The translations under genes and the position numbers were made by a program. DNA of 64,000 nt from contig NZ_VSLZ01000002.1 of assembly GCF_010747475.1 (NCBI RefSeq), positions 496,001 through 560,000 on the forward strand, in the 5' to 3' direction. The notes below the pieces were generated by a model. The model made no database searches and had not been told where the DNA came from. It saw only the letters and a list, made by a program, of their open reading frames with translations. The number at the start of each line of letters is the position of its first letter. Within the stretch, counting starts at the first letter, position 1. Source of the stretch: Halorussus sp. MSC15.2 (GTDB taxonomy: Archaea; Halobacteriota; Halobacteria; Halobacteriales; Haladaptataceae). Shown here in pieces: positions 1-64,000 of this stretch.

Positions 1-278
1 GCGTGACTCGCGGCGGGGACGAGGTGGTCGTACTCCGCGATGCCCTGCGCGTCGTACCACTCCTCTCGCCGACTGGCGTCGAAGACTTCGCCCGAGACGC
101 CCTCCTCGGCGAGCATCTCGGCCATCTCGTCGGTGTCGCAGAAGTCCTCGGTGACCAGCAGGACGTGCAGGCGGTCCAAGTCGAATCCGTGTTCGCGGGC
201 GTTCTCGAAGTAGGCCCGCATGCAGTCGTACTCCCGAACCGTCGGGACGACGACGCAGATGTCCTCGCTCGCGCTCAT
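1..278 (-). CDS. Putative glycosyltransferase of the reversibly glycosylated polypeptide (alpha-1,4-glucan-protein synthase) family, 5' part only
   Basis: The gene reads leftward out of the window, so only the first 92 or so codons are present. The protein opens MSASEDICVVVPTVREYD, a buried strand followed by P-T-x-R as in the RGP/UDP-arabinopyranose mutase-like family. It later has the stretch HLVPAASH, which I recall as conserved in haloarchaeal members annotated alpha-1,4-glucan-protein synthase. A nucleotide-sugar transferase role is inferred from family only. The ATG at 278 lies about 20 bases from a perfect 16-bp palindrome at 296-311, so its promoter probably overlaps a metal-regulator-type site. 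The family call is moderate because the catalytic region is missing. Confidence 0.6.
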   Translation of the reverse strand, partial: MSASEDICVVVPTVREYDCMRAYFENAREHGFDLDRLHVLLVTEDFCDTDEMAEMLAEEGVSGEVFDASRREEWYDAQGIAEYDHLVPAASH

Positions 279-295
279 TCCTTACCACGAGATGG

Positions 296-311
296 TTTAG
301 GCATGCCTAAA
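296..311. promoter_or_regulatory. Iron-box-like operator, perfect 16-bp palindrome
   Basis: TTTAGGCATGCCTAAA is its own reverse complement. Its core TTAGGCNNGCCTAA matches the two sites at 52745-52758 and 52765-52778 and resembles the DtxR/IdeR/SirR iron-box consensus. It lies between divergent genes, and the T/A-rich arms overlap where both TATA elements would be. Regulation of one or both neighbours by a metal-dependent repressor is inference. Confidence 0.6.
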
Positions 312-390
312 AGGTTGTCTGTTCGCTTCGTCGTCCCGGGCAAACATGTCCGGAGACGGACCGAAGGGAACCGGCGTCGAAGGGACAGGT

Positions 391-573
391 ATGGTTGCTA
401 ACGACATGCAATCAAAATTGGGCATCGTACTCCTCGTCCTCGGGGGTATCCTGCTGTTCGGCCCGGTCGCGCTCGGTCTGCCGTTCGTCTACGCGGCGAG
501 CGCAGTCTCGGTCCTCGGTCTCGCGGCCGGTGCGGTGCTAATCGGCACCGCGGAGGACGGACGGCCGGTCTAA
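391..573 (+). CDS. Small two-helix membrane protein
   Basis: A short protein of about 60 residues with two hydrophobic segments (LGIVLLVLGGILLFGPVAL and a second of about 20 residues) and a short acidic tail. It is clearly paralogous to the protein at 650-829: same length, both with a G-x-VLIG motif before the C-terminus. Function is unknown. The start is uncertain. ATG codons at 346, 391 and 406 are all in frame. The 346 start would be nearly leaderless relative to the palindrome at 296-311, while 406 gives the best alignment with the paralogue. Expression could respond to the iron-box-like site upstream. Confidence 0.6.
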   Translation: MVANDMQSKLGIVLLVLGGILLFGPVALGLPFVYAASAVSVLGLAAGAVLIGTAEDGRPV

Positions 574-649
574 GGCGATGCGCCGACCTGCACAGAGACC
601 ACCCGGAGCGGCAATCGGACCTAAGTTACCGGCCGGTGATACGACGGAC

Positions 650-829
650 ATGGACGACGCCACGCAACTCTGGGGCGGGGTCGGACTCATCGTCGTCGGT
701 GCGCTCGTCCTGTTCGCGCCGCTCGTGTTGGAGTTCACGTACACCACGCTGCTGCTGTCGGCGGCGGTCCTCGTGCTGGCCGCGGGGTCGGTGCTTATCG
801 GACTGTCGCGGCGCGGACGGGCGGTCTGA
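650..829 (+). CDS. Small two-helix membrane protein, paralogue of the preceding gene
   Basis: A 59-residue protein beginning MDDATQLWGGVGLIVVGA with two predicted membrane helices, the second ending AAGSVLIGL, and a short basic/polar tail. Size, helix spacing and the VLIG motif match the gene at 391-573, so the two look like a tandem duplication. No enzyme motif is visible. The ATG at 650 is the only start that places the first helix near the N-terminus. Function is unknown; a small membrane-associated role is all the sequence supports. Confidence 0.6.
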   Translation: MDDATQLWGGVGLIVVGALVLFAPLVLEFTYTTLLLSAAVLVLAAGSVLIGLSRRGRAV

Positions 830-929
830 ATCGGGTACTTCGCTGTCCGGACTCCTGTTTTCCTTCGGAAGTAGCCCCGCGTTCAGGTCGGCGATACAAT
901 GAAATATCCGCCTGTCGAGATTCCAAGAT

Positions 930-2567
930 ATGCCTCTCGATTACGAACGCGAGCGCGAGACCTTCGAGTGGGATATTCCGGACGACTACAACATCCCGGC
1001 GGTGGTCGAGGACCACGGCGAGTCGTTCGGCGACCGACTCGCGGTCCGGTTCCGCGACGACGAGGGCGGCGAGACCGAGCGGACCTACGCCGACCTGCGC
1101 GACGACCAGAACCGGTTCGCCGCCGCGCTGGCCGACCTCGGCGTGGGCGAGGGCGACCGCGTGATGCACCTGTTCCCGCGCCACCCCGACGCGTTCGCCG
1201 TCCAGTTGGGGGCGCTCGCGCGCGGCGCGCTGCTGGTCCCCTGTTCGGCCATGCTCAAACCCAAGGACATCGCCTTCAGGGCCAACGACTGCGAGGCCGG
1301 GACCGTGGTGGTCCACGAGAGTCTCACAGAGATGGTCGAACCCGTGTTGGACGAGACGCCCCTCGACACCGTCATCGTTCTGGACGCGGACGGCGACCCC
1401 GAGCGCGAGAACTGGCACGCCTTCGCCGACCTGCTCTCCGGACGCGACGCCGACCACGACGGGCCGGAACTCTCGGCCGACGACCCGATGTCCATCAACT
1501 ACACCAGCGGGACGACCGGGCAACCGAAACCGGTCCTCCACCGCCACCGGTGGATGCGGTGCTTCGAACTCGTCAACGCTCCGTACTGGTGGGGCGTGGA
1601 CAGCGACACCGACTTCTCGGACGAACTGCTCTGGGCGACCACCGGGACCGGGTGGGCCAAGTGGTTCTGGAGTCCCGTGGGCGTGGGACTGACGACCGGC
1701 GCCTCGCAGTTCGTCTACGACGGCGACTTCGAAGCCGAGACTTTCCTCGACCTGCTGGAGGAAGAGCGCGTGACGCGCCTCTGCGCCGTGCCGACCCAGT
1801 ACCGGATGTTCACGCAGGTCGAGGGATTGGGCGAGTACGACCTCGCGCTGACCGAGGCGGTGTCGGCGGGCGAGCCGCTGAACCGCGAACCGATTCAGGA
1901 GTTCGAGGAGGCGTTCGGCGTCACGCCGCGGGACGGCTACGGCCAGACGGAGACGGTCGCGCTCGTGACGAACTACCCCGGCATCGACGTGAAGCCGGGG
2001 AGCATGGGCAAGCCCGTACCGGGTATCGACGTGACCCTGCTGGACACGCAGGACGAGGAGGAAGTGGACGCGGGTGAGACCGGCGAAATCGCGGTTCCCG
2101 TCGGGAGTCCGGCCATCTTCGACGGCTACTACGAGAAGCCCGACTTGGACGAAAAGACGTTCCACGGCGATTACTACCGGACCGGCGACCTCGCCCGACG
2201 CGACGAGGACGGCTACTACTTCTTCGAGGGCCGGGCCGACGACATCATCATCTCGTCGGGCTACCGCATCGGCCCGTTCGAGGTCGAGGACGCGCTGGTC
2301 GGCCACGACGCGGTCGCGGAGGCCGCCGCGGTCGCCAGTCCGCACGAGGAGCGGGGTAACGTCGTGAAGGCCTACGTCGTCCTCGCCGACGGATACGAGG
2401 GAAGCGAGGAACTGACCGACGAGTTGCAGGAGTACATGAAAGCGGAGACGGCCCCGTACAAGTATCCGCGCCGCATCGAGTACGTCGAGGAACTGCCGAC
2501 GACTTCCAGCGGGAAGATTCGGCGGATAGAGCTTCGGGAACGGGAGCGACAGCATTTCGGCGAGTGA
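930..2567 (+). CDS. AMP-forming acyl-CoA synthetase (acetyl-/medium-chain type)
   Basis: A member of the ANL superfamily (545 residues) that activates a carboxylic acid to acyl-CoA with ATP through an acyl-adenylate. The P-loop-like motif YTSGTTGQPK lies around residues 190-199, the TGWAKWFW segment typical of medium-chain acyl-CoA synthetases follows near 240, YGQTE (the A5-type motif) lies near 340, and the C-terminal domain carries the TTSSGKIRR loop with the adenylation lysine near 528. The length is normal. A TATA-like GAAATATCC sits about 28 bases before the ATG, so the transcript is probably leaderless. It stands alone between unrelated genes. The exact acid substrate cannot be read from the sequence; acetate, propionate, medium-chain or aromatic acids are all possible. 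Confidence 0.85.
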   Translation: MPLDYERERETFEWDIPDDYNIPAVVEDHGESFGDRLAVRFRDDEGGETERTYADLRDDQNRFAAALADLGVGEGDRVMHLFPRHPDAFAVQLGALARGALLVPCSAMLKPKDIAFRANDCEAGTVVVHESLTEMVEPVLDETPLDTVIVLDADGDPERENWHAFADLLSGRDADHDGPELSADDPMSINYTSGTTGQPKPVLHRHRWMRCFELVNAPYWWGVDSDTDFSDELLWATTGTGWAKWFWSPVGVGLTTGASQFVYDGDFEAETFLDLLEEERVTRLCAVPTQYRMFTQVEGLGEYDLALTEAVSAGEPLNREPIQEFEEAFGVTPRDGYGQTETVALVTNYPGIDVKPGSMGKPVPGIDVTLLDTQDEEEVDAGETGEIAVPVGSPAIFDGYYEKPDLDEKTFHGDYYRTGDLARRDEDGYYFFEGRADDIIISSGYRIGPFEVEDALVGHDAVAEAAAVASPHEERGNVVKAYVVLADGYEGSEELTDELQEYMKAETAPYKYPRRIEYVEELPTTSSGKIRRIELRERERQHFGE

Positions 2568-2662
2568 CGATTTGTTAGCTATACCTACTTTTATTCGTAC
2601 GTGTCTATCCAGTGAAGTGATTATCAGCAAGACCTTTCATCTACGGACGTAACGGCGGGAGT

Positions 2663-3844
2663 ATGCGTCGAGAACGAAATCGGTCCGGGGATGCAGACGG
2701 AAAGTGGAGTTTGGCCCTCGTCACCGGTCTAGGGTTAGTTTTTCTGCTCGGCTACGTTGGTGAAGTATTGGTGGTCTACGAGTTTCTGAACGTCTTCTCA
2801 CCGGGGTTCCTCGGCGGGTTCGTCGTCTCGATGATATTCGTCTCGGCGCTCTTGGGGGGCGCGTACTGGCTCGACCGAACCGACATCCCGACCGAGCGGT
2901 ATCTGCGCATCGCCAAGTGGGTCGTGGGAGGGATGGTGTTCTTCTTCGCTATCAACCTCGTCATCATGGCGATATCGAACACGGACGACCTCGCGTTTCA
3001 GTTCTCGTGGGGACGATGGGCGGCGAACGTCGGCGCGGCGGGCGGATTGCTGGTCGGGTACGTCGAGGCGCGCGCCATCCAGCGCGAACTCGAAGCCCAA
3101 CGGGCCGAGATACGCGCTGAGGAGGCCGAGAGCCAGCGGCGGTGGCTCGACTACTTGAACGGACTCCTCCGTCACGAGGTGCTGAACAGCGCGAACATCA
3201 TCACCGGATACGCGTCCATCCTGCTCGACGACGACACGCTCGACGACACGACAGAGGCACACCTCGCGACGATTCACCGACAGGGCCGAAACATGACGAA
3301 CGTCATCAGGGACGTGCAGGTACTGCTGGAGACCACCTCCGAACCCGACCGATTGAAACCGATGAACCTCTCGGACGTACTCGCCGACGAACTCGACCAA
3401 CTCCGCGACACGTACGAGTCGGTGACGGTCGAGGCGTCGATACCCGACGACGTGACCGTGTTGGCCGACGACCTCTTGGCGCGCGTGTTCTCGAACCTCT
3501 TTCGGAACGCGGTCGAACACGACGACTCCGAGCGTCCGGCGGTCCGCGTGACCGTCGAGGAGACCGGTGACACGGTTCTCGTCAGGGTCGCGGACGACGG
3601 CCCGGGGATTCCGGCGAACGACCGGGGGACGCTGTTCGAACGCAGCGACAACACCGGGGCCAGTCACGGTCTCGGTCTCTACCTCGTTCGGACGCTCGCG
3701 GAACGCTACGACGGCCGAGTCGAACTGACAGAGACCGGTTCCGACGGGAGCGTGTTCACGGTCGAACTCTCTACGACCGACCGGGATACGGACGAGACGG
3801 CCCCGGTCGAGGAGCACGACCCGGTCCCGCGACCGGCCCAGTAG
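2663..3844 (+). CDS. Membrane-bound sensor histidine kinase
   Basis: About four hydrophobic helices occupy residues 15-130, followed by a short coiled coil and a histidine kinase core. The H-box is LLRHEVLNSANII with His171. The N-box NLFRNAVEH, the G1 motif DDGPGIP and the G2 motif HGLGLYLV complete the HATPase domain. No PAS or HAMP domain is seen, so the membrane region is the probable sensor. It would autophosphorylate and pass phosphate to a response regulator, but no receiver gene is adjacent, so the partner is encoded elsewhere. The C-terminal 25 residues are acidic and low-complexity. Confidence 0.88.
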   Translation: MRRERNRSGDADGKWSLALVTGLGLVFLLGYVGEVLVVYEFLNVFSPGFLGGFVVSMIFVSALLGGAYWLDRTDIPTERYLRIAKWVVGGMVFFFAINLVIMAISNTDDLAFQFSWGRWAANVGAAGGLLVGYVEARAIQRELEAQRAEIRAEEAESQRRWLDYLNGLLRHEVLNSANIITGYASILLDDDTLDDTTEAHLATIHRQGRNMTNVIRDVQVLLETTSEPDRLKPMNLSDVLADELDQLRDTYESVTVEASIPDDVTVLADDLLARVFSNLFRNAVEHDDSERPAVRVTVEETGDTVLVRVADDGPGIPANDRGTLFERSDNTGASHGLGLYLVRTLAERYDGRVELTETGSDGSVFTVELSTTDRDTDETAPVEEHDPVPRPAQ

Positions 3845-3876
3845 TCCGAAACGTATACGGCGATACGACCGTCGCG

Positions 3877-4878
3877 CTACTGGTCGGTGAAGTACTCGGC
3901 GACGTCTTCGCCCGTTCCCGCGCGCTCGACCGCCGCCAGCGCCAGCGCCAACTTCACCCGCGCTTTCCACGGCGCGAGGTCGCCGCCTGGAATCGCGCCC
4001 GCGTCCTGAAGCGTCTTGCCGCCGCCCGCCGTCCCGTACACCGCCCCGGTCGTCCCCGCGCCGCAGCGCGAGGTCAGCACGACCGGAACGCCCGCGTCGA
4101 TGGCGTCCACGACGGCCGCGCCGAGTTCGCCGGTCGTGTTGCCGAGACCGGTTCCGGCGATTACGATACCGTCAGCACCCGCCTCGACCGCGCGCTCGAC
4201 CTGTGCCCCGTCGACGCCCGCGGCGGAGACGACCATCTCGACTCGGGCGTCCGGCGCTTCGACGGACGCCTCGCCGTCCGCCACTGGAACGTGGACCGAC
4301 TCGCTGGCGGGGTCGCGGTGGAACCGAACCGCGTCGCGGGTCAGCGTGGCGACCGGGCCGTCGTTCGGCGAGGCGAACGCCGCGAGTTTGTGCGTGTGGA
4401 CCTTCCGCACGTCGCGCGCGGCGTGGAGTTCGTCGTCGAACGCGAGGTAGACGCCGTCGTCTACTCGTCGGTTGGTCGCCGCGCGCACCGCCGCCAGCAG
4501 GTTCGCGGGCGCGTCGGAACTCGGTTCGTCCAGTCGTCGCTGCGCGCCCGTGACGACCACCGGGACCGACAGCGAACAGGTCAGGTCGAGGAAGTACGCC
4601 GTCTCGGCCATGGTGTCCGTGCCGTGGGTGACGACCACCGCGTCGGCCCCGTCTTCCACTGCCTCGTGTGCGCGCTCGGCGACCGTCGCCATGATATCGA
4701 AGTCCACGTCGAATCCGGGGACCTGTGAGACCGATTCGACGCTCGGGTCTGCGTGGGCCGCGAGGTCCGGAACCGAGTCGAGGAGGTCCTCGCCGTCGAG
4801 ACTCGGGGCCGCCCCGTCCTCGTCTGGCGTGCTTGCGATGGTGCCACCGGTCGCCACGACGTGTACGTTCGGAAGCAT
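3877..4878 (-). CDS. L-asparaginase (type I/II family)
   Basis: Hydrolyses L-asparagine to aspartate and ammonia. The N-terminal ATGGTIAS motif carries the nucleophilic threonine, and the second signature VVTHGTDTMAETAYFL carries the Thr-Asp pair; the family lysine should follow in GAQR and later segments. The length of 333 residues is normal, and there is no signal peptide, so it is probably cytoplasmic. The protein lacks the extra N-terminal domain of GatD, which makes a tRNA amidotransferase subunit unlikely. I prefer the ATG at 4878 because it places the first strand (MLPNVHVVATGG) at the terminus; an upstream ATG at 4905 is in frame. Confidence 0.85.
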   Translation of the reverse strand: MLPNVHVVATGGTIASTPDEDGAAPSLDGEDLLDSVPDLAAHADPSVESVSQVPGFDVDFDIMATVAERAHEAVEDGADAVVVTHGTDTMAETAYFLDLTCSLSVPVVVTGAQRRLDEPSSDAPANLLAAVRAATNRRVDDGVYLAFDDELHAARDVRKVHTHKLAAFASPNDGPVATLTRDAVRFHRDPASESVHVPVADGEASVEAPDARVEMVVSAAGVDGAQVERAVEAGADGIVIAGTGLGNTTGELGAAVVDAIDAGVPVVLTSRCGAGTTGAVYGTAGGGKTLQDAGAIPGGDLAPWKARVKLALALAAVERAGTGEDVAEYFTDQ

Positions 4879-4995
4879 ACGCGTATTCAGGTCCGACGAC
4901 GCCAAGAACTTACGGAATCACGCGTATCCCTCAGTTCCGAGAGGTGTTTCAATTTCTCCCCGGAATTTTATATTTCGGTCCGTCGTACGTGTCCT

Positions 4996-5589
4996 GTGTT
5001 CGGAAGTTTCCCCGCCGAAGCGGAACCTGACGGGGCGGTGTTCGGACCCCATCACTTCTACATCGGCGTCCTGCTGATACTGCTGGTCTGCCTGATGGTG
5101 CGCGACCCCGACTCGGAGTCGGCACCGTGGGGCGTCGCCGGTCTGACCCTCTTGTCGGTGTTCTCGTTCGCCCTGACGTGGCCCTACTACCCGGCTGTGG
5201 GCGCGTTCGGCGTGCTGGTCCTGCTCGGCGGCGCGACGGCGATTTCGGTCGTCCGGCCGTTCTGGTGGCGCTACGGGTTGTTCGCACGGAGCGTCCTCGT
5301 CGTCGGCCTGTTCGTGGCGTGGGACGACGTCCTCAGCCACGCGCTCGGGTGGCGGACGCCGCTCGACGCGCTCTGGATTCGGTATCTCTACCCCTACGTC
5401 TCGGACCCGTACGTCCCTTCCGGCGTTCGACTCCCGTCCGACGTGCGATTACCGTCGGAAGTAGAGTTACCCTCGGGGATAGGAATACCGTCGGACGTTC
5501 GATTCCCCTTCGACGTGCGGTTACTCGCCGACGTTGAACCCTTCGTCGCGGAGAATCTCCCCGACGCGCTCGCGGTGGTCGCCCTGTAG
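4996..5589 (+). CDS. Polytopic membrane protein with a hexapeptide-repeat tail
   Basis: A 197-residue protein with about four hydrophobic helices in the first 115 residues (for example FYIGVLLILLVCLMV) and conserved-looking FGPHHFYIG and VAWDDVLSH segments. I do not recognise the family. The tail contains six consecutive six-residue repeats of the form L-P-S-[DEG]-V-[RE], encoded by an 18-bp tandem repeat. The last 69 bases overlap the 3' end of the convergent SUI1 gene. The GTG start at 4996 is chosen because TTTTATAT lies about 27 bases upstream, fitting a leaderless message. A later GTG at 5038 is possible. Confidence 0.6.
   Translation: MFGSFPAEAEPDGAVFGPHHFYIGVLLILLVCLMVRDPDSESAPWGVAGLTLLSVFSFALTWPYYPAVGAFGVLVLLGGATAISVVRPFWWRYGLFARSVLVVGLFVAWDDVLSHALGWRTPLDALWIRYLYPYVSDPYVPSGVRLPSDVRLPSEVELPSGIGIPSDVRFPFDVRLLADVEPFVAENLPDALAVVAL
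5413..5520 (+). repeat. Six 18-bp tandem units encoding L-P-S-D-V-R repeats
   Basis: Six in-frame units of exactly 18 bp encode PSGVRL, PSDVRL, PSEVEL, PSGIGI, PSDVRF and PFDVRL. Synonymous codons differ between units, so the array is not fresh, yet the amino-acid pattern is held. It ends immediately before the stop codon of the convergent SUI1 gene at 5521. Confidence 0.85.
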
Positions 5590-5826
5590 TTCGATGCGGC
5601 CTTCGTCCACGGTGCCGCCGGTGGCGAGTCGGCTCTTGAGCGTCGAAGCGAGGTCGCCGACGTCCACCGACGAGTCGTCGAACCCCTCCACGATGGTCAT
5701 GGCCTTGCCGTAGGTCCGCTCCTCGACCCGGACCGCGAGTCGTTGCTCGGCCCTGCCGAGGTCCTCGTCGATACCGAGTTCGTCCGGAAGCCCCGAAACG
5801 TCGCTGATGTCTTTGTCTTCCCCCAT
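5521..5826 (-). CDS. SUI1/eIF1-family translation factor (YciH-like)
   Basis: A 101-residue protein with the SUI1 fold: a variable acidic N-terminus, the strand-forming RLAVRVEERTYGKAMTIVEG, then LATGGTVDEGRIELQGDHRE, which carries the hallmark T-GGTV-x(4)-IELQGD motif. Archaeal aIF1 acts on the small ribosomal subunit in start-codon selection. The ATG at 5826 (MGEDKDISD) matches archaeal SUI1 lengths; the frame continues upstream without homology. The 3' 69 bases overlap the convergent membrane-protein gene. Confidence 0.85.
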   Translation of the reverse strand: MGEDKDISDVSGLPDELGIDEDLGRAEQRLAVRVEERTYGKAMTIVEGFDDSSVDVGDLASTLKSRLATGGTVDEGRIELQGDHRERVGEILRDEGFNVGE

Positions 5827-5994
5827 GTCCCGACGTATGGCGTCCGGCCCAATCAGCCTTCCCCGCCGGGGTGTTTCGCAGAGGTGAGTCTGCGAGAACT
5901 GACTCGACTTCACGCTCCTGATTCGCGTGACAGTACGTTGGCATCCATCGACGGACTGCACGGTACGGTCCGGCGACGGGATTCCCAGTGCGAA

Positions 5995-6687
5995 TCAGGG
6001 AGTACCGCCGAAGTGGAGGAGCGCGGGTGAAATCCACATCGTGGCGTGGACCAGCGTGGGAACGACCAAGTTGTCCGTCCGCTCGTAGGCGGTTCCGAGG
6101 ACACCGCCGATGAGGGCGGTGACTACCGCAGTCGAGAGGGGGTCCGTCCCGCCACTGTACAGCGCGAGCGGGACGTGCATCGCGCCGAACAGCACGGCCG
6201 CCGAGACGACCGCGACCGAGGGGGCGAACTGCTCCCGGAGTCGTCCCTGAACGATGCCTCGAACCAGGATTTCCTCTGCGGGGACCGAGACCAGAAACCA
6301 CGACGCGAAGACGACGACCCACATCGTCGGCGACCGGGACAGCGCGTCGGTAACGAACCATCCTCCCCTCGGGGCCGACAGGAGGGGGACGAACAGAAGT
6401 AGCGCGACCATCCAAGCGACGTCGCGTCGCGTCGGGAGAGAGAACCGGACGTAGCGCCAAGGAGCGTCCCGGACGAGGAGATAGCCGACCGAGATAACGA
6501 GGTATCCGAGTCCCACCTGTCCGTATCGGACGATGGACAGTATCGTACTATCGCCCAGACCCCCGAGGTCGGCAGCGAAACCCAGTCCGTCGCTCACGAG
6601 AAGTGCGGCGACGACGCCGAAGGCGGTCACTCCGAGGACTTCGCAGACGACCAGGAGGTTGTTCCACCGAACCTCGAACGTTGACAT
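5995..6687 (-). CDS. CPBP-family intramembrane metalloprotease (CAAX protease/ABI family)
   Basis: A 230-residue polytopic membrane protein with about seven hydrophobic helices. The family motif EExxxR is present as EEILVR (E138, E139, R143), followed by the second motif FGAMH with H171 and a third histidine in LVHATMW (H214). These residues form the intramembrane metal site in Rce1-type proteases. The substrate is unknown; haloarchaeal members are proposed to act in protein maturation, immunity or membrane regulation. The gene stands alone. Confidence 0.85.
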   Translation of the reverse strand: MSTFEVRWNNLLVVCEVLGVTAFGVVAALLVSDGLGFAADLGGLGDSTILSIVRYGQVGLGYLVISVGYLLVRDAPWRYVRFSLPTRRDVAWMVALLLFVPLLSAPRGGWFVTDALSRSPTMWVVVFASWFLVSVPAEEILVRGIVQGRLREQFAPSVAVVSAAVLFGAMHVPLALYSGGTDPLSTAVVTALIGGVLGTAYERTDNLVVPTLVHATMWISPALLHFGGTP

Positions 6688-6831
6688 CTATCGGTGTTGT
6701 CACAGTAGGCACCTGTTATTTTACTGATTTCATCGACCGGGGACGCTCGCTTTCCACTCAGCTATCGGTCGGCTGAAAGCTCTCCTGTGCCATCCCCGAG
6801 TTATAAACCCCTACTCCGCCTTCGCAAACGC

Positions 6832-7989
6832 ATGGACCGCGTAGCAATCATCGGGGCGTCGATGACCGAGTTCGGCGAGCGCGACGCGTGGCTGCGCGAG
6901 TTGCTCGCGCAGGCCGGGCGCGAGTGCCTCGCCGACGCCGGAGCGTCCCCCGACGACGTAGACCACCTGTACGTCTCGAACATGGCCAGCGGGGAGTTCG
7001 AGGGCCAGACCGGCGTACCGAACGCGCTGGCTCACGACCTCGGCGCGCTCCCCGCCTACACCCAGCGAGTGGACCAGACCTCCGCCTCGGGCGGGGCGGG
7101 CATCTACGCCGCGTGGCAGTCGGTCGCCTCCGGAGCGAGCGACCTGACCCTGCTCGTCGGCGGCGAGAAGATGACCCACAAGACGACCGCCGAGGCGACC
7201 GACGTTATCGCCTCGCTCACCCATCCGGTGGAGTACAAGCACGGTGTCACGCTCCCGAGTTTCGCGGGGCTCACGGCGCGTCGGTATCTCCACGAGTACG
7301 ACGCGCCCCGCGAGAGTCTGGCGAAGGTCGCGGTGAAGAACCACGAGAACGGGCTCGACAACCCCCACGCACAGTTCCGGAAGGAAGTGAACTTGGAGAC
7401 CGTGATGGAGTCGCCAATCGTGGCCGACCCCCTGCGACTGTACGACTTCTGTCCCATCACCGACGGGAGCGCGGGCCTGCTGTTCTGTCCGGAGTCCGTG
7501 GCCGAAGAGTACGTCCCCGAGGACGAGTACACCGTGGTCTCGGGCATCGGGGGCGCGACCGACACCCACGTCGTCCACGAGCGCGACGACCCGACCGTGA
7601 TGGGCGGGGCCGTCGAGAGTTCCGACGACGCCTACGAGATGGCCGGGCGCGGCCCGGACGACGTCGACGTGGCGGAACTCCACGACATGTTCACCATCTT
7701 GGAGTTCCTCCAGAGCGAGGCAGTCGGCTTCTTCGAGCAGGGCGAGGGCTGGAAGGCCGTCGAGGAGGGCGTCACCGACCGCGACGGGGAGTTGCCCATC
7801 AACACCTCGGGCGGTCTCAAGTCGAAGGGCCATCCCCTCGGCGCGAGCGGCGTCGCACAGGCCTACGAGATTCACCAGCAGTTGCTCGGCGAGGCGGGCG
7901 ACCGGCAGGTCGATTGCGAGGTCGGACTGGCCTGCAACGTCGGCGGATTCGGCAACTGCGTGACCACCACGATTCTGGAGGAGCCATAG
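6832..7989 (+). CDS. Thiolase-superfamily protein lacking the nucleophilic cysteine
   Basis: A 385-residue thiolase fold (SCP2/archaeal type). The C-terminal catalytic elements are intact: ELHDMFT, the GHPLGASG histidine motif and CNVGGFGN with its cysteine. At the N-terminal nucleophile position the expected Cys of an A-C-A-S-G-type motif is Ser84 in DQTSASGG. It ends one base before the DUF35 gene, so the two are co-translated and probably form a complex, as thiolase-like and DUF35 proteins often do. Without the cysteine, ordinary Claisen chemistry is doubtful; the cysteine-less aldolase Ltp2 that works with a DUF35 partner is a possible model. The ATG at 6832 lies about 28 bases after GTTATAAAC, which suggests a leaderless transcript. 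Confidence 0.85.
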   Translation: MDRVAIIGASMTEFGERDAWLRELLAQAGRECLADAGASPDDVDHLYVSNMASGEFEGQTGVPNALAHDLGALPAYTQRVDQTSASGGAGIYAAWQSVASGASDLTLLVGGEKMTHKTTAEATDVIASLTHPVEYKHGVTLPSFAGLTARRYLHEYDAPRESLAKVAVKNHENGLDNPHAQFRKEVNLETVMESPIVADPLRLYDFCPITDGSAGLLFCPESVAEEYVPEDEYTVVSGIGGATDTHVVHERDDPTVMGGAVESSDDAYEMAGRGPDDVDVAELHDMFTILEFLQSEAVGFFEQGEGWKAVEEGVTDRDGELPINTSGGLKSKGHPLGASGVAQAYEIHQQLLGEAGDRQVDCEVGLACNVGGFGNCVTTTILEEP

Positions 7990-8355
7990 ATGACGCTGAA
8001 CGCACACCGCTGTCCGAACGGCCACCTGACGTATCCGGGCCACGAACTCTGCCCGGAGTGCGGCGAGGAACAGACCGACACCATCGACCTGAGTGGCGAG
8101 ACCGGGGAGGTCGTGACGTGGACGACCAGCACCGCGACCCCGCCGGGCGTCCGCCAACCGAACTCGCTGGCCATCGTGGAGTTCCGTGTCGAGGGCGAGT
8201 CGGTGCGCGCCATCGGCCAACTGACCGAGGACACCGAGGTCGAAATTGGCGACGAGGTGCGCCCGGTCTACGCCGAGGAGTTGCGCGACCCCGACGCCGG
8301 AATCCGGGAGAAGGAGAGTCAGGAGTGGGATGGGTACAGATTCGAACCGGTCTGA
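7990..8355 (+). CDS. DUF35 zinc-ribbon/OB-fold protein, partner of the thiolase-like enzyme
   Basis: A 121-residue protein with an N-terminal rubredoxin-like zinc ribbon (HRCPNGH then LCPECG; the first knuckle is C-P-x-G-H rather than CxxC) and a C-terminal OB fold. In characterised systems DUF35 proteins bridge or bind CoA for thiolases and HMG-CoA synthase, or bind the acyl-CoA for thiolase-like aldolases. The ATG directly follows the stop codon of the thiolase-like gene. No HMG-CoA synthase gene is adjacent, so this is a two-component rather than three-component arrangement. The 3' end is partly duplicated just downstream. Confidence 0.85.
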   Translation: MTLNAHRCPNGHLTYPGHELCPECGEEQTDTIDLSGETGEVVTWTTSTATPPGVRQPNSLAIVEFRVEGESVRAIGQLTEDTEVEIGDEVRPVYAEELRDPDAGIREKESQEWDGYRFEPV

Positions 8356-8416
8356 GCGAACGCCCGTGTGAGCGACCCGGTTCAAATCTGCAGGTTCGAA
8401 TCGGCCTAAGCGAGGG
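8337..8416 (+). repeat. Imperfect direct repeat spanning the DUF35 stop codon
   Basis: The last codons and stop of the DUF35 gene (CAGATTCGAACCGGTCTGAG, from 8337) recur at 8391 as CAGGTTCGAATCGGCCTAAG, 54 bases later. The second copy is untranslated. This looks like an old partial tandem duplication of the gene's 3' end. Confidence 0.65.
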
Positions 8417-8692
8417 TTAAGACCCGTACGACCTCCAAACCCCAAGCCGAACCACCAGAAGTACGGCAGGTAATTGGAGATATATTTGATGCTGAATGGA
8501 CCTCATCAGACACTATTGATAGAGAGAACGAGTCCAGATTGTGTCGCGGGTGCACCCATTCGCTATCCGGGTCGAGCGGTCGGCGTGTACGTCGCATCTG
8601 TCTGTTTAGATCCATAGGGCTGTTCCGAACAGGGCCATTAGACCGAGATACGGTGATTTTATTATTCGTACATATATCATACCATATACACG
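8417..8692. other. Intergenic region before the ABC transporter, AT-richer than its surroundings
   Basis: No convincing gene is present. It contains a short palindrome, CTGTTCCGAACAG (8621-8633), and AT-rich promoter-like sequence (TTTTATTATT near 8658, then ACATATATC) upstream of the ATP-binding protein. The drop in GC starts here and continues through the transporter genes, which fits an insertion boundary. No transposase remnant was recognised. Confidence 0.5.
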
Positions 8693-9628
8693 ATGCCCTC
8701 CATCGAGACGCACGGCCTGACGAAATGCTTCGGCGGCGATGTCGTCGCCGTCGACGATCTTAATCTCGCGGTCGATTCCGGGGAAGTGTTCGGCTTTCTC
8801 GGGCCGAATGGCGCTGGCAAGTCCACGACGATCGATATGATACTCGATTTCGTCCGGCCAACATCGGGCGAAATCACCGTTCTCGGACACGATCCACAGA
8901 CGAACCCGCGTGCCGTCCGGGAACGCATCGGTGTCCTCCCCGAAGCAACGGGGTTCTACGATCAGGACACTGCCCGTGACCACCTCCGGTTTGCGATTGC
9001 GATGAAACGGACGAATGACGACCCTGATACCCTGCTCGAGCGTGTTGGTATCGCCGATGCTGGCGATCGGTCAGTGGGTGGCTTCTCGAAGGGAATGCGC
9101 AAGCGGCTCGGCCTGGCCATCGCTCTCGTCGGTTCTCCTGACTTGCTCGTTCTGGACGAACCGCTCGGCGGATTAGACCCTTCGGGGGCGCGGCTTCTCC
9201 GGGATGTAGTCCGCGAAGAACGCGACCGTGGCGCGGCCGTCTTCTTCTCCAGTCACATCATGAATCAGGTGGAGACGGTCTGTGACAGGGTCGGAATCAT
9301 GCACGACGGTCACCTCGTCGCGGTCGATACGGTCAAATCACTCTATTCGAGTTCAGCGACGCCTGCAACAGTCTCGATTTTGGTCGAGACAGTGCCCGAA
9401 GGAGTCACCGACGAACTCGCGGCGCTCAGAGGTGTGTCGGAGGCGACGATCCAGAAGGAATCGATTCTCGTCAGGTGTACCGACCCAGCGGCCAAAACCG
9501 ACGCAATCGCTCGGTTGGACGAGAAGGGCGTTCCCATCCTCGACGTCGATACCGAGATGCCGTCGCTGGAGGATGTATTCCTGACAATCACCAACGATTC
9601 GGATGCAAAGGGTGCGGACCGCACATGA
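8693..9628 (+). CDS. ABC transporter ATP-binding protein (ABC-2 type exporter)
   Basis: A 311-residue ATPase with Walker A GPNGAGKST, signature FSKGMRKR, Walker B LLVLDEPLGGLDP and the H-loop FSSHIM. The C-terminal 90 residues form the extra domain common to NatA/CcmA-like ATPases of ABC-2 exporters. Its TGA overlaps the ATG of the permease gene (ATGA), so the two are translationally coupled. Codon and base usage are less GC-rich than in flanking genes. The substrate is unknown; lipid, drug, peptide and sodium export are all possible for this class. Confidence 0.9.
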   Translation: MPSIETHGLTKCFGGDVVAVDDLNLAVDSGEVFGFLGPNGAGKSTTIDMILDFVRPTSGEITVLGHDPQTNPRAVRERIGVLPEATGFYDQDTARDHLRFAIAMKRTNDDPDTLLERVGIADAGDRSVGGFSKGMRKRLGLAIALVGSPDLLVLDEPLGGLDPSGARLLRDVVREERDRGAAVFFSSHIMNQVETVCDRVGIMHDGHLVAVDTVKSLYSSSATPATVSILVETVPEGVTDELAALRGVSEATIQKESILVRCTDPAAKTDAIARLDEKGVPILDVDTEMPSLEDVFLTITNDSDAKGADRT

Positions 9629-11400
9629 ACCGCGTTTTCACTATTGCCCGAGAAGACGCTCGCCGCGCGTTTCGCAGTCGCCTCGTCTGGGGTGCAATCG
9701 GACTACTCGCTGTGATGTTTCTGCCGTCCACGGGGTCGAGTGCAACCCCGGATGTCCATCCGATTCTGGAGTATCTTTTACTCCTACCGATAGAATTGAT
9801 GACCTTCTCGCTCGTGGTCGTTGCTGCCGTCGGATACAGCGCCGTCGTCGACGAACGGGTCACTGGGACACTCCGATTCGTCCTCGGCCTGCCCGCGACG
9901 AGACGCGACCTCGTCCTCGGCAAACTCCTCTCCCGGGTCGGAATCGCCGTCACGGCACTGGGTGTAATCCTCGTGATTGCTAACGTCCTCGTCTACCGAG
10001 GTTACGGCAGTCCGTACTTGTTCCCGTTCTGGGTGATGGGGGGATGGATGCTCGCCTACGTCGTGGTCTGGAGTCTCGTAACAATCGGCTATTCGGCCGC
10101 GTTCGATTCGCCGTATCGGACACTCGGTGCACTCGTCGTGACCCACATCGTATTCAGTTTCAACTTCGGCGTGTGGAGCGTCGTCATCCGGCCGCTGTTC
10201 GCGCTCCTGTTCACCGGGTCGCTGAATCCACCGTCGTACGAGACATTGGCCACAGCGCCACTGTGGTTGCGTGTCACGGAGCGGCTCAATCCCCTCGTCG
10301 ATTTCTGGGCTGCAATGCGCTGGTCTATCGAGTCCGTCGGCCCGGGAACGCCAACTGGCGGACCACTCCCCCACGTGCTCGGCACGTTGGTCTTTCTGTC
10401 GTTCGGGATGTTACCATTCGTGCTTGGAATACGTCGGTTCGAGCGAACGGACCTCGGAAGTGAACAGTCGGGTTTCCACACGGGAGACAGACTTTGGCGG
10501 TCCCTGTGGAGTGTCCGGGCGGCCGTCGGGGGGAGTGTGTCAATCCCTCGGGCACCAAGGCGGTCAAGTCGGGTCTGGCGTCTCGCTACCGCGGACCTCA
10601 GACATACGCTACAGAATTGGGTCGTCGCAGGCGCACTCGTCGTTACCCTCTTGCTCGCGGGACCCTCCCTCTGGAGCCGTATCGGAACTAGCTCCGTTTT
10701 CACTAATACGGAAGTGCTCACGCGAATCCACAACCCGTTCACCCTTCCGGTCGTGGTTCTCGGAATCGCTGTCGGACATAACGCTGTCGTTGGTGAACGG
10801 TCTTCCGGAACCGGTAGACTCCTCCTCGCGATGCCGGTTACGCGCCGTGACCTCGTCCGGGGAAAACTCCTCTCCCGAGTTGGAATCGTAGTCGCTACGC
10901 TTCTTCCGCTCGTGCTCTTTGCCGAGGCGCTGGTTGTGACGCGCCTCGGAAGTCCGTATCCGGGCGCGTTACTCGCTTGGGCAGGATGGACGCTTCTGTA
11001 CGCGATTACATGGACCGCCGTAACCGTAGGTTTCTCGGCGGCAGTCTCGTCACGGTACCGTTCACTGGCGGTCATATCCGCCACATTTCTCTCGTTCGGT
11101 GAATTGTGGGACTCACTGGTTCTTCCCGTAGTGGGATTTGTCGTTACCGGGCGATTTTCGGTGGAAGAGTTCGCACAGGCTGCCAATCCGCCGATGTGGT
11201 TCCAGTACGCCGACCACCTTAGCCCGTTCGTCGCACTCGATACTATCAGGGAAGGACTCTTCGAGGCGACCGGATATGGGACTCAGCATACAGATTTGGT
11301 CGTGCCGCTCTTCTCGTACAGTATAGTAGTCCTGATCCTGTTCGCAGGCGGGATATTCGTAATCGGTGAGAGACGATTCGACCGAAGTGACTTAGGGTAA
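9625..11400 (+). CDS. ABC-2 type permease, fused tandem duplication
   Basis: A 591-residue membrane protein made of two homologous halves of about 290 residues, each with roughly six helices. The halves share near-identical signatures: ERVTGTLRFVLGLPATRRDL with LGKLLSRVGI in the first, and ERSSGTGRLLLAMPVTRRDL with RGKLLSRVGI in the second. They also share the ERFDRSDLG-like ending (FERTDLG and FDRSDLG). ABC-2 permeases normally act as dimers of one such half, so this is a covalent dimer. The ATG at 9625 overlaps the stop of the ATPase gene. Base composition matches the ATPase gene and not the surroundings. Confidence 0.85.
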   Translation: MNRVFTIAREDARRAFRSRLVWGAIGLLAVMFLPSTGSSATPDVHPILEYLLLLPIELMTFSLVVVAAVGYSAVVDERVTGTLRFVLGLPATRRDLVLGKLLSRVGIAVTALGVILVIANVLVYRGYGSPYLFPFWVMGGWMLAYVVVWSLVTIGYSAAFDSPYRTLGALVVTHIVFSFNFGVWSVVIRPLFALLFTGSLNPPSYETLATAPLWLRVTERLNPLVDFWAAMRWSIESVGPGTPTGGPLPHVLGTLVFLSFGMLPFVLGIRRFERTDLGSEQSGFHTGDRLWRSLWSVRAAVGGSVSIPRAPRRSSRVWRLATADLRHTLQNWVVAGALVVTLLLAGPSLWSRIGTSSVFTNTEVLTRIHNPFTLPVVVLGIAVGHNAVVGERSSGTGRLLLAMPVTRRDLVRGKLLSRVGIVVATLLPLVLFAEALVVTRLGSPYPGALLAWAGWTLLYAITWTAVTVGFSAAVSSRYRSLAVISATFLSFGELWDSLVLPVVGFVVTGRFSVEEFAQAANPPMWFQYADHLSPFVALDTIREGLFEATGYGTQHTDLVVPLFSYSIVVLILFAGGIFVIGERRFDRSDLG

Positions 11401-11496
11401 TCACACGACTGATACGCATTCTGAACCGCGCATCGCGTAGTTGTGAAGGGTCGGACCGACGTTTGGATGAGAAGTATAGGTAGAGTAATCTACGCG

Positions 11497-12933
11497 TCAC
11501 TCGGCGCTGTCGTCGGTGACGCGCTCGGCGAACGACGCCACGTCCGACACGACCGCCTCGGCGACGTGATTCTGCTGGAAGTACTCCTCGTTGCCCGGTT
11601 TGCCGCTACCGGGCATGAAGAAGTGGTTGAGCTTCGGGTACCGCTGGAAGGTGACGTTCGACCGGTCGCCGAGCGCCCGCTTCCACCGCGCGAGGTCGTC
11701 CTCGACCGTGACCTGATAGTCGCGCTCGCCTTGGAGGAACAACTGCGGCACGTCGAGACGCTTCGCGGTCGCGGTGGCGTCGTACTCCCGGAGCGTGCGC
11801 CAGTACTCGTCGCCGCCGAGGTAGATGACCTCGTCGTCGGGAACGTCGAGCGAGCGTATCCGCTCGGCGGTCCGGTTCGCCCTGTCGAGTTGCTGCTGTT
11901 CCGGATTGGTCACGGTGCCGTCGAGTCGGGCGAGATACAGGTTCTGGTCGCGTATCGCCCGCGGTGCCGACCGGGCCAGCGCCGCGAGCATGACGATGCC
12001 AGCGAGGTCGCCGTCGCGTGCGGCGATGCGGGGTGCCAGCGTCGCGCCGATGCTGTGGCCGACCACGACCACGTCGTCGGAGGCGACGGTCGGGGTCTCG
12101 CGCAGTCGCTCGACCGCGGTCAACGCGTCGTCGGTCACCGCTTCGTCGATGGTAATCTCGGCGAGGTCCACGTCGCAGGCCTGCGTGCGCTTGTCGTACC
12201 GGAGGACCGAGACGCCCCGGGAGGCGAGTCCCCACGCGAGGTCCTTGTACGGCTTGTTCGGACCGACGGACCCGTCGCGGTCGCTCGGTCCCTGTCCGTG
12301 GACCAGCACGACGCCGGGGGCCTCTTGGACCTCTTTCGGGACCGTCAGCGTTGCGCCGAGCGAGCAGTCGCCGGGTGCGTCCAGCGACACCGACTGTTCG
12401 GTGAACGCCGACTCGTCGGCGTACGACGGTGACGACCAGTTTGCCGCCGTCTGGCGAACGCGGAACCCCGTGATGCCGTCCTCCCCGAACGCCAGCACGA
12501 CCTTCCGCTGGCCGCGCTCGAAGTTGGCGATGGCCGTCACCACGTCGTATCCGCCCTGCTCGCCGGTTTCGAAGTTCGAGAGCGACAGGAACGCTCCGTT
12601 CTGCTCTTCGAGCCTCGACCAGACCTGTTTCAGTTGGTCCGGGCCGAGTTGTCGGGCCGCCTTCGGGCCGAATCGCTCGTGGGCGGTCTCGTAGGAACCG
12701 TCGTCGAGGAGACCGACGAACCCCTTCGCCCGGCGTTCGAGTTCGGCCGGGTCCGCGGTCGTGCTGACCGTTGTCGTCTCCGTCGGTTCTGCGGTCGAAG
12801 TTGTGGTCGAGGTCGTCTCCGTAGTCTCGGTCGGGTCTGATTGCGCTGGACCGGACGATTGGCATCCGGCGAGGAACGCCGTCAGTCCCGCGCCTGTGGC
12901 GGTCAAGAGGGTTCGTCTGTCGAAGTCGTTCAT
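11497..12933 (-). CDS. TAT-exported alpha/beta-hydrolase lipoprotein
   Basis: A 478-residue protein. The N-terminus has a twin-arginine signal (FDRRTLLTATG) and the lipobox LAGC, followed by a Thr/Ser/Glu-rich linker, which indicates a lipid-anchored extracellular protein. Residues 65-155 resemble a DUF3887-like NTF2-type domain. An alpha/beta-hydrolase domain follows, with nucleophile GHSIGA, an acid in QGERDYQV and the histidine in KLNHFF. Substrate unknown; an esterase or peptidase-like activity on extracellular compounds is plausible. It is transcribed alone, convergently with the ABC permease. Confidence 0.85.
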   Translation of the reverse strand: MNDFDRRTLLTATGAGLTAFLAGCQSSGPAQSDPTETTETTSTTTSTAEPTETTTVSTTADPAELERRAKGFVGLLDDGSYETAHERFGPKAARQLGPDQLKQVWSRLEEQNGAFLSLSNFETGEQGGYDVVTAIANFERGQRKVVLAFGEDGITGFRVRQTAANWSSPSYADESAFTEQSVSLDAPGDCSLGATLTVPKEVQEAPGVVLVHGQGPSDRDGSVGPNKPYKDLAWGLASRGVSVLRYDKRTQACDVDLAEITIDEAVTDDALTAVERLRETPTVASDDVVVVGHSIGATLAPRIAARDGDLAGIVMLAALARSAPRAIRDQNLYLARLDGTVTNPEQQQLDRANRTAERIRSLDVPDDEVIYLGGDEYWRTLREYDATATAKRLDVPQLFLQGERDYQVTVEDDLARWKRALGDRSNVTFQRYPKLNHFFMPGSGKPGNEEYFQQNHVAEAVVSDVASFAERVTDDSAE

Positions 12934-13104
12934 GGATGAGCGTGTCGCTGTCTGAAACGTTCGCCGTTCGGTGCTTGCGATACGGTATCGAATGCTCGGC
13001 CCCGCGAGCGCCGCGAGACGCGGCGACGATTCCGTCGGCCGGGCGAGCGGTCAGTCGGGAGCGATGGGTTTCGGGACATGGTTCGATGGCTGGGAGACCC
13101 TTCC

Positions 13105-13137
13105 GTAAAGCATCCTTTACAGTAAAGCGTGCTTTAC
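13105..13137. promoter_or_regulatory. Two tandem palindromic operators, GTAAAG-N4-CTTTAC
   Basis: GTAAAGCATCCTTTAC (13105-13120) and GTAAAGCGTGCTTTAC (13122-13137) are inverted repeats placed 17 bp apart. They lie about 170 bp from the lipoprotein start and about 130 bp from the MaoC gene, unusually far from both. The rest of the 337-base gap (12934-13270) holds no gene I can support. I cannot name the regulator. Confidence 0.6.
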
Positions 13138-13270
13138 ACATTTACTTAGTTCTACCGGAACGGTTGACACTTCTGCGGCGCGGAGCGCGGGGGTCAAGCG
13201 TGGAACGACACGGGTCGAAGGTTCTTCCGAATCGATAGTTCCAGTAGCCCCCGAGCAGAAATCGACACGG

Positions 13271-13651
13271 ATGACCGTACCCACAGAAGGCGACACCCGA
13301 ACCTTCGAGCGAACCTTCACGCCAGAGGAGGTCCGACAGTTCGCCGAACTCTCCGGTGACCGACAGCCTCGCCACCTCGAATCCGACGAGGATGGCCGCC
13401 TACTGGTCCACGGACTGCTTACGGCCACGATGCCCACGAAAATCGGCGGTGAACTCGAAGTTCTCGGGCGTTCGATGACATTCGAATTCCTCCGCCCCGT
13501 CTACACGGGCGACACCGTGACCTGCGAGATGACCGTCGAGACGGTCGAGGAGCGCGAAGACCGCTACGACCTCACCGCGTCGGTTACCTGCGAGAACGAG
13601 GACGGCGAGTCAGTGATGACGGGCACCGTCGAGGGACTCGTCCGGAAGTGA
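13271..13651 (+). CDS. MaoC-type hotdog-fold enoyl-CoA hydratase/thioesterase
   Basis: A 126-residue single hotdog domain. The family signature is present as FAELSGDRQPRH, with the catalytic Asp and His, followed by LVHGLLTATM, where MaoC hydratases have the HG-hydratase helix. Members hydrate trans-enoyl-CoA to (R)-3-hydroxyacyl-CoA, for example in polyhydroxyalkanoate or fatty-acid metabolism. The ATG at 13271 is the only good start. No polyhydroxyalkanoate synthase or reductase is adjacent, so the pathway is not set by context. Confidence 0.82.
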   Translation: MTVPTEGDTRTFERTFTPEEVRQFAELSGDRQPRHLESDEDGRLLVHGLLTATMPTKIGGELEVLGRSMTFEFLRPVYTGDTVTCEMTVETVEEREDRYDLTASVTCENEDGESVMTGTVEGLVRK

Positions 13652-13787
13652 GACGACGGAGAGAATCGGGACCGCCGACCGCATCGCGTTCGCCCGGCGC
13701 GCCAGCCACCGATACCGACTCGGCGTGTTCGACCGCCAACACCTCATAAACCGGCAGATTAACATTGAACCCGACACCGCTTCCGGT

Positions 13788-14342
13788 ATGTTCCCGCCGG
13801 GCCACTACGGGATGGCGCTCGCGCTCTACGCGGTGGTCGGGTACGGACTGCTCTCCCGCGGTTACGAGCGCGACGCGCTCTCCGGCGGCGGTATCGTCCT
13901 CGCGTACACGCTCTTCCCGGACTTGGACGGGCAGTTCGAGTTTCTGGTCCACCGAGGCGTGACCCACACCCTCTGGTTCGCGCTGGCGGTCGGCGTCTTC
14001 TGCGTGCTGGTCGTGGCGTCGTCGCTCCGACACCGGCCGCGCCGAGAAGCGATTCGGGGGGCGCTCTGGGCGTTCTTCCTCGGGTCGTCGGCGGTCGTCG
14101 CCCACCTGCTCGCGGACGTTATCAACCCGTGGGGCGTGATGCCGTTCTACCCCGTCTCGTCGGCGCTCTACTCGCTGGACGTCGTCCGCGCGACCAACGA
14201 CACTGCCAACTACGCCATGCTCGCCGCCGGGGTCGGCATCGCAACGGTCACGTGGCTCGCGGCCCGGCCGAGACGGTCCCGTCCGTCGCTCGCCCGACGG
14301 CTCTACCGGAGATTCCGCGACCGGGAACCGGTAGCCGAGTAG
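13788..14342 (+). CDS. YdjM/DUF457-type membrane-bound metal-dependent hydrolase
   Basis: A 184-residue membrane protein with about four helices. The family motifs are visible: PPGHYG near the start, DLDGQFEFLVHRGVTHT, and HLLADVINPWG. These His/Asp residues match the metal-binding pattern of the LexA-regulated YdjM family. Substrate unknown. The ATG at 13788 (MFPPGHYG) is preferred to the upstream ATG at 13725 because the homologous part starts there. Its stop codon abuts the stop of the convergent gene. Confidence 0.8.
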   Translation: MFPPGHYGMALALYAVVGYGLLSRGYERDALSGGGIVLAYTLFPDLDGQFEFLVHRGVTHTLWFALAVGVFCVLVVASSLRHRPRREAIRGALWAFFLGSSAVVAHLLADVINPWGVMPFYPVSSALYSLDVVRATNDTANYAMLAAGVGIATVTWLAARPRRSRPSLARRLYRRFRDREPVAE

Positions 14343-15368
14343 CTACTCGTCGTTCGAGTCGTCGGCGTCGGAATCGCTATCCCCAGATTCGACCTCGTCG
14401 GACTCTCCGTCGTCCGACGCGTCACCGTCGGTCTCCCCCGCCTCGTCCGCGTCCTCGACATCGCCGGTCGGCCGGGCGCTCTCGTTCTTCCGATTCTCGA
14501 TTTCGTCCTTGATTGACCGGAGTTCCGCTTCCACGTCCACTTCCGCGCGGTCGTCGGAGTCGTCCCGGTCCTCGCCCGAACCGTCGTCCTGTTCTCGACC
14601 GCGTTCGTCGTCGTCCGCACCCTCGTCGGTGAGTTCGATGGTCGTGCCTCCGTCGAGACCTGTGTCGGTGTGGTCGCGGTCGGCGCGGTTGCTGTCGGTT
14701 CGTTCGCGCTCGGCGTTTGGCTCGCCTCGACGGGAGTCGGTGTCGTACCGCTCGCGGTTGATATCGCGTTCGCGCTGACGGGCCTCGTCCACGTCTCGGC
14801 GCTCGTCCTCGACCCGGTCGCGTATCTCCCGGTTGATGCGTCGAACGTCGTCGAGGATGCCCCGCGCCTCGTCCTCGCGGGGCAGGTCGCTCTCTCGAAT
14901 TGTGGTCTCGACCTCTTCGAGCGCGGACTCCAGTCGGTCGAGCGTGAGTCTGCTCGCGTCGGCCGCCCTGCTTTCGAGGCGGTCGCGCTCCTCGTCCACG
15001 ACGCTCCGCTCGGGGTCGAGGACCCGAACCACCTGCTGGAGCGCCTTCAGCGCGCGGAGGTTGGCTTCGAGGACGGCGATGGCGGTCGGAATCGCGTACT
15101 CGCCGGTGAACGACAGCACCTCGCGGGGGGTCGGCGGTCGCGGCAGGCCGAGCGGTCCCTCCGGCGGTCGGCCGAGTTCGTCGCGGAGTTCGCGCACTCG
15201 CGCTTCGAGTTCGGCGACGCGCTCGTCGATGTCCTCGGGGTCTCGCCGGTCCGGGGAGCCGTGTCGGTCGTCGGGGTTCTCGGCGTCTCGGGGGTCCACT
15301 ACGTCGCGGCGGTCGCCGGGTGTACGCCGGTCGTCCCGGTCGCGTCGGTCGTCGCGGTCGTCTCTCAT
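14343..15368 (-). CDS. Haloarchaeal protein with charged ends and a conserved helical core
   Basis: A 341-residue protein with three parts. The N-terminal 45 residues are almost all Arg/Asp (DDRRDRDD-type repeats). A coiled-coil and helical core follows, containing EVLSFTGEYAIPTAIAVLE and ALKALQQVVRVLDP, which I recall as conserved among haloarchaea. The C-terminus is a highly acidic, low-complexity tail with many Asp-Ser repeats. No catalytic motif is seen. Cytoplasmic location and unknown function are all that can be claimed; a structural or scaffold role would fit the composition. Confidence 0.65.
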   Translation of the reverse strand: MRDDRDDRRDRDDRRTPGDRRDVVDPRDAENPDDRHGSPDRRDPEDIDERVAELEARVRELRDELGRPPEGPLGLPRPPTPREVLSFTGEYAIPTAIAVLEANLRALKALQQVVRVLDPERSVVDEERDRLESRAADASRLTLDRLESALEEVETTIRESDLPREDEARGILDDVRRINREIRDRVEDERRDVDEARQRERDINRERYDTDSRRGEPNAERERTDSNRADRDHTDTGLDGGTTIELTDEGADDDERGREQDDGSGEDRDDSDDRAEVDVEAELRSIKDEIENRKNESARPTGDVEDADEAGETDGDASDDGESDEVESGDSDSDADDSNDE

Positions 15369-15452
15369 GGTCGCTCCTACGTGTCGCGGCGTAAAGAGTT
15401 TGGCCGCTTTTCGAGATAGAGTAGAAAAGTCGCGCTCGGCGCGGACGACCTC

Positions 15453-16658
15453 TCAAAATCCCTCGCGCAGGAACACGTCGCGCTCGGGGAACATCGCCGA
15501 CAGCGTCTCGCGTGCGACGGGCGTCCGCACGTCGAGGTCGGTCAGCGACTCCGCGTCCGCGACTGAGTGATAGCCGACGTAGACCTGCGAGAGCGCGGAG
15601 ACGCCGGTCACGACGTCGGCCTCCGCCTCTCCCGCAGTCCGCTCGCAGGTCGCCCGGCCGCCCTCGACCCGGACCCGGAACGTACCGTCGTTCCAGTCGG
15701 CGAGCGAGTCCGAGACCCTTACGGTGAACGAGGCGTCCGGCGCGTCGGGGTAGTCCAGCGCCTCGAACGCCGCCGGAACGTCCACGAGGCGGACCATCGG
15801 TCCGGGCTTGATTTCGCAGTCGACGTCCGCGGGGTCGGTCGCCGAATCGAGCAGGGTGGTCTCAAGCGGGCGGTTGACGCTCACTCGCTCGACCTGCGAG
15901 TCGTGGTCGGCGAGGAACCGAAGCAGGTTCACCCGCGCCTCGCGGTCGGCGGCCGCGAAGTCGGAGACGTGGAGTCGCTTCCCCTCGCTCTCGACCTCGT
16001 CTTTCACGCGGTAGACGAGGTAGCCCCGGAGTTCACCGTCCTCGGACTCCCAGCCGTACGCGTAGGGGTCGGTCTGCCACCCGCTGAAGATGCGCTCGCG
16101 CCACCACGCCTCTGTGCGCTCGATGCCGAGTTCGTACCCCGCGTCGGCGGCCGCGAGGACCGAGTCGAGGCGCTCGTACTCGTCGGCGTCGATTGGGCGG
16201 AACTCGCCGCCAGCGAGGGAGTCGTCTCTGGTCCACGCCAGCGCCTCGGGGTCGCACTCGTACCGGGTCCACTTGTTCGCCAGTCCCCAGCCCTGTCGCT
16301 CGTAGAACGGATGCTCGAACGCCCAGAGGGCCGTCAGAACGTCGCCGCGGTCGCGGTACTCTCGCAACGATTCCCCGAGAAGACGGGTGACGTGGCCCTG
16401 TCGTCGGTGTTGGGGCGGGGACGCCACCGCCGACAAGCCGGGCATCTCGAACTGCTGGTCCCGGAGGTGAGTCCGGAACCAGTAGTGCCGACAGACACAG
16501 AGCATGCTGTCGCCGTCGAACAGCGCGCGCTCGTCACCGGGTTGCTCGTCCGGGTCCCAGTCGTACTCGTCCTGCGGGCCGTCTTCGGGACTGAACGCGT
16601 ACTCGACGTACTCCTGAAACTGCTCTTTCCGGTCGTCCGGAAGCGGCCGGTACTCCAT
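15453..16658 (-). CDS. Eis-like GNAT N-acetyltransferase
   Basis: A 401-residue protein of the enhanced-intracellular-survival type: an N-terminal GNAT domain with the acetyl-CoA loop SPPQHRRQGHVTRLL near residues 80-95, a second GNAT-like domain, and a C-terminal SCP2-like sterol-carrier fold. Such enzymes acetylate amines on small molecules or proteins; the natural substrate here is unknown. The ATG at 16658 (MEYRPLPDD) is chosen because homology to the family starts there. The reading frame extends upstream to 16763 without recognisable sequence. It is divergent from the small gene at 16772. Confidence 0.83.
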   Translation of the reverse strand: MEYRPLPDDRKEQFQEYVEYAFSPEDGPQDEYDWDPDEQPGDERALFDGDSMLCVCRHYWFRTHLRDQQFEMPGLSAVASPPQHRRQGHVTRLLGESLREYRDRGDVLTALWAFEHPFYERQGWGLANKWTRYECDPEALAWTRDDSLAGGEFRPIDADEYERLDSVLAAADAGYELGIERTEAWWRERIFSGWQTDPYAYGWESEDGELRGYLVYRVKDEVESEGKRLHVSDFAAADREARVNLLRFLADHDSQVERVSVNRPLETTLLDSATDPADVDCEIKPGPMVRLVDVPAAFEALDYPDAPDASFTVRVSDSLADWNDGTFRVRVEGGRATCERTAGEAEADVVTGVSALSQVYVGYHSVADAESLTDLDVRTPVARETLSAMFPERDVFLREGF

Positions 16659-16771
16659 GGCGTAGGGCGCGTCCCGGGCAGACAAATAGGTTGCTCCGGT
16701 GTGAGACGGGGTCGCAGGAAGCCCAGCGCAGGTTGCGAAGCATTTTCGTCGGACGAGTAACACGTCGAAAT

Positions 16772-17002
16772 GTGTCCCGAATTTCCGCCCGCGACGCCCT
16801 CGAGTACGCCACGCGAGACGAGTTCCTGAAACTCTACGGCGTCCTCGTCGTCGGGTGGACGCTGACGCTCGTCGGTCAGTCCGTGGCGGCCGGAGCGACG
16901 CCTTTCGGGTTGCTCCTCGGAACCCTCGTCGTCATCGCGGGCCTCCTTGCGATGCTGGCCGCCGCGGTGGCAACCCTCCGCAAGATTCTCGCGGAGCGTT
17001 GA
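16772..17002 (+). CDS. Small two-helix membrane protein
   Basis: A 76-residue protein from a GTG start: an amphipathic N-terminal part (SRISARDALEYATRDEFLK), then two hydrophobic helices separated by a short Gly/Ala-Pro turn, ending LRKILAER. No family is recognised. It is followed after 17 bases by the convergent old-yellow-enzyme gene. Coding status rests on the clean helices and codon usage. Confidence 0.55.
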   Translation: MSRISARDALEYATRDEFLKLYGVLVVGWTLTLVGQSVAAGATPFGLLLGTLVVIAGLLAMLAAAVATLRKILAER

Positions 17003-17019
17003 CCGTCCGTCGGGCCGAC

Positions 17020-18108
17020 CTACTCCGCCGCGCGACGGTACTGAATCGGCCACTCCACCTCGTCGGCGTCCAACTTCTCGGCGGCGTGGAGCGCGAAGTA
17101 CGGGTCTCGGAGGTGTTCCCGACCGACGATGGCGAGGTCCGCGCGGTCGTTGCGAATCACGGCGTCGGCCTGTTCGGCCTCGGTGATGCCGCCGACCGCA
17201 CCCACCAGCGCCTCGGTCGCCTCGCCGACGCGTTCGGCGTAGCGCACCTGATAGTTCGGTCCGGTCTGGGGAATCTGCTGGTCGGGGTGGGTGCCGCCCG
17301 AACTCACGTCCACGAGGTCCGCACCCGCGTCTGCGAGCAAGGGGGCGAGGCGCGCGGTATCCTCGACGGTCCACGACTCGCGGTCGGGCAACCAGTCGCT
17401 CGCCGAGACCCGGACGAAGACCGGTCGGTCGCCCGGCCAGACCTCACGGACGGCCGCCACGACCTCTCTGATGAGACGCGTTCGCCCCTCAAAGTCGCCG
17501 CCGTACTCGTCCTCGCGGCGGTTCGTGACCGGCGAGAGGAACTCGTGGAGCAGGTAGCCGTGTGCGGCGTGGACTTCGGCGATTTCGAAGCCCGCGTCGA
17601 GCGCGCGTTCGGCCGCGGCGACGAAGTCCTCCTTCAGGGCTTCGATGTCATCGCGGGTCATCTTCCGGGTCTCGGTCTCGCCGTCCTCGTAGGGGTACGG
17701 AATCGCGCTCGGCGCGAGCGTCTCCCACCCGCCTTCGTCGGGCGCGAGCGGTTCGCTCCCGTCCCACGGCCGGGTCTTGCTCGCCTTGCGTCCCGCGTGG
17801 GCGAGTTGGATGGCGGGGGTCGCGCCGCGGTCGGAGACGAACTCGGCGATAGGTTCGAGCGCGTCGGCGTGGTCGTCGCTCCAGATGCCGAGGTCGTTGG
17901 GCGTGATGCGGCCTCGCGGTTCGACCGCCGTCGCCTCGGTCATCACGATGCCAGCGCCGCCGGTCGCGCGACTGCCGAGGTGGACCTCGTGCCAGTCGGT
18001 CGCCAATCCGTCTCGGTCGCAGGAGTACTGGCACATCGGCGATACCATCACTCGGTTTCGGACCGTCGTCTCGCGAATCGACAGTGGGCTGAACAGATGG
18101 TCAGTCAT
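17020..18108 (-). CDS. Old-yellow-enzyme family NADH:flavin oxidoreductase (YqjM-like)
   Basis: A 362-residue FMN-dependent TIM barrel. Visible family elements include the N-terminal LFSPLSIRETTVRNRVMVSPMCQY segment with the YqjM-type Cys in place of Thr, the QLAHAGRKA motif with the active-site histidine region, HAAHGYLLHEFLSP, and the C-terminal flavin-phosphate loop. Members reduce activated C=C bonds of enones and nitro-compounds with NAD(P)H. The gene is monocistronic and convergent with the small membrane gene. Confidence 0.88.
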   Translation of the reverse strand: MTDHLFSPLSIRETTVRNRVMVSPMCQYSCDRDGLATDWHEVHLGSRATGGAGIVMTEATAVEPRGRITPNDLGIWSDDHADALEPIAEFVSDRGATPAIQLAHAGRKASKTRPWDGSEPLAPDEGGWETLAPSAIPYPYEDGETETRKMTRDDIEALKEDFVAAAERALDAGFEIAEVHAAHGYLLHEFLSPVTNRREDEYGGDFEGRTRLIREVVAAVREVWPGDRPVFVRVSASDWLPDRESWTVEDTARLAPLLADAGADLVDVSSGGTHPDQQIPQTGPNYQVRYAERVGEATEALVGAVGGITEAEQADAVIRNDRADLAIVGREHLRDPYFALHAAEKLDADEVEWPIQYRRAAE

Positions 18109-18234
18109 CGCGTGTGTCTCGTCACTCGGGGTCCGAAAGGCCTCTGCTCACCCACGTTTCTTGCCGACGACTGGGAACCGCCGTTTCACCCCTCCGAAAC
18201 ACTTATTGTACGCGCTAGCTTTATTGGTGAATCA

Positions 18235-18933
18235 ATGTGTGGGGAGGAACGAAGGGGGAGTCAGGCGGCGGTCAGATTCCGACGTCGGCTGGCGAATTTG
18301 AAACGAAACGGGAGCAACATCCTGCTCGTCGGTTCGGAGGCGCTCGACGCGGCCTGCGAACGGTTGCTCGGAGAGTCGAGCGCGGGACCGCGGTATCGAC
18401 TGTTCGTGACGACCGACGCTAGACCGGGGGCGGCGGACGCGAAACTCGCGTCCGTCGAGTCGGGACTGCACGGCGACGAGGCGGTGGTCGTGGACTGGCA
18501 GGCCGACGTACGCGGGAGTCGCGCGGCCGACGGACCTGCCGCCGATGGTCCGCCGTTCCGACGCGTGAGCGTAGAGAGCGACGACCTGCGCGAACTCGGC
18601 GAGACCGTCGAGGAGACTATCGCGCAGTTCGACCCGGGTCCGGACGGGTTCTCACCCGCGGAACTCCGACTCTGCTTCGACTCGATTACGCCGCTGGTCG
18701 CCGACTACGACGAGAGAAGCGTCCGTCGGTTCCTGCTCGGCCTGACCGAGACCGTCGAGCGCTTCGACGGGATGGCCCATTACCACCTACCTGTCGAGTA
18801 CGACTCCGAGGCGGTCCGGTCGGTCGAACCCCTGTTCGACGCGGTAGTCGAGGTACAGTACGGAGACGGCGGCGTGGAGCAACGCTGGCATCTCACGGAC
18901 CCCGACTTCACGACCGACTGGCTGTCGCTGTAG
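18235..18933 (+). CDS. Haloarchaeal DUF7504-like protein, copy 1
   Basis: A 232-residue soluble protein. It opens with a short charged stretch, then NGSNILLVGSEALDAACERLL, a beta-strand/loop/helix resembling the start of a degenerate RecA/KaiC-like fold without a Walker A lysine. Two other proteins in this window (43788-44318 and 63598-64000) have the same opening pattern. DUF7504 is my recollection of the family label and was not checked. The C-terminal third (RWHLTDPDFTTDWLSL) is distinctive. The ATG at 18235 follows ACTTATTGTAC by about 27 bases. Function unknown; links to signalling are a guess. Confidence 0.65.
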   Translation: MCGEERRGSQAAVRFRRRLANLKRNGSNILLVGSEALDAACERLLGESSAGPRYRLFVTTDARPGAADAKLASVESGLHGDEAVVVDWQADVRGSRAADGPAADGPPFRRVSVESDDLRELGETVEETIAQFDPGPDGFSPAELRLCFDSITPLVADYDERSVRRFLLGLTETVERFDGMAHYHLPVEYDSEAVRSVEPLFDAVVEVQYGDGGVEQRWHLTDPDFTTDWLSL

Positions 18934-18960
18934 GTCGCCGGCGAGTTCGGAAAACGTTCG

Positions 18961-19800
18961 CTACCCTTTCGCCCCTGCTCCGGCGGTAGCGGCCTGCTCG
19001 TCCTCGTGGCCGACGTACCACGGATACTGTTCGAGGAGTCGCTTCCAGACGCGAGCGTCGGAACCGGGCGACTCCCGATTCAGCGTCCGAATTCGGCGCA
19101 AGTCGCTCTTGTCGAGGCGGTCGAACTGCGGCCTTCCGAGGAGTTCCTCGATACCGCGAGAGTCCTCCGTGCCCTCGATTCGCTGCTTCCGGCGTTCGCG
19201 GTCCTCGGCCACGAGTTCGCCGGGACTGAGACTGTAGTAGTACGACTCCACGACCGGAAACCAACCGCGACTGATGGCCCGGTCGGTGCAGGCGAGTAGC
19301 GTCGAACGAATCGCCGACTCGGCCTGCTGACGCTCCGACTCCGGTTTCGTGCGACCGACCGTCTCGGCGGCGACCTCGACCAGCGTGTCGTGGGCCGAGA
19401 GTAGCGCGTGGAGGTCGTCCACGCAGTCGCTGAGCGCCTCGGCGGTCTTGATTCGGAATCGTCGCTCCGCGCGTTCGTCGTGTTTCAGATACTTCCCCTT
19501 GGCGTCGTCCTCGTACTCGCGGGCCGCGAAGTAGCGTTCGTTGACCCGGACGAGTGCCTTCAGATACGCGGCCTTCGCTTCGTCGGCCTCGTCGGACTCC
19601 GTTCGACCGTCCGACGAGTCGAGTCCCTCCGAACCGAAGGGCGCGTGGACGACTTTCTGTCCTGCCGCCGACAGTGCCGCGAGAAATCTCTCGCCGTCGT
19701 ACCGGACGTAGTCGTGTCTCCCGTCGTTCTCTTCGACGAGGTACTTCGACCCCGTGAAGAACGCTTTCGACACCATCGGCGCTGTTTCGTGACGACTCAC
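18961..19800 (-). CDS. Uncharacterised haloarchaeal protein
   Basis: A 279-residue soluble, mostly helical protein. Notable segments are the aromatic FFTGSKYLVEENDGRHDYVRY near the N-terminus, a central acidic helix pair, SRGWFPVVESYYYSLSPGEL in the middle, and LLEQYPWYVGH near the end. I recognise no domain or catalytic motif. The start could be 19800 or the ATG at 19776 (MVSKAFFTG), the latter closer to the first conserved-looking segment. It lies upstream of nothing co-transcribed; dpsA is 80 bases away on the same strand but upstream. Confidence 0.55.
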   Translation of the reverse strand: MSRHETAPMVSKAFFTGSKYLVEENDGRHDYVRYDGERFLAALSAAGQKVVHAPFGSEGLDSSDGRTESDEADEAKAAYLKALVRVNERYFAAREYEDDAKGKYLKHDERAERRFRIKTAEALSDCVDDLHALLSAHDTLVEVAAETVGRTKPESERQQAESAIRSTLLACTDRAISRGWFPVVESYYYSLSPGELVAEDRERRKQRIEGTEDSRGIEELLGRPQFDRLDKSDLRRIRTLNRESPGSDARVWKRLLEQYPWYVGHEDEQAATAGAGAKG

Positions 19801-19881
19801 CGACCGGTAATAAATCTCTCGCGGATTATCACCCGCGAAAATCGAGCGGTAGACGCTCCCGAGACCACACAGAGCGGGGAA

Positions 19882-20415
19882 TCACCGCGGCGAGAGCGAG
19901 TCGCGTGCCAGAAAACCGTGGATGGCGTGTGCGCGAGATTCGAGTTCGACCAGTTGCTCGCGGAGGAGCGACCCGGTGGCGTGGTCGCCGAGACTCTCGG
20001 CGAGTTCGATGTGACTGCTGACGCTCTCGATGAGGTCGCCGTAGGCGTCGAGGTCGCTCTCCAGCGAGGCACGGACGTCGTACACGTCCGCGCCCTCGAA
20101 CGGGACGGGACTGTGTCGCTCGAACGCCGCCGGACCGCTCACCGGAACCCCGCCGATGGCAGCGATTCGACCGGCCAGCACGTCGGCGTGACGCTCTGCC
20201 TCGGCCGCGGCCTCGCCGAAGAAGCGACCGAGTTCGGCCGACTGCGCCCCGGTGACGGTCCAGTGGTGCTTGCGGAGTTGATGGTAGAGGACGTACGTCG
20301 CCGAGAGGTCGGCGTTCAGCGCCTCGACCATCTGCTCGGCCTTCTCGGCGTCGAAGCGCACGGCGTTGCCCTCGACGGTGCCCGCCTGCTGGAGTACCTG
20401 CCGCTGTTGGCTCAC
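19882..20415 (-). CDS. dpsA: DNA-protecting ferritin-like protein DpsA
   Basis: A 177-residue Dps protein similar to the haloarchaeal DpsA: LNADLSATYVLYHQLRKHHWTVTG carries the ferroxidase His/Asp ligands, FFGEAAAEAERHADVLAGRI the acidic ligand helix, and AESLGDHATGSLLREQLVELE the terminal helix. Dodecameric Dps stores iron and detoxifies peroxide; the haloarchaeal version does not need to bind DNA. The N-terminal extension (VEGNAVRFD) is typical of the archaeal branch. Regulation by iron or peroxide is likely, but I see no obvious iron box at its start. Confidence 0.9.
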   Translation of the reverse strand: MSQQRQVLQQAGTVEGNAVRFDAEKAEQMVEALNADLSATYVLYHQLRKHHWTVTGAQSAELGRFFGEAAAEAERHADVLAGRIAAIGGVPVSGPAAFERHSPVPFEGADVYDVRASLESDLDAYGDLIESVSSHIELAESLGDHATGSLLREQLVELESRAHAIHGFLARDSLSPR

Positions 20416-20497
20416 GTTCGTGTTCCCCCGCGTCGCGTACCACCGGCGGCCGCTTAAACCTGTTCGCAGTCGGTCGCCGCGTCTCGGCCGTCTCTCC

Positions 20498-20578
20498 TCG
20501 TCGGCCGGTCACTCGTCGCCCAACTTTCGTCGGTCGTTCACTCGTCGCCCGTCTCTCGTCGGCCGGTCACTCGCCCAC
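20498..20578. repeat. 29-bp tandem repeat, 2.8 units, spanning a stop codon
   Basis: Units start at 20498, 20527 and 20556 with consensus TCGTCGGCCGGTCACTCGTC followed by GCC and a variable end. The third unit contains the stop codon (20567-20569) of the leftward TIM-barrel gene. It sits between that gene and dpsA. Confidence 0.75.
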
Positions 20579-21364
20579 TGTTCCTGCATCGACCGCCGAG
20601 AGAACGTCGTCCAGATACTCCTTGCTCACGCCGATGTAGCCGTAGTCGAGGGTGAACACCTCCAGCGAGAGCGACCCCGTCCAGTCCGCCGGGAGCGCGC
20701 CCAGCACTCGCTCGAAGTCGATGGTTCCGGACCCGAACGGCAGGTGTTCGTCCTGCGGTTTCCGGGTGTCGTTCAGGTGGAAGTGCGAGATTCGGTCGCC
20801 GTGGTCGCCGACGAACCGGGCCATCTCCGCCGAATCGAGACCGTCCACGCGAGCGTGGCCGGTGTCGAACGTCATCGCGGCGTCGGTCTCCTCGAACAGG
20901 TCGGGGAAGTTCCGAGTCGAGAACGCACCGCCGGGGATGTTCTCGAAACAGATTTCGACGTCGTCGGGCGTCTCGGCGTCCACTTCCCGGACTGAACCGA
21001 GGACGATGTCGCGGAGGTGGTCGCGGTCCCACGCGGGACCCCACGCCTTCGAGTTGGCGTGGGCGACGCCCTTTTCGGCCCCCATCTCGGCCGCGGTTTC
21101 GGCGGCCGCGACGAGTTCCCGAATCGCGCCCTCGCGAACGTGTTCGTAGGCCGACCCCACGTCGAGCGCGAACGGGAGGTGGACGAGCAGGTCGAGGTCC
21201 CGCGCGGCGGCCGCCTCGCGGACCGCCGCGGGGTCGAACGCCCGGCGCTCGTAGTCGCCGTCCATCAGTAGTTCGACGTAGTCGAATCCGTGCTCCTCGG
21301 CGGCGTCGAAGGCCGCCTCGTGGTCCATGCCGAGTTGGGTGACGAACCCGGTCGTACGTTCCAT
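20567..21364 (-). CDS. Sugar-phosphate isomerase/epimerase-type TIM barrel (AP endonuclease 2 family)
   Basis: A 265-residue (alpha/beta)8 barrel. Metal-ligand segments are visible: ICFENIPGG (Glu on strand 5), MTFDTGHARVDG (Asp and His), SHFHLNDTRKPQDEHLPFGSG (His and Asp) and SLEVF (final Glu). This pattern occurs in xylose-isomerase-like epimerases and in endonuclease IV. The short length and absence of DNA-binding loops favour a sugar or polyol epimerase. Substrate unknown. No sugar operon is adjacent. Confidence 0.8.
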   Translation of the reverse strand: MERTTGFVTQLGMDHEAAFDAAEEHGFDYVELLMDGDYERRAFDPAAVREAAAARDLDLLVHLPFALDVGSAYEHVREGAIRELVAAAETAAEMGAEKGVAHANSKAWGPAWDRDHLRDIVLGSVREVDAETPDDVEICFENIPGGAFSTRNFPDLFEETDAAMTFDTGHARVDGLDSAEMARFVGDHGDRISHFHLNDTRKPQDEHLPFGSGTIDFERVLGALPADWTGSLSLEVFTLDYGYIGVSKEYLDDVLSAVDAGTVGE

Positions 21365-21504
21365 GGCGCGACCACGACGGCCGAGCAGTTAGTCATTGCC
21401 GGGGCAGCGGTGGGGCTACCGGCCGTCGTTTGCACTGTCGGTACCGCGTGCGCGTGGCCCGTGGACTCTTACGGATTCCCCGCCAAGTTACGCCGAGAAG
21501 GGAG

Positions 21505-22146
21505 ATGACGGGGGACTCTACGACTGCCGAGACCGCGGACTCGACGCGCGAGGGGACGGGAGCGAAGGGTGAACGAGACGAGAGCGACGACGGCGTGACC
21601 CGGCGGTCGTTCATCCGGGCGACTGGTGCGACCGCCGCGGCGGGTGCGACCGTCGCGGCCGGGAGCGACGACGCGTCTGCGCAGGCCCAGACCTACCGCT
21701 TCGGCGGCGAGGTGGCCGCGTGGCACGGGCGAGCGCCCCCGGAGATTGAGGGCGAGACCAATCCGAGCGTCGAGTTACAGGCCGGAAACGAGTACGAATT
21801 CTGGTTCGAGAACCTCGACGGCGCACCGCACAACATCACGATACAGGACGCTCAGGGGAACGTCATCGCCCAGAGCGAACTCATTCAGGAAGAGGGCGCG
21901 ACCGCCTCCGTGACGTTCACCGCGACGCCGCAGGCGGCCCAGTACATCTGTACGGTTCACCCGACCACGATGGTAGCCGACGTGAACGTGACCGGCGAAC
22001 TGGAGGGCGGCCAAGGCGGTCCCTCCATAGAGTCGCTGGCGTTGGTCGGCGCTCTCGCCCTCGCGTTCGTCTCGCCCCTGCTGTTCGCACTGTTCCTCTT
22101 CTCGCGCAGGACCGACCGCGGCGACGAAACGACGACGAGAACGTAG
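21505..22146 (+). CDS. Halocyanin-like blue-copper protein, TAT-exported and membrane-anchored
   Basis: A 213-residue protein. The start at 21505 gives an acidic leader, the twin-arginine motif TRRSFIRATG, an Ala-rich signal and an Ala-Gln-Ala cleavage region. The plastocyanin-like fold follows, with ligands His in GAPHNIT, Cys and His in YICTVHPTTM, and the Met of the same loop. A C-terminal helix (ALVGALALAFVSPLLFALFLF) with an Arg-rich end anchors it. It would carry electrons on the cell surface in respiration. No oxidase gene is next to it. Confidence 0.85.
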   Translation: MTGDSTTAETADSTREGTGAKGERDESDDGVTRRSFIRATGATAAAGATVAAGSDDASAQAQTYRFGGEVAAWHGRAPPEIEGETNPSVELQAGNEYEFWFENLDGAPHNITIQDAQGNVIAQSELIQEEGATASVTFTATPQAAQYICTVHPTTMVADVNVTGELEGGQGGPSIESLALVGALALAFVSPLLFALFLFSRRTDRGDETTTRT

Positions 22147-22279
22147 TCAACCGCCCGTCTCCGCGGTTCGACGACTGCGGTCCGTGGGTCGTTATCGTCC
22201 TTGGGACGCCGTGTTTTTCGTGAACGTTTTGCCAATGAGGAAATTCGCCGGAGGCGGATTCCCGAACGCAGCGAAGGTT

Positions 22280-23494
22280 TCAGAGGTAGCCCTTCACGCT
22301 CGCGTGGACACCCATCGACTCGAAGGTCTCTTCGAGGGCGTCCAGCACGACCGCGAGGTCCTGCTGGAGGTCGTACTCCCGGTACTTCCCGCCCGCGGAC
22401 CCCTCGTTGATTTCGGTGACGTTGAGGATGCCGAGCATCGAGAGGTCGTCCAGATGCTCGCGGAGCCACCGGGCCGTGAGCGAGTCCTTCCCGGCGGCGT
22501 CGGCCAGCGACTTGTACCGGGTGTAGATTTCGCGCGAACGGGCGGGCGTGTCGTCCTCGGCCTCCAGCGTGGCGAGGGCGTAGACGACGAGGCGCTCGTG
22601 GTCGTTGAGGTCCGCGATGCCGCGGGCGACCTGCTCGCGTTCGAGGAGTTCCCGACCGCGGCGGACGTGCTGTTCGGTGACCTTCTCGTCGTTCTCCTCG
22701 CGGGCGAGGTCCCCGGCTTTGAGCAGGAGGTCGAGGGCCTTTCGGGCGTCGCCGGACTCCTGCGCGCCGAACGCGGCGCAGAGCGGGACCACGTCGTCGG
22801 TCAGCACGTCCTCCTTGAACGCCACGTTCTTGCGCTGTTCGAGGACCGCCCGGAGTTCGTTGGCGTCGTAGGTCGAGAAGGAGATGGCGCGTTCACACAG
22901 CGAGGAGCGGACCTTCGGCGAGAGGGAGTCGCGGAACGTGAGGTCGTTGCTGATGCCGATGAGACCGATGCGGGCCTCCGTGAGGTTCTCGTTCTCGCGG
23001 GCGCGCGAGAGTTGATAGAGGATGGAGTCGTCCTTCAGGTGGTCGATTTCGTCCAGCACGATGAGGATGATGCCGCCGTAGTCGTCGAGTTCCTCCCACA
23101 TCAGGTCGTACACCTGCGAGCGCGAGTAGCCCGTCTCGCTGATGTGGTTCGAGGGGTTGCGCATGGTGTTGACGAGGTTGCTGGCGACTCGGTAGGAGGA
23201 GTTGAGACCGTCGCAGTTGATTATCTCGGTCCGGACGTCGAGGTCCTCGTACTGCTCGGCGTTGTCCTCGAGTTTGTTCAGGAGGAATCGCGTGGCGGCG
23301 GTCTTGCCCACTCCCGCTTTCCCGTAGAGAAAGATGTTGTCCGGCTGTTCGCCGTAGATTGCGGGTTGGAGCGCACCGTGGTACTCGTCCAGTTCGTCGT
23401 CGCGTCCGACCAGCGTGTCCGGCGTGTAATCGTCGAGTAATGCCTCCCGATTGGTGTAGGGGGAGTACTCCCGGACGAAGTCGAAGGAACCCAT
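22280..23494 (-). CDS. Orc1/Cdc6-family replication initiator
   Basis: A 404-residue AAA+ protein: Walker A LYGKAGVGKTAATR, Walker B LIVLDEIDHL, sensor 1 GISND, then the RKALDLLLKAGDLA sensor-2 region and a C-terminal winged helix (SLTARWLREHLDDLSMLGIL) for binding origin recognition boxes. Haloarchaea carry many such genes, each often next to its own origin. Here inverted ORB-like repeats lie 50-370 bases upstream of the start. The ATG at 23494 is preferred. Confidence 0.92.
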   Translation of the reverse strand: MGSFDFVREYSPYTNREALLDDYTPDTLVGRDDELDEYHGALQPAIYGEQPDNIFLYGKAGVGKTAATRFLLNKLEDNAEQYEDLDVRTEIINCDGLNSSYRVASNLVNTMRNPSNHISETGYSRSQVYDLMWEELDDYGGIILIVLDEIDHLKDDSILYQLSRARENENLTEARIGLIGISNDLTFRDSLSPKVRSSLCERAISFSTYDANELRAVLEQRKNVAFKEDVLTDDVVPLCAAFGAQESGDARKALDLLLKAGDLAREENDEKVTEQHVRRGRELLEREQVARGIADLNDHERLVVYALATLEAEDDTPARSREIYTRYKSLADAAGKDSLTARWLREHLDDLSMLGILNVTEINEGSAGGKYREYDLQQDLAVVLDALEETFESMGVHASVKGYL

Positions 23495-23591
23495 GGTACT
23501 CGGGGACCACTTGTGGCGGGTTCATGAAGGTATCGAAACCACCCGTTCCGCTGATTCCGCTGATTCATGTGAACGATTCGTTTAAGAAATA

Positions 23592-23617
23592 CCCCCACCC
23601 CGTCGTTCCGCTGAATC
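23592..23617 (-). repeat. ORB-like element, left copy
   Basis: Reads, on the minus strand, GATTCAGCGGAACGACGGGG followed by TGGGGG. It pairs with the right copy at 23790-23815, differing at one position in 26. The G-rich string after the core is typical of haloarchaeal ORBs. Confidence 0.75.
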
Positions 23618-23789
23618 CCGCGAGAGGAGGGTGGGGTGGCCCACCCTGCGCTCTAGAAGAGCAAACTTCTTGTCCTAGTTGGAGAAACCGTATCCGTAAA
23701 CCAGTCAATTTAGACTATTCCGACTATATTGGCGCGGAAAGAAGTCCGACTCTTCGATGCGACAGACTCCCGCCCACTCCCCCGTGAGA

Positions 23790-23815
23790 GATTCAGCGGA
23801 ACGATGGGGTGGGGG
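23790..23815 (+). repeat. ORB-like element, right copy
   Basis: Reads GATTCAGCGGAACGATGGGG followed by TGGGGG on the plus strand, an inverted partner of the copy at 23592-23617 about 170 bases away, with the AT-rich core between them. Confidence 0.75.
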
Positions 23816-23962
23816 CGTTTATAAATTACCCCAAACAGACGAAACAGCGGAAATGGTGGTTGGCTGTACCACGACTGCACCCCGGGCCGACCCCTTCGGT
23901 CTCTCGTCGAATATATTCAATACGACCGAATGCTTTTATGCGGCCGTTCGTTCCACCCGTTC

Positions 23963-25324
23963 GTGGACGACGTTCGAGACGTCAGTGTGAACGACGACGT
24001 TAGAGAGATTCGTGGAGACGGCAACCCCGGAGACGTCCGCGTGAACGACCGCCTCCGAGACGTTCGCGGCGCGGTGTACATCCCGCAGAAAGACTGGAAC
24101 GCTTACCAGATGTGGGCCGACTACCGCAACGCCGTCGTCGAGCGAGACCTCGGCTACGCCGCCACCGTCGGTCTGAACAGTCTCCGCGTCTTCGCGTCCT
24201 ACGAGTACTGGCGCGAGGACGGTCCGACGTTCTTCGCGCACGTCGAACACCTCCTCTCGGCCTGCGACGCCCGCGGTGTCCGGCCAGTCGTCGTCCTCTT
24301 CGAGGCACCGCCGAAGGCCCCGCCCACCGAGGAGAACCTCCGGGCGACGGACCCAGAGAACGCCTTCGGCGTCCACTCGCCGTCGCGTCCCGAGGTGCTG
24401 CAACCCCGCGACTGGAAGGGGGACGACCGGTCGCCCGTCCACTTCGCTCGGCGATGGGCGCGGGAGTTCGCCGAGGACGACCGCCTGCTCGCAACCGAAA
24501 TCATGAACGAACCCGGGGCGGTCCAACCCCGCCGGGATTTCGTGACCGACGCGCTCCGGGCAGTCAGGACCGAGGCACCCGACGCCACCCTCACGATGGG
24601 CACCAAGGACGTTCGGTTCGCTCGATTCTACGACCGAGAGGCCCTCGACGGTCTTGCCGGACTCGACGCCTACCAGTTCCACATGAACCTCCCAAAGCGA
24701 CCGGCCGAGGCCTACGAGTACGTGACCGAACAGCGCGCGCTCGCCGACGAAATCGCCGCGGAAACCACGGGGGCCACGAAATCCTCCGAAACCGACGCCC
24801 GCAAACCCCTCTGGTGTACCGAGTGGCAGCGCACGCTGGAGGAACCGCCCTCGCGGTTCGCGCCGAACCTCGCCAGTCTCGCCCCGACGATTCGGAAGGC
24901 CCACGCCGATGGAACCCTCGACGGCGACTTCTTCTGGAGTCTGCTGCTCCGCCCGGCCTACCTGCGCGAACCGCGCGAGAAGGGCCGGGTCAACGGTCTC
25001 TTCCACGCCGACGGCGCGGTCTACTCCCGGTCCGACGCCGAGTCACTCGCGGGCCGACCGCTCGCGGTCGCCGAACGCGGCGCGCTCCCGGCGTCGTGGC
25101 GCGCCCATCGATTCCCGTATCCCGGTCCGGTCGCCGACGGACCGGTCCGGCCGAGCGATGGTGACGTTCGCCCCGGCGACGCGCGCCCTTCGGACCCGGA
25201 CCACAGTCGCGGGTCGAAATCGGACGGAATCGAGGGGTTTCGCGCGCTCCACGAGTCGCTCGTCCGACGAATCAGAGACGCTCTCGGCTTCGATTCCGGC
25301 CGCGGTCGGTCGCGAGAGAAGTGA
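23963..25324 (+). CDS. Clan GH-A-like glycoside hydrolase
   Basis: A 453-residue cytoplasmic TIM-barrel protein. Two glutamates fit the retaining clan-A pair: the acid/base in ATEIMNEPG (about E183) and the nucleophile in PLWCTEWQ (about E287). Supporting segments are GLNSLRVFASYEYW near the first strands and YQFHMNL before the nucleophile. The closest families would be GH5 or GH2-like; the substrate is unknown. The N-terminal 45 residues contain repeated D-V-R motifs and vary in quality. GTG at 23963 is chosen because GCTTTTATG lies about 27 bases upstream; an in-frame ATG at 23930 overlaps that element. No signal peptide is seen. Confidence 0.72.
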   Translation: MDDVRDVSVNDDVREIRGDGNPGDVRVNDRLRDVRGAVYIPQKDWNAYQMWADYRNAVVERDLGYAATVGLNSLRVFASYEYWREDGPTFFAHVEHLLSACDARGVRPVVVLFEAPPKAPPTEENLRATDPENAFGVHSPSRPEVLQPRDWKGDDRSPVHFARRWAREFAEDDRLLATEIMNEPGAVQPRRDFVTDALRAVRTEAPDATLTMGTKDVRFARFYDREALDGLAGLDAYQFHMNLPKRPAEAYEYVTEQRALADEIAAETTGATKSSETDARKPLWCTEWQRTLEEPPSRFAPNLASLAPTIRKAHADGTLDGDFFWSLLLRPAYLREPREKGRVNGLFHADGAVYSRSDAESLAGRPLAVAERGALPASWRAHRFPYPGPVADGPVRPSDGDVRPGDARPSDPDHSRGSKSDGIEGFRALHESLVRRIRDALGFDSGRGRSREK

Positions 25325-25392
25325 CGACGAGTGGAAGCGCGAGAAGCGAAGAAGTTCAGGTCACTGGACGAGACGAGACCCGAGCGACGAGG

Positions 25393-25486
25393 AGAGACCG
25401 AAGAACAGAGAAGAGACCGAAGAACAGAGAAGAGACCGAAGAACGACTGAGAGACCCAAGAACAAACGAGAGACCGAAGACGGCCG
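25393..25486. repeat. 19-bp purine-rich tandem repeat, about five units
   Basis: Units begin at 25393, 25412, 25431, 25450 and 25469 with consensus AGAGACCGAAGAACAGAGA. The first two are identical and later ones diverge. The array ends two bases before the stop codon of the leftward aldehyde dehydrogenase gene. There are no spacers, so it is not a CRISPR array. The rest of 25325-25487 holds no gene. Confidence 0.85.
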
Positions 25487-25487
25487 T

Positions 25488-26918
25488 TCAGAGGATGATG
25501 CTCTTCTTCCGGACCATCTCCTCGATGGTCGTGTGGAGGCCCTGCCGACCGATGCCGGAGGACTTGTTACCGCCGAAGGGGATGTCGCCGAGACCGTGGC
25601 TCGGAGCACCGTTGATGCGGACCGCACCGGCGTCCAGTCGGTCGCTCAGGTCCATCGCGCGGTCGTAGTCGCTGGTGAACACCGAGGCGTCGAGCGCGAG
25701 GTCACCGCGGTTGGCGATTTCGACGGCCTCCTCCTCGTCCTCGAAGGTCGTCACGGCCGCGACCGGGCCGAACTGCTCCTCGTGGACGATGCGGGCGTCG
25801 TGGGGCACGTTCGCCAACAGAGTCGGTTCGAAGTGTGCGCCGTCGCGCTCGCCGCCGCGCACGAGGTCCGCGCCCTTCTCGACGGCGTCCTCGACGAGTT
25901 CCTCCACCCACTCTGCCTGCCCCTCGTTGATGAGCGGTCCCATCGTGGTGTCCTCCTCGAAGAGGTCGCCGGGTTGCCAGCTATCGACCTCGGCCTCCAG
26001 CAGGTCCACGATTTCGTCGTGGACGGACTCGTGGGCCAGCACTCGACTGACCGCCGAACAGCGCTGACCGGCGTACTTGAACGACCCCTTGGCGCACTGG
26101 CCAGCCACGTCCGCGAGGTCGGCGTCGGGGAAGACGACCGCGGGGGCGTTGCCGCCGAGTTCCATGTGGAGGTTGACCATGCCGCTCTCCTTGGCGACGT
26201 GCTTGCCCGCCGCGCTGGAACCGGTCATCGAGACGACGTCGATTCGGTCGTCGCCCGAGAGGACGTCGCCGATGACGCTCCCGCGACCGGGGACGAAGTT
26301 GAACGCGCCGTCGGGCAGGTCGAGTTCCGAAACCACGTCCGCCAGAATCGCGGCGCTGATGGGCGTGTCACTGGCGGGCTTGAGGATGACGCTGTTCCCG
26401 GCCGCGAGCGCGGGGGCGACCGACAGCGCCGTGGTCGAGACGGGGTAGTTGTACGGCGTGATTGCCAGTACCGTCCCCATCGGTTCGTGCTTGACGATGG
26501 CGTCCCAGCCCTCGTGTCCGGCGGTCGTCCCCTCCCGGAACTCGCCTTTCAGCGACCGAATCTCCTCGCAGGCGCGGCGGAACCGCTCGGCGGCGGCTTC
26601 GACCTCGCCGCGCGCCGAGGAGATGGGCTTGCCCGCTTCGCGGACGATGACCTCGGCGAGTTCCTCCTTGCGCTCCAGCAGCCCGTCGGCGATGGCGTCG
26701 AGCCACGCGACGCGCTGGGGGATGGTCGTCTCGCGCAGTTCGGCCTGCGCGCGCTCGGCGGCCGCGAGCGCGTCGTCGGCCTGCTCGGGACTCGCGGCGG
26801 CGACTTGCGCGAACGACCCGCCGTCAGCGAGGTCAGAGACTTCGAGTACGTCGTCGGCGTCGAGCCATTCGCCGTCGATGTAGAGACGTTCTCGACGCTG
26901 GAGTGGTTGTTGGGACAT
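25488..26918 (-). CDS. NAD(P)-dependent aldehyde dehydrogenase
   Basis: A 476-residue ALDH. The conserved Glu is in HMELGGNAP, the catalytic Cys in YAGQRCSAVSR, the NAD-binding SMTGSSAAG loop precedes them, and the EEQFGPV and PFGGNKSSGIGR motifs follow. The GQRC context resembles non-phosphorylating glyceraldehyde-3-phosphate and lactaldehyde dehydrogenases rather than betaine aldehyde dehydrogenase. The substrate is uncertain. The length is normal. It is monocistronic, with the tandem repeat directly at its 3' end. Confidence 0.88.
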   Translation of the reverse strand: MSQQPLQRRERLYIDGEWLDADDVLEVSDLADGGSFAQVAAASPEQADDALAAAERAQAELRETTIPQRVAWLDAIADGLLERKEELAEVIVREAGKPISSARGEVEAAAERFRRACEEIRSLKGEFREGTTAGHEGWDAIVKHEPMGTVLAITPYNYPVSTTALSVAPALAAGNSVILKPASDTPISAAILADVVSELDLPDGAFNFVPGRGSVIGDVLSGDDRIDVVSMTGSSAAGKHVAKESGMVNLHMELGGNAPAVVFPDADLADVAGQCAKGSFKYAGQRCSAVSRVLAHESVHDEIVDLLEAEVDSWQPGDLFEEDTTMGPLINEGQAEWVEELVEDAVEKGADLVRGGERDGAHFEPTLLANVPHDARIVHEEQFGPVAAVTTFEDEEEAVEIANRGDLALDASVFTSDYDRAMDLSDRLDAGAVRINGAPSHGLGDIPFGGNKSSGIGRQGLHTTIEEMVRKKSIIL

Positions 26919-27078
26919 ACCCGCCCCTTTGCGCTCCGAGGGTAAAATATTTACTCACGATTGGGTTAATGGTGTCGCGGATTTTCGACTTCTGCGTGGC
27001 TCGCACCGCGATGCGACACGACCGCGTCTCCCGCCGTCTACCGCACCGTTTTTCTCGCTCGCCTTCGACCCGATAGCC

Positions 27079-27909
27079 GTGACCGACACCGATTCGCCGA
27101 CCGTCGCGGCCTGTCAGATGACGGTCGCCGACCTCGACGTGGACGCGAACCTCGACGCGATACGGGAGCGCGTGGCCGACCTCCCGTCGGACGTGGACGC
27201 GGCGCTCTTCCCCGAGTACGCCCTGACGGGGTTCGTCGCCGACGAACGAATCCGCGCCGCGGCACTCCACCGCGACGGCGAGGCCCTCTCCCGCCTGAGC
27301 GACCTCGCAGGTGCCACCGACTGCGCGCTCCTCGTCGGGTTCGCGGAGCGCGATACCGACGCCGCCGTCGCCACGAATTCCACCGAGGACGCCGACGACA
27401 TCGAGTCGAGTTACTACAACGCCGTCGCGTACCTTGACCCTGATGGCGAGACCACCGTCTATCGGAAACGCCACCTCTGGGCGAACGAGCGAGAGGTCCT
27501 CGAACCCGGACGCGAGCGCGTCACGGTCGAGACGCCCGCGGGGACGACCGGACTGCTCACCTGCTACGACCTCAACTTCGTGGACGAGAGCGCCGCACTC
27601 GCGGGTCCCGACGTGGACGCGCTGTTCGTCGTCGGGGCGTGGCCCGCGGCCCACACCCAGAACTGGAAACTCCTCTTGCGCGCACGCGCGCTCGACGGCG
27701 TCCGCTGGGTCGTCGGTGCGGGACGGACCGGAGAGAAGGCGGTCGGCGACTCGACCGAGTACGCCGGGCGCTCCCGGGTCGTCAGACCGGACGGGAGCGT
27801 GCAGGCCGGACTGAACCGGGGCGAGCGCGACCTCGTGGCCGAACTCGACCCCGCGGTCCTCGCGGAGTGCCGGGAGTTCATCCCCGTCTTCGACGACACG
27901 CACGGATGA
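27079..27909 (+). CDS. Carbon-nitrogen hydrolase (nitrilase superfamily)
   Basis: A 276-residue alpha-beta-beta-alpha hydrolase. The catalytic triad is visible: Glu in ALFPEYALTG, Lys in VYRKRHLW, and Cys in LLTCYDLNF. Superfamily members hydrolyse amides such as omega-amidase and carbamoylputrescine substrates. The exact substrate is not readable. GTG at 27079 (VTDTDSPTVAACQM) is the start that places the first strand at the terminus. The gene precedes the PfkB kinase by 85 bases, possibly one transcription unit. Confidence 0.85.
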   Translation: MTDTDSPTVAACQMTVADLDVDANLDAIRERVADLPSDVDAALFPEYALTGFVADERIRAAALHRDGEALSRLSDLAGATDCALLVGFAERDTDAAVATNSTEDADDIESSYYNAVAYLDPDGETTVYRKRHLWANEREVLEPGRERVTVETPAGTTGLLTCYDLNFVDESAALAGPDVDALFVVGAWPAAHTQNWKLLLRARALDGVRWVVGAGRTGEKAVGDSTEYAGRSRVVRPDGSVQAGLNRGERDLVAELDPAVLAECREFIPVFDDTHG

Positions 27910-27994
27910 CGCAAATTGGAACGGAGCGCCGCCGAATCCGCGTCCCGTCTTCCGCCGAATGCTTTTCGGGGCCTGCGCCGAATCTCCGAGACGC

Positions 27995-28972
27995 ATGACC
28001 GACTCCGAGCGCAGTCCCGACATCCTCGTCGCCGGGGAGACGCTCGTCGATTTCCTCCCCGACAGCGTCGGCCCGCTCGCCCACGTGGAGAACTTCTCCC
28101 GGCGCGCCGGCGGCGCGCCCGCGAACGTGGCCGTCGCGCTCGCGCGCCTGAACGCGACCCCGTGGTTCTGGACGCGCGTGGGCGCGGACCCCTTCGGCGA
28201 CTACCTCGCCGCGACGCTCTCGTCGTTCGGCCTGCCCGACCGGTTCGTCGAGCGCGACCCCGCGGCCAAGACCGCGCTGGCGTTCGTCAGCCACGACGCC
28301 GACGCCGACCGCGCGTTCACCTTCTACCGCGACGGCACCGCCGACACGCGCGTCGAACCCGGCGGCGTCCCCGACGAGACGCTGGATGCAGTCGAGTGGG
28401 TGTACGTCGGCGGCGTGATGCTGGCGGCCGACCCCGGTCGGACGGCCACGCTCGACCTCGCCGAACGCGCGACCGAGCGCGGCGCGACCGTCGTCTTCGA
28501 CCCTAACGCCCGGCCCGAGTTGTGGGACCGAAGCGACCGCGACTTCCAAGCCCTCGTCGCCGAGATGCTCACCTTCGCCGACGTGGTGAAGGCGACCCCC
28601 GAGGACCTCGAAGTCGCCGGGTTCGAGGGCGAGTCGCCGGAGGCGCTCTCGGCGGCCGTCACGGAGACCGGACCGCACACCGTCCTGCTGACGCAGGGGG
28701 ATGCGGGAGCCTTCGCTTACGCGACCGACCGGGCACCGTGGGGCGCTGGCGCGGCTTCCCACGCCGGCTACGACGTGAAGCCGGTGGACACGACCGGCGC
28801 GGGCGACGCCTTCACCGCGGGGGCGCTCGCGGCCCTCGCCGACGCTGACGACGACACCTCGCTCTCGGCGGTCCTCGGATTCGCGAACGCGGTGGCCGCC
28901 GTCACGACGACGGCCGCGGGCGCGATGGCGGCGTTGCCGACCCGCGAGCAGGTCCGAGAGTTCCGGGACTGA
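27995..28972 (+). CDS. PfkB-family carbohydrate kinase
   Basis: A 325-residue ribokinase-fold enzyme. The first PfkB signature is FSRRAGGAPANVAVALARLN near residues 35-55. The second, DTTGAGDAFTAGAL with the catalytic Asp, is near residue 265. The N-terminal ILVAGETLVDFLP segment is typical of fructokinases and 2-keto-3-deoxygluconate kinases, so a ketose or keto-sugar substrate is likely. The ATG at 27995 follows a TGCTTTTCGG element. Phosphorylation of a sugar imported or freed by neighbouring hydrolases is possible, but no direct link is seen. Confidence 0.88.
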   Translation: MTDSERSPDILVAGETLVDFLPDSVGPLAHVENFSRRAGGAPANVAVALARLNATPWFWTRVGADPFGDYLAATLSSFGLPDRFVERDPAAKTALAFVSHDADADRAFTFYRDGTADTRVEPGGVPDETLDAVEWVYVGGVMLAADPGRTATLDLAERATERGATVVFDPNARPELWDRSDRDFQALVAEMLTFADVVKATPEDLEVAGFEGESPEALSAAVTETGPHTVLLTQGDAGAFAYATDRAPWGAGAASHAGYDVKPVDTTGAGDAFTAGALAALADADDDTSLSAVLGFANAVAAVTTTAAGAMAALPTREQVREFRD

Positions 28973-29097
28973 ACGCGAGGACATTGGGTTCGACGCCGAC
29001 CGACGACGCCCTGTTACCGACCGACAAACTACAGCCACGAGCGCCGAGAGTCCCGAACACCCCGGCTTTACGTACCGCCGTTTCGTTCGCTCCGCCA

Positions 29098-30456
29098 ATG
29101 GACGAACGGTGGCTCTACGCGTGGGGACTGGGGTCGGTCGCGCTCGGCGCGGCCTCCCTGCTCGTTCCGCTCTACGTCGTCGCGCTCGGCGGCGACCCGA
29201 CCGCGCTCGGCCTGCTGGCGGCCAGTGCCGCGCTGCTGGGGACGCCCGGCGCGTTACTCTGGGGCCGCATCGCCGACCGAACCCGGAATCCGCGGTCGGT
29301 CGTCGTCGCCAGTCTGCTCGGCGCGGCGGTCTCGCTCGGCGCGATTCCGCTCCTCGACTCGGTGGTCGCCGTCCTCGCCGTCAACGCCGTCCTCTGGTTC
29401 GTCTCGGCCGCCGCCGCTCCTGTTCTGACGCTCCTCGTCGTGGCCGACGCGCCCGAGCGAGCGTGGTCGGGGCGAATCGCCGCCCTGAATCGCTATCAGG
29501 GGTTCGGCTGGGCGGGCGGTCTCGTCCTCGGAACCCTGTGGCTCGGCGTCCTCGCGCCGCAGTTCGACTCCCCGCTCTCGGCGCGGCGCTGGCTGTTTGG
29601 CGTCACCGCGGCGCTCGCCGCCGTCTCCGCGGTGGCGGCCGCGAAGTGGATGCCCTCGGCCGCGACCGACCTCGGTCGGGCCGACCGCAGGCGAATCGCG
29701 CGCTTCCTCTCTGGGACCCACCGCAACGTCAAGACCGCGACGTTCGCGTTCACTCCGAATCGGCTCTACTGGACGACGCTCGGGCTTCGGCCCCGACACC
29801 TCGCCCGGCGATTCACGCCCCGACTGGCGGCGTACTTCCTCGCGGTCGCGCTGTTCTCGACCGGGTTCGCGGCGTTCTGGGCACCGTTACCGGCGTATCT
29901 CTCTGCGGAGGGGTACGGCGGCGATGCGACCTTCGGGCTGTATCTCGCCACCAGTCTCGCGTCGGCGGCCTGCTACGGCGCGGTCGGGAGACTCAGCGAG
30001 CGGTTCGACGTGCGACTGTTCCAGAGCGCCGCGCTGGGGGTTCGGGCCGCGGCGTTCCCCGTCGTCGCGCTCGTCGGCGCGGCGACCGGACTCGTGGCGA
30101 CGGGCGGTGCGGTCGGGGTCTTCGTCGTCATCGGCGTGACGTGGGCGGTCATCGCCGTGACCGGAACCGGACTGGTGACTCGTCACGCCCCTGCGTCCAT
30201 CCGCGGCGAGGCGCTCGGCGTCCACGCCGCGCTGGTGGCGGCGGCGGGCGGGGCGGGAGGACTGCTCGGCGGGTGGACCGCGGAGTTCGGCTATCTGGTG
30301 GCGTTCGGGGTCGCGGGCGGTCTCGTCGTGGCGGGCGCGGTCGTGGTCGCCGCGCTCCGGGGACTCTCGACGCCGGGCAGTTCCGGCGCGGAATCGACCG
30401 AACGAGGGACCACCGAGCAGACGGAGTCAACCGACCGAGTCGAGACGACCGATTGA
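29098..30456 (+). CDS. Major facilitator superfamily transporter
   Basis: A 452-residue membrane protein with about 12 helices. The loop between helices 2 and 3 reads GALLWGRIADRTRNPR, matching the MFS motif G-x-x-x-D-R-x-x-x-R. A central cytoplasmic loop is basic. The C-terminal tail is Thr/Glu/Asp-rich (TERGTTEQTESTDR) and runs into a short tandem duplication that includes the stop codon. The substrate is unknown; drug or sugar transport is equally possible. The ATG at 29098 is chosen so the first helix starts at residue 4. Confidence 0.85.
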   Translation: MDERWLYAWGLGSVALGAASLLVPLYVVALGGDPTALGLLAASAALLGTPGALLWGRIADRTRNPRSVVVASLLGAAVSLGAIPLLDSVVAVLAVNAVLWFVSAAAAPVLTLLVVADAPERAWSGRIAALNRYQGFGWAGGLVLGTLWLGVLAPQFDSPLSARRWLFGVTAALAAVSAVAAAKWMPSAATDLGRADRRRIARFLSGTHRNVKTATFAFTPNRLYWTTLGLRPRHLARRFTPRLAAYFLAVALFSTGFAAFWAPLPAYLSAEGYGGDATFGLYLATSLASAACYGAVGRLSERFDVRLFQSAALGVRAAAFPVVALVGAATGLVATGGAVGVFVVIGVTWAVIAVTGTGLVTRHAPASIRGEALGVHAALVAAAGGAGGLLGGWTAEFGYLVAFGVAGGLVVAGAVVVAALRGLSTPGSSGAESTERGTTEQTESTDRVETTD

Positions 30457-30492
30457 ACCGAGACGGCCGACCGAGTGAAGACGACCGACTGA
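30431..30492. repeat. Direct repeat across the MFS stop codon, 36-bp period
   Basis: CCGACCGAGTCGAGACGACC (30431-30456 with the following GATTGA) recurs from 30467 to 30492 as CCGACCGAGTGAAGACGACC plus GACTGA. The first copy contains the stop codon of the transporter gene. Confidence 0.65.
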
Positions 30493-30576
30493 GCGCGGAC
30501 GGACCGGACGCTGACGGCCGACCCCGACTTGCGCCGACCCCGAACTATTTGAACTGTGCCGACACAACCCACGGCC

Positions 30577-31053
30577 ATGCACGACCGAGCGAAGGAGTTC
30601 ACAGACCGCGCCCGTCGGGAGCACGACTTCGAGGTAGACGTGAAGGAGTTCTCCGAGGGGACCAAGACCGCCGAGGACGCCGCCGCGGCAGTCGGCTGTG
30701 AGGTCGCGCAAATCGCCAGCAGCATCGCGATGCGCGCCGCGGACCGACTCGTCGTGGTAGTGACGAGCGGCGCGAATCGAGTGAGCGAGACCAAACTCGC
30801 CGACCTGCTCGGACTCGCCGAAGACGACGTGGAGATGGCCGACGCCGCCGAGATAAAGGCGACGCTCGGGTGGTCCATCGGCGGCGTCCCGCCGTTCTGC
30901 CACGACGCCGAAGTGCCGGTCTACCTCGACGCGACGCTCACCGAGTACGAGACGGTCTGGGCCGCCGCGGGGACCCCGGAAGCGGTCTTCCCCATCGACC
31001 CGCACGAACTCCGAGAACTCTCGGGCGCGGAAGTAGCCGACATTGCCGAGTGA
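30577..31053 (+). CDS. YbaK/EbsC-type aminoacyl-tRNA deacylase
   Basis: A 158-residue protein of the prolyl-tRNA-editing superfamily: the AAAAVGCEVAQIASSIAMRA segment with the conserved Cys-Glu, then LVVVVTSGANRVSETKLAD carrying the backbone-binding Lys, then ATLGWSIGGVPPFCHD with the G-G-V-P-P-F loop. Family members hydrolyse misacylated tRNAs such as Cys- or Ala-tRNA-Pro. Specificity is unknown. The ATG at 30577 (MHDRAKEFTD) is preferred to 30556 because the family starts there. Confidence 0.85.
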   Translation: MHDRAKEFTDRARREHDFEVDVKEFSEGTKTAEDAAAAVGCEVAQIASSIAMRAADRLVVVVTSGANRVSETKLADLLGLAEDDVEMADAAEIKATLGWSIGGVPPFCHDAEVPVYLDATLTEYETVWAAAGTPEAVFPIDPHELRELSGAEVADIAE

Positions 31054-31092
31054 GACGCCACAGAACCAGCCGGTGAGCCTCTACTCTGTTCC

Positions 31093-31764
31093 CTATCGAT
31101 TGCCGGTCTCCCGGCGGGCCAGTCCGAGCATCTGCGCCGTGGGGAGGGTCCACCCGTAGGTCACCGCCGCCATCCGCGTCCCGACCGTCGTCGCCGCGCA
31201 CACCGCCGCGGCGGTACTGCCGGTCGCGCCGACAGTCACCGCAATCCAGTACGTGCTACCGCCCAGCACTGCGCAACTCGCGTAGAAATCGTCGAACAGG
31301 ATGAACGGCGACCGGTCGAGGAGGATGTCGGCGAAGGCACCGCCGCCGACCGCGTTGATGGTCGCGATAGCGACGACGCCGAACCCCGAGACGCCGGCGT
31401 CGGTCGCCACGATGGCCCCGGCCGTGGCGAACGCCGCGAGTCCGACCGCGTCGGAGAACAGCGTGACGGGGTGGTCGTCCGGCGAGTCGAGGACGACGCT
31501 CAGCAGGACGGCCAGACCCACGCCGAGCATCCCGAGGCCGATTTCGCCGACGGACCGCAGCGCCAGCGGGACCCGGTTCACGAGGAGGTCCCGCGTCGCA
31601 CCGCCGGCGAACGCCGTGACCAACCCGACGACCGCGACCCCGAACACGTCGAACTCCTCGCGTATCGCCTTGGTCGCACCGACGAGCGCGAACGCGACGA
31701 GACCGACCGTGTTCATCGCCGTGAACGGGTCTACCAGCAGTACCTCGGCGAAGTCCTGAACCAC
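31093..31764 (-). CDS. TRIC-type (UPF0126/YadS) cation channel
   Basis: A 223-residue protein with seven hydrophobic helices in two homologous halves of the prokaryotic TRIC family. Family motifs are visible: AFALVGATKAIREEFDVFG with the G-A-x-x-A pattern, FAGGATRDLLVNRVPLAL, and the second-half partner INAVGGGAFADILLDRSPF. Trimeric members conduct K+ or related cations. The GTG at 31764 is chosen as it starts just ahead of the first helix. Confidence 0.82.
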   Translation of the reverse strand: MVQDFAEVLLVDPFTAMNTVGLVAFALVGATKAIREEFDVFGVAVVGLVTAFAGGATRDLLVNRVPLALRSVGEIGLGMLGVGLAVLLSVVLDSPDDHPVTLFSDAVGLAAFATAGAIVATDAGVSGFGVVAIATINAVGGGAFADILLDRSPFILFDDFYASCAVLGGSTYWIAVTVGATGSTAAAVCAATTVGTRMAAVTYGWTLPTAQMLGLARRETGNR

Positions 31765-31882
31765 TAGTTTCGGCCACGGGTGCGAGCGTATTGAGACCTG
31801 CGCATCGCGGTCGCGGGGGTCGAGCGGAGCGCACCTCGCCGAAGCCGAACCCTTGATTTCCCGCGCCTCCCAACCGCCGGAC

Positions 31883-32298
31883 ATGAGCCTCCTCGAAACT
31901 GCGCTCGCGACGGTCACCGACGCCGCGCTCGGCGTCTGGCTCGGGAGCATCGTCTTCTTCTCGTTCGTCGCGCGCCGACGACCTTCGACGTGCTCGGCGA
32001 CGACGCCGGCCGAGTCGTCAACGCCATCTTCCCGAAGTACTACTCGTTCGGCGTCGGCCTCGGGTTCGTGGCGTTCGCCGCCGCGTACGTCGGGGGCATC
32101 GGTCCCTACGACGGTCTGCTCGTGGCGGTCCTCCCGCTGGTCGGCGTCGCGCTCAACCTCTACGCCGACCGGGTCCTCATCCCGAAGATGGAGCGGGCGG
32201 GCGACGACGGCTTCGCCGAGTACCACAAGCAGTCGGTGGTGCTGAACGGCGTGACGATGCTCGCGGTCGCCGCGGCGCTGGTCTTCTCACACGTCTGA
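31883..32298 (+). pseudogene. DUF4149-like membrane protein gene broken by a -1 frameshift
   Basis: The ATG at 31883 gives MSLLETALATVTDAALGVWL and FFSFVA in frame 2, then nonsense. The continuation (TFDVLGDDAGRVVNAIFPKY onwards) is in another frame to 32298, with three more helices. The two pieces join if one base is restored in the GCGCGCCG run at 31970-31976, giving F-V-A-A-P-T-T-F-D-V, exactly the DUF4149 pattern. A single-base deletion is therefore the simplest reading. It may be real decay or an assembly error. Confidence 0.78.
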
Positions 32299-32327
32299 AC
32301 GGGAGTCACGCAGGAGGAACATCGACG

Positions 32328-32759
32328 ATGACGAAAGGAACCTACACGCTGCTCGTGGAACTCGCCGAACCCGCCACCGTCGAGTTCGGCGCGGCGGGCG
32401 AACGCGACCTGTCCGCCGGATGGTACGCCTACACCGGGAGCGCGTTCGGCACCGGCGGGTTCGCGCGCGTTGAGCGCCACCGCGAACTCGCCCGCGGCGA
32501 GCGCGACGCCCGCCACTGGCACGTCGATTACCTGCTCGGCCACCCCGATAGTCGAGTCGCCTCGGTGGTGAAGACGGCGGGCGAGGACGCGGAGTGCGAG
32601 GTGAGCCGGGCCATCGAGACCCACGGCGGCCCGGGCGTCGAGTCGGTCGCCGGTCTCGGCGCGTCGGACTGCGACTGCGATTCGCACCTGCAGTTCGGTC
32701 CTGACCGCGAGTCGCTGGAGCTGGCGGTTCGCGCGGCCCACGCGGAGTTGGCTGACTGA
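32328..32759 (+). CDS. GIY-YIG-related DUF123 protein
   Basis: A 143-residue protein. It begins KGTYTLLVELAEPATVEFG, then AGWYAYTGSAFGTGGFARVERH, a degenerate GIY-YIG strand (WYAYTG) followed by the usual Arg. ARHWHVDYLL and the late ESLELAVR are also family features. A Cys-rich stretch (SDCDCDSHLQFG) matches the conserved C-x-C-x-S-H-L-x-Y/F of DUF123/Uri-type proteins. Nuclease activity is inferred from the fold and unproven for this branch. Confidence 0.82.
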   Translation: MTKGTYTLLVELAEPATVEFGAAGERDLSAGWYAYTGSAFGTGGFARVERHRELARGERDARHWHVDYLLGHPDSRVASVVKTAGEDAECEVSRAIETHGGPGVESVAGLGASDCDCDSHLQFGPDRESLELAVRAAHAELAD

Positions 32760-32843
32760 TAGAACGACGTCCCGTCCACGCTCGACGCGCCTCGAAACCG
32801 GCCGTTCGCCCAGGGTGATTATCCTTCTGGCGGACATATCAGT

Positions 32844-33746
32844 GTGGACGCGCCGATGCAACTCGACCCGCTCCAAGACCCCGTCGATACGCCGGCGGAG
32901 GCGTACCGCGAGGTACTGCTCCCGTTCGGGAAGTTCGCGCTCGCGTTCCTCGCGGTCTACCTCGTCGGTCGGTTCGTCGCCGAACCCGCCGCCACCCGTA
33001 TCGTGCGCCAGCGAAACCCGAACAACCCGACGATACAGGACGCCTTCCGGCGCTACCTACATCTGCTCGTCATCGTCGTCGGCGTCATATTCGGGATGGC
33101 GGCGGGCGGGTACGGACAGGTGCTGACGAACTCGACGCTCATCGTCGCCGCGGCGACGCTCGCCATCGGCGTCGCGGGCCAAGAGGTCATCGGGGCGCTC
33201 ATCAGCGGCCTGTTTCTGGTCGTCAACCCGAACTTCAACGTCGGCGACTGGATAGCGTGGGGCGACCGAGAGGGCGTCGTCGAGGCCATCAGTTTCCGCA
33301 CCACCCGCGTCCGGACCGAGAGCAACGAGACGGTCACAGTTCCGAACACGGAACTGACGACGAGTACCATCGTGAGCCAGTACGGTCGCGCGGAGTTCCG
33401 CGTATCCGAGGAGGTCGGCATCGCGTACGAGGACGACGTGGACGAGGCCATGTCGCTGCTCGGGGAGGCGGCGGTCTCACAGCCCGCGGTGCTGTCCGAC
33501 CCCGAACCGCGCGTCTACTTCTCGGAGTTCGGCGACGACGAGTTGGTACTCCACGTCCAGTTCTGGATACGGAACCCGACGCGAAGGGACATCCTGCGGG
33601 TCCGCTCGGAGTTCGGACTCGCGGTCAAGTCGCGGTTCGAGGCCGCCGGAATCACCATCAGTCCGGCCGCAGGGCGCGAACTGAGCGGCGACCTCCGGGT
33701 CGAGCGGTCGGCGACCGGCGAAAGCGACGTTGCGGACGAGCGGTAA
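32844..33746 (+). CDS. Small-conductance mechanosensitive channel (MscS family)
   Basis: A 300-residue protein with three hydrophobic helices. The pore helix region is AAATLAIGVAGQEVIGALISG, followed by the NPNFNVGDWI beta-domain entry, RTTRVRTESNETVTVPNTEL, and a C-terminal alpha/beta domain, all standard for MscS. It opens on hypo-osmotic shock to release solutes, which is important for a halophile. The GTG at 32844 follows GATTATCC by about 25 bases; an ATG at 32856 is an alternative. Confidence 0.88.
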   Translation: MDAPMQLDPLQDPVDTPAEAYREVLLPFGKFALAFLAVYLVGRFVAEPAATRIVRQRNPNNPTIQDAFRRYLHLLVIVVGVIFGMAAGGYGQVLTNSTLIVAAATLAIGVAGQEVIGALISGLFLVVNPNFNVGDWIAWGDREGVVEAISFRTTRVRTESNETVTVPNTELTTSTIVSQYGRAEFRVSEEVGIAYEDDVDEAMSLLGEAAVSQPAVLSDPEPRVYFSEFGDDELVLHVQFWIRNPTRRDILRVRSEFGLAVKSRFEAAGITISPAAGRELSGDLRVERSATGESDVADER

Positions 33747-33857
33747 ATCGCGAACCGTCGGGTGGGACCGCCGCTCGGAGTCGTGGACCCGGGAGAGCCG
33801 AGTCCCGCCGTCCCGGTCCGGCGTAGAGTTAACTGACTTCGGTCCCCACTCCCGTCC

Positions 33858-34073
33858 GTGACACTCGAACGAAACGTCGGCGGACTCGACCGAATCGCCC
33901 GCGCAGTCGGCGGCGTCGCGCTCGTCGCGGTAGCGGTCGGCGCGTTCTTCACCGGGCGTGACCGCTTCGGCGTCGCCGCGGCGCTCGCGGGCGCGGGACT
34001 CCTGTTCAACGCCGCCACGCAGTTCTGCGGCGTGAACGCGCTACTCGAAATCGACACGTGTTCGCGGGAGTAG
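33858..34073 (+). CDS. DUF2892 inner-membrane protein (YgaP transmembrane type)
   Basis: A 71-residue protein from GTG with two hydrophobic helices and the DUF2892 hallmarks: ERNVGGLDRIARAVGG at the start and GVNALLEIDTCS at the end with the conserved Cys. The family is often linked with rhodanese and sulfur chemistry, but here no rhodanese is adjacent. It is followed by the convergent PEPCK gene. Confidence 0.8.
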   Translation: MTLERNVGGLDRIARAVGGVALVAVAVGAFFTGRDRFGVAAALAGAGLLFNAATQFCGVNALLEIDTCSRE

Positions 34074-34103
34074 AAGGGAAAGAACGGAACGCGGGTCCGA
34101 GCG

Positions 34104-35630
34104 TCAGTACACCGCGTCCCGAATCGCGTCGTCGAGGTCCTCGAAGGTGTCGAGGTGGGTCCGGCGCTCGGTCCGGAGCCTCGCCAGTTTCTCGTCCAGA
34201 TTCGCCACGTTCTCGGCCACGTCGAACTCGGCGATGTCCATGCCGGGAACCGCGCTCGGAATCGTCAGTCCGGTCGCCTCGTCGTCGGTCCACTCGACGG
34301 TGCCGCGGGCGATTTCGCGCAGAATCGTCACCGACTCCTCGACGCCGATGTCCTTCTGTTTCGCGCCGAGGTGGCCGGTGTTGATGACGAAGCAGTCCAC
34401 GTCGAGGTCGGCCACGAGGTCCCGGAAGCGGTTGCCCTCCTCGCCCTTCGACCCCACGATGAACGGGTTGGTGCCGACCACGCGGATGGACTCCCCGGCC
34501 TTCGAGGGGTCGCCAGCGCTGGTCTGGATGGACTCGCCGAGCATGAACGCCGCGGCGGCCTCCTCCGGCGAGAGTTTGGCGACTGGGGGCATGACGGGGT
34601 TCCGGGTGATGAAGAACACCTGGTCCACACCGTCGAGGTCGATGTCCTCGTCCGCCGACGAGAGCTGCTCGCGCTCGATGACGGCCCGACCGTTGGTGGT
34701 GTAACGGTCGCTGTCGAAGTCTACCGTCCCGTCGTCGGCGACGTCCACGTTCTCCAGCACGGCCGACTCGTCGGTCACGGCGTCGTACATCGCGGGCTGT
34801 TCGTCGGCGTCGAGTCCGATGGTCTTGACGTAGAGACCGTTGCCCTCGCTCCCCGCGATGGTCCCGTCCGGGAGCAGGGCGCAGACGTCGTCCTGCAGCA
34901 TGGTCGCCTCCTCGGGGTCGTCCAACCAGAGACCGTGGGCCGTCAGGGTGGACTTCCCGGTGGCCGAGAGACCGAGGAACGCCTGTCCGACCTCCTTCAG
35001 GTCGCCGGACTCGTCGGTCAACCGGACGCGCTTGCTCCCGGCGTGGAGACCGAGTCCGCCCTGCTTCTTGGCGTAGTACATGAACAGGCGGAGGAACGAC
35101 TTCTTGGCCTCACCGGTGTAGTCGCTCCCGAGGACGGCGGTGACGCCCTCGTCGGGGAGGATTCTGACGGCGATTTCGTCGGCGTCGGGAATCTGGACCG
35201 TCACGAAGTCCGGGTCCGGACGGGAGTCGCCGTCGCTCGTCACGGGTTCGAAGAGCTTCGCCCACGCCAGCGCGATGCGACCGTACTCGCGGGGAACGTA
35301 GAGTCGGCAGACGTAGGAGTGGTCGTCGTCTCGGCCCATCCGGCGGTCCACGCAGACCATCTCTCGCTCGCGGGCCGCGTCGAACGCTCGCTCGATGCGC
35401 GCGTAGTCGTCCGCGTCGAAGTCGTCGTCCACCGCGTTCTTCGTCCGGTCGGCGTTGCGCGAGCGCTCGTCGCTCACGTAGGACGGGGAACCGAACTCGG
35501 TGGTCGTCTCGAGGTGGTCGGAGAACTCGCGGAGGCGGTCCATCGACGGGTCGTATATCACGTCGTCCGCTTCGGCCGGGTCTGGAAGCGCTGTCTCCAG
35601 CGACTGAACTGTCTTCCCGGATTCTGACAT
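34104..35630 (-). CDS. pckA: Phosphoenolpyruvate carboxykinase (ATP type)
   Basis: Converts oxaloacetate and ATP to PEP, CO2 and ADP, the entry to gluconeogenesis. The sequence has the Arg/Lys substrate loop SDYTGEAKKSFLRL (residues 169-182), the P-loop FLGLSATGKSTL (218-229), and the metal-binding LQDD later, all characteristic of ATP-PEPCK. The length is 508 residues, slightly shorter than bacterial enzymes. The ATG at 35630 is used rather than the one at 35642, which gives only four extra residues. It is divergent from the ADP-forming acyl-CoA synthetase gene. Confidence 0.88.
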   Translation of the reverse strand: MSESGKTVQSLETALPDPAEADDVIYDPSMDRLREFSDHLETTTEFGSPSYVSDERSRNADRTKNAVDDDFDADDYARIERAFDAAREREMVCVDRRMGRDDDHSYVCRLYVPREYGRIALAWAKLFEPVTSDGDSRPDPDFVTVQIPDADEIAVRILPDEGVTAVLGSDYTGEAKKSFLRLFMYYAKKQGGLGLHAGSKRVRLTDESGDLKEVGQAFLGLSATGKSTLTAHGLWLDDPEEATMLQDDVCALLPDGTIAGSEGNGLYVKTIGLDADEQPAMYDAVTDESAVLENVDVADDGTVDFDSDRYTTNGRAVIEREQLSSADEDIDLDGVDQVFFITRNPVMPPVAKLSPEEAAAAFMLGESIQTSAGDPSKAGESIRVVGTNPFIVGSKGEEGNRFRDLVADLDVDCFVINTGHLGAKQKDIGVEESVTILREIARGTVEWTDDEATGLTIPSAVPGMDIAEFDVAENVANLDEKLARLRTERRTHLDTFEDLDDAIRDAVY

Positions 35631-35916
35631 CGGGTGAACCAAGAGTACCCGGACGTATAATTATGCACCATTTACGCGGGCGTTGGGCGCTCTACTACGG
35701 ATTTTTGATTTCACATCCGAGTAAATAATATCGCTTCCGGGGTGGATACCCGAGGTTGTGTCCGTTTAGGTCCCGATTATCGTACTCGCGCTCGCGTCGG
35801 TCTCTACGAATCGTTCGCAGCGCGGCGGAAGGGGTGAAGATTCCCAGACGCGGCCGATTCCCGCTGTCCGGAAACAGGACACCACTTTTAAGCGCGAATC
35901 GGGCGAACTGCCGAAC
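35631..35916. promoter_or_regulatory. Divergent promoter region between pckA and the ADP-forming acyl-CoA synthetase
   Basis: About 286 bases without a gene. The rightward gene has ACTTTTAAGC (around 35885-35893) placed about 28 bases before its GTG, which fits a TATA box and leaderless message. For pckA the AT-rich ATAATTATG near 35667-35675 is the best TATA candidate. An additional AT-rich segment (GAGTAAATAATATCG near 35725) has no assigned role. Confidence 0.5.
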
Positions 35917-38028
35917 GTGGACGAGAACACTGGAGGGTTGGCGGGGCTGTTCGCGCCCGAGCGAGTCGCCGTAATCGGGGCGACCGAGAGCGAGGGGTCT
36001 ATCGGTCGCGCGATTACCGAGAACCTGCGGGCCGACTTCGCGGGCGAGACCGTCCCGGTGAACCCCAACTACGACGACGTGCTGGGGCTAGAGTGCTACC
36101 CCGACGTGGCCGACGTTCCGGGCGAGTTGGACCTCGCGGTGGTCGTCGTCCCGCCGAAAATCGCGGTCGAGGCCGTCCGGCAGTGCGGCGAGGCCGGCGT
36201 CCGGAACGTGGTGGTCATCACCGCCGGATTCGGCGAGACCGGAAGCGAGGGCGCGAGTCGGGAGCAGGAACTGGCGGAGGTCGCCGAGGCGTACGACCTC
36301 AACGTGGTCGGGCCGAACAGTCTCGGCGTGATGAGTACGCCCTCGGGGATGAACGCCACCTTCGGTCCCGAGAACGCGCTCCCGGGGTCTATCTCCTTCA
36401 TGAGCCAGTCCGGCGCGTTCATCACGGCGGTGCTGGACTGGGCCAACGACGAGGGAATCGGCTTCAAGGACGTGGTGTCGCTCGGTAACAAAGCGGTCCT
36501 TGACGAGACCGACTTTGTGGAGGCGTGGGGCGACGACCCCGACACCGACGTGATTCTGGGCTATCTGGAGGGCATCGAGGACGGCCCGGCGTTCATCGAC
36601 GCCGCGCGCCGAGTCACCGACGACACGCCCATCGTGATGGTCAAGTCGGGCCGGACCGAGGCCGGAGCGCAGGCGGTCTCCTCGCACACCGGGACCCTCG
36701 CGGGGAGCGAGCAGGCCTACGAGGCCGGACTCGAACAGGCGGGCGTCCTCCGGGTCGAGAACGTGCAGGAACTGTTCGACTTCGCTCAGATTCTGTCGGG
36801 GCAACCCCTGCCCGACTCAGACGACGTGGCCATCGTGACCAACGCGGGCGGCCCGGGCGTGATGACCACCGACGCGGTGGGCGACTCGAACCTCTCGCTG
36901 GCTTCCTTCTCCGACGAGACGCTCGACGCGCTCTCCGAGTCGATGCCCGAGGAGGCCAACATCTACAACCCCATCGACGCCATCGGCGACGCCGACATCG
37001 ACCGGTTCGAGGAGGCGCTGGACCTCGCGCTCGCCGACGAGAACGTCGGGTGCGCGGTGGTCCTGTCCGCGCCGACCGCGGTCATCGACTTCGACGACCT
37101 CGCGCGGGTCATCACCGACCTGCAGGCCGAACATGGGAAACCGGTCGCGTCGGTGCTGATGGGCGGCGAGAGCACCGACTCCGCGAGGGAGGTCCTGCGC
37201 GAGGGCGGCATCCCGAACTACTTCGACCCGGCGCGCGCGGTCCGGAGTCTCGACTCTCTCTCGCGCTACCGCGAAATCAGCGAGCGCGAGTACGAGGACC
37301 CCCGGACGTTCGACGTGGACCGCGAGCGTGCCCGCGAGATTCTCGAACGCGCCGAGGAGCGCGGCGACAACCGCCTCGGCGTGGAGGCGATGGGCCTGCT
37401 CGACGCCTACGGGATTCCTACCCCGGAAGGCACCGTCGCCGAGACGCCCGAGGACGCGGTCACGGCCGCGCAGGACATCGAGGACGACGTGGTAATGAAG
37501 ATAGTCTCGCCCGACATCCTCCACAAGTCCGACATCGGCGGCGTGAAGGTCGGCGTCTCGCCCGAGGAGGTGTACGACGCCTTCGAGGACCTCGTGACCC
37601 GCGCCCGGAACTACCAGCCAGACGCCGACATTCTGGGCGTGCAGGTACAGGAGATGGTGGACCTCGATTCGGGTACCGAGACCATCATCGGGATGAACCG
37701 CGACCCGCAGTTCGGTCCCCTGCTGCTGTTCGGACTCGGCGGCATCTTCGTGGAGATTCTGGAGGACACCGAGACCCGGGTCGCGCCCGTAAGCGAGCGC
37801 GAGGCGACCGAGATGGTCGAGGGAATCCGGTCCGCGCCGCTCCTACGCGGCGCGCGAGGCCGCGACCCCGCCGACCGCGAGGCCATCGTCGAGAGCCTCC
37901 AGCGTCTCTCGCAACTCGTGACCGACTTCCCCGCGATACTCGAACTCGACGTGAACCCCCTCGTCGCGGGTCCGGACGGCGTGCAGGCCGTGGACGTGCG
38001 ACTCACCGTGGACACCGACAACCTATGA
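35917..38028 (+). CDS. acd: ADP-forming acyl-CoA (acetyl-CoA) synthetase, fused alpha-beta
   Basis: A 703-residue protein with the alpha-subunit part first: CoA-binding Rossmann domain (VAVIGATESEGSIGR), ligase domain with the phospho-histidine in SSHTGTLAGSE, and an ATP-grasp beta part with HKSDIGGVKVG. It converts acetyl-CoA, ADP and Pi to acetate, ATP and CoA, the normal archaeal route of acetate formation. The GTG at 35917 is supported by an upstream TATA element. Its stop overlaps the ATG of the next gene (ATGA), so the two proteins are made together. The exact acyl range is not readable. Confidence 0.9.
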   Translation: MDENTGGLAGLFAPERVAVIGATESEGSIGRAITENLRADFAGETVPVNPNYDDVLGLECYPDVADVPGELDLAVVVVPPKIAVEAVRQCGEAGVRNVVVITAGFGETGSEGASREQELAEVAEAYDLNVVGPNSLGVMSTPSGMNATFGPENALPGSISFMSQSGAFITAVLDWANDEGIGFKDVVSLGNKAVLDETDFVEAWGDDPDTDVILGYLEGIEDGPAFIDAARRVTDDTPIVMVKSGRTEAGAQAVSSHTGTLAGSEQAYEAGLEQAGVLRVENVQELFDFAQILSGQPLPDSDDVAIVTNAGGPGVMTTDAVGDSNLSLASFSDETLDALSESMPEEANIYNPIDAIGDADIDRFEEALDLALADENVGCAVVLSAPTAVIDFDDLARVITDLQAEHGKPVASVLMGGESTDSAREVLREGGIPNYFDPARAVRSLDSLSRYREISEREYEDPRTFDVDRERAREILERAEERGDNRLGVEAMGLLDAYGIPTPEGTVAETPEDAVTAAQDIEDDVVMKIVSPDILHKSDIGGVKVGVSPEEVYDAFEDLVTRARNYQPDADILGVQVQEMVDLDSGTETIIGMNRDPQFGPLLLFGLGGIFVEILEDTETRVAPVSEREATEMVEGIRSAPLLRGARGRDPADREAIVESLQRLSQLVTDFPAILELDVNPLVAGPDGVQAVDVRLTVDTDNL

Positions 38029-39134
38029 AAACGATACTCGTCACCGCGACCGAAGAGAGCACAGGCAAGACCGCGGTCGCGCTCGCGCTGGCTAAACTGG
38101 CCGCCGAGCGCGGTCTCTCGGTCGGTTACATGAAACCCAAGGGCACTCGACTCCAGAGCAACGTCGGCAAGACGCTGGACGAGGACCCGATGCTCGCCCG
38201 CGAGCTGCTCGACTTGGACGCCGAGATGCACGACCTCGAACCCGTCGTCTACTCGCCGACGTTCGTCGAGCAGGCGATTCGCGGCCGCGAGGACCCCGAC
38301 GAACTCCGCGAGCAGGTCCGCCAGAGCTTCGACAGTCTGGCCGAGGGCAAGGACCTGATGGTGGTCGAGGGGGGCGGGAAACTCACCACCGGCGGCATCG
38401 TCGGTCTCACCGACCCCGAGGTGGCCGACCTCCTCGACGCGGAGGTCCTGCTCATGTCGAAGTACGACCAGGGCGGCGACGTGGACGACCTGCTGGCGGC
38501 CGCCGACGACGTGGGCGACCGACTGCTCGGCGTGCTGTTCAACGCGGTGAAGGAGGGGAACTTCGACGGTCTCGAAACCGAAGTCGTCCCGTTCCTCGAA
38601 GCGCGCGGCGTCCCGGTCCTGGGCGTCGTCCCCCGCGACCAATCGCTGGCGGGCGTGACGGTCGCGGAACTCGCCGCGGAACTCTCGGCCGAGCAACTGA
38701 ACGACGCGCCCGGGGACGCCTTCGTCGAGCGGTTCCTCGTCGGCGCGATGTCGGGCGACTCCGCGCTCCGTCACCTCCGCCGGACGAAGGACGCCGCGCT
38801 CGTCACCGGCGGCGACCGCCCGGACCTCCAGCGCGTCGCGCTGGAAGCGCCGGGCGTGAAGTGCCTGATTCTGACCGGCGGGTTCCGCCCGCCGGGGGCC
38901 ATCGTCGGCAAGGCCGAGGAGAAGGGCGTCCCGATTCTGCTGGTCCAGTCGGACACCCTGACGACGATAGAGCGCGCCGAGGACGTGGTCCGGAGCGGTC
39001 GGACCCGCGACGCCGAGACGGTCGAGACGATGCGGGGCTTACTCCACGACCACGCCGACGTTGAGTCCATCCTCGGCGACGGCGACGAGTTCTCGCCAGC
39101 GGAGGACGCCGACCCGGACCAATCGCAGGAGTAA
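38025..39134 (+). CDS. P-loop/DRTGG-domain protein (BioD/CobB-like, Pta N-terminal type)
   Basis: A 369-residue protein. The N-terminal domain has the P-loop TATEESTGKTAVALAL and the Walker-B-like VVEGGGKLTTGG segment, similar to dethiobiotin synthetase. The C-terminal part is a DRTGG domain (FLVGAMSGDSALRHLRR then ALVTGGDRPDLQRVAL). The same arrangement is the regulatory N-terminus of long phosphotransacetylases, but the catalytic phosphotransacetylase domain is absent. Translational coupling to acd suggests a regulatory role in acyl-CoA/acetate metabolism; that is inference. The name phosphotransacetylase would overstate its function. Confidence 0.82.
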   Translation: MKTILVTATEESTGKTAVALALAKLAAERGLSVGYMKPKGTRLQSNVGKTLDEDPMLARELLDLDAEMHDLEPVVYSPTFVEQAIRGREDPDELREQVRQSFDSLAEGKDLMVVEGGGKLTTGGIVGLTDPEVADLLDAEVLLMSKYDQGGDVDDLLAAADDVGDRLLGVLFNAVKEGNFDGLETEVVPFLEARGVPVLGVVPRDQSLAGVTVAELAAELSAEQLNDAPGDAFVERFLVGAMSGDSALRHLRRTKDAALVTGGDRPDLQRVALEAPGVKCLILTGGFRPPGAIVGKAEEKGVPILLVQSDTLTTIERAEDVVRSGRTRDAETVETMRGLLHDHADVESILGDGDEFSPAEDADPDQSQE

Positions 39135-39136
39135 CG

Positions 39137-40168
39137 CTACTCGCCGATTCGGACCATCCCTTTCACGGTCTCTGGGTCCATCGCGCGCCGGAAGGCGTCG
39201 TCCACGTCTTCGAGGTCGGTCTCGAAGTCCACGATGCCCGCCGCGTCCACCGCGTCGTCCGCGAGCAGTTCTATCGCCGCAGGGTACGTGTTCCGGTAGC
39301 GGAACGACCCGCGCACGTCCAACTCGTTGTCCACGATGTCGAGTACGTCGAGGGGCACCTCGGCCTCGTCGCCGAGTCCGACGAAGACCACGGTGCCGCC
39401 GCGCCGGACCGCGTCGAGCGACCCGGCGACGGCCGACGTCGCGCCGGAGGCCTCGATAGCGACATCGACACCCTCACCGTCGGTGGCGTCCGCGACCGCC
39501 GCGCCGAGGTCCTCCTCACGGGGGTCGATGGTCGCGTCCGCGCCGCGCTCCTCGGCCCGCCGGAGTTTGGAGTCTACCACGTCCGAGACGAAGATGTCGG
39601 TCGCTCCCGCGGCGCGGGCGGCCTCCATCGTTAGCAGACCGATGGGTCCCGCGCCGGTAATCAGCACCGAGTCGCCGACGCCGACTTCGCCGCGGCGCGC
39701 GACGTGGATGCCGACGCTGAGGGGTTCGCACAGCGCGCCCTCTCGCGTGGAGACGGACTCGGGGAGTCGGTAGGCGAAGTCGGCGGGCCACGCGACGTAC
39801 TCGGCGAACGCGCCGTCGTCCGGCGGCGTCGCCATGAAGGTCACGTCGGGGCAGAGGTTGTACTCGCCTCGCTTGCAGTGGGCGCAGCGTCGGCAGGGGA
39901 CGCCGGGTTCGAGCGCCACTCTATCACCCCGTTCGAGGTCGGTCACGCGCTCGCCGACCGCGACCACCTCGCCCGCGCTCTCGTGGCCCAGAATCAGCGG
40001 GTCCTCCACCACGTAGTCGCCGATTCGACCGTGTTCGTAGTAGTGGAGGTCCGACCCACAGATGCCGACTTCGCCGACCGCGACCAGCATCTCGTCGGGC
40101 GCGGGGTCGGGCCGCGGCCGGTCCTCGATGTCGAGTCGGCCGGGTTCTCGCAGGACTGCCGTGCGCAT
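39137..40168 (-). CDS. Zinc-dependent medium-chain polyol/alcohol dehydrogenase
   Basis: A 343-residue MDR enzyme. Catalytic zinc ligands are Cys in GICGSD, His-Glu in LGHESAGEV, and Glu in CEPLSVGIH. The structural zinc site is CRRCAHCKRGEYNLC. The NAD-binding fold starts VLITGAGPIGLL. It resembles sorbitol, xylitol and threonine dehydrogenases; the polyol type is favoured by GSDLHYYEHG. It lies downstream of the arsenic cluster on the same strand but probably has its own role. The ATG is at 40168. Confidence 0.87.
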   Translation of the reverse strand: MRTAVLREPGRLDIEDRPRPDPAPDEMLVAVGEVGICGSDLHYYEHGRIGDYVVEDPLILGHESAGEVVAVGERVTDLERGDRVALEPGVPCRRCAHCKRGEYNLCPDVTFMATPPDDGAFAEYVAWPADFAYRLPESVSTREGALCEPLSVGIHVARRGEVGVGDSVLITGAGPIGLLTMEAARAAGATDIFVSDVVDSKLRRAEERGADATIDPREEDLGAAVADATDGEGVDVAIEASGATSAVAGSLDAVRRGGTVVFVGLGDEAEVPLDVLDIVDNELDVRGSFRYRNTYPAAIELLADDAVDAAGIVDFETDLEDVDDAFRRAMDPETVKGMVRIGE

Positions 40169-40248
40169 GGCCGGGTGTTGGTCGCGGAGCGATAAATCGG
40201 TTCGTACGAGGGGAGCGACTGCTCCGGTTCCGCTCGCTCGTCGAGCGA

Positions 40249-40698
40249 TTACTCGTCGAGGTCCTTCCGCATGCAGGTCGCCGAATCGGGACACAGGTCG
40301 GCGAACTCGGTCGTCCCTCGAATGCTCTCCGGGACCGTCTCGCGGTCGGTGACCTCGTAGCCGCGCCCCCGGAAGAACGTCGCCGCGGTGGTGGTCAGGA
40401 GATAGAGCGTCTCTATCTCGTTCGCTCGCGCCCGGCCCTCCAGCGCGTCGCACAGCGCGGTTCCGTAGCCCTGCCCGCGATGGGGTTCCGCGACGACGAC
40501 CGACCGGAGCAGACCGTTCGACCCGTGGGGTTCGACGCCGCCGATACCGACGAGTTCCGCGTCGTCGTGGCCGACGAAGAAGCAACTCGGCTTCTCCCGC
40601 ACGTCCTCCGACGGGAGTCCGCTCGCCTCCAACAACGCCTCGATGCGGTCCAACTCCGCGGTCTCGGCCTTCCGAATCGATATCGTCGGCGTAGTCAT
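40249..40698 (-). CDS. arsN2: ArsN2-type GNAT acetyltransferase (arsenic cluster)
   Basis: A 149-residue GNAT protein. The acetyl-CoA loop is VVVAEPHRGQGYGTALCDAL. The C-terminal half has ETLYLLTTTAATFFRGRGYE and then P-E-S-I-R-G-T-T-E-F-A-D-L-C-P-D-S-A, the pattern I know from ArsN2 proteins that sit in ars operons. ArsN-type enzymes acetylate organoarsenicals or related compounds; this branch is less studied. It is the last gene of the cluster arsR-arsM-orf-arsN2. Confidence 0.8.
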   Translation of the reverse strand: MTTPTISIRKAETAELDRIEALLEASGLPSEDVREKPSCFFVGHDDAELVGIGGVEPHGSNGLLRSVVVAEPHRGQGYGTALCDALEGRARANEIETLYLLTTTAATFFRGRGYEVTDRETVPESIRGTTEFADLCPDSATCMRKDLDE

Positions 40699-40755
40699 GC
40701 TGACCTCGTGAAGTGTCCAGTTCGCCCGCGGTGGCTTTGCGGTTCGAGACGTCGG

Positions 40756-41046
40756 TTAGCACGAATCATCGGATGGAATCTGGGTGACCGTGATTCTGGC
40801 TCTTCCGCCGAGGTCGAACGCCATACCCGGGCAGTCGTAGAAGCAACGCATCAGTGCGTATGCGCGGCGCGCGGCGACGACGAGTCCGGCGACACCTGCG
40901 AGGACCACGGTGCCGGTCAGCGGTTGGCTGACGAACCACAGCGCCGCGGGAATCGCGGCGACCACGGCGTAACTCAGCAGGATGTCGCTCCACGTGTACT
41001 CCTCGATTCTCGCACGCTCTCGTGAATCTGACGGTGGTCGGTACAT
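40756..41046 (-). CDS. Uncharacterised two-helix membrane protein of the arsenic cluster
   Basis: A 96-residue protein: charged N-terminus (ERARIEEYTWSDILLSY), two hydrophobic helices (VVAAIPAALWFVSQPLTGTVVLAGVAGLVVAA), then RAYALMRCFYDCPGMAFDLGG with a Cys pair separated by three residues, and a final Cys. The family is unknown. Its position between arsM and arsN2 and the C-terminal thiols suggest a role in handling As(III) or methylated arsenic at the membrane. That is inference only. It is spaced 57 and 85 bases from its neighbours. Confidence 0.65.
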   Translation of the reverse strand: MYRPPSDSRERARIEEYTWSDILLSYAVVAAIPAALWFVSQPLTGTVVLAGVAGLVVAARRAYALMRCFYDCPGMAFDLGGRARITVTQIPSDDSC

Positions 41047-41131
41047 TACGTATCTGGTGTGGTAATCGGTGTTCGTTCGTGCGACGCTACTCGCGGCGTC
41101 GGCGACGGGTCTGGCCTCGAAACGACTATCC

Positions 41132-41998
41132 TCATTCGGCGGAGTCCCCCCGCGACGGTCGCTGCCCGGATGCCGGCTTCTCGGCCTCGATTCTCGCGGC
41201 GACGACGTAGTCGCTCAAATCGCGCTCGTCGTCCCACTCGCGGATGAACTCGTCGCTGTCGGACTTGGGTTCGATGGAGACGTCCGTGAATCCGGCGTCG
41301 GTCAGCATCGCGTCGAGCGCGGGAATCGACGCCGCGCCGCCGACGCAGGCCGCCACCGACGTGGGGTCGGTCCGTATTCCGTCGGGGAGTTCGGCGGTCA
41401 GGACGACGTCCGAGACAGCGAGTCGCCCGCCCGGACGCAGGACGCGATACGCCTCGCGGAACACCTGCGGTTTGTCCGGCGAGAGGTTGACGACGCAGTT
41501 CGACAGAATCACGTCCACCGACGCGTCGGCGACCGGGAGGTGTTCGATTTCGCCGAGGCGGAACTCGACGTTCGACGCGTCGTTCGCTTCGACGTTCTCG
41601 CGGGCCGTCTCGACCATCTCGGGCGTCATATCGACGCCGACGACGCGACCGGACTCCCCGACCTCTCGGGCCGCGAGGAAGCAGTCGAACCCGCCGCCGG
41701 AACCGAGGTCGAGGACGGTGTCGCCCGCTTCGAGACTCGCGATTGCGGTCGGATTCCCGCAACCGAGACCCAGATTCGCGTCTCCGTCCACGGCGTCGAG
41801 GTCCGCGTCCGAGTAGCCGAGTTTCCGCGACTCGTCGGCGGGGGTGTCACCGCAGGAGTCCGTCCCATCGCAACACGACGACTCCGTCGACGACGACCCG
41901 GCGGCGATACGCGAGTACCGTTCGCGCACGGCGGTGCGCTGGTCCGCGTCCGTGAGACCCTCGCGGTCAGTCTCGGCCGTCGGAGCGTCGTCAGTCAT
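41132..41998 (-). CDS. arsM: Arsenite S-adenosylmethionine methyltransferase
   Basis: Methylates As(III) with SAM. The 288-residue protein has the SAM-binding DLGSGGGFDCFL motif (97-108) and the four-cysteine pattern of ArsM: C42/C43/C49 in SSCCDGTDSCG, C80 in LGLGCGNPTA, C168 in LSNCVVNL and C218 in VAACVGGA. All catalytic cysteines are therefore present. The N-terminal acidic stretch is haloarchaeal. Its start overlaps the arsR 3' end by eight bases, so it is translated from the same message. Methylated arsenic is volatile or exported, which gives resistance. Confidence 0.92.
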   Translation of the reverse strand: MTDDAPTAETDREGLTDADQRTAVRERYSRIAAGSSSTESSCCDGTDSCGDTPADESRKLGYSDADLDAVDGDANLGLGCGNPTAIASLEAGDTVLDLGSGGGFDCFLAAREVGESGRVVGVDMTPEMVETARENVEANDASNVEFRLGEIEHLPVADASVDVILSNCVVNLSPDKPQVFREAYRVLRPGGRLAVSDVVLTAELPDGIRTDPTSVAACVGGAASIPALDAMLTDAGFTDVSIEPKSDSDEFIREWDDERDLSDYVVAARIEAEKPASGQRPSRGDSAE

Positions 41999-42356
41999 CG
42001 TCGGCTGACCTCGTCTCGTCGAGGACGCCGAGGAGTCGTTCGGCCCGCGGCGTCGCGGTGTAGTATCGCCATCGACCCTCCTTTCGCCGTTCGACCAGTC
42101 CGGCGCTGAAGAGTCGCGAGAGCGCTTGACTGACCGCGCCCTGACTCACTCCGAGCGTTGGTTCCAGTTCACAGACGCAGACGTCGTCCTCGGAGTCCGC
42201 GATGAGTCGGAGCGCTTCGTACCGGGTGTCGTTCCCCAGCGTTGCGAGCGTCTGGACGTCACTCGCCACGGCTTCTTCGGACAGCGAGTGTCCGACTTCA
42301 CAACAGCCAGTCCCTCGTTGCGCGTCCGGTTCGGGGTCCGTCGTTTGCCCACTCAT
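41991..42356 (-). CDS. arsR: ArsR-family arsenic-responsive repressor
   Basis: A 121-residue winged-helix repressor. The As(III) site is DVCVCELEP (C60 and C62) at the start of the recognition helix, and C18/C19 near the N-terminus may add ligands. The recognition helix is SQGAVSQALSRL, with a wing RRKEGRWRYY. It would repress the ars operon until arsenite binds. It lies first in the operon, with operator-like inverted repeats directly upstream. The ATG is at 42356. Confidence 0.9.
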   Translation of the reverse strand: MSGQTTDPEPDAQRGTGCCEVGHSLSEEAVASDVQTLATLGNDTRYEALRLIADSEDDVCVCELEPTLGVSQGAVSQALSRLFSAGLVERRKEGRWRYYTATPRAERLLGVLDETRSADDD

Positions 42357-42357
42357 T

Positions 42358-42390
42358 TTAGCACATGCTAATATTAGACTCTACTAATAT
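42358..42390. promoter_or_regulatory. ArsR operator: two adjacent inverted repeats
   Basis: TTAGCA-CA-TGCTAA occupies 42358-42371 and ATATTAG-N6-CTAATAT occupies 42371-42390, sharing one base. Both lie directly before the arsR start and overlap the AT-rich promoter. The second is a perfect 7+7 repeat. They fit binding sites for a dimeric winged-helix repressor. Confidence 0.7.
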
Positions 42391-42517
42391 AAGCGTTCGG
42401 GTGGTTTCTTCGACGGAACCGAGTCGGGAGAATCACCGAGTTTCGACGAGCTATCGGTACGACAGACACTATCGCACGACCACGGTCCTTATGTCAACTC
42501 CCGCAGTACCACCGCCC

Positions 42518-43048
42518 ATGCCCGGCGCAGTGTTCCTCCGGGGCGACTCGATTACCCTACGGACCATCGAAGCGGAGGACGTGGAGTTCATGCGCGACAC
42601 CGTCAACGACCCCGAGGTGCGCGAGGGACTGACGACGGCGTTCCCCTTCAACGCCGAACAGGAGCGCGAGTACTTCGAAGAGCGAATCTCGAATCAAGAG
42701 GACGTGAACCTCGCTATCTGTACTGACGGTGAGATGGCGGGCACCATCGGTCTCCACGACATGAACCAGCGGTCGGGCCACTGCGAGGTCGGTCTCTGGC
42801 TCGCCACCGATTACCACGGCCGCGGCTACGGCACCGAGGCCTCGCGCCTGTTGACCGACTACGCCTTCCGCGAACTCCGGATGCACAGGGTACAGGCCCG
42901 CGTTCTCGCCACGAACGATGCCTCCGCGCGAATCTGGCAGAAGTTGGGTTTCAGGGAGGAAGGCGTCCACCACGACGAGGCGTTCACCGATGGCGAGTAC
43001 GTGGACATTCGGTACTTCGGGGTGCTGGAAGACGAGTGGGGGAAATAG
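42518..43048 (+). CDS. RimJ/RimL-type GNAT acetyltransferase
   Basis: A 176-residue GNAT protein. The N-terminal GDSITLRTIEAEDVEF segment is typical of RimJ/RimL-type enzymes. The acetyl-CoA loop is WLATDYHGRGYGTEASRLL, followed by LRMHRVQARVLATNDASARIWQKLGF. Members acetylate protein N-termini, spermidine or small amines; the substrate is not determinable. The ATG at 42518 (MPGAVFLRGD) is favoured; 42491 adds nine residues. It is divergent from arsR. Confidence 0.85.
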   Translation: MPGAVFLRGDSITLRTIEAEDVEFMRDTVNDPEVREGLTTAFPFNAEQEREYFEERISNQEDVNLAICTDGEMAGTIGLHDMNQRSGHCEVGLWLATDYHGRGYGTEASRLLTDYAFRELRMHRVQARVLATNDASARIWQKLGFREEGVHHDEAFTDGEYVDIRYFGVLEDEWGK

Positions 43049-43168
43049 CGACGGCGGAACCCAGTTGCTGTCGGTTCTCTCCTTGGCGGTGACACTCGAC
43101 GCCGGAACCAGAGACTGGCCGCGTGCACCGGCGGGTTATTTAATGCGGGAGCGAAAACCCCGGTCCGA

Positions 43169-43453
43169 ATGCCGCTCGAACGCATACTCGCGCTGACGAC
43201 GACGCTCGTCCTCGCGGGGACGTTCCCGGTCGCGGTCATCGCGGCCCGGGGATTCCGTGGCGCGCCGTTCGGTTCGGTCCTCCGTCCGTTGCCGGTCGTG
43301 ATACTCGCGTACATCGCGCTCAACGCGAACGTGGCGGTCGGCGTGGCCGTGCCGCCGGGGTACGAACTCGTGGCGTCGGCGGTGGCGACCGTCGCCGCGT
43401 TGGTCGCGGCCGCGCACGTCCTCGTCCTGCTGACCGAACGGAGGAAGCTATGA
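43169..43453 (+). CDS. Small three-helix membrane protein, first gene of an operon
   Basis: A 94-residue protein with three hydrophobic helices and a basic C-terminus (TERRKL). No family is recognised. GTTATTTAATG about 28 bases upstream of the ATG is a good TATA box, so the operon probably starts here. Its stop overlaps the start of the next gene by four bases (ATGA), which shows translational coupling with the second membrane protein. Role unknown. Confidence 0.65.
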   Translation: MPLERILALTTTLVLAGTFPVAVIAARGFRGAPFGSVLRPLPVVILAYIALNANVAVGVAVPPGYELVASAVATVAALVAAAHVLVLLTERRKL

Positions 43454-43845
43454 CGCCGATGAGCGACCTGCTCTCGTTCGTCTTCATCGCCCAGACCACG
43501 ATGCTGGTCATCACCTGCGTTCTGCTGGTGTATCCCGTGGTCACCTACAGTCGGAACGTCGCGCACACGCGGGGCTTGCTTTTGCTCGCGGGCGCGTTCT
43601 GCGCGCTGACGGTCTCCTACGTCACGGCCGTCGCGTTCGGCATGACGTTGGTCTCGTCGGCGCTGGACCTCGCGGCCTCACTCCTCGCCGCGGCCGGAAT
43701 CTGGCAGTTCGCCAGACCGTTCGTCCAGTTCGACGAGGGGACCGTGGAGACGACTGCGGTCGGCGAGACCACCGGGGGGGTTCGAGAGTGCCGGGGACGA
43801 CTGACGGCGAGGGACTCGCGCTCGCGCCGGGCGAGCAGGTGTTGA
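43450..43845 (+). CDS. Membrane protein, second gene of the operon, probable 3' frameshift
   Basis: A 131-residue reading frame whose first 90 residues form about three helices (SFVFIAQTTMLVITCVLLVY is the first). After a run of seven Gs at 43774-43780 the frame turns strongly basic (VRECRGRLTARDSRSRR), which is unlike haloarchaeal proteins. With six Gs the protein would end naturally as GGFESAGDD at a TGA at 43802-43804. A one-base insertion or homopolymer error is therefore likely, and the true 3' end is probably 43804. Function unknown; it is coupled to both neighbours. Confidence 0.62.
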   Translation: MTPMSDLLSFVFIAQTTMLVITCVLLVYPVVTYSRNVAHTRGLLLLAGAFCALTVSYVTAVAFGMTLVSSALDLAASLLAAAGIWQFARPFVQFDEGTVETTAVGETTGGVRECRGRLTARDSRSRRASRC

Positions 43846-44318
43846 CCTCGGTGCCGTCGATGGGGTCCCCGCTCTCGTTCCTGCCGGACGCCGCGTTCGA
43901 GAACCTGTTGGTCGTGTCGGCGACCGCGTCCCCGAAAAAAGTGGAGTCGATAGTCGAACGACGCGGCGGCGACCCTCAGAAGGTCGGCGTCGTCCCCGTC
44001 ACGGGGTCGCCCAGCGAGTACGAGGGGCCGATGTGGACGACGGACGCGGTCGACCCGAGCGACTTGACGGGCATCAGCATCCGTCTCTCGAAGGCGATGG
44101 AGTACGTCATGCGCGGCGGGTGGGTCGTCGTGGACAACGTGAACGTCCTGTTGATGTACGGCCGAGAGGAACAGGTCTTCCGACTCCTCGACTCGGTCGT
44201 GTCGAACACCCGGAAGAAGGGGGCGTGCGGAGCGTACTGTACCGTCCGCGAGGCGGTCACCGACCAGACGTACTCCCGGCTGCAGAGTCTCTGTGACCGG
44301 ACGGTTACGGTCGAATAG
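43788..44318 (+). CDS. Haloarchaeal DUF7504-like protein, copy 2
   Basis: A 176-residue protein from a GTG start. It reads LAPGEQVLTSVPSMGSPLSF, FENLLVVSATASPKKVESIV and GGWVVVDNVNVLLMYGREEQV, a RecA/KaiC-like strand pattern: a Walker-B-like VVVDNV is present but no Walker A is seen. It resembles the gene at 18235 and the partial gene at 63598. The label DUF7504 is recalled and not checked. It is the third gene of the 43169-44318 operon with two small membrane proteins, so a membrane-linked complex is possible. Confidence 0.65.
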   Translation: MPGTTDGEGLALAPGEQVLTSVPSMGSPLSFLPDAAFENLLVVSATASPKKVESIVERRGGDPQKVGVVPVTGSPSEYEGPMWTTDAVDPSDLTGISIRLSKAMEYVMRGGWVVVDNVNVLLMYGREEQVFRLLDSVVSNTRKKGACGAYCTVREAVTDQTYSRLQSLCDRTVTVE

Positions 44319-44411
44319 TTCAGTCCGTGTTCGTCCTGATTTACCCTCGTCTGAATGCGAAAGTACTGATGGTAAAATTAATACAGCGCGCCTTGCTAAG
44401 GGTATGCATAG

Positions 44412-45203
44412 ATGAAACGTCGAACGTTCGTGGCGACCAGTGCGGCGTCACTTTCGGCAGTCGCGGGGTGTCTCGGCGGAATCGGTGGCGGTAGCGGCGG
44501 CGAGGACCTCACGGTTACTCCGACCGACGGTAACGTTGACGGCTATCCGCCGGAGTTCGACGAGGTCCCCGAGAAGCGCAGCATCGACACCTCGTCGTTC
44601 GCCACCAAGGCGGAGAACGGCGTCGAGGTTCCGCTCGCCCCTATCGACGTCGTGCACTACTGGTACAAGCGCGGAGAAGCGAGAATGGCCGACGCTCGTG
44701 GGAAGCAATCCTACAAGAAATCGCACATCTACGGCGCGGTTCTGAGTCAGGCGGACCCCGACCGACGCGTCTCGAACGACCCCGTGATGGACTGGCCGAA
44801 GGGCGACCGCATCGTCTGTTACTGCGGTTGTCCGCACCACCTCTCGTCCATCCGGGCGTCCCAACTCATCAACGAGGGCTTCGAGAACGTTTACGTCATC
44901 GACGAGGGGTTCTGGGCGTGGAACGAACGCCGCTATCCGAGGCGCGGAACCGACGTGGGCAACAAGCCTAAAAGCTGGGTCGTCCGGGGCGAAACCGCCG
45001 CCGGTCTCGCCGGTCGGAACGCGTGGGCGAGACACAGACCGACCGAGCAGGTGGAATCGACCGACATCACCGACGACGGCAGTTACGAACTCCACCTCAA
45101 GTTCCACGAGGTCGGTCCGGAATCGACCATCGAAGTCGAGACGCCGGAGTACACGGTCGAAGGCAAACTGAAGAATCTCGCGTCGGGCACCGTACAGGGG
45201 TAG
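44412..45203 (+). CDS. Rhodanese-like lipoprotein
   Basis: A 263-residue protein. The N-terminus is a short signal (KRRTFVATSAASLSAVAGC) with lipobox VAGC, so the mature protein is lipid-anchored outside. The central rhodanese fold includes KKSHIYGAVL and the active-site loop VCYCGCPHHLSSIRA, which has three closely spaced Cys residues and not the usual single one. It then continues LINEGFENVYVIDEGFWAW. It may transfer sulfane sulfur or act in thiol redox at the cell surface. The C-terminal 60 residues form an extra beta-rich part. The gene is monocistronic. Confidence 0.8.
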   Translation: MKRRTFVATSAASLSAVAGCLGGIGGGSGGEDLTVTPTDGNVDGYPPEFDEVPEKRSIDTSSFATKAENGVEVPLAPIDVVHYWYKRGEARMADARGKQSYKKSHIYGAVLSQADPDRRVSNDPVMDWPKGDRIVCYCGCPHHLSSIRASQLINEGFENVYVIDEGFWAWNERRYPRRGTDVGNKPKSWVVRGETAAGLAGRNAWARHRPTEQVESTDITDDGSYELHLKFHEVGPESTIEVETPEYTVEGKLKNLASGTVQG

Positions 45204-45303
45204 CTGACTCTCACCCGACGCGAGACGCCGTAACGGCCGATTGGGGTCGTCACCGTCGTCGAAAAGTACGACGCCGACTCTCGCACGAACCGGTAGTTCT
45301 GAT

Positions 45304-45588
45304 TCAGACGACTCGTTCTTGGTCGGAATCGTCTGCGGCCCGAACGACGATATCCCCCGCTCCCTTCACAGTGACTTCGTAGCCGCAGTACGTGAACGAC
45401 ACGTGTGGTCCGTCCTCCGAAGCGGCCCACTTCGTCTCGAACAGTTGATTCAACGCGTCCGGGTCGACGACGCGGTACAGCGGTGGGGTCACTTCGGTCG
45501 GAGGGATTCCCTCGGCGTCTGCCACCGCCGTCACTATCCTCGTACTGATTCGGTCGTCGTCACCGAGAGCGGTCCGCGAAACTCGCAT
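45304..45588 (-). CDS. HalOD1 output-domain protein
   Basis: A 94-residue protein consisting of a single HalOD1 domain: STRIVTAVADAEGIPPTEVTPPLYRVVDPDALNQLF matches the family, ending FTYCGYEVTVKGAGDIVV. HalOD1 is a haloarchaeal output domain, often joined to sensory or response-regulator proteins; here it is free-standing. The ATG at 45588 follows CTTTTATAC by about 28 bases, supporting that start. Its partner is unknown. Confidence 0.85.
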   Translation of the reverse strand: MRVSRTALGDDDRISTRIVTAVADAEGIPPTEVTPPLYRVVDPDALNQLFETKWAASEDGPHVSFTYCGYEVTVKGAGDIVVRAADDSDQERVV

Positions 45589-45762
45589 ACCACGTCTCTG
45601 CTCGCCGGACTGTATAAAAGCTATCGCAGATTGCGAAATTCGGTCCGAAACCACCGGTTTACGTTCCGACTCGGAGGCGGATTCGGTTCGCAGTCCATCT
45701 TCGAGGGACTGCGCCGACCGGCGACCCTTCCGAACCCGAATCCCGGGTCTTTATGCTCACCC

Positions 45763-45781
45763 TGTTAGTACCATCCTAACA
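45763..45781. promoter_or_regulatory. Inverted repeat TGTTAG-N7-CTAACA at the exporter promoter
   Basis: A perfect 6+6 inverted repeat 26-45 bases after a TTTATGCTC TATA-like element. It covers the likely transcription start of the RND gene. The TrmB-family gene co-transcribed downstream is a candidate autoregulator; that is inferred from context. Confidence 0.55.
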
Positions 45782-45795
45782 ACAGCGCCGAACAC

Positions 45796-45834
45796 ATGTT
45801 CCGACACACAGTCGCGCGGAGGGGTGGCTCGTGA
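45796..45834 (+). CDS. Candidate 12-codon leader ORF before the RND exporter
   Basis: An ATG at 45796 opens M-F-R-H-T-V-A-R-R-G-G-S and stops at TGA 45832-45834, overlapping the GTG start of the exporter gene (GTGA). A purine-rich GGAGGGG lies within it at 45818-45824, a good Shine-Dalgarno match. It could couple exporter translation to ribosomes arriving at the leader. Coding status is unproven. Confidence 0.35.
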   Translation: MFRHTVARRGGS

Positions 45835-48800
45835 ACGCGAGCGACCTCTTCGCCGCCGTTACGGAGTACAGTCGCGGAGTTATCGCCGTCCTCCTCGTCC
45901 TGACCGTGCTGGTCGGGGCGGGCGCGCCGATGGTCGAACAGTCGTCTTCGCTCGAACAGTTCCAGAGCGATAGCACGGCCGCCCAGAAACTCGACTACAT
46001 CGACGCCAACTTCACCTCCGGACGGGAGAACACGACGACGGTCCAACTCATCGTGAAGGACGGCAACGTCCTCTCGAAGGACGCTCTCGTCGAGACGCTA
46101 CGACTCCAACAGGCGTTACGAAACAACGAGACGATAAACCGGACGTTAGCCAACGACACGCCGACCTCGGGCGTCGCTAACGTCGTCGCCACCGTGGCTA
46201 TCCGGCAGGAGCAGGCGAGTCAACTCCGGAAGTCGGCGGCCGAACTCCAACAACGGCGGCAGTCGCTCAACGAGTCGCGGGCGGAGATTCGTCAGCGAAG
46301 TCAGTCGCTGAACCAGACCGCTGCCCGCCTGAGCGACGCGCTGAACCGGACGCGCGAACTGCAGGCGCAGTACGACCGACTCAACGCCTCCTACAAGCAG
46401 GGCGAGGTGAACGACTCGGCCTACCGACAGCGGTCGGGCCAAATCGAGACCCGACTCCGACAGGTTCTGACCTCGGCGACGGCGAACCTGAGCGCGAACC
46501 AGTCGGCCACGTTCACGCAGGCGTTCGAACAGACGCGGGGCCTGCAACTCCAACTCGACCGTCTCAACGCGTCCTACCAGCAGGGAGATATCAACCAATC
46601 GACCTACCGGGAGCGCGCGGCGGAGATTCGGTCGCAGTTCGAGCAGGTGTACCGACTCGGAACGCGCGGCGTGTTGGCGAGCGAGTACCGGCAACTCCAG
46701 CAGCGCGCCGCGGAACTGAAAGAGCGCGGCCAGCAACTCAAGGAGGACGCCGAGAAGCTACAGGCCCAACGCCAGCAGTTACAGAACGCTTCCTCGCCCA
46801 CGCTACAGGAGCAGATTGACAAACTTCGCTCGATGAATCAGTCGGAAGTCGAGTCGGCGGTCACGACGGTCCTGAGCGAGGGCGGCGACGGGCCGTCGAG
46901 TCAGGCGTTCGCGTTCATGCCGACCTCCTACGAACCCGGGAGCACGGAGTCGAACGCGACGATGCTCGTCGTGTTCCAGAACGTCGGCGGTCAGGGCATG
47001 CAGGGCATGGGTTCGGCCTCCACCGGTCTCGTGGAGTCCCAGACCGCCATCAAGCAGGTCGCCCAACAGTCGATGGACCGCGAGGTCATGGTGTTCGGGT
47101 CCGGCATCATCAGCAAGGAGACCGAGCAGTCGATGACCGACAGCATCGCCATCGTCGGCCCGATGGCGCTGCTGTTCGTGATTCTGACCCTGCTCATCGC
47201 CTACCGCGACCTGCTCGACATCCTGCTCGGGGTGTTCGGCATCTTCGTGGTGCTCGTCTGGACCTTCGGCTTCATGGGATGGACGGGGGTGACCTTCAAC
47301 CAGATATTCATCGCGGTGCCGGTGTTGCTCATCGGCCTGTCCATCGACTACGCGATTCACGTGTTCATGCGCCACCGCGAGGAGCGCGAGCAACACGAGG
47401 GCGAGAGCGTCCGTCAGGGCATGTCGGTCGCGCTGGCCAGCGTCGGCGTGGCGCTGGTCTGGGTGACCGCGACCACCGTCATCGGGTTCCTCTCGAATCT
47501 GGTGAGTCCCCTGCCGCCGATTCAGGACTTCGGTATCGTGAGTTCGGTCGGTATCGTGGCCGCGCTCGTCGTCTTCGGCGGTCTGATTCCGGCGCTCAAG
47601 GTCGAAATCGACGGGTTCCTCGAATCCAGAGGCTTCGACCGGAAGAAGCGAGCGTTCGGCACCGGTGGCGGCGCGCTCGGGTCGATGCTGTCGGTCGGTG
47701 CGGTCGCCGCGCGAAAGGCACCCTTCGTCGTGCTGGCGCTGACGCTGGTGCTGTCGGCGGGCGGCGCGTACGGCGCGACGCAGGTCGATACGAGTTTCGA
47801 GCAGACCGACTTCCTCGCCGAGGACCCGCCGAACTGGATGAAGGACCTGCCCGAACCGTTCGCGCCCGGCGACTACTCGGCGAAGGCGAACCTCGAATAC
47901 GTCAATCAGAACTTCCTGCGACAGGACTCGCAGGCCCAGATACTCGTCGAGGGTAACGTGACGACCCCCGAGACGCTCGATAAGCTACAACAGGCCGAGC
48001 AGACGGCCGCCCAGAAGGAGGACGTGGTCGTCGTCCTCTCGAACGGCGAACCCCAGATTCGGAGTCCGCTCTCGGTGATGGAACAGGTCGCCGCGCAGAA
48101 CGAGTCGTTCAACGCGACGCTCGCGGCGTCTGACACCGACGGTGACGGCGTGCCCGACCGCAACGTCGAGCAGGTGTACGACGAACTGTTCGCGGTCGCC
48201 CCGCAAGAGGCCGAGGGCGTCATCCACCGCAAGAACGACGAGTATCGCGCGGTCCGGATGGTCGTCTCGGTCAAGGGCGGCGCGGCGTCCTCGACCGTGA
48301 CCGAGGAGATGCGCGCCATCGCGGCGACCATCGACGGCGACGGACTGGAGGCCACCGCGACCGGCCAACCCATCGTCTTCGAAATCGTCCAGAACCAGTT
48401 GCTCGACACGGTCATCCAGAGCCTCATCATCACGCTCGGGGCGACGTTCGCCTTCCTGATGATAGCCTACCGGTTGGCTCACGGGAGCGCAACGCTCGGA
48501 GCCATCACGCTGCTCCCGGTGGCGTTCAGCGTCTCGTGGATTCTCGGAACGATGTTCCTGCTCGGGATGCCGTTCAACGTCCTGACGGGGATGATTACCA
48601 GCCTCACGGTCGGACTCGGCGTGGCATACAGCATCCACCTCAGCGAGCGTTACACCATGGAACTCGGGCGTCGCGACACCATCTGGGCCGCCATGCGCGA
48701 GAGCGTGACCGGGACCGGGGGCGCGCTCCTCGGGAGCGCCGCGACGACCATCGGCGGGTTCGGCGTCCTCGCGTTCGCCATCCTGCCCGCGCTCCAGCAG

Positions 48801-48971
48801 TTCGGTATCATCACCGGTCTCACTATCACCTACGCGTTCCTCGCCAGCGTCCTCGTCCTGCCGAGTCTGCTGGTGCTGTGGACCCGCTACCTCGGGCCGG
48901 GCGAGACCGGCGAGGCGACGACGAAAGAGACGAGTACCGCGGTCGCAAATGGGGGTCTCAGAGAGGACTAA
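45831..48971 (+). CDS. RND-superfamily (MMPL-type) exporter
   Basis: A 1046-residue membrane protein with two homologous halves of six helices each. The first half has an unusually long extracytoplasmic region (residues 37-430) rich in Gln/Arg/Glu coiled coil (many LQQR and QRQQLQ segments). The halves are marked by LSIDYAIHVFMRHREE and LTVGLGVAYSIHLSERY, the paired helix-4 motifs of RND proteins; the first retains Asp, while the second has no acidic residue there. It should export lipids, drugs or solutes by proton motive force. The GTG start follows a strong Shine-Dalgarno-like GGAGGGG. The TrmB gene overlaps its stop. Confidence 0.88.
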   Translation: MNASDLFAAVTEYSRGVIAVLLVLTVLVGAGAPMVEQSSSLEQFQSDSTAAQKLDYIDANFTSGRENTTTVQLIVKDGNVLSKDALVETLRLQQALRNNETINRTLANDTPTSGVANVVATVAIRQEQASQLRKSAAELQQRRQSLNESRAEIRQRSQSLNQTAARLSDALNRTRELQAQYDRLNASYKQGEVNDSAYRQRSGQIETRLRQVLTSATANLSANQSATFTQAFEQTRGLQLQLDRLNASYQQGDINQSTYRERAAEIRSQFEQVYRLGTRGVLASEYRQLQQRAAELKERGQQLKEDAEKLQAQRQQLQNASSPTLQEQIDKLRSMNQSEVESAVTTVLSEGGDGPSSQAFAFMPTSYEPGSTESNATMLVVFQNVGGQGMQGMGSASTGLVESQTAIKQVAQQSMDREVMVFGSGIISKETEQSMTDSIAIVGPMALLFVILTLLIAYRDLLDILLGVFGIFVVLVWTFGFMGWTGVTFNQIFIAVPVLLIGLSIDYAIHVFMRHREEREQHEGESVRQGMSVALASVGVALVWVTATTVIGFLSNLVSPLPPIQDFGIVSSVGIVAALVVFGGLIPALKVEIDGFLESRGFDRKKRAFGTGGGALGSMLSVGAVAARKAPFVVLALTLVLSAGGAYGATQVDTSFEQTDFLAEDPPNWMKDLPEPFAPGDYSAKANLEYVNQNFLRQDSQAQILVEGNVTTPETLDKLQQAEQTAAQKEDVVVVLSNGEPQIRSPLSVMEQVAAQNESFNATLAASDTDGDGVPDRNVEQVYDELFAVAPQEAEGVIHRKNDEYRAVRMVVSVKGGAASSTVTEEMRAIAATIDGDGLEATATGQPIVFEIVQNQLLDTVIQSLIITLGATFAFLMIAYRLAHGSATLGAITLLPVAFSVSWILGTMFLLGMPFNVLTGMITSLTVGLGVAYSIHLSERYTMELGRRDTIWAAMRESVTGTGGALLGSAATTIGGFGVLAFAILPALQQFGIITGLTITYAFLASVLVLPSLLVLWTRYLGPGETGEATTKETSTAVANGGLRED

Positions 48972-49741
48972 TGGACGAAGACGACGCCATCGAGGCTCTC
49001 GAAAATCTCGGACTGTCGAACTACGAGGCGAAGGTGTTCACCGCGCTCCAGAAGTTGGGCACGGGCACCGCTCGCGACGTGCATCGGACGACCGACGTAC
49101 CCCGGTCGCAGGTGTACGGCGCGGCCGAGTCGCTTCAGGACCGCGGTCTGGTGGAGGTCCAGCAGTCCAAGCCCATCCAGTACCGGCCCGTCAGCCTCGA
49201 AGCGGCGGAGTCACACCTCCGCGGCGAGTTCGAGCGCACCCAAGAACGGGCGTTCGACTATCTGGAGGCCGCCCGCCAACAGCGCGGTGACGGCGACGAG
49301 CGCCGCGAGGACATCTGGACGGTCCACGGCCGGGCCAGCATCGACGGCCGGGTCGAGCAACTGCTGGCGGAGGCCGAGGACCGCGTGCTGTTCGCGCTCG
49401 GCGAGGACGCCGACCCGATGGGCGAGACCATCGCCGACTGCCTGCGCAAACTGGCGGCCTCGGGCGTCACGGTGAACGTGGTCGGTGACGACGACGTGGC
49501 CGAGCGATTCGAGGACAGCGGCGTCGCGGTCCACCAACTGCCGATGGACCACCCCCACGCCGACGACCCCGTGGGTCGGGTAGTCGTGGTGGACGGCGAG
49601 ATGATTCTCCTGAGCGTCCGCGACGAGAGCGACGACCCCGAACTCGACGAGGAGACCGCCATCTGGTCGTCCCGCACGGGTATCGCCGCGGTCCTCATCC
49701 AACTCATCGACGGCGGACTCGGCGAGGCCCTCTCGGTGTAA
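48971..49741 (+). CDS. TrmB-family transcriptional regulator
   Basis: A 256-residue protein. The N-terminal winged helix (EALENLGLSNYEAKVFTALQ to VQQSKPIQYRPV) is the TrmB-type HTH, with the recognition region VPRSQVYGAAESL. A C-terminal ligand domain contains EDIWTVHGRASIDGRVEQLL and ends in a regulatory TrmB-like fold. Its ATG overlaps the exporter stop (TAATG), so it is made with the RND protein and likely controls that operon. The ligand is unknown. Confidence 0.88.
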   Translation: MDEDDAIEALENLGLSNYEAKVFTALQKLGTGTARDVHRTTDVPRSQVYGAAESLQDRGLVEVQQSKPIQYRPVSLEAAESHLRGEFERTQERAFDYLEAARQQRGDGDERREDIWTVHGRASIDGRVEQLLAEAEDRVLFALGEDADPMGETIADCLRKLAASGVTVNVVGDDDVAERFEDSGVAVHQLPMDHPHADDPVGRVVVVDGEMILLSVRDESDDPELDEETAIWSSRTGIAAVLIQLIDGGLGEALSV

Positions 49742-49904
49742 GCAGTCCGCCCCGTTATCTATCGGGGCCTATCGTTCTCGCAAGATAGAAGTAGGTCTGC
49801 TGTTTCACTGACTGCGACCCGCTACGAACGGGCAGGAACTGTACCTATCAAATCCTATTTTCGAAACCCAGACAGTTTTCTCGGTCGGTGTCGTACCCCG
49901 AGTC

Positions 49905-50942
49905 ATGCCGTGGTACGCCGTCGAGGCACTCGACGACGCGTTCGACGCCACGAAAGCCCTGCTGACCCCGCTCGACGCACGCCAGTGGCTGGCACTCGCG
50001 TTCGTGGTCTTCTTCCTCGGGAACGCCGGGGCCGGGGGTACCTCCGTGACCGCCGGGGGTTCGTCCGGCGCGCCCGCGGACGGGCCGCAGGTCGGTCCCG
50101 GCGGTCCGCCCGGACAGATGGGCTGGGAGGGTGACCTTCCGTTCGCGTTCGGAGAAATTCTCCCAATTATCGCCGGTGTCGTCGCGGTCGCGCTCGTCGT
50201 CGGCCTGCTGTACGTGCTGGTGGGGTCGGTGATGGAGTTCGTCTTCGTGGAGTCGCTCCGCCGCCAGCGCGTCAGAATCCGGCGGTACGCCGACCAGCAC
50301 TTCGGGCAGGCCGTCGGCCTGTTCGCGTTCCGGGCCGTCCTCGGTATGGTAGTCGCGCTCCCTGCGCTCGGACTGATACTGGGCGGCGTGTCGGTCGCTA
50401 CGGGCGGACCGTCCGTCGCTCTCGGGGCGGTCGTACTGCTCGTCCCATTGCTCGTCGTCGCCGGACTCGTCGTCGCCCTCGTGGACGGGTTGACCGTCAG
50501 CTTCGTCGTCCCGGTGATGATACTCAGAGACGTCGGCATCCTCGACGGGTGGCGGCGGTTCTGGCCGACGTTGACCGGCCAGTGGAAGCAGTACGCCGTC
50601 TACGTCCTCGTGCGGTTCGGACTCTCGCTCGTCGTCGGGACGGTGGCGTCGGTGGTCGGCGGCGTCGTCGGCGCGGTGCTGTTTGCACCGTTCGCCGCGC
50701 TGGGGGTCGTCTCCGTCCCCGCGCTCGGCGGTCCCGAGGCGATTCTCTCGAATCCGGTCGCGGTGGCTCTCGGCGTCGCCCTCCTGCTCGGGTACCTCGC
50801 GCTCATGACGGCCGTCCTCGCGGCGGTCTTCGTCCCGGTCCAGACCTACCTCCGGTATCACGCGCTGCTCGTCCTCGGGGACACCGAGGGAGACCTCGAC
50901 CTGATACCGGAACTCCGCGGAGACGTGCGGGAAACGAGATAG
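49905..50942 (+). CDS. Haloarchaeal DUF7544-like multispanning membrane protein
   Basis: A 345-residue protein with about six helices. It starts MPWYAVEALDDAFDATKALL, has a short Gly/Ser/Pro-rich extracellular loop after helix 1, and then VESLRRQRVRIRRYADQHFGQA, a conserved-looking cytoplasmic segment, before the remaining helices. I recall this organisation as the haloarchaeal DUF7544 family; the label was not checked. No transport or catalytic motif is visible. It is alone and convergent with the iron-box operon. Confidence 0.72.
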   Translation: MPWYAVEALDDAFDATKALLTPLDARQWLALAFVVFFLGNAGAGGTSVTAGGSSGAPADGPQVGPGGPPGQMGWEGDLPFAFGEILPIIAGVVAVALVVGLLYVLVGSVMEFVFVESLRRQRVRIRRYADQHFGQAVGLFAFRAVLGMVVALPALGLILGGVSVATGGPSVALGAVVLLVPLLVVAGLVVALVDGLTVSFVVPVMILRDVGILDGWRRFWPTLTGQWKQYAVYVLVRFGLSLVVGTVASVVGGVVGAVLFAPFAALGVVSVPALGGPEAILSNPVAVALGVALLLGYLALMTAVLAAVFVPVQTYLRYHALLVLGDTEGDLDLIPELRGDVRETR

Positions 50943-50982
50943 TCCGCGAAACACGAGCGCCGAAGAGACGGGAACGTCCGTC

Positions 50983-51405
50983 TCAGAGCTTCGACCGAAG
51001 TTGTAGCGTGACCGTCGAGTCGTCGAGCAGTTCGCCGTCGCGGCGGACGTGGACGACCGGCGCGTCGTCCATCTGGAGCCACTCGTCGTCGTTTTCGCCC
51101 GAGATTGTAATCGTCCGCGACGAACGGCCGAGGCACTCGGAGGCGTCGTCGATAGCGAGCGGGTCGGGGGTCGTCTCGGTGGCGACGATGGGGATGGATT
51201 CGAGGTGCGGGTCCACGTCGCGCAGTACGTCCCGGTACTCGCAGACGAGTTCGACGGCTTCCTCGGCGACGTTGGCCGACGGGAACGAGGCTCCCCGAAC
51301 CGGGACGGGGCGCTTCCCCGAGAGGGGACAGACGACGGCGAAGTCGCCTTCGGGGTCGGTTAGGTCGTCGATTCGCCGGTGGAGGACTTCGAGGCGGTCG
51401 GGCAT
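50983..51405 (-). CDS. Small protein of the iron-box operon, paralogue of the first gene
   Basis: A 140-residue protein: PDRLEVLHRRIDDLTDPEGD, then FAVVCPLSGKRPVPVRGASF, ending WLQMDDAPVVHVRRDGELL and then LRSKL. It is clearly paralogous to the gene at 52295-52741, which shares the C-terminal W-L-x-M-D-x-A-P-x-V-H-V-R motif and the FPS region. I recall related proteins catalogued as DUF7552, unverified. Third gene of the cluster after the DUF7260-like gene, 104 bases downstream. Probably iron-regulated with the others; role unknown. Confidence 0.65.
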   Translation of the reverse strand: MPDRLEVLHRRIDDLTDPEGDFAVVCPLSGKRPVPVRGASFPSANVAEEAVELVCEYRDVLRDVDPHLESIPIVATETTPDPLAIDDASECLGRSSRTITISGENDDEWLQMDDAPVVHVRRDGELLDDSTVTLQLRSKL

Positions 51406-51509
51406 TGCGGTTCAGGTGCGACACGGCAGACCAACCGGGAATAGGTTTCGGAATCGCCATCGGCCGCGACGGTGACAGAATAGTCCGGAGACATCTCCGT
51501 TCGCGTAAC

Positions 51510-52298
51510 TCAGACTCGCGCACAGAGGTGGCGGCGAACCGCGCGCTGGCAGTCGGCGAGCAGGTCGTCCACTCGCGCGAGGTCGGCCAGCATCGGATGC
51601 GCCTCCTCGAAGTCGCCGTAGAGGTGGTCGAGCAGTTCCCGTTCCCTGATTCCGGTGAGACCGTCGCGCCGTGTCCCCCGGATGGTGGCCTGCCGCTCGC
51701 GGACGAGACGGTCGCAGGTCTCCCGACGGTCGGCCAGTCGGTCGTGGCGCTCGCGGAGTTCCTCGAACCCGAGTTGCAACAGCGGCGTCTCGTCGGCCTC
51801 GGCGACCCAGTCGGTGACTGCGTCGAGTTCGTCGCCGACCTCCCGAGCGCGGTCGCGCTCGGTCGCGATGGCGTCGGCGAGCAGTTGGCACTCCTCTGCG
51901 CGCGTCTCGGCCCGCGAGACCAACTGGTCCGCGAGACCGGGTGCGAACGCGCCCGCCGCGGGCGAGAGCGCGGCGGCGAGGTCGGGCGACAATTCGTCGG
52001 CCATCGCCTCCGGGAGCGAGTCGGCGTCGGCGTACGGGAGTACGGTGTCGCGGAACGCCTCGCGGACGACCGATACCCCGTCGGCGTTCCCCACCGAAGA
52101 CGTTCCGACGGCGAGCGCGTTTCCGGCCGACCGACTCGGGACCGACTGCGCGGACGTTCCGACCCGCTGGCCCGCATCCGGCGACGCCTCGCGGACGCGC
52201 TCGGCGAACCGTTCGAAGCCCGCGACCTTCTGGTCGATGCGTTCGCGTTCCGATTCGGCGCGCTCGACGGCGTCGTGCGTCCGGAGTTCGACGGTCAT
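51510..52298 (-). CDS. DUF7260-like coiled-coil protein of the iron-box operon
   Basis: A 262-residue, largely helical protein with long acidic coiled-coil stretches (RAESERERIDQKVAGFERF at the start and RDRAREVGDELDAVTDWVAE later). I recognise it as the haloarchaeal family I recall as DUF7260. The segment VREAFRDTVLPYADADSLPE is characteristic. Its ATG overlaps the stop of the upstream small gene (ATGA), so they are translationally coupled. No metal-binding cluster or transport motif is obvious. Role unknown. Confidence 0.7.
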   Translation of the reverse strand: MTVELRTHDAVERAESERERIDQKVAGFERFAERVREASPDAGQRVGTSAQSVPSRSAGNALAVGTSSVGNADGVSVVREAFRDTVLPYADADSLPEAMADELSPDLAAALSPAAGAFAPGLADQLVSRAETRAEECQLLADAIATERDRAREVGDELDAVTDWVAEADETPLLQLGFEELRERHDRLADRRETCDRLVRERQATIRGTRRDGLTGIRERELLDHLYGDFEEAHPMLADLARVDDLLADCQRAVRRHLCARV

Positions 52299-52741
52299 AG
52301 CTTCGAGTCCAGTTGGCGCTCGACGGCGTCGTCCGGGAGCGGTTCGCCGTCCTGCCGGACGTGGACCAGCGGCGCGTTGTCCATCCGGAGCCACTCGCGC
52401 TCGCCGTCGCCCGAGAGGACGACCGAGCGCGACGTGCGCGGCAGACCGTTCTCGCGTCGGCCCGCCGCGCGTTTGCGGGTCGAGACGAGGGTCAACGGTT
52501 CGCCGCCGTTCTCGTAGACGGAGAGGCGGTGTTCTGGGAGTTCGGTGTCGGACTCTCGGAGTGCTCCGCGATACCGACGGGCGAGGTCCGCAGCCTCGCG
52601 CGCGGCCGCTTCGGAGGGGAACCGTCTGCCGGTCAGCGGCGCGGGACACTCGTCGGTTTCGGCGCAGGCGACGTAGAAATCACCGTCGTCGGTGGCTAAC
52701 TCGCCGATGGTCTGCCGGATACTGTCGAGGGAATCGGCCAT
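52295..52741 (-). CDS. Small protein of the iron-box operon, first gene
   Basis: A 148-residue protein: DSLDSIRQTIGELATDDGDF, then FYVACAETDECPAPLTGRRF with two Cys, a basic middle, and the C-terminal EWLRMDNAPLVHVRQDGEPL. It is a paralogue of the gene at 50983. The ATG at 52741 lies directly behind the iron-box-like sites 52744-52779. It overlaps the DUF7260-like gene by four bases. I cannot assign a function. Confidence 0.68.
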   Translation of the reverse strand: MADSLDSIRQTIGELATDDGDFYVACAETDECPAPLTGRRFPSEAAAREAADLARRYRGALRESDTELPEHRLSVYENGGEPLTLVSTRKRAAGRRENGLPRTSRSVVLSGDGEREWLRMDNAPLVHVRQDGEPLPDDAVERQLDSKL

Positions 52742-52743
52742 GG

Positions 52744-52779
52744 TTTAGGCTGGCCTAATCTATGTTAGGTCGGCCTAAA
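52744..52779. promoter_or_regulatory. Two iron-box-like operators before the three-gene operon
   Basis: TTTAGGCTGGCCTAA (52744-52758) and TTAGGTCGGCCTAAA (52765-52779) share the core TTAGG-Y-NN-GCCTAA and are 20 bp apart, two turns of DNA. Together with the palindrome at 296-311 they define a consistent 14-bp motif close to the DtxR/IdeR/SirR consensus. They sit next to the start codon and would block transcription when metal-bound repressor is present. The regulator gene is not in the window. Confidence 0.72.
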
Positions 52780-52868
52780 AGAGGTTTCGAACGGTGGAGC
52801 GTGTAACCAGTTTGCATAGAGATACCGAGCGAACGAGACGGCCGACGAACTGGGACGAACGCGAAGCG

Positions 52869-53264
52869 TCACAACGCCGTGTACTCTCCGACGAGTTCCA
52901 CCAAGTCGTCTTTCTCCAAACTCTCCTCGATGCGCTCCTCGCGCTCGCCGTCGGCGTAGAGGTCGAACGTCGGTGTCCCCTCGATGCCCCGCTCCAGCGC
53001 CAACTTCTGGTGGTGTACGACGTTCACCTTCGCCACCGCCGCGAAGGTCTCGCGTGCGACTGACTCCACGACGGGGTGGAGACGTTGGCCCGCGCCGCCG
53101 TCCGCGTAATAGTGGACCAGCACGACGTCGTGGGCGGCAACGGTCCGGTCGAAGTTCTGCGAACCGTCTACGTAGACTGGCGCTGACGGGGCACCGAGAC
53201 CCTGTTCCTGCACGAGCGCTCGCTTCTTGCGCTCCCGAACCGCTTCGAGGTCCTCGTCGTCCAT
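52869..53264 (-). CDS. Thioredoxin-fold protein lacking the CxxC motif
   Basis: A 131-residue protein. The thioredoxin fold is suggested by VVLVHYYADGGAGQRLHPV, FAAVAKVNVVHHQKLA, the cis-proline in IEGTPTFDLYADGE, and the final helix EKDDLVELVGEY. The usual W-C-G-P-C is replaced by ADGGAGQ, with no Cys anywhere, so ordinary disulfide redox is impossible. The fold may bind a partner or chaperone. The start is at 53264. Confidence 0.75.
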   Translation of the reverse strand: MDDEDLEAVRERKKRALVQEQGLGAPSAPVYVDGSQNFDRTVAAHDVVLVHYYADGGAGQRLHPVVESVARETFAAVAKVNVVHHQKLALERGIEGTPTFDLYADGEREERIEESLEKDDLVELVGEYTAL

Positions 53265-53354
53265 GCAGGAGGGGGTAGCGAACCGGGCGACTTAGTTGTG
53301 TAGCCCGCTTCTCATCTCCGATAATTCGGTGGTGATATGGGGACGTCGGGCCGT

Positions 53355-53519
53355 TCATCCTCGGTCGCCGTGATTACGCAGGACTTCCGTACGCCCGACG
53401 AATGCGGCAACCCCGAACAGGGAGGCGGCGCCGGACGCGAGAGCGCCGGCGAGCGGGTCGAAACCGCCGAACGGACCCGCGACGAAACCGACGACGGTAC
53501 CCGTGATTGAACTGTTCAC
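53355..53519 (-). CDS. Possible small membrane protein (54 residues)
   Basis: A GTG at 53519 opens MNSSITGTVVGFVAGPFGGF, then LAGALASGAASLFGVAAFVG, ending TEVLRNHGDRG. Two hydrophobic segments with Gly/Ala packing suggest a small membrane protein. It lies between the thioredoxin-like gene and the helicase on the same strand, 34 bases from the helicase stop. Coding status is uncertain because it is short and there is no homologue I recognise. Confidence 0.4.
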   Translation of the reverse strand: MNSSITGTVVGFVAGPFGGFDPLAGALASGAASLFGVAAFVGRTEVLRNHGDRG

Positions 53520-53552
53520 GGCTACGTGTTACCGAACTCCACCGAACGTAGC

Positions 53553-55886
53553 CTACTCTCCGGCGTCGATACCGACGAGTCGTTCGAGCAGATACTGCGC
53601 CTGTTCTCTGTCCAACGGGTCGTTCGCGTTCCCACAATGGGGTGATTGCACGCACGCCGGACAGCCGCCAGTCGAATCGCAGTCGCAGGCCGCGACCATC
53701 CGAGCGGTCCGCTCCATCAGGTCCTCAACCGTCTCGTACCCCTCCCGGACGAGTCCGACACCGCCGGGATAGCCGTCGTAGATGAAGATGGTACTCTGGC
53801 CCGTGTGGGGGTGCATCGGTGTCGAGAGACCGCCGATGTCGCCGCGGTCGCAGAGCAGTTCGAGGGGGAACAGCGAAATCATCCCGTGTTCGGCGGCGTG
53901 GATGCCGCCGGCGAAGTCTCCCGCCTCGCGCATCGACGACTCCACGTCGGCGGGGACCGTGAAGTAGAGCGCTTTCGTCCGGAGCGACACTTCAGGCAGG
54001 TCCAGCGATTCGCGGCCGAGCATCTCTCCGGACCGGTCGCGGCGCTCGAACCCCGTAATCTGCTTGCGCATCGTCACGTCCGCAAACCGGACCGGCACGT
54101 CCTCACGGGTCGAGAGTCGCTTCTCTTGGATGTCCTCCTCGACGGTAATCTCCTTCTCGTGGAGGACTTTGGTGTGATAGTCGGCCCACGTCGGCGAGAG
54201 TTCGGCGACTTCCCGCGAGAGGTCGAGGTCAACCACCTCGTAGGACTGGCCCTGATGGTGGTAGATGGCCCCCGGGTGGGCGTCCGTCAGCGCGTCGCCG
54301 AAGGGGAGGCTGGCGATAGTCTCGCCGCTTCGGCGGTCCAGCAGATTCACCTCGCGGTCGTCGATGGACCGGAGGCTCATCTCGTGTTGGGGGCTTCCGT
54401 CGCCGTCGTAGGTCCAGCGCACGCCGTCCGAGGTGGTCCGGCGCTCCAGCAGGCCCTCGGTTTCGAGGTCCGCCACGAGGTCGGGGAACTCGTCGCCGAA
54501 GTACTCCTCGTCCTCGGGCGAGAGCCACGTCTCGCGGGCCGCCGACAGCACGTGGTCGGGCAGGAGTTGGTCGTTGGTTGGGTTGACGACTGCACGCTCG
54601 GAGTCCCCGGCGAAGAAGTCCTCGGGGTTGGCCATCAGGTACTGGTCGAGTTGGTCCTCGCCAGCCACGAGCGCGACGAGCGACGGGTCGTCACCGCGTC
54701 CCGCGCGCCCGGCCTGCTGGAACGCGGCCATACGCGTGCCGGGGTAGCCGTCGAGCAGCACCGCGTCGAGACCGCCGATGTCTACCCCGAGTTCGAGCGC
54801 GTTGGTACTCCAGACGCCCCGGACGTCGCCGTCCTGAAGTCCCTCCTCTATCTCCTTACGACGGTCGTTCCCGAGGGCTGCCTGATACGCCGTCACGTCG
54901 GGCGCGAGGTCGCCTCGGCCCCGGTCTCGGAGTTCGCTGGCGCTCTCCATCGCCCACTGCTCGGCGGCCTGTCGTGCGCGGGTGAAGGTCAGGGTCTGGT
55001 GGCCCTTCGAGACGAGGTCGGCGAACAGGCGCTTGGTCTCGGCGTGGTTCGACTTCCGCCGACCGCTGGTTCCGGCTTGCGGGTTCTCGTACTCCGGCGG
55101 GTTCCAGAAGAGCCAGTGGGTCGGCCCGGTTTCGCTCACGTCTTCGTCCACCAGTCGGTAACTCGACTCCGGGGTCCCGGTAACGCTCGCGGCGTGTTCG
55201 ACGGGGTTCCCGATAGTCGCCGAACAGCAGACGAACTGCGGGTCGGCGTCGAATCGGTCGCAGACCCGTCGGAGGCGACGCAGGACCAGCGCGACGTGGC
55301 TGCCGAACACGCCGCGGTACTCGTGGACCTCGTCGAGTACGACCGTCTCCAGCCCTTTGAAGAACCAGTCCCAGAGGCGGTGGGCGTGGGGCAACAGCGC
55401 GTAGTGGAGCATGTCGGGGTTCGAGAGGACGACCGTCGGCTGGCGGTCCCTGACCGCGCGCTTCTCGGCCTTGTCGAGTCTCCCGGTGTACTGCGCGACC
55501 GAGACGCGACTGCCGAACCCGAGGTCCCGGGCGAGATTCGAGAGCGTCTCCTCTTGGTCGTTGATGAGCGCGTTCTGCGGGGCGACGTAGAGCGTGCGCC
55601 CGCCGTGGTCCATCGCGCGCTCGAACGCGGGCACCGTGTACGCGAGGCTCTTTCCGCTGGCAGTCGGAGTGGCGAGGACGACGTTCTGCCCGTCCCGAAC
55701 CGCGTCGATGGCCTCGGCCTGATGGCGGTAGAGCGCGTCGATGCCCCGCGATTGGAGGGCGCTCTCCAGTCGCTGTTCGAGGTCCACCTCGCGGAAGTCG
55801 CCGTCTCGGCCGGGCCGCGTTCGGTGGGCCTCTACCTGCCCGTCGTAGTACGGCCGACTCCGGAGCCAATCGATTGTCTCGTCCAC
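53553..55886 (-). CDS. MrfA/Hrq1-type DEAD/H helicase with DUF1998 domain
   Basis: A 777-residue superfamily 2 helicase. Walker A is TPTASGKS (residues 73-80), motif II DEVHEY, motif III SAT, motif VI GRAGRGDDPSL. The C-terminal DUF1998 part has the zinc-binding CDCDSTGGCPACVQSPHCGN near residues 738-757. This layout defines MrfA/Hrq1 helicases, which unwind DNA 3' to 5' and repair crosslinks and mitomycin damage. It stands alone in this window. The length is in the normal range. Confidence 0.9.
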   Translation of the reverse strand: MDETIDWLRSRPYYDGQVEAHRTRPGRDGDFREVDLEQRLESALQSRGIDALYRHQAEAIDAVRDGQNVVLATPTASGKSLAYTVPAFERAMDHGGRTLYVAPQNALINDQEETLSNLARDLGFGSRVSVAQYTGRLDKAEKRAVRDRQPTVVLSNPDMLHYALLPHAHRLWDWFFKGLETVVLDEVHEYRGVFGSHVALVLRRLRRVCDRFDADPQFVCCSATIGNPVEHAASVTGTPESSYRLVDEDVSETGPTHWLFWNPPEYENPQAGTSGRRKSNHAETKRLFADLVSKGHQTLTFTRARQAAEQWAMESASELRDRGRGDLAPDVTAYQAALGNDRRKEIEEGLQDGDVRGVWSTNALELGVDIGGLDAVLLDGYPGTRMAAFQQAGRAGRGDDPSLVALVAGEDQLDQYLMANPEDFFAGDSERAVVNPTNDQLLPDHVLSAARETWLSPEDEEYFGDEFPDLVADLETEGLLERRTTSDGVRWTYDGDGSPQHEMSLRSIDDREVNLLDRRSGETIASLPFGDALTDAHPGAIYHHQGQSYEVVDLDLSREVAELSPTWADYHTKVLHEKEITVEEDIQEKRLSTREDVPVRFADVTMRKQITGFERRDRSGEMLGRESLDLPEVSLRTKALYFTVPADVESSMREAGDFAGGIHAAEHGMISLFPLELLCDRGDIGGLSTPMHPHTGQSTIFIYDGYPGGVGLVREGYETVEDLMERTARMVAACDCDSTGGCPACVQSPHCGNANDPLDREQAQYLLERLVGIDAGE

Positions 55887-56271
55887 GATTCCGGGATAGG
55901 GTCGGGGTACCTAACCGCTTTCGCCGCGGAGCGGAAGTGAACGCGCAGCGAACGCGACGGTGACCGGACCGGAAGAACGAGCGCTCGACCGGAGACCTGA
56001 ATCTGTCGATTACGACCGCCGGTACGAGTAGCGCGAGTGGCGAACAGGCGGCACGACCGAGACGCGGGGAGACGTGCCGCGCTCCCGCTGCCCTCCCCGC
56101 GGTGGAACTCACGTCACGTGGTGGGGTGGTCCCGCTTTGGTACTTAAAATCTCGTACGACACCGGCATAAGCTGCGGAGAACGCCCGTCCAACCGTTCTA
56201 TCCCTCCGTCACTGGAAACGTTCGCGCGATGTCACAACTCTTATTTCGGTTATCGATAAAATTTGTATCCA
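55887..56271. other. Gene-free region between the helicase and the lipoprotein
   Basis: About 385 bases with no ORF I can support. TACTTAAAATCTCG near 56141-56152 looks like a TATA element, and CTTATTTCGGTTATCGATAAAATTT is AT-rich just before the lipoprotein start. A G/C-rich stretch with several short inverted repeats lies around 56050-56110. I tested it by eye for SRP and RNase P RNA motifs and saw none. Confidence 0.45.
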
Positions 56272-57171
56272 ATGACAAGACGCCGGAGTCGACGCGCTCT
56301 CCTACGGGCGGGGGCGGTCGCGGTCACTGGTCTCGCCGGATGCGTCGGTAGCCTCGATATCCCCGACGACGGTCGGCGTCAGAGCGATACTACCCGCAGT
56401 AGTCCCGCCGAGACCAGCCCCGCGGGCGAGACGCAGTCCACGACCGAATCCGAAACCACCCGCGCTCCGACGGTCGAACTCGACCCCATCGACGTCCGGT
56501 CGTCGTTCTTCTACCTCACGACGCCGGACTCGCTCGACGTCGAAGCGGTCGAGGCGACCCAGTTCGTGTTCGTGAGAGTCCGGCCGCGAACCGACGCTCC
56601 TCGGCCGAGCGACTTCGCGCTGGTCGCCGACGACCGTCACTTCTGGGGGACGCTCGCGCCGGGCGACGTCGGCGGTCCGCACCGACTCTCGGAGTTCGGG
56701 TCGGTCTACCGCGCCGGAAAGCGTCGGTCGGGATGGGTCGCGTTCGAGGTGCCGAATCCGTTGGACGCGGAAGCGGTCGCTCTGACCTACGACGATTGGA
56801 GATGGTCGCTCGACGAGGACCGTCTCGCCGCCCTGCGCGCGCCGCCCCCCGACTTCGAACTCGTCTCGTTCGAAGCACCCGAGGAAGTGGCTCACGACGA
56901 GTCGTTCGACGCGACGGTCGTGGTCGAGAACGCCGGTGAAGGAGACGGCGTCTTCCGAGCCAGTCTGAATCAGGCCGGACCGGCGTACGCGCCCCACAGG
57001 GCGGCGGTTGAGGTCCCTGCGGGAGAGCGACGCGAACGAACGTGGACCTTCGGCGACTCGGTCACTCGGAAAACCGAGCGCGTGAACCTGCGACTCGAAT
57101 CCGCCGTCACGGACCGCGAGACCTCCGTCGAGGTGCTGGGCGGGACGACGCCCGACAGCGCCGTCAACTGA
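56272..57171 (+). CDS. TAT lipoprotein, CARDB-like, of unknown function
   Basis: A 299-residue protein. The N-terminus reads TRRRSRRALLRAGAVAVTGLAGC, with twin arginines and lipobox LAGC, followed by a Ser/Thr/Glu linker. The mature part is two beta-rich domains; the second contains DESFDATVVVENAGEGDGVF and an RRERTWTFGDSV segment, which resembles a CARDB/Ig-like adhesion domain. It should be an anchored surface protein. The ATG at 56272 is better than the in-frame TTG at 56263. Confidence 0.75.
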   Translation: MTRRRSRRALLRAGAVAVTGLAGCVGSLDIPDDGRRQSDTTRSSPAETSPAGETQSTTESETTRAPTVELDPIDVRSSFFYLTTPDSLDVEAVEATQFVFVRVRPRTDAPRPSDFALVADDRHFWGTLAPGDVGGPHRLSEFGSVYRAGKRRSGWVAFEVPNPLDAEAVALTYDDWRWSLDEDRLAALRAPPPDFELVSFEAPEEVAHDESFDATVVVENAGEGDGVFRASLNQAGPAYAPHRAAVEVPAGERRERTWTFGDSVTRKTERVNLRLESAVTDRETSVEVLGGTTPDSAVN

Positions 57172-57223
57172 GACGAGCGACGGCACGTCCGCAGAACCAG
57201 CCCCCGTCGGGAGACGCCTCGAC

Positions 57224-58363
57224 CTACCGCTCCTCGATGGACGTCCAGCGCCGGTCGGTCTCGCCGACGTAGGTAGCACGGGGTCGGATGAGGCGGTTGT
57301 CGTCGAGTTGTTCGAGCGCGTGGGCTGTCCAACCGCCGACTCGGGAGACGGCGAAGACGGCGGTGAACAGTTCCCGCGGGATGCCGATGCCGTGGAGCAG
57401 GACCGCTGTGTAGAACTCGACGTTCGTGTTCAGACCCAGCTCTGGCTTGTGTTCTTCGAGGAGTTCGACCCCGACTCGCTCGGTCTCCTTCGCGGCCTCG
57501 AAGAACTCGGCGTCGCCGCTCTCGTCGTAGAACGTCCCGGCGGCGTCCGACAGGACCGCCGCGCGCGGGTCCCGGACCTCGTAGACGCGGTGGCCGAACC
57601 CCATCAGGCGCTCGCCGGACTCCAGTTTGTTCCGGACGTAACTCTCGGGGTCGCCCGACTCGTAGACGTCGAGCAACATCTCCAGAACCGGGCCGGGCGC
57701 GCCGCCGTGGAGCGGTCCCTTCAGCGCGCCGACCGCCCCGGTGACGGCCGAAACGACGTCCGACTCGGTGGAGACGACGACGCGCGCCGTGAACGTCGAG
57801 GCGTTGAGTCCGTGGTCCACCACGCTGTTTAGGTAGGTCTCCAGACCGCGGACCTCGTCGTCGCTCGGTTCGCTCCCTGTCAGCATGTAGAGGAAGTTCG
57901 CGGCGTGGCCGAGGCTCTCGTCGGGGTCGACCGGTTCCTCTCCGTTCCGGAGTCGCCAGTAGGTCGCCGCGACGGTCGGGAGTTGCGCGACCGCGAGTCG
58001 AGCGTCTCGCTCGGGGCGCTGCTCCGCGTCGGTCTGGACGAGGGTGGCCGCGGCGATGCCCATCCGCACGGCGTCCATCGCCGGGACCCCGCGCTCGGCC
58101 GCGAGGCGGAGGAGACCGACCGTCGCGTCGGGAATCGACCGCGCGGACGCGAGGTCGGTCTCGAACGCGTCGAGTTCGTCGCGGGTCGGAAGCCGACTGT
58201 TCCAGAGCAGGTAGAGCGTCTCCTCGAAGGTCGCGTTCGGCGCGAGTTCTTCGAGGGGGTAGCCCCCGATGACGAGTTCGCCGTTCTCCCCGTCGATGCG
58301 ACTCAGTCTTGTCTCGGCGACGGTGACGTCTTCGAGTCCGTGGTGGACGGAACTGTCAGCCAT
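57224..58363 (-). CDS. Citrate synthase
   Basis: Condenses acetyl-CoA and oxaloacetate; 379 residues. Catalytic His residues are in GPLHGGAPG and MGFGHRVYEVRDPRA. The third catalytic position, usually Asp in N-V-D-F, is Glu here (NTNVEFYTAV), a change I recall in the CitA/2-methylcitrate synthase branch. A role with propionyl-CoA is therefore possible. The ATG at 58363 follows ATTATATACC by about 28 bases. It is divergent from the DPSL gene. Confidence 0.88.
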   Translation of the reverse strand: MADSSVHHGLEDVTVAETRLSRIDGENGELVIGGYPLEELAPNATFEETLYLLWNSRLPTRDELDAFETDLASARSIPDATVGLLRLAAERGVPAMDAVRMGIAAATLVQTDAEQRPERDARLAVAQLPTVAATYWRLRNGEEPVDPDESLGHAANFLYMLTGSEPSDDEVRGLETYLNSVVDHGLNASTFTARVVVSTESDVVSAVTGAVGALKGPLHGGAPGPVLEMLLDVYESGDPESYVRNKLESGERLMGFGHRVYEVRDPRAAVLSDAAGTFYDESGDAEFFEAAKETERVGVELLEEHKPELGLNTNVEFYTAVLLHGIGIPRELFTAVFAVSRVGGWTAHALEQLDDNRLIRPRATYVGETDRRWTSIEER

Positions 58364-58540
58364 GTACGAAACAACTCCGACTCGGTATATAATAGCTATC
58401 GTCGCCCCCTGAATCACCGGTATCGCCTACTGTACCCGGCGTCTGCCAGTTTGCGTTCCGCAAACCCGAATCGATGTTCGGAATCTGGGAAGAATAATTA
58501 AGGGTTTGTGAGTAGTTCCGAGTCGTGGGGGAGACCACAA

Positions 58541-59200
58541 ATGGCAGACGACGAACGACGACACGGTTCAGGGAGCGTCGAACCGGGAACGACCGACACG
58601 CGCGTGGGGATGGAGTCGCTGCGCGAACGCGGTCTCGACCCGGAGGAACTCCGCGAGCGTCTCATCGACGCCATCGGCGCGGAGTTCAGCACGTACTACT
58701 ACTACACTAACCTCCGGATGCACCTCGCGGGCCACGAGGACTACAAGGAGATTACCGAGGACGCTCGACTCGAAGACCGCGCCCACTTCGAGTTGGTCGC
58801 GCCACGGGTGTACGAACTCGGCGGCCACCTGCCCTACGACATCGACGACTTCATGGGGCGGGCGTCCTGCCCGCACGCCGAGATGCCGGTGCCCTACGAG
58901 GGCGAGGAACCCGACCTCTCGCAACTCGACGCCGAGGGCGTCCTCGAAGTCCTGCTGGAGGCCGAGCGGTGCGCCATCCGGACGTGGAGCGAGATTTGCG
59001 ACATGACGCAGGGCAAGGACCCGCGGACGTACGACATGGCGAGTCGCATCCTGCAGGAGGAGATAGAGCACGAGGCGTGGTTCATCGAACTCCTCAGCAT
59101 GGAGCGCGACGGCGAAATCAACCCCGCAGGCCACTTCGTCCGGGGCGAACCCGGCGACGCGCCCTATTCGACCAACCGGCGCATCAACGACTCGGCGTAA
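58541..59200 (+). CDS. Dps-like thioferritin (DPSL) protein
   Basis: A 219-residue ferritin-like protein. Ferroxidase helices include [41 protein letters not shown] and [15 protein letters not shown]. Between them is SCPHAEMP ... [16 protein letters not shown], with the Cys pair characteristic of DPSL/thioferritins. It stores iron and removes peroxide and is distinct from DpsA at 19882. The ATG at 58541 has a GGGGGAG motif nine bases upstream; an in-frame GTG at 58508 is possible. Its N-terminal 25 residues are variable. Confidence 0.85.
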
Positions 59201-59215
59201 CGACTCGACGCACTA

Positions 59216-59269
59216 GGTGTGACAGACCGCCGAGGCGTGCTCGGTGTGACAGACCACCGGGGTGCGCTC
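59216..59269. repeat. 27-bp tandem duplication after the DPSL gene
   Basis: Two adjacent 27-base units (59216-59242 and 59243-59269), beginning GGTGTGACAGACCGCCGAGG and GGTGTGACAGACCACCGGGG, differ at a few positions. They begin 16 bases after the stop codon and have no coding sense. Confidence 0.75.
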
Positions 59270-59336
59270 GGGAATAACATCGACCGGCGATTCGGGGGCC
59301 GACACGCTCATCCTCTTTTGGCTGTTATCCGTCCCC

Positions 59337-59699
59337 GTGAGCAGCTACACCGTCGAAATCGAGGTGCCGGACGACTGCGACGTGGAGCAGGCGGGCGAGA
59401 CGGTCGAAATCGAGGTGCCCGAGACCGAGTACGTCCTCTCGGCCGCCCGGAGCGAGGGACTCTGGCTCCCCGCCGACTGCCAGCAGGGGTGGTGTACCAC
59501 CTGCGCCGCCGAGTTGCTGGAGGGCGAGGTGGACCAATCGGACGCCCGCCGGTACTACGAGTCCGACGAGGCGGCCGACCTGATTCTGCCCTGCACCGCC
59601 AAGCCGGAGTCCGACCTCCGGATTCGGGCCTGCCAGTACGACGAGATGCTCGAACACCGCGCCGAACACGACAACCCGCCGGGCCGGTCGAAGCGGTGA
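59337..59699 (+). CDS. 2Fe-2S plant-type ferredoxin
   Basis: A 120-residue protein. The cluster ligands are in DCQQGWCTTCAAEL (C-x4-C-x2-C) and the fourth Cys in LILPCTAKP. A halophile-type acidic N-terminus precedes the ferredoxin fold (VEIEVPETEYVLSAARSEG). It transfers electrons to soluble oxidoreductases. GTG at 59337 is chosen as the first start with a short leader. It is followed after 97 bases by the DUF393 gene, possibly one operon. Confidence 0.87.
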   Translation: MSSYTVEIEVPDDCDVEQAGETVEIEVPETEYVLSAARSEGLWLPADCQQGWCTTCAAELLEGEVDQSDARRYYESDEAADLILPCTAKPESDLRIRACQYDEMLEHRAEHDNPPGRSKR

Positions 59700-59796
59700 G
59701 CGCGCCGAGTCGCGGACGTTCCGAGTCGGCCTTCCGGAGGCAACTCCCGATTCGACGGCAACTGCGTTTATGGGTGCAAACGTGGTACACCCGGAC

Positions 59797-60225
59797 GTGA
59801 GCGACTACCACGGCGTACTGGTGTACGACGGCGAGTGTCCGTTCTGCTCGGCGGCCGCCTCGGCGCTCCGGCGCGTCGAGGGCGTCGGCGCGATAGCGTG
59901 GGAGGACGACCCGGCCCAGACGTTTCTCGAAGCCCAGTTCGGCGAGACGCCGTTCGCGCTAGTGTTCGCCGACCGGAGGGAGGAGACGGTGTACGTCGGC
60001 CGCGAGGCGGCCCGCGAACTCTGCGAGCGCGCCGGGATGCCGGTGCTGATTCGGGACGTCGTGGGCGACAACTACGAGTCCATCGCCGACGCCATCCGGA
60101 GCGTGACCGGAGTGGAGGGCGACCCCGACCCCTACCACGGCGAGTATCCGATGGCCGACCGAGCGCGCGAGGCGTTCGGGAAACTGGCAGAGAACGCGTG
60201 GCACACCGCGAAAGTGAGCCGGTAG
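59797..60225 (+). CDS. DUF393 thiol-disulfide-like protein (DCC family)
   Basis: A 142-residue protein with the DCC signature VLVYDGECPFCSAAASAL (Y-D-G-x-C-x-x-C), placing it in the DUF393 thiol-disulfide oxidoreductase-like family; function in vivo is unproven. The C-terminal segment includes AIRSVTGVEGDPDPYH. GTG at 59797 is chosen because GTTTATG lies about 28 bases upstream; an in-frame ATG at 59770 overlaps it. It lies after the ferredoxin gene. Confidence 0.8.
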   Translation: MSDYHGVLVYDGECPFCSAAASALRRVEGVGAIAWEDDPAQTFLEAQFGETPFALVFADRREETVYVGREAARELCERAGMPVLIRDVVGDNYESIADAIRSVTGVEGDPDPYHGEYPMADRAREAFGKLAENAWHTAKVSR

Positions 60226-60343
60226 CGACCGTCTCCCATAGGAATCGGTCCCCACTGCGACCGCGACTACAGCCTTCTCGACCGCCAGCGAGTACCGAGC
60301 GGGACCAACATCTTTCACAGGTGCTTGCGAACAGTGGACACAC

Positions 60344-62035
60344 ATGTCCGACGAGTACACCGGAGCCGACCTGTTCGTGGACGCGCTGGAGCGCTACGGC
60401 GTCTCGCACGTCTTCGGCAACCCCGGCACCACGGAACTCCCCGTGATGAAAGCCCTCGGGGACAGCGACCTCGAATACGTCCTCGGACTCCACGAGGACG
60501 TGGCGGTCGGGATGGCCGCGGGGTACGCCAGCACCCGGCGGTATCACTCCCACCACGACGACTCGGTGACCCCGGTCGGCGTCGTGAACCTCCACGTCGC
60601 GCCGGGTCTCGCGCACGGTCTCGGCAACCTCTACGGCGCGAGCGTGGCCGGCGCGCCGCTGGTCGTGACCGCCGGGAACCACAGCACCGACTTCCGCCAC
60701 GAGGAGCCGATTCTGTCGGGCGACCTCGTGGAGATGGCCGACGAGTTCGCCAAGTGGAGCGCCGAGGTGCGGGACGTGAGCGCCCTGCCGACGATGCTCC
60801 GGCGGGCGTTCCGCGTGGCGCTCACCCCGCCGACCGGGCCGGTGTTCCTCGCGCTCCCGCTGGACGTGATGATGACCCCGACCGACGCCGACCCGGAGCG
60901 ACTCGGAGAGATTCCCGACGCTGGCCGGGGCGACCCCACGCAGATAGAACTCGCGGCCGACCTGCTCGCGGACCCCGACGAGGACGTGGCGCTCATCGTC
61001 GGCGACGGCGTGGCGCGCTCTGGGGTGGACGCCGTGGAGTCCGCGGTGGCGTTCGCGGAGGCCACCGGAGCGCGCGTCCACGGCGAGATTCTGGCCTGCG
61101 AGGTGGACTTCCCCACCGACCACGACCAGTGGGTCTCCTACGTCCCGCCGGACGAGGACCTCGCGGCGACCCTGCTCGGCGCGGACAACCTCGTCTTCGC
61201 CGGCTGTTCGACGAACACGACGCTGACGCGCCACGACCGCGAACTCGTCTCCGAGGACACCACCTGCGTCCACGTCAGCGACGACGCGTGGCAGGTCGGC
61301 AAGAACCAACCCGCGGACGCCACCGTCGTGGGCGACCCCGGCCGAGTCCTCTCGGAACTCGCCGACCGCCTCCGCGAACGCGTCACCGACGAGGGCCGCG
61401 AGGAGCGACTGGAGCGGGTCGGCGCGGTCAAACAGATGGTCCAGAGTCGGATGACCGAGATGGGCGAGGACGAGACCGACGACCCCCGGGCCTCGAAGGC
61501 CGAACTCGTGGAGGCGATGGAGCGAGTCGCCGGGGACGCCTACGTCGTGGACGAGGGCGTCACCGCCAAGTACGCCATGCTGACTCGGTGGAACTTCGAA
61601 CCGGAGCAGTACATCTCGAACAAGGGCGGCGGACTGGGGTACGGACTCCCGGCGTCGGTCGGCGCGGCCGTCGCGGAGTCGGAGACCGACGACCCCCGAG
61701 ACGTGGTCGGATTCGTCGGCGACGGGTCGTACCTCTACTACCCCCAGACGCTCTACTCGGCCGCCCGCCGCGACGTGGACCTGACGGTCGTGATTCCGGA
61801 CAACCGCAACTACCGCATCCTGAAGGACAACACGCTCGACCTCTTCGGCGGCGAGGAGGACGACTACGAGTTCGTCGGCATGGACTTCGAACCGCCGGTG
61901 GACATCCCGGCGAACGCGGAGAGCCACGGCGCTCGCGGGCGGTTGGTCGAGGACCCCGACGAAATCGAGTCGGCTCTGTCCGAGGCGCTGGAACGGGAAG
62001 GCCCGGACGTACTGGACGTACTGGTTCACGACTGA
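60344..62035 (+). CDS. Thiamine-diphosphate-dependent enzyme (acetolactate synthase/benzoylformate decarboxylase type)
   Basis: A 563-residue ThDP enzyme. The catalytic Glu is E51 in LGLHEDVAVGMAAGY, and the ThDP-binding motif VGDGSYLYYPQTL plus NRNYRILKDNTL completes the C-terminal domain. The NRNYRILK segment is like benzoylformate decarboxylases rather than acetolactate synthases. It would decarboxylate or ligate a 2-keto acid; the exact reaction is not known. It is monocistronic. The ATG is at 60344. Confidence 0.85.
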   Translation: MSDEYTGADLFVDALERYGVSHVFGNPGTTELPVMKALGDSDLEYVLGLHEDVAVGMAAGYASTRRYHSHHDDSVTPVGVVNLHVAPGLAHGLGNLYGASVAGAPLVVTAGNHSTDFRHEEPILSGDLVEMADEFAKWSAEVRDVSALPTMLRRAFRVALTPPTGPVFLALPLDVMMTPTDADPERLGEIPDAGRGDPTQIELAADLLADPDEDVALIVGDGVARSGVDAVESAVAFAEATGARVHGEILACEVDFPTDHDQWVSYVPPDEDLAATLLGADNLVFAGCSTNTTLTRHDRELVSEDTTCVHVSDDAWQVGKNQPADATVVGDPGRVLSELADRLRERVTDEGREERLERVGAVKQMVQSRMTEMGEDETDDPRASKAELVEAMERVAGDAYVVDEGVTAKYAMLTRWNFEPEQYISNKGGGLGYGLPASVGAAVAESETDDPRDVVGFVGDGSYLYYPQTLYSAARRDVDLTVVIPDNRNYRILKDNTLDLFGGEEDDYEFVGMDFEPPVDIPANAESHGARGRLVEDPDEIESALSEALEREGPDVLDVLVHD

Positions 62036-62153
62036 GTCCGTTCGCGACTCCGTTCGGTTTCGGGGAGACTCCGGTTCTGAGACCGACTTCGATTTCGAGT
62101 CGGACTCCGGGCTTCGAGACCGGCTTAGACCCGATTCCGGGTCGGATTCGCGG

Positions 62154-63332
62154 CTATCTGTCGCGCGTGACGACTTCGCCGGGCGTCGTCGTCGCACCCG
62201 ACGAGAGCCTCACGCCCGCGTTCAAACTCGTGTTGATGCCGGTTTTCGCGCCGTCGCCGGCCACGACGCCGAACTTCCGGCGGCCGGTCGAGATTCGTTC
62301 GCCTTTGACTGTGAACTTCACTGGTTGGTCGTCGTGGCGGAGGTTGGCGACGTTCGTGCCCGCGCCGAAGTTCACGTCACGGCCTAGCACGCTGTCGCCG
62401 ACGTAACTGAGATGGGCGACGTGCGTGCCTCGGCCGAGAACGCTGTTCTTGACCTCGACGCTGTGGCCGACCTTGGCGTCTTCATCGACGAGCGTCGCGC
62501 CGCGGACGTACGCGTTCGGGCCGACGCTCGCGCCCGAGCGCACCAGCGCCGGACCCTCCACGACGACCCCGGCGTCCACGGTCGCGCCTTCCTCGACCAC
62601 CACGTCGCCCCGGATGTCGGCGTCCTCGTGGACCGTCCCCCGGAGGTCGCGGTCTAACTCGCCGAGTTTCCACTCGTTGGCTTCCAGCAGTTCCCACGGA
62701 CGCCCCACGTCCAGCCATCGGTCCATCGCGGCGTAACCTACGTCGTACTCCTCGACGGCGCGCGCGAGAACGTCGGTGATTTCGTGCTCTCCGCGTTCGC
62801 TCTCGGCCACGTCCAACCACGTCCGCGTTCCTCGGGGAAGACGTATGCTCCGGCGTTGGCGAGGTCGGTGGGTGGGTCGGCGGGCTTCTCGACGATGTCG
62901 GTGACGGTGTCGCCGTCCGTCGAGAGGACGCCGTAGTTCGTGGGGTCTTCGACCCGCATCGCGCCGACCGCCGGTCCCGCCTCGAACAGGTCGGCGATGG
63001 CGTCGGAGTCGTAGAGGTTGTCGCCGTTGAGGACCGCGAAGGGACCGTCCAGCAGGTCGCGGGCGGCCCGCACCGCGTCGGCGGTCCCCGACTGGGATTC
63101 TTGGACCGCATAGCGGACCGGCACCCCGGCGTATTCTTCGCCGAAGTAGTTTCGGACCGCGTCGGCCCCGTAGCCGACGACGATTACGAGTTCGTCCGCG
63201 CCCGCGTCCACGGCGGCGTCGCCGCGTGGGCGGCCAGCGGGCGGTCCGCGACCGGCAGCATCGGTTTGGGGAGCGACGCCGACAGCGGCCGAATCCGTGT
63301 TCCCTCGCCAGCCGCGAGAATCACTGCTTGCA
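62154..63332 (-). pseudogene. Sugar nucleotidyltransferase (GlmU-like) gene with two frameshifts
   Basis: The reconstructed protein starts MQAVILAAGEGTRIRPLSAS, the nucleotidyltransferase signature, followed by LPKPMLPVADRPLAAH. The frame then breaks near 63221-63225 and resumes as DAAVDAGADELVIVVGYGAD, with VLNGDNLYDSDAI later. It breaks again near 62819-62825 and resumes as LDVAESERGEHEITDV. A left-handed beta-helix follows (GTVHEDADIRGDVVVEEGAT and ALVRSGASVGPNAYVRG). Each break needs one extra base. An intact form would make a UDP- or dTDP-sugar. Real inactivation and sequencing error are both possible. Confidence 0.8.
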
Positions 63333-63597
63333 TGGTCGTGGCTTCGACACACCGCCGTTTTAGTCTCCCGGAGTCGCCTCCGATTTCGACTCCCCACTTA
63401 ATGTCCCTTACGCGTACTGGCGGGTGCTTTTACGGGAGGGGTCTCTCTTTTGCAATACGACTCGTCCAGTCGCCGAAACGCCGCCGAAACCCGATGGCAA
63501 TGACTTAATATCCATCGGGCCGTCAACACTCACTACTTGCAATAGCTCCGGAACACGTTCAAATTGATGAAACAAAACGAAACATGATGGCCAACGA
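63333..63597. other. Intergenic region before DUF7504-like copy 3
   Basis: 265 bases with no supported gene. Several AT-rich elements are present (GCTTTTACGG near 63427, ACTTAATATCC near 63504, AAATTGATGAAACAAAACG near 63561). The one near 63504 is the best TATA candidate for the rightward gene, which would give a leader of about 65 bases. Confidence 0.45.
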
Positions 63598-64000
63598 ATG
63601 AACATCGATACATCCGACAGGAGACAACTGGAGCAGTCGTCGAACGTTCTCCTGCTGGCACCGTTGACACCCACGGGCAACCGGGCGTGTCTCGAACTAC
63701 TCGCCTCGACGACGCCGCCGGAGGACGCGAACGTCGCCGCAGTGACGTACACGCCGCCGCCAGAGACGTGGATTTCCGACTGGAAGAAGTACATCGAGCG
63801 TCTGCCCGACGAACTCGCGTTCATCCACGCCAACACGGTGGAGACGACCGGCGACTACGACGAGAGCGAACTCCCGCCGGACGTGTCGGTCGCACGGGTG
63901 GACCCCAACCAGCCGATGGACATCATCGCGCCGCTGAGCGAGCAGTTGACCCGGTGGAACGGGAACGGGAATCAGACGCTCGTCTCGGTCCAGACGCTGA
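63598..64000 (+). CDS. Haloarchaeal DUF7504-like protein, copy 3, truncated by the window end
   Basis: The ATG at 63598 opens MNIDTSDRRQLEQSSNVLLL, continuing APLTPTGNRACLELLAS and WISDWKKYIERL, to the last base without a stop; 134 codons are visible. The SSNVLLLAPLTPTGNRACLE pattern is the same opening as the gene at 18235 (SNILLVGSEALDAACERL). The third copy is therefore separate from the 43788 operon. Start supported by an AT-rich upstream region. Function unknown. Confidence 0.62.
   Translation, partial: MNIDTSDRRQLEQSSNVLLLAPLTPTGNRACLELLASTTPPEDANVAAVTYTPPPETWISDWKKYIERLPDELAFIHANTVETTGDYDESELPPDVSVARVDPNQPMDIIAPLSEQLTRWNGNGNQTLVSVQTL

Follow-up and report, generated by a model that had tools for sequence, protein, structure and literature searches.

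What do the products of a small gene cluster do when a pair of iron-box-like palindromes stands directly before it? In Halorussus sp. MSC15.2 the question is raised by three genes in a stretch of 64,000 nucleotides (the window, to whose first letter the coordinates refer):

52295-52741, minus strand: gene A, 148 amino acids, with N-terminal DUF7552 (Pfam PF24422, E=1.7e-26, 92.6 bits)
51510-52298, minus strand: gene B, 262 amino acids, DUF7260, mostly helical/coiled coil (Pfam PF23921, E=1.2e-57, 195.6 bits)
50983-51405, minus strand: gene A', 140 amino acids, a DUF7552 paralogue of A (Pfam PF24422, E=1.9e-22, 79.7 bits)

All three matches are above the curated Pfam cut-off, which is 27 bits for DUF7552 (PF24422) and for DUF7260 (PF23921) alike. 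The initial annotation had taken the third gene for a paralogue of the first and the middle one for a coiled-coil protein of the DUF7260 type, and both identifications hold: A and A' share DUF7552 and are 39% identical (E=5e-32), and the Pfam match of B is accompanied by long helices in its predicted structure. B is the sole DUF7260 copy in the genome. The C-terminal segment of A is without a Pfam match and is conserved when A is aligned with 37 relatives. The closest named relative of A is Halorussus aquaticus (96% identity). In a tree of the family A and A' belong to distinct clades, that of A' being well supported, so that the duplication predates most of the Halorussus species compared.

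Immediately ahead of A there are two exact copies of TTAGGNNNNCCTAA, at 52745-52758 and 52765-52778. They are 20 bp apart, have the core TTAGG-NNNN-CCTAA and are centred 10 and 30 bp before the ATG of A:

52745-52758, read on the plus strand: downstream operator TTAGGCTGGCCTAA, an exact palindromic motif that ends 3 nt before the ATG (52741) of A
52765-52778, read on the plus strand: upstream operator TTAGGTCGGCCTAA, an exact palindromic motif that overlaps the TATA-like TTTTAG (52775-52780)
52775-52789, minus strand: promoter-like block for A-B, with BRE CGAAAC (52784-52789) and the TATA-like TTTTAG (52775-52780), a conserved column block in Halorussus orthologs

The placing of two copies 20 bp apart beside the start codon was thus correctly described at the outset. 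The motif itself had been written TTAGG-Y-NN-GCCTAA, of which the half-sites stand and the fixed Y and G of the spacer do not, since these are not invariant among orthologs. Loci of the A type were compared from 24 further genomes in the family, of which 15 are Halorussus and 9 Haladaptatus. The tandem pair, on whose presence before orthologous operons the initial annotation had staked its proposal, is exact in all 24, with a spacing of 20 or 21 bp; at the orthologous Haladaptatus locus A stands alone. The Halorussus alignment of the promoter reads CCGAAAnntcTTTTAGGnnnnCCTAAnnnnGATTAGGnnAGCCTAAAnCATG, with both half-sites of both palindromes fixed, the four central bases variable and the flanks degenerate beyond one T/A base.

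Exact half-sites around a varying centre in 24/24 loci, and the enrichment of the motif genome-wide, speak against the pair being a chance palindrome before an operon unrelated to metals, a reading for which no supporting point was found and which is exceedingly improbable. In the window, sites with at most one mismatch number 3 where 0.15 are expected, and none of 100 shuffles gave 3. Genome-wide the motif occurs 18 times and a reversed-pattern control 4 times, and other Halorussus genomes searched have 6-22 against 0-4 reversed. Chance occurrence of the motif is ruled out by the shuffles, the reversed-pattern control and the conservation among orthologs. All 18 genomic copies are intergenic and close to a called gene start (genes were called on fetched stretches by a simple caller based on codon usage, and some start codons may be off). 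The block at 52775-52789 appears to be the promoter of A-B, and the arrangement, with the upstream copy over the TATA-like element and the downstream copy nearly at the ATG, is as would be expected for repression by promoter occlusion.

How many of the three genes would these operators govern? A and B overlap by 4 nt in the window, as they do in each of the 14 Halorussus loci where both are present. A' starts 104 nt behind B in the window and is found in 12 of the other 15 Halorussus loci as well, the distance from the preceding gene being 72-114 nt throughout. In 13/13 sequences compared, the gap ahead of A' contains a conserved CCGAAAC-type BRE/TATA-like block, and in none of the 13 does it contain an iron box. 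In the window this block is:

51439-51451, minus strand: promoter-like block CCGAAACCTATTC ahead of A', without an iron box, conserved in 13 B-A' or A-A' gaps

Since each such gap carries a promoter-like block without an iron box, A' probably has its own promoter, for which 51439-51451 is the candidate, and is probably not directly under the iron boxes. The tight three-gene operon first proposed is in this way reduced to A-B, which is probably the iron-controlled unit, though A' may be transcribed also by read-through from A-B. [Upstream of A there is a thioredoxin-fold gene (52869-53264, minus strand), whose position beside A is kept in Halorussus and absent in Haladaptatus. It is without any cysteine, so its product cannot be a classical thioredoxin.]

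Regulators of the DtxR family in haloarchaea include, besides FerR, Idr1 and Idr2 of Halobacterium and Idr, SirR and TroR of Haloferax. The box of the bacterial members, DtxR and IdeR, has the consensus TTAGGTTAGCCTAACCTAA. Its first 14 bases fit TTAGGNNNNCCTAA exactly, whereas its third half-site (CCTAA) is missing at the A-B operators. The FerR iron regulon of haloarchaea was reportedly described by Leyn and Rodionov (2015). DtxR-family iron regulation in haloarchaea is already established, and DUF7552 and DUF7260 genes can probably be placed in such a regulon. In the haloarchaeal regulons, as here, DtxR-type palindromes stand as operators ahead of genes for siderophore biosynthesis and Fec/Fhu ABC transport. 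The A-B locus differs from them in encoding uncharacterised proteins and in having its operators in tandem, 20-21 bp apart, from the TATA region to the start codon. Two genes for DtxR-family regulators with the C-terminal domain PF02742 are encoded in the MSC15.2 genome, on contig C3.

The genes that share the motif bear on which metal is concerned. In this genome it precedes an IucA/IucC-type siderophore biosynthesis cluster with an aminotransferase and a decarboxylase, three solute-binding protein genes (two Peripla_BP_2, that is FecB, and one SBP_bac_6, whose box is at G000:C2:495064), a FecCD permease gene, and the gene of an ABC-type ATPase that, by the start of its sequence and its neighbours, reads as sufC. 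The metal differs among members of the DtxR family, and a manganese-dependent SirR has been described for Halobacterium (PMC3600143), so the sites could serve a regulator responding to manganese or another metal, with A-B acting in manganese homeostasis. However, the motif here marks siderophore biosynthesis, FecB/FecCD and SufC-like genes, and a ferR signal has been reported on all Haloferax fhu operons (PMC11349517). From the genes sharing the motif manganese control is judged unlikely, and a part for A-B in manganese homeostasis very unlikely indeed. Of the iron- or manganese-responsive role originally suggested, the iron half is therefore retained, because the box is shared with siderophore biosynthesis genes and FecB/FecCD neighbours, and DUF7552 and DUF7260 occur in siderophore ABC operons; manganese is disfavoured, and A' probably lies outside the reach of the operators. 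The comparative data strongly support regulation of A-B by DtxR-type boxes, and that A-B belongs to the iron regulon, taken alone, is highly probable.

Several other boxes deserve mention in their own right. A third exact iron box in the window, at 297-310, lies between an ORF on the minus strand and two genes for small membrane proteins on the plus strand. In the same genome iron boxes precede genes that are not obvious iron genes, namely those of a Gluconate_2-dh3 subunit (box at L017 7014), a glutamine-synthetase-like protein (box at L018 7090) and a glucose/sorbosone dehydrogenase (box at L024 7293), as well as a DUF5059 gene (box at L022 7041). Large DUF5059-like proteins are encoded directly before box-bearing DUF7552 genes in two other genomes (L142 and L161), the one at L161 being DUF5059 with a plastocyanin-like domain. 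The third DUF7552 gene of the MSC15.2 genome has no exact box. It encodes DUF7552-DUF7551 (G000:C2) and its box (L083 4804-4818) reads TTTTAGCTAGCCTAAA, apparently one base short of TTAGGCTAGCCTAA, the box of the matching gene in genome G012.

Beyond the family, 144 of 243 genomes sampled across the order, and 44 of 77 genera, have DUF7552; of 14 control genomes Haloferax volcanii is the only one with it. (A search of plasmids with a Haloferacaceae DUF7552 homologue matched no Haloferax plasmid record.) DUF7260 is more widespread, in 189 of the 243, and often apart from DUF7552, so it may have wider roles. Gene calling on 60 DUF7552 loci, picked non-randomly so as to cover many genera, gave 47 DUF7552 genes; an exact box stands no more than 400 bp upstream of 25 of them, the reversed motif upstream of none (0/47). 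At least one exact box is present in 53 of the 60 loci, and FecB or FecCD genes in 23. Where DUF7552 and DUF7260 are neighbours there are usually two boxes, which outside the Halorussus/Haladaptatus family are 34-36 bp apart.

The company that the genes keep in these loci is that of siderophore transport. Pfam matches place FecCD, ABC ATPase and Peripla_BP_2 genes next to DUF7552 in several loci, and many further DUF7552 genes are held in FecB-FecCD-ATPase-flavoprotein operons, some of which end in DUF7552 followed by DUF7260. In Halobellus limi the run is FAD oxidoreductase, iron ABC permease, ATPase, two substrate-binding proteins, FAD-binding protein, DUF7552-DUF7551 and DUF7260, the DUF7552 gene being identified by a tblastn match and the DUF7260 gene by size and position only. 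In Halobacterium hubeiense a DUF7552-DUF7260 pair (locus L141) is beside a siderophore-type ABC/flavoprotein cluster. In the window A-B stands at a distance from transporters, and in Halorussus it adjoins no transporter genes. This separation, and the presence in the regulon of a SufC-like gene, dehydrogenases and a DUF5059 protein, would suit membership in a general response of iron sparing or stress that has nothing to do with uptake. That reading is improbable given how repeatedly DUF7552, with or without DUF7260, is beside FecB/FecCD in distant genera.

What A and B might do at the protein level is approached less directly. In the predicted structure of A (pLDDT 81, pTM 0.55) the N-terminal domain is small and of alpha/beta type, and the C-terminal part is less certain; the AlphaFold2 model of B (pLDDT 81, pTM 0.73) is almost wholly helical, with long helices. 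Searches of both models against PDB structures gave no match below E=0.001, and no credible hit came from profile searches of PDB sequences. In NCBIfam neither A nor A' has a family, and the matches of B are weak and below cut-off. No recognised catalytic or metal-binding signature was found in A or B. In the literature searched DUF7552 and DUF7260 are not named, and an earlier listing under other names is possible. Since on reading of their sequences A and B lack an N-terminal lipoprotein or Tat signal of the sort that the neighbouring binding proteins have, both are assumed to be soluble and cytosolic.

The main competing explanation is that A and B are iron-regulated, but as regulators or adaptors that modulate the activity of a transcription factor or transporter in iron starvation, rather than as handlers of iron or siderophore. 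In the alignment with 37 relatives A lacks a conserved His/Cys set of metal ligands, its only near-invariant cysteine, C26, being replaced by Ala in part of the Haladaptatus copies; B is long and helical; and DUF7552 is in other copies fused to a further domain, DUF7551. These features would fit an adaptor, whereas neither Pfam nor NCBIfam recognises a DNA-binding domain in A or B, and transporters and flavoproteins recur in DUF7552 clusters, which leaves the regulator or adaptor reading rather unlikely. For a role as uptake helpers, taken alone, gene neighbourhood is the evidence, and it suggests that role at slightly less than an even chance.

The account preferred, that of an iron-repressed A-B operon encoding siderophore-uptake helpers, is as a whole reasonably probable. 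The distance of A-B from transporters in Halorussus, the wider spread of DUF7260, the third DUF7552 copy without an exact box and the lack of a fold match giving a mechanism all count against it. In it we infer the identity of the repressor, the direction of regulation, and the cytosolic location and biochemical role of A and B. A-B would belong, as an operon of two genes, to the DtxR-family iron regulon of haloarchaea. In iron-replete cells a DtxR-family repressor of the FerR/Idr type, loaded with metal, would occupy both tandem 14-bp palindromes, one lying over the TATA region and the other reaching from the start site to the ATG, so that transcription is blocked. Iron starvation would lift the block and the DUF7552 and DUF7260 proteins would be made, most likely to help in taking up ferric siderophores or in dealing with the iron once imported, together with FecB-FecCD-ATPase transporters and the flavoproteins linked to them. 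A', as an older duplicate of A and probably with its own promoter, would be outside direct control by the iron boxes.

A and B would resemble siderophore-interacting reductases and FhuF in being cytosolic partners encoded and induced with Fec/Fhu ABC transporters. They differ in that neither Pfam nor NCBIfam assigns DUF7552 or DUF7260 to any of these families, and no PDB fold matches them. More tentatively, DUF7552 (alone, duplicated or fused to DUF7551) and DUF7260 may constitute a cytosolic module specific to haloarchaea, one that acts with siderophore ABC importers and their linked flavoproteins in freeing imported iron or directing it onward, and for which no counterpart in bacteria has yet been recognised.

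Many proteins of the Haloferax iron-starvation response are uncharacterised (PMC11349517), and little has been described of what becomes of a ferric siderophore in archaea once it is imported. By their ties with the iron regulon and with siderophore ABC operons, DUF7552, DUF7551 and DUF7260 become testable candidates for that post-import step, and the conserved double operator could serve as a simple model of promoter occlusion by an archaeal DtxR-family repressor.
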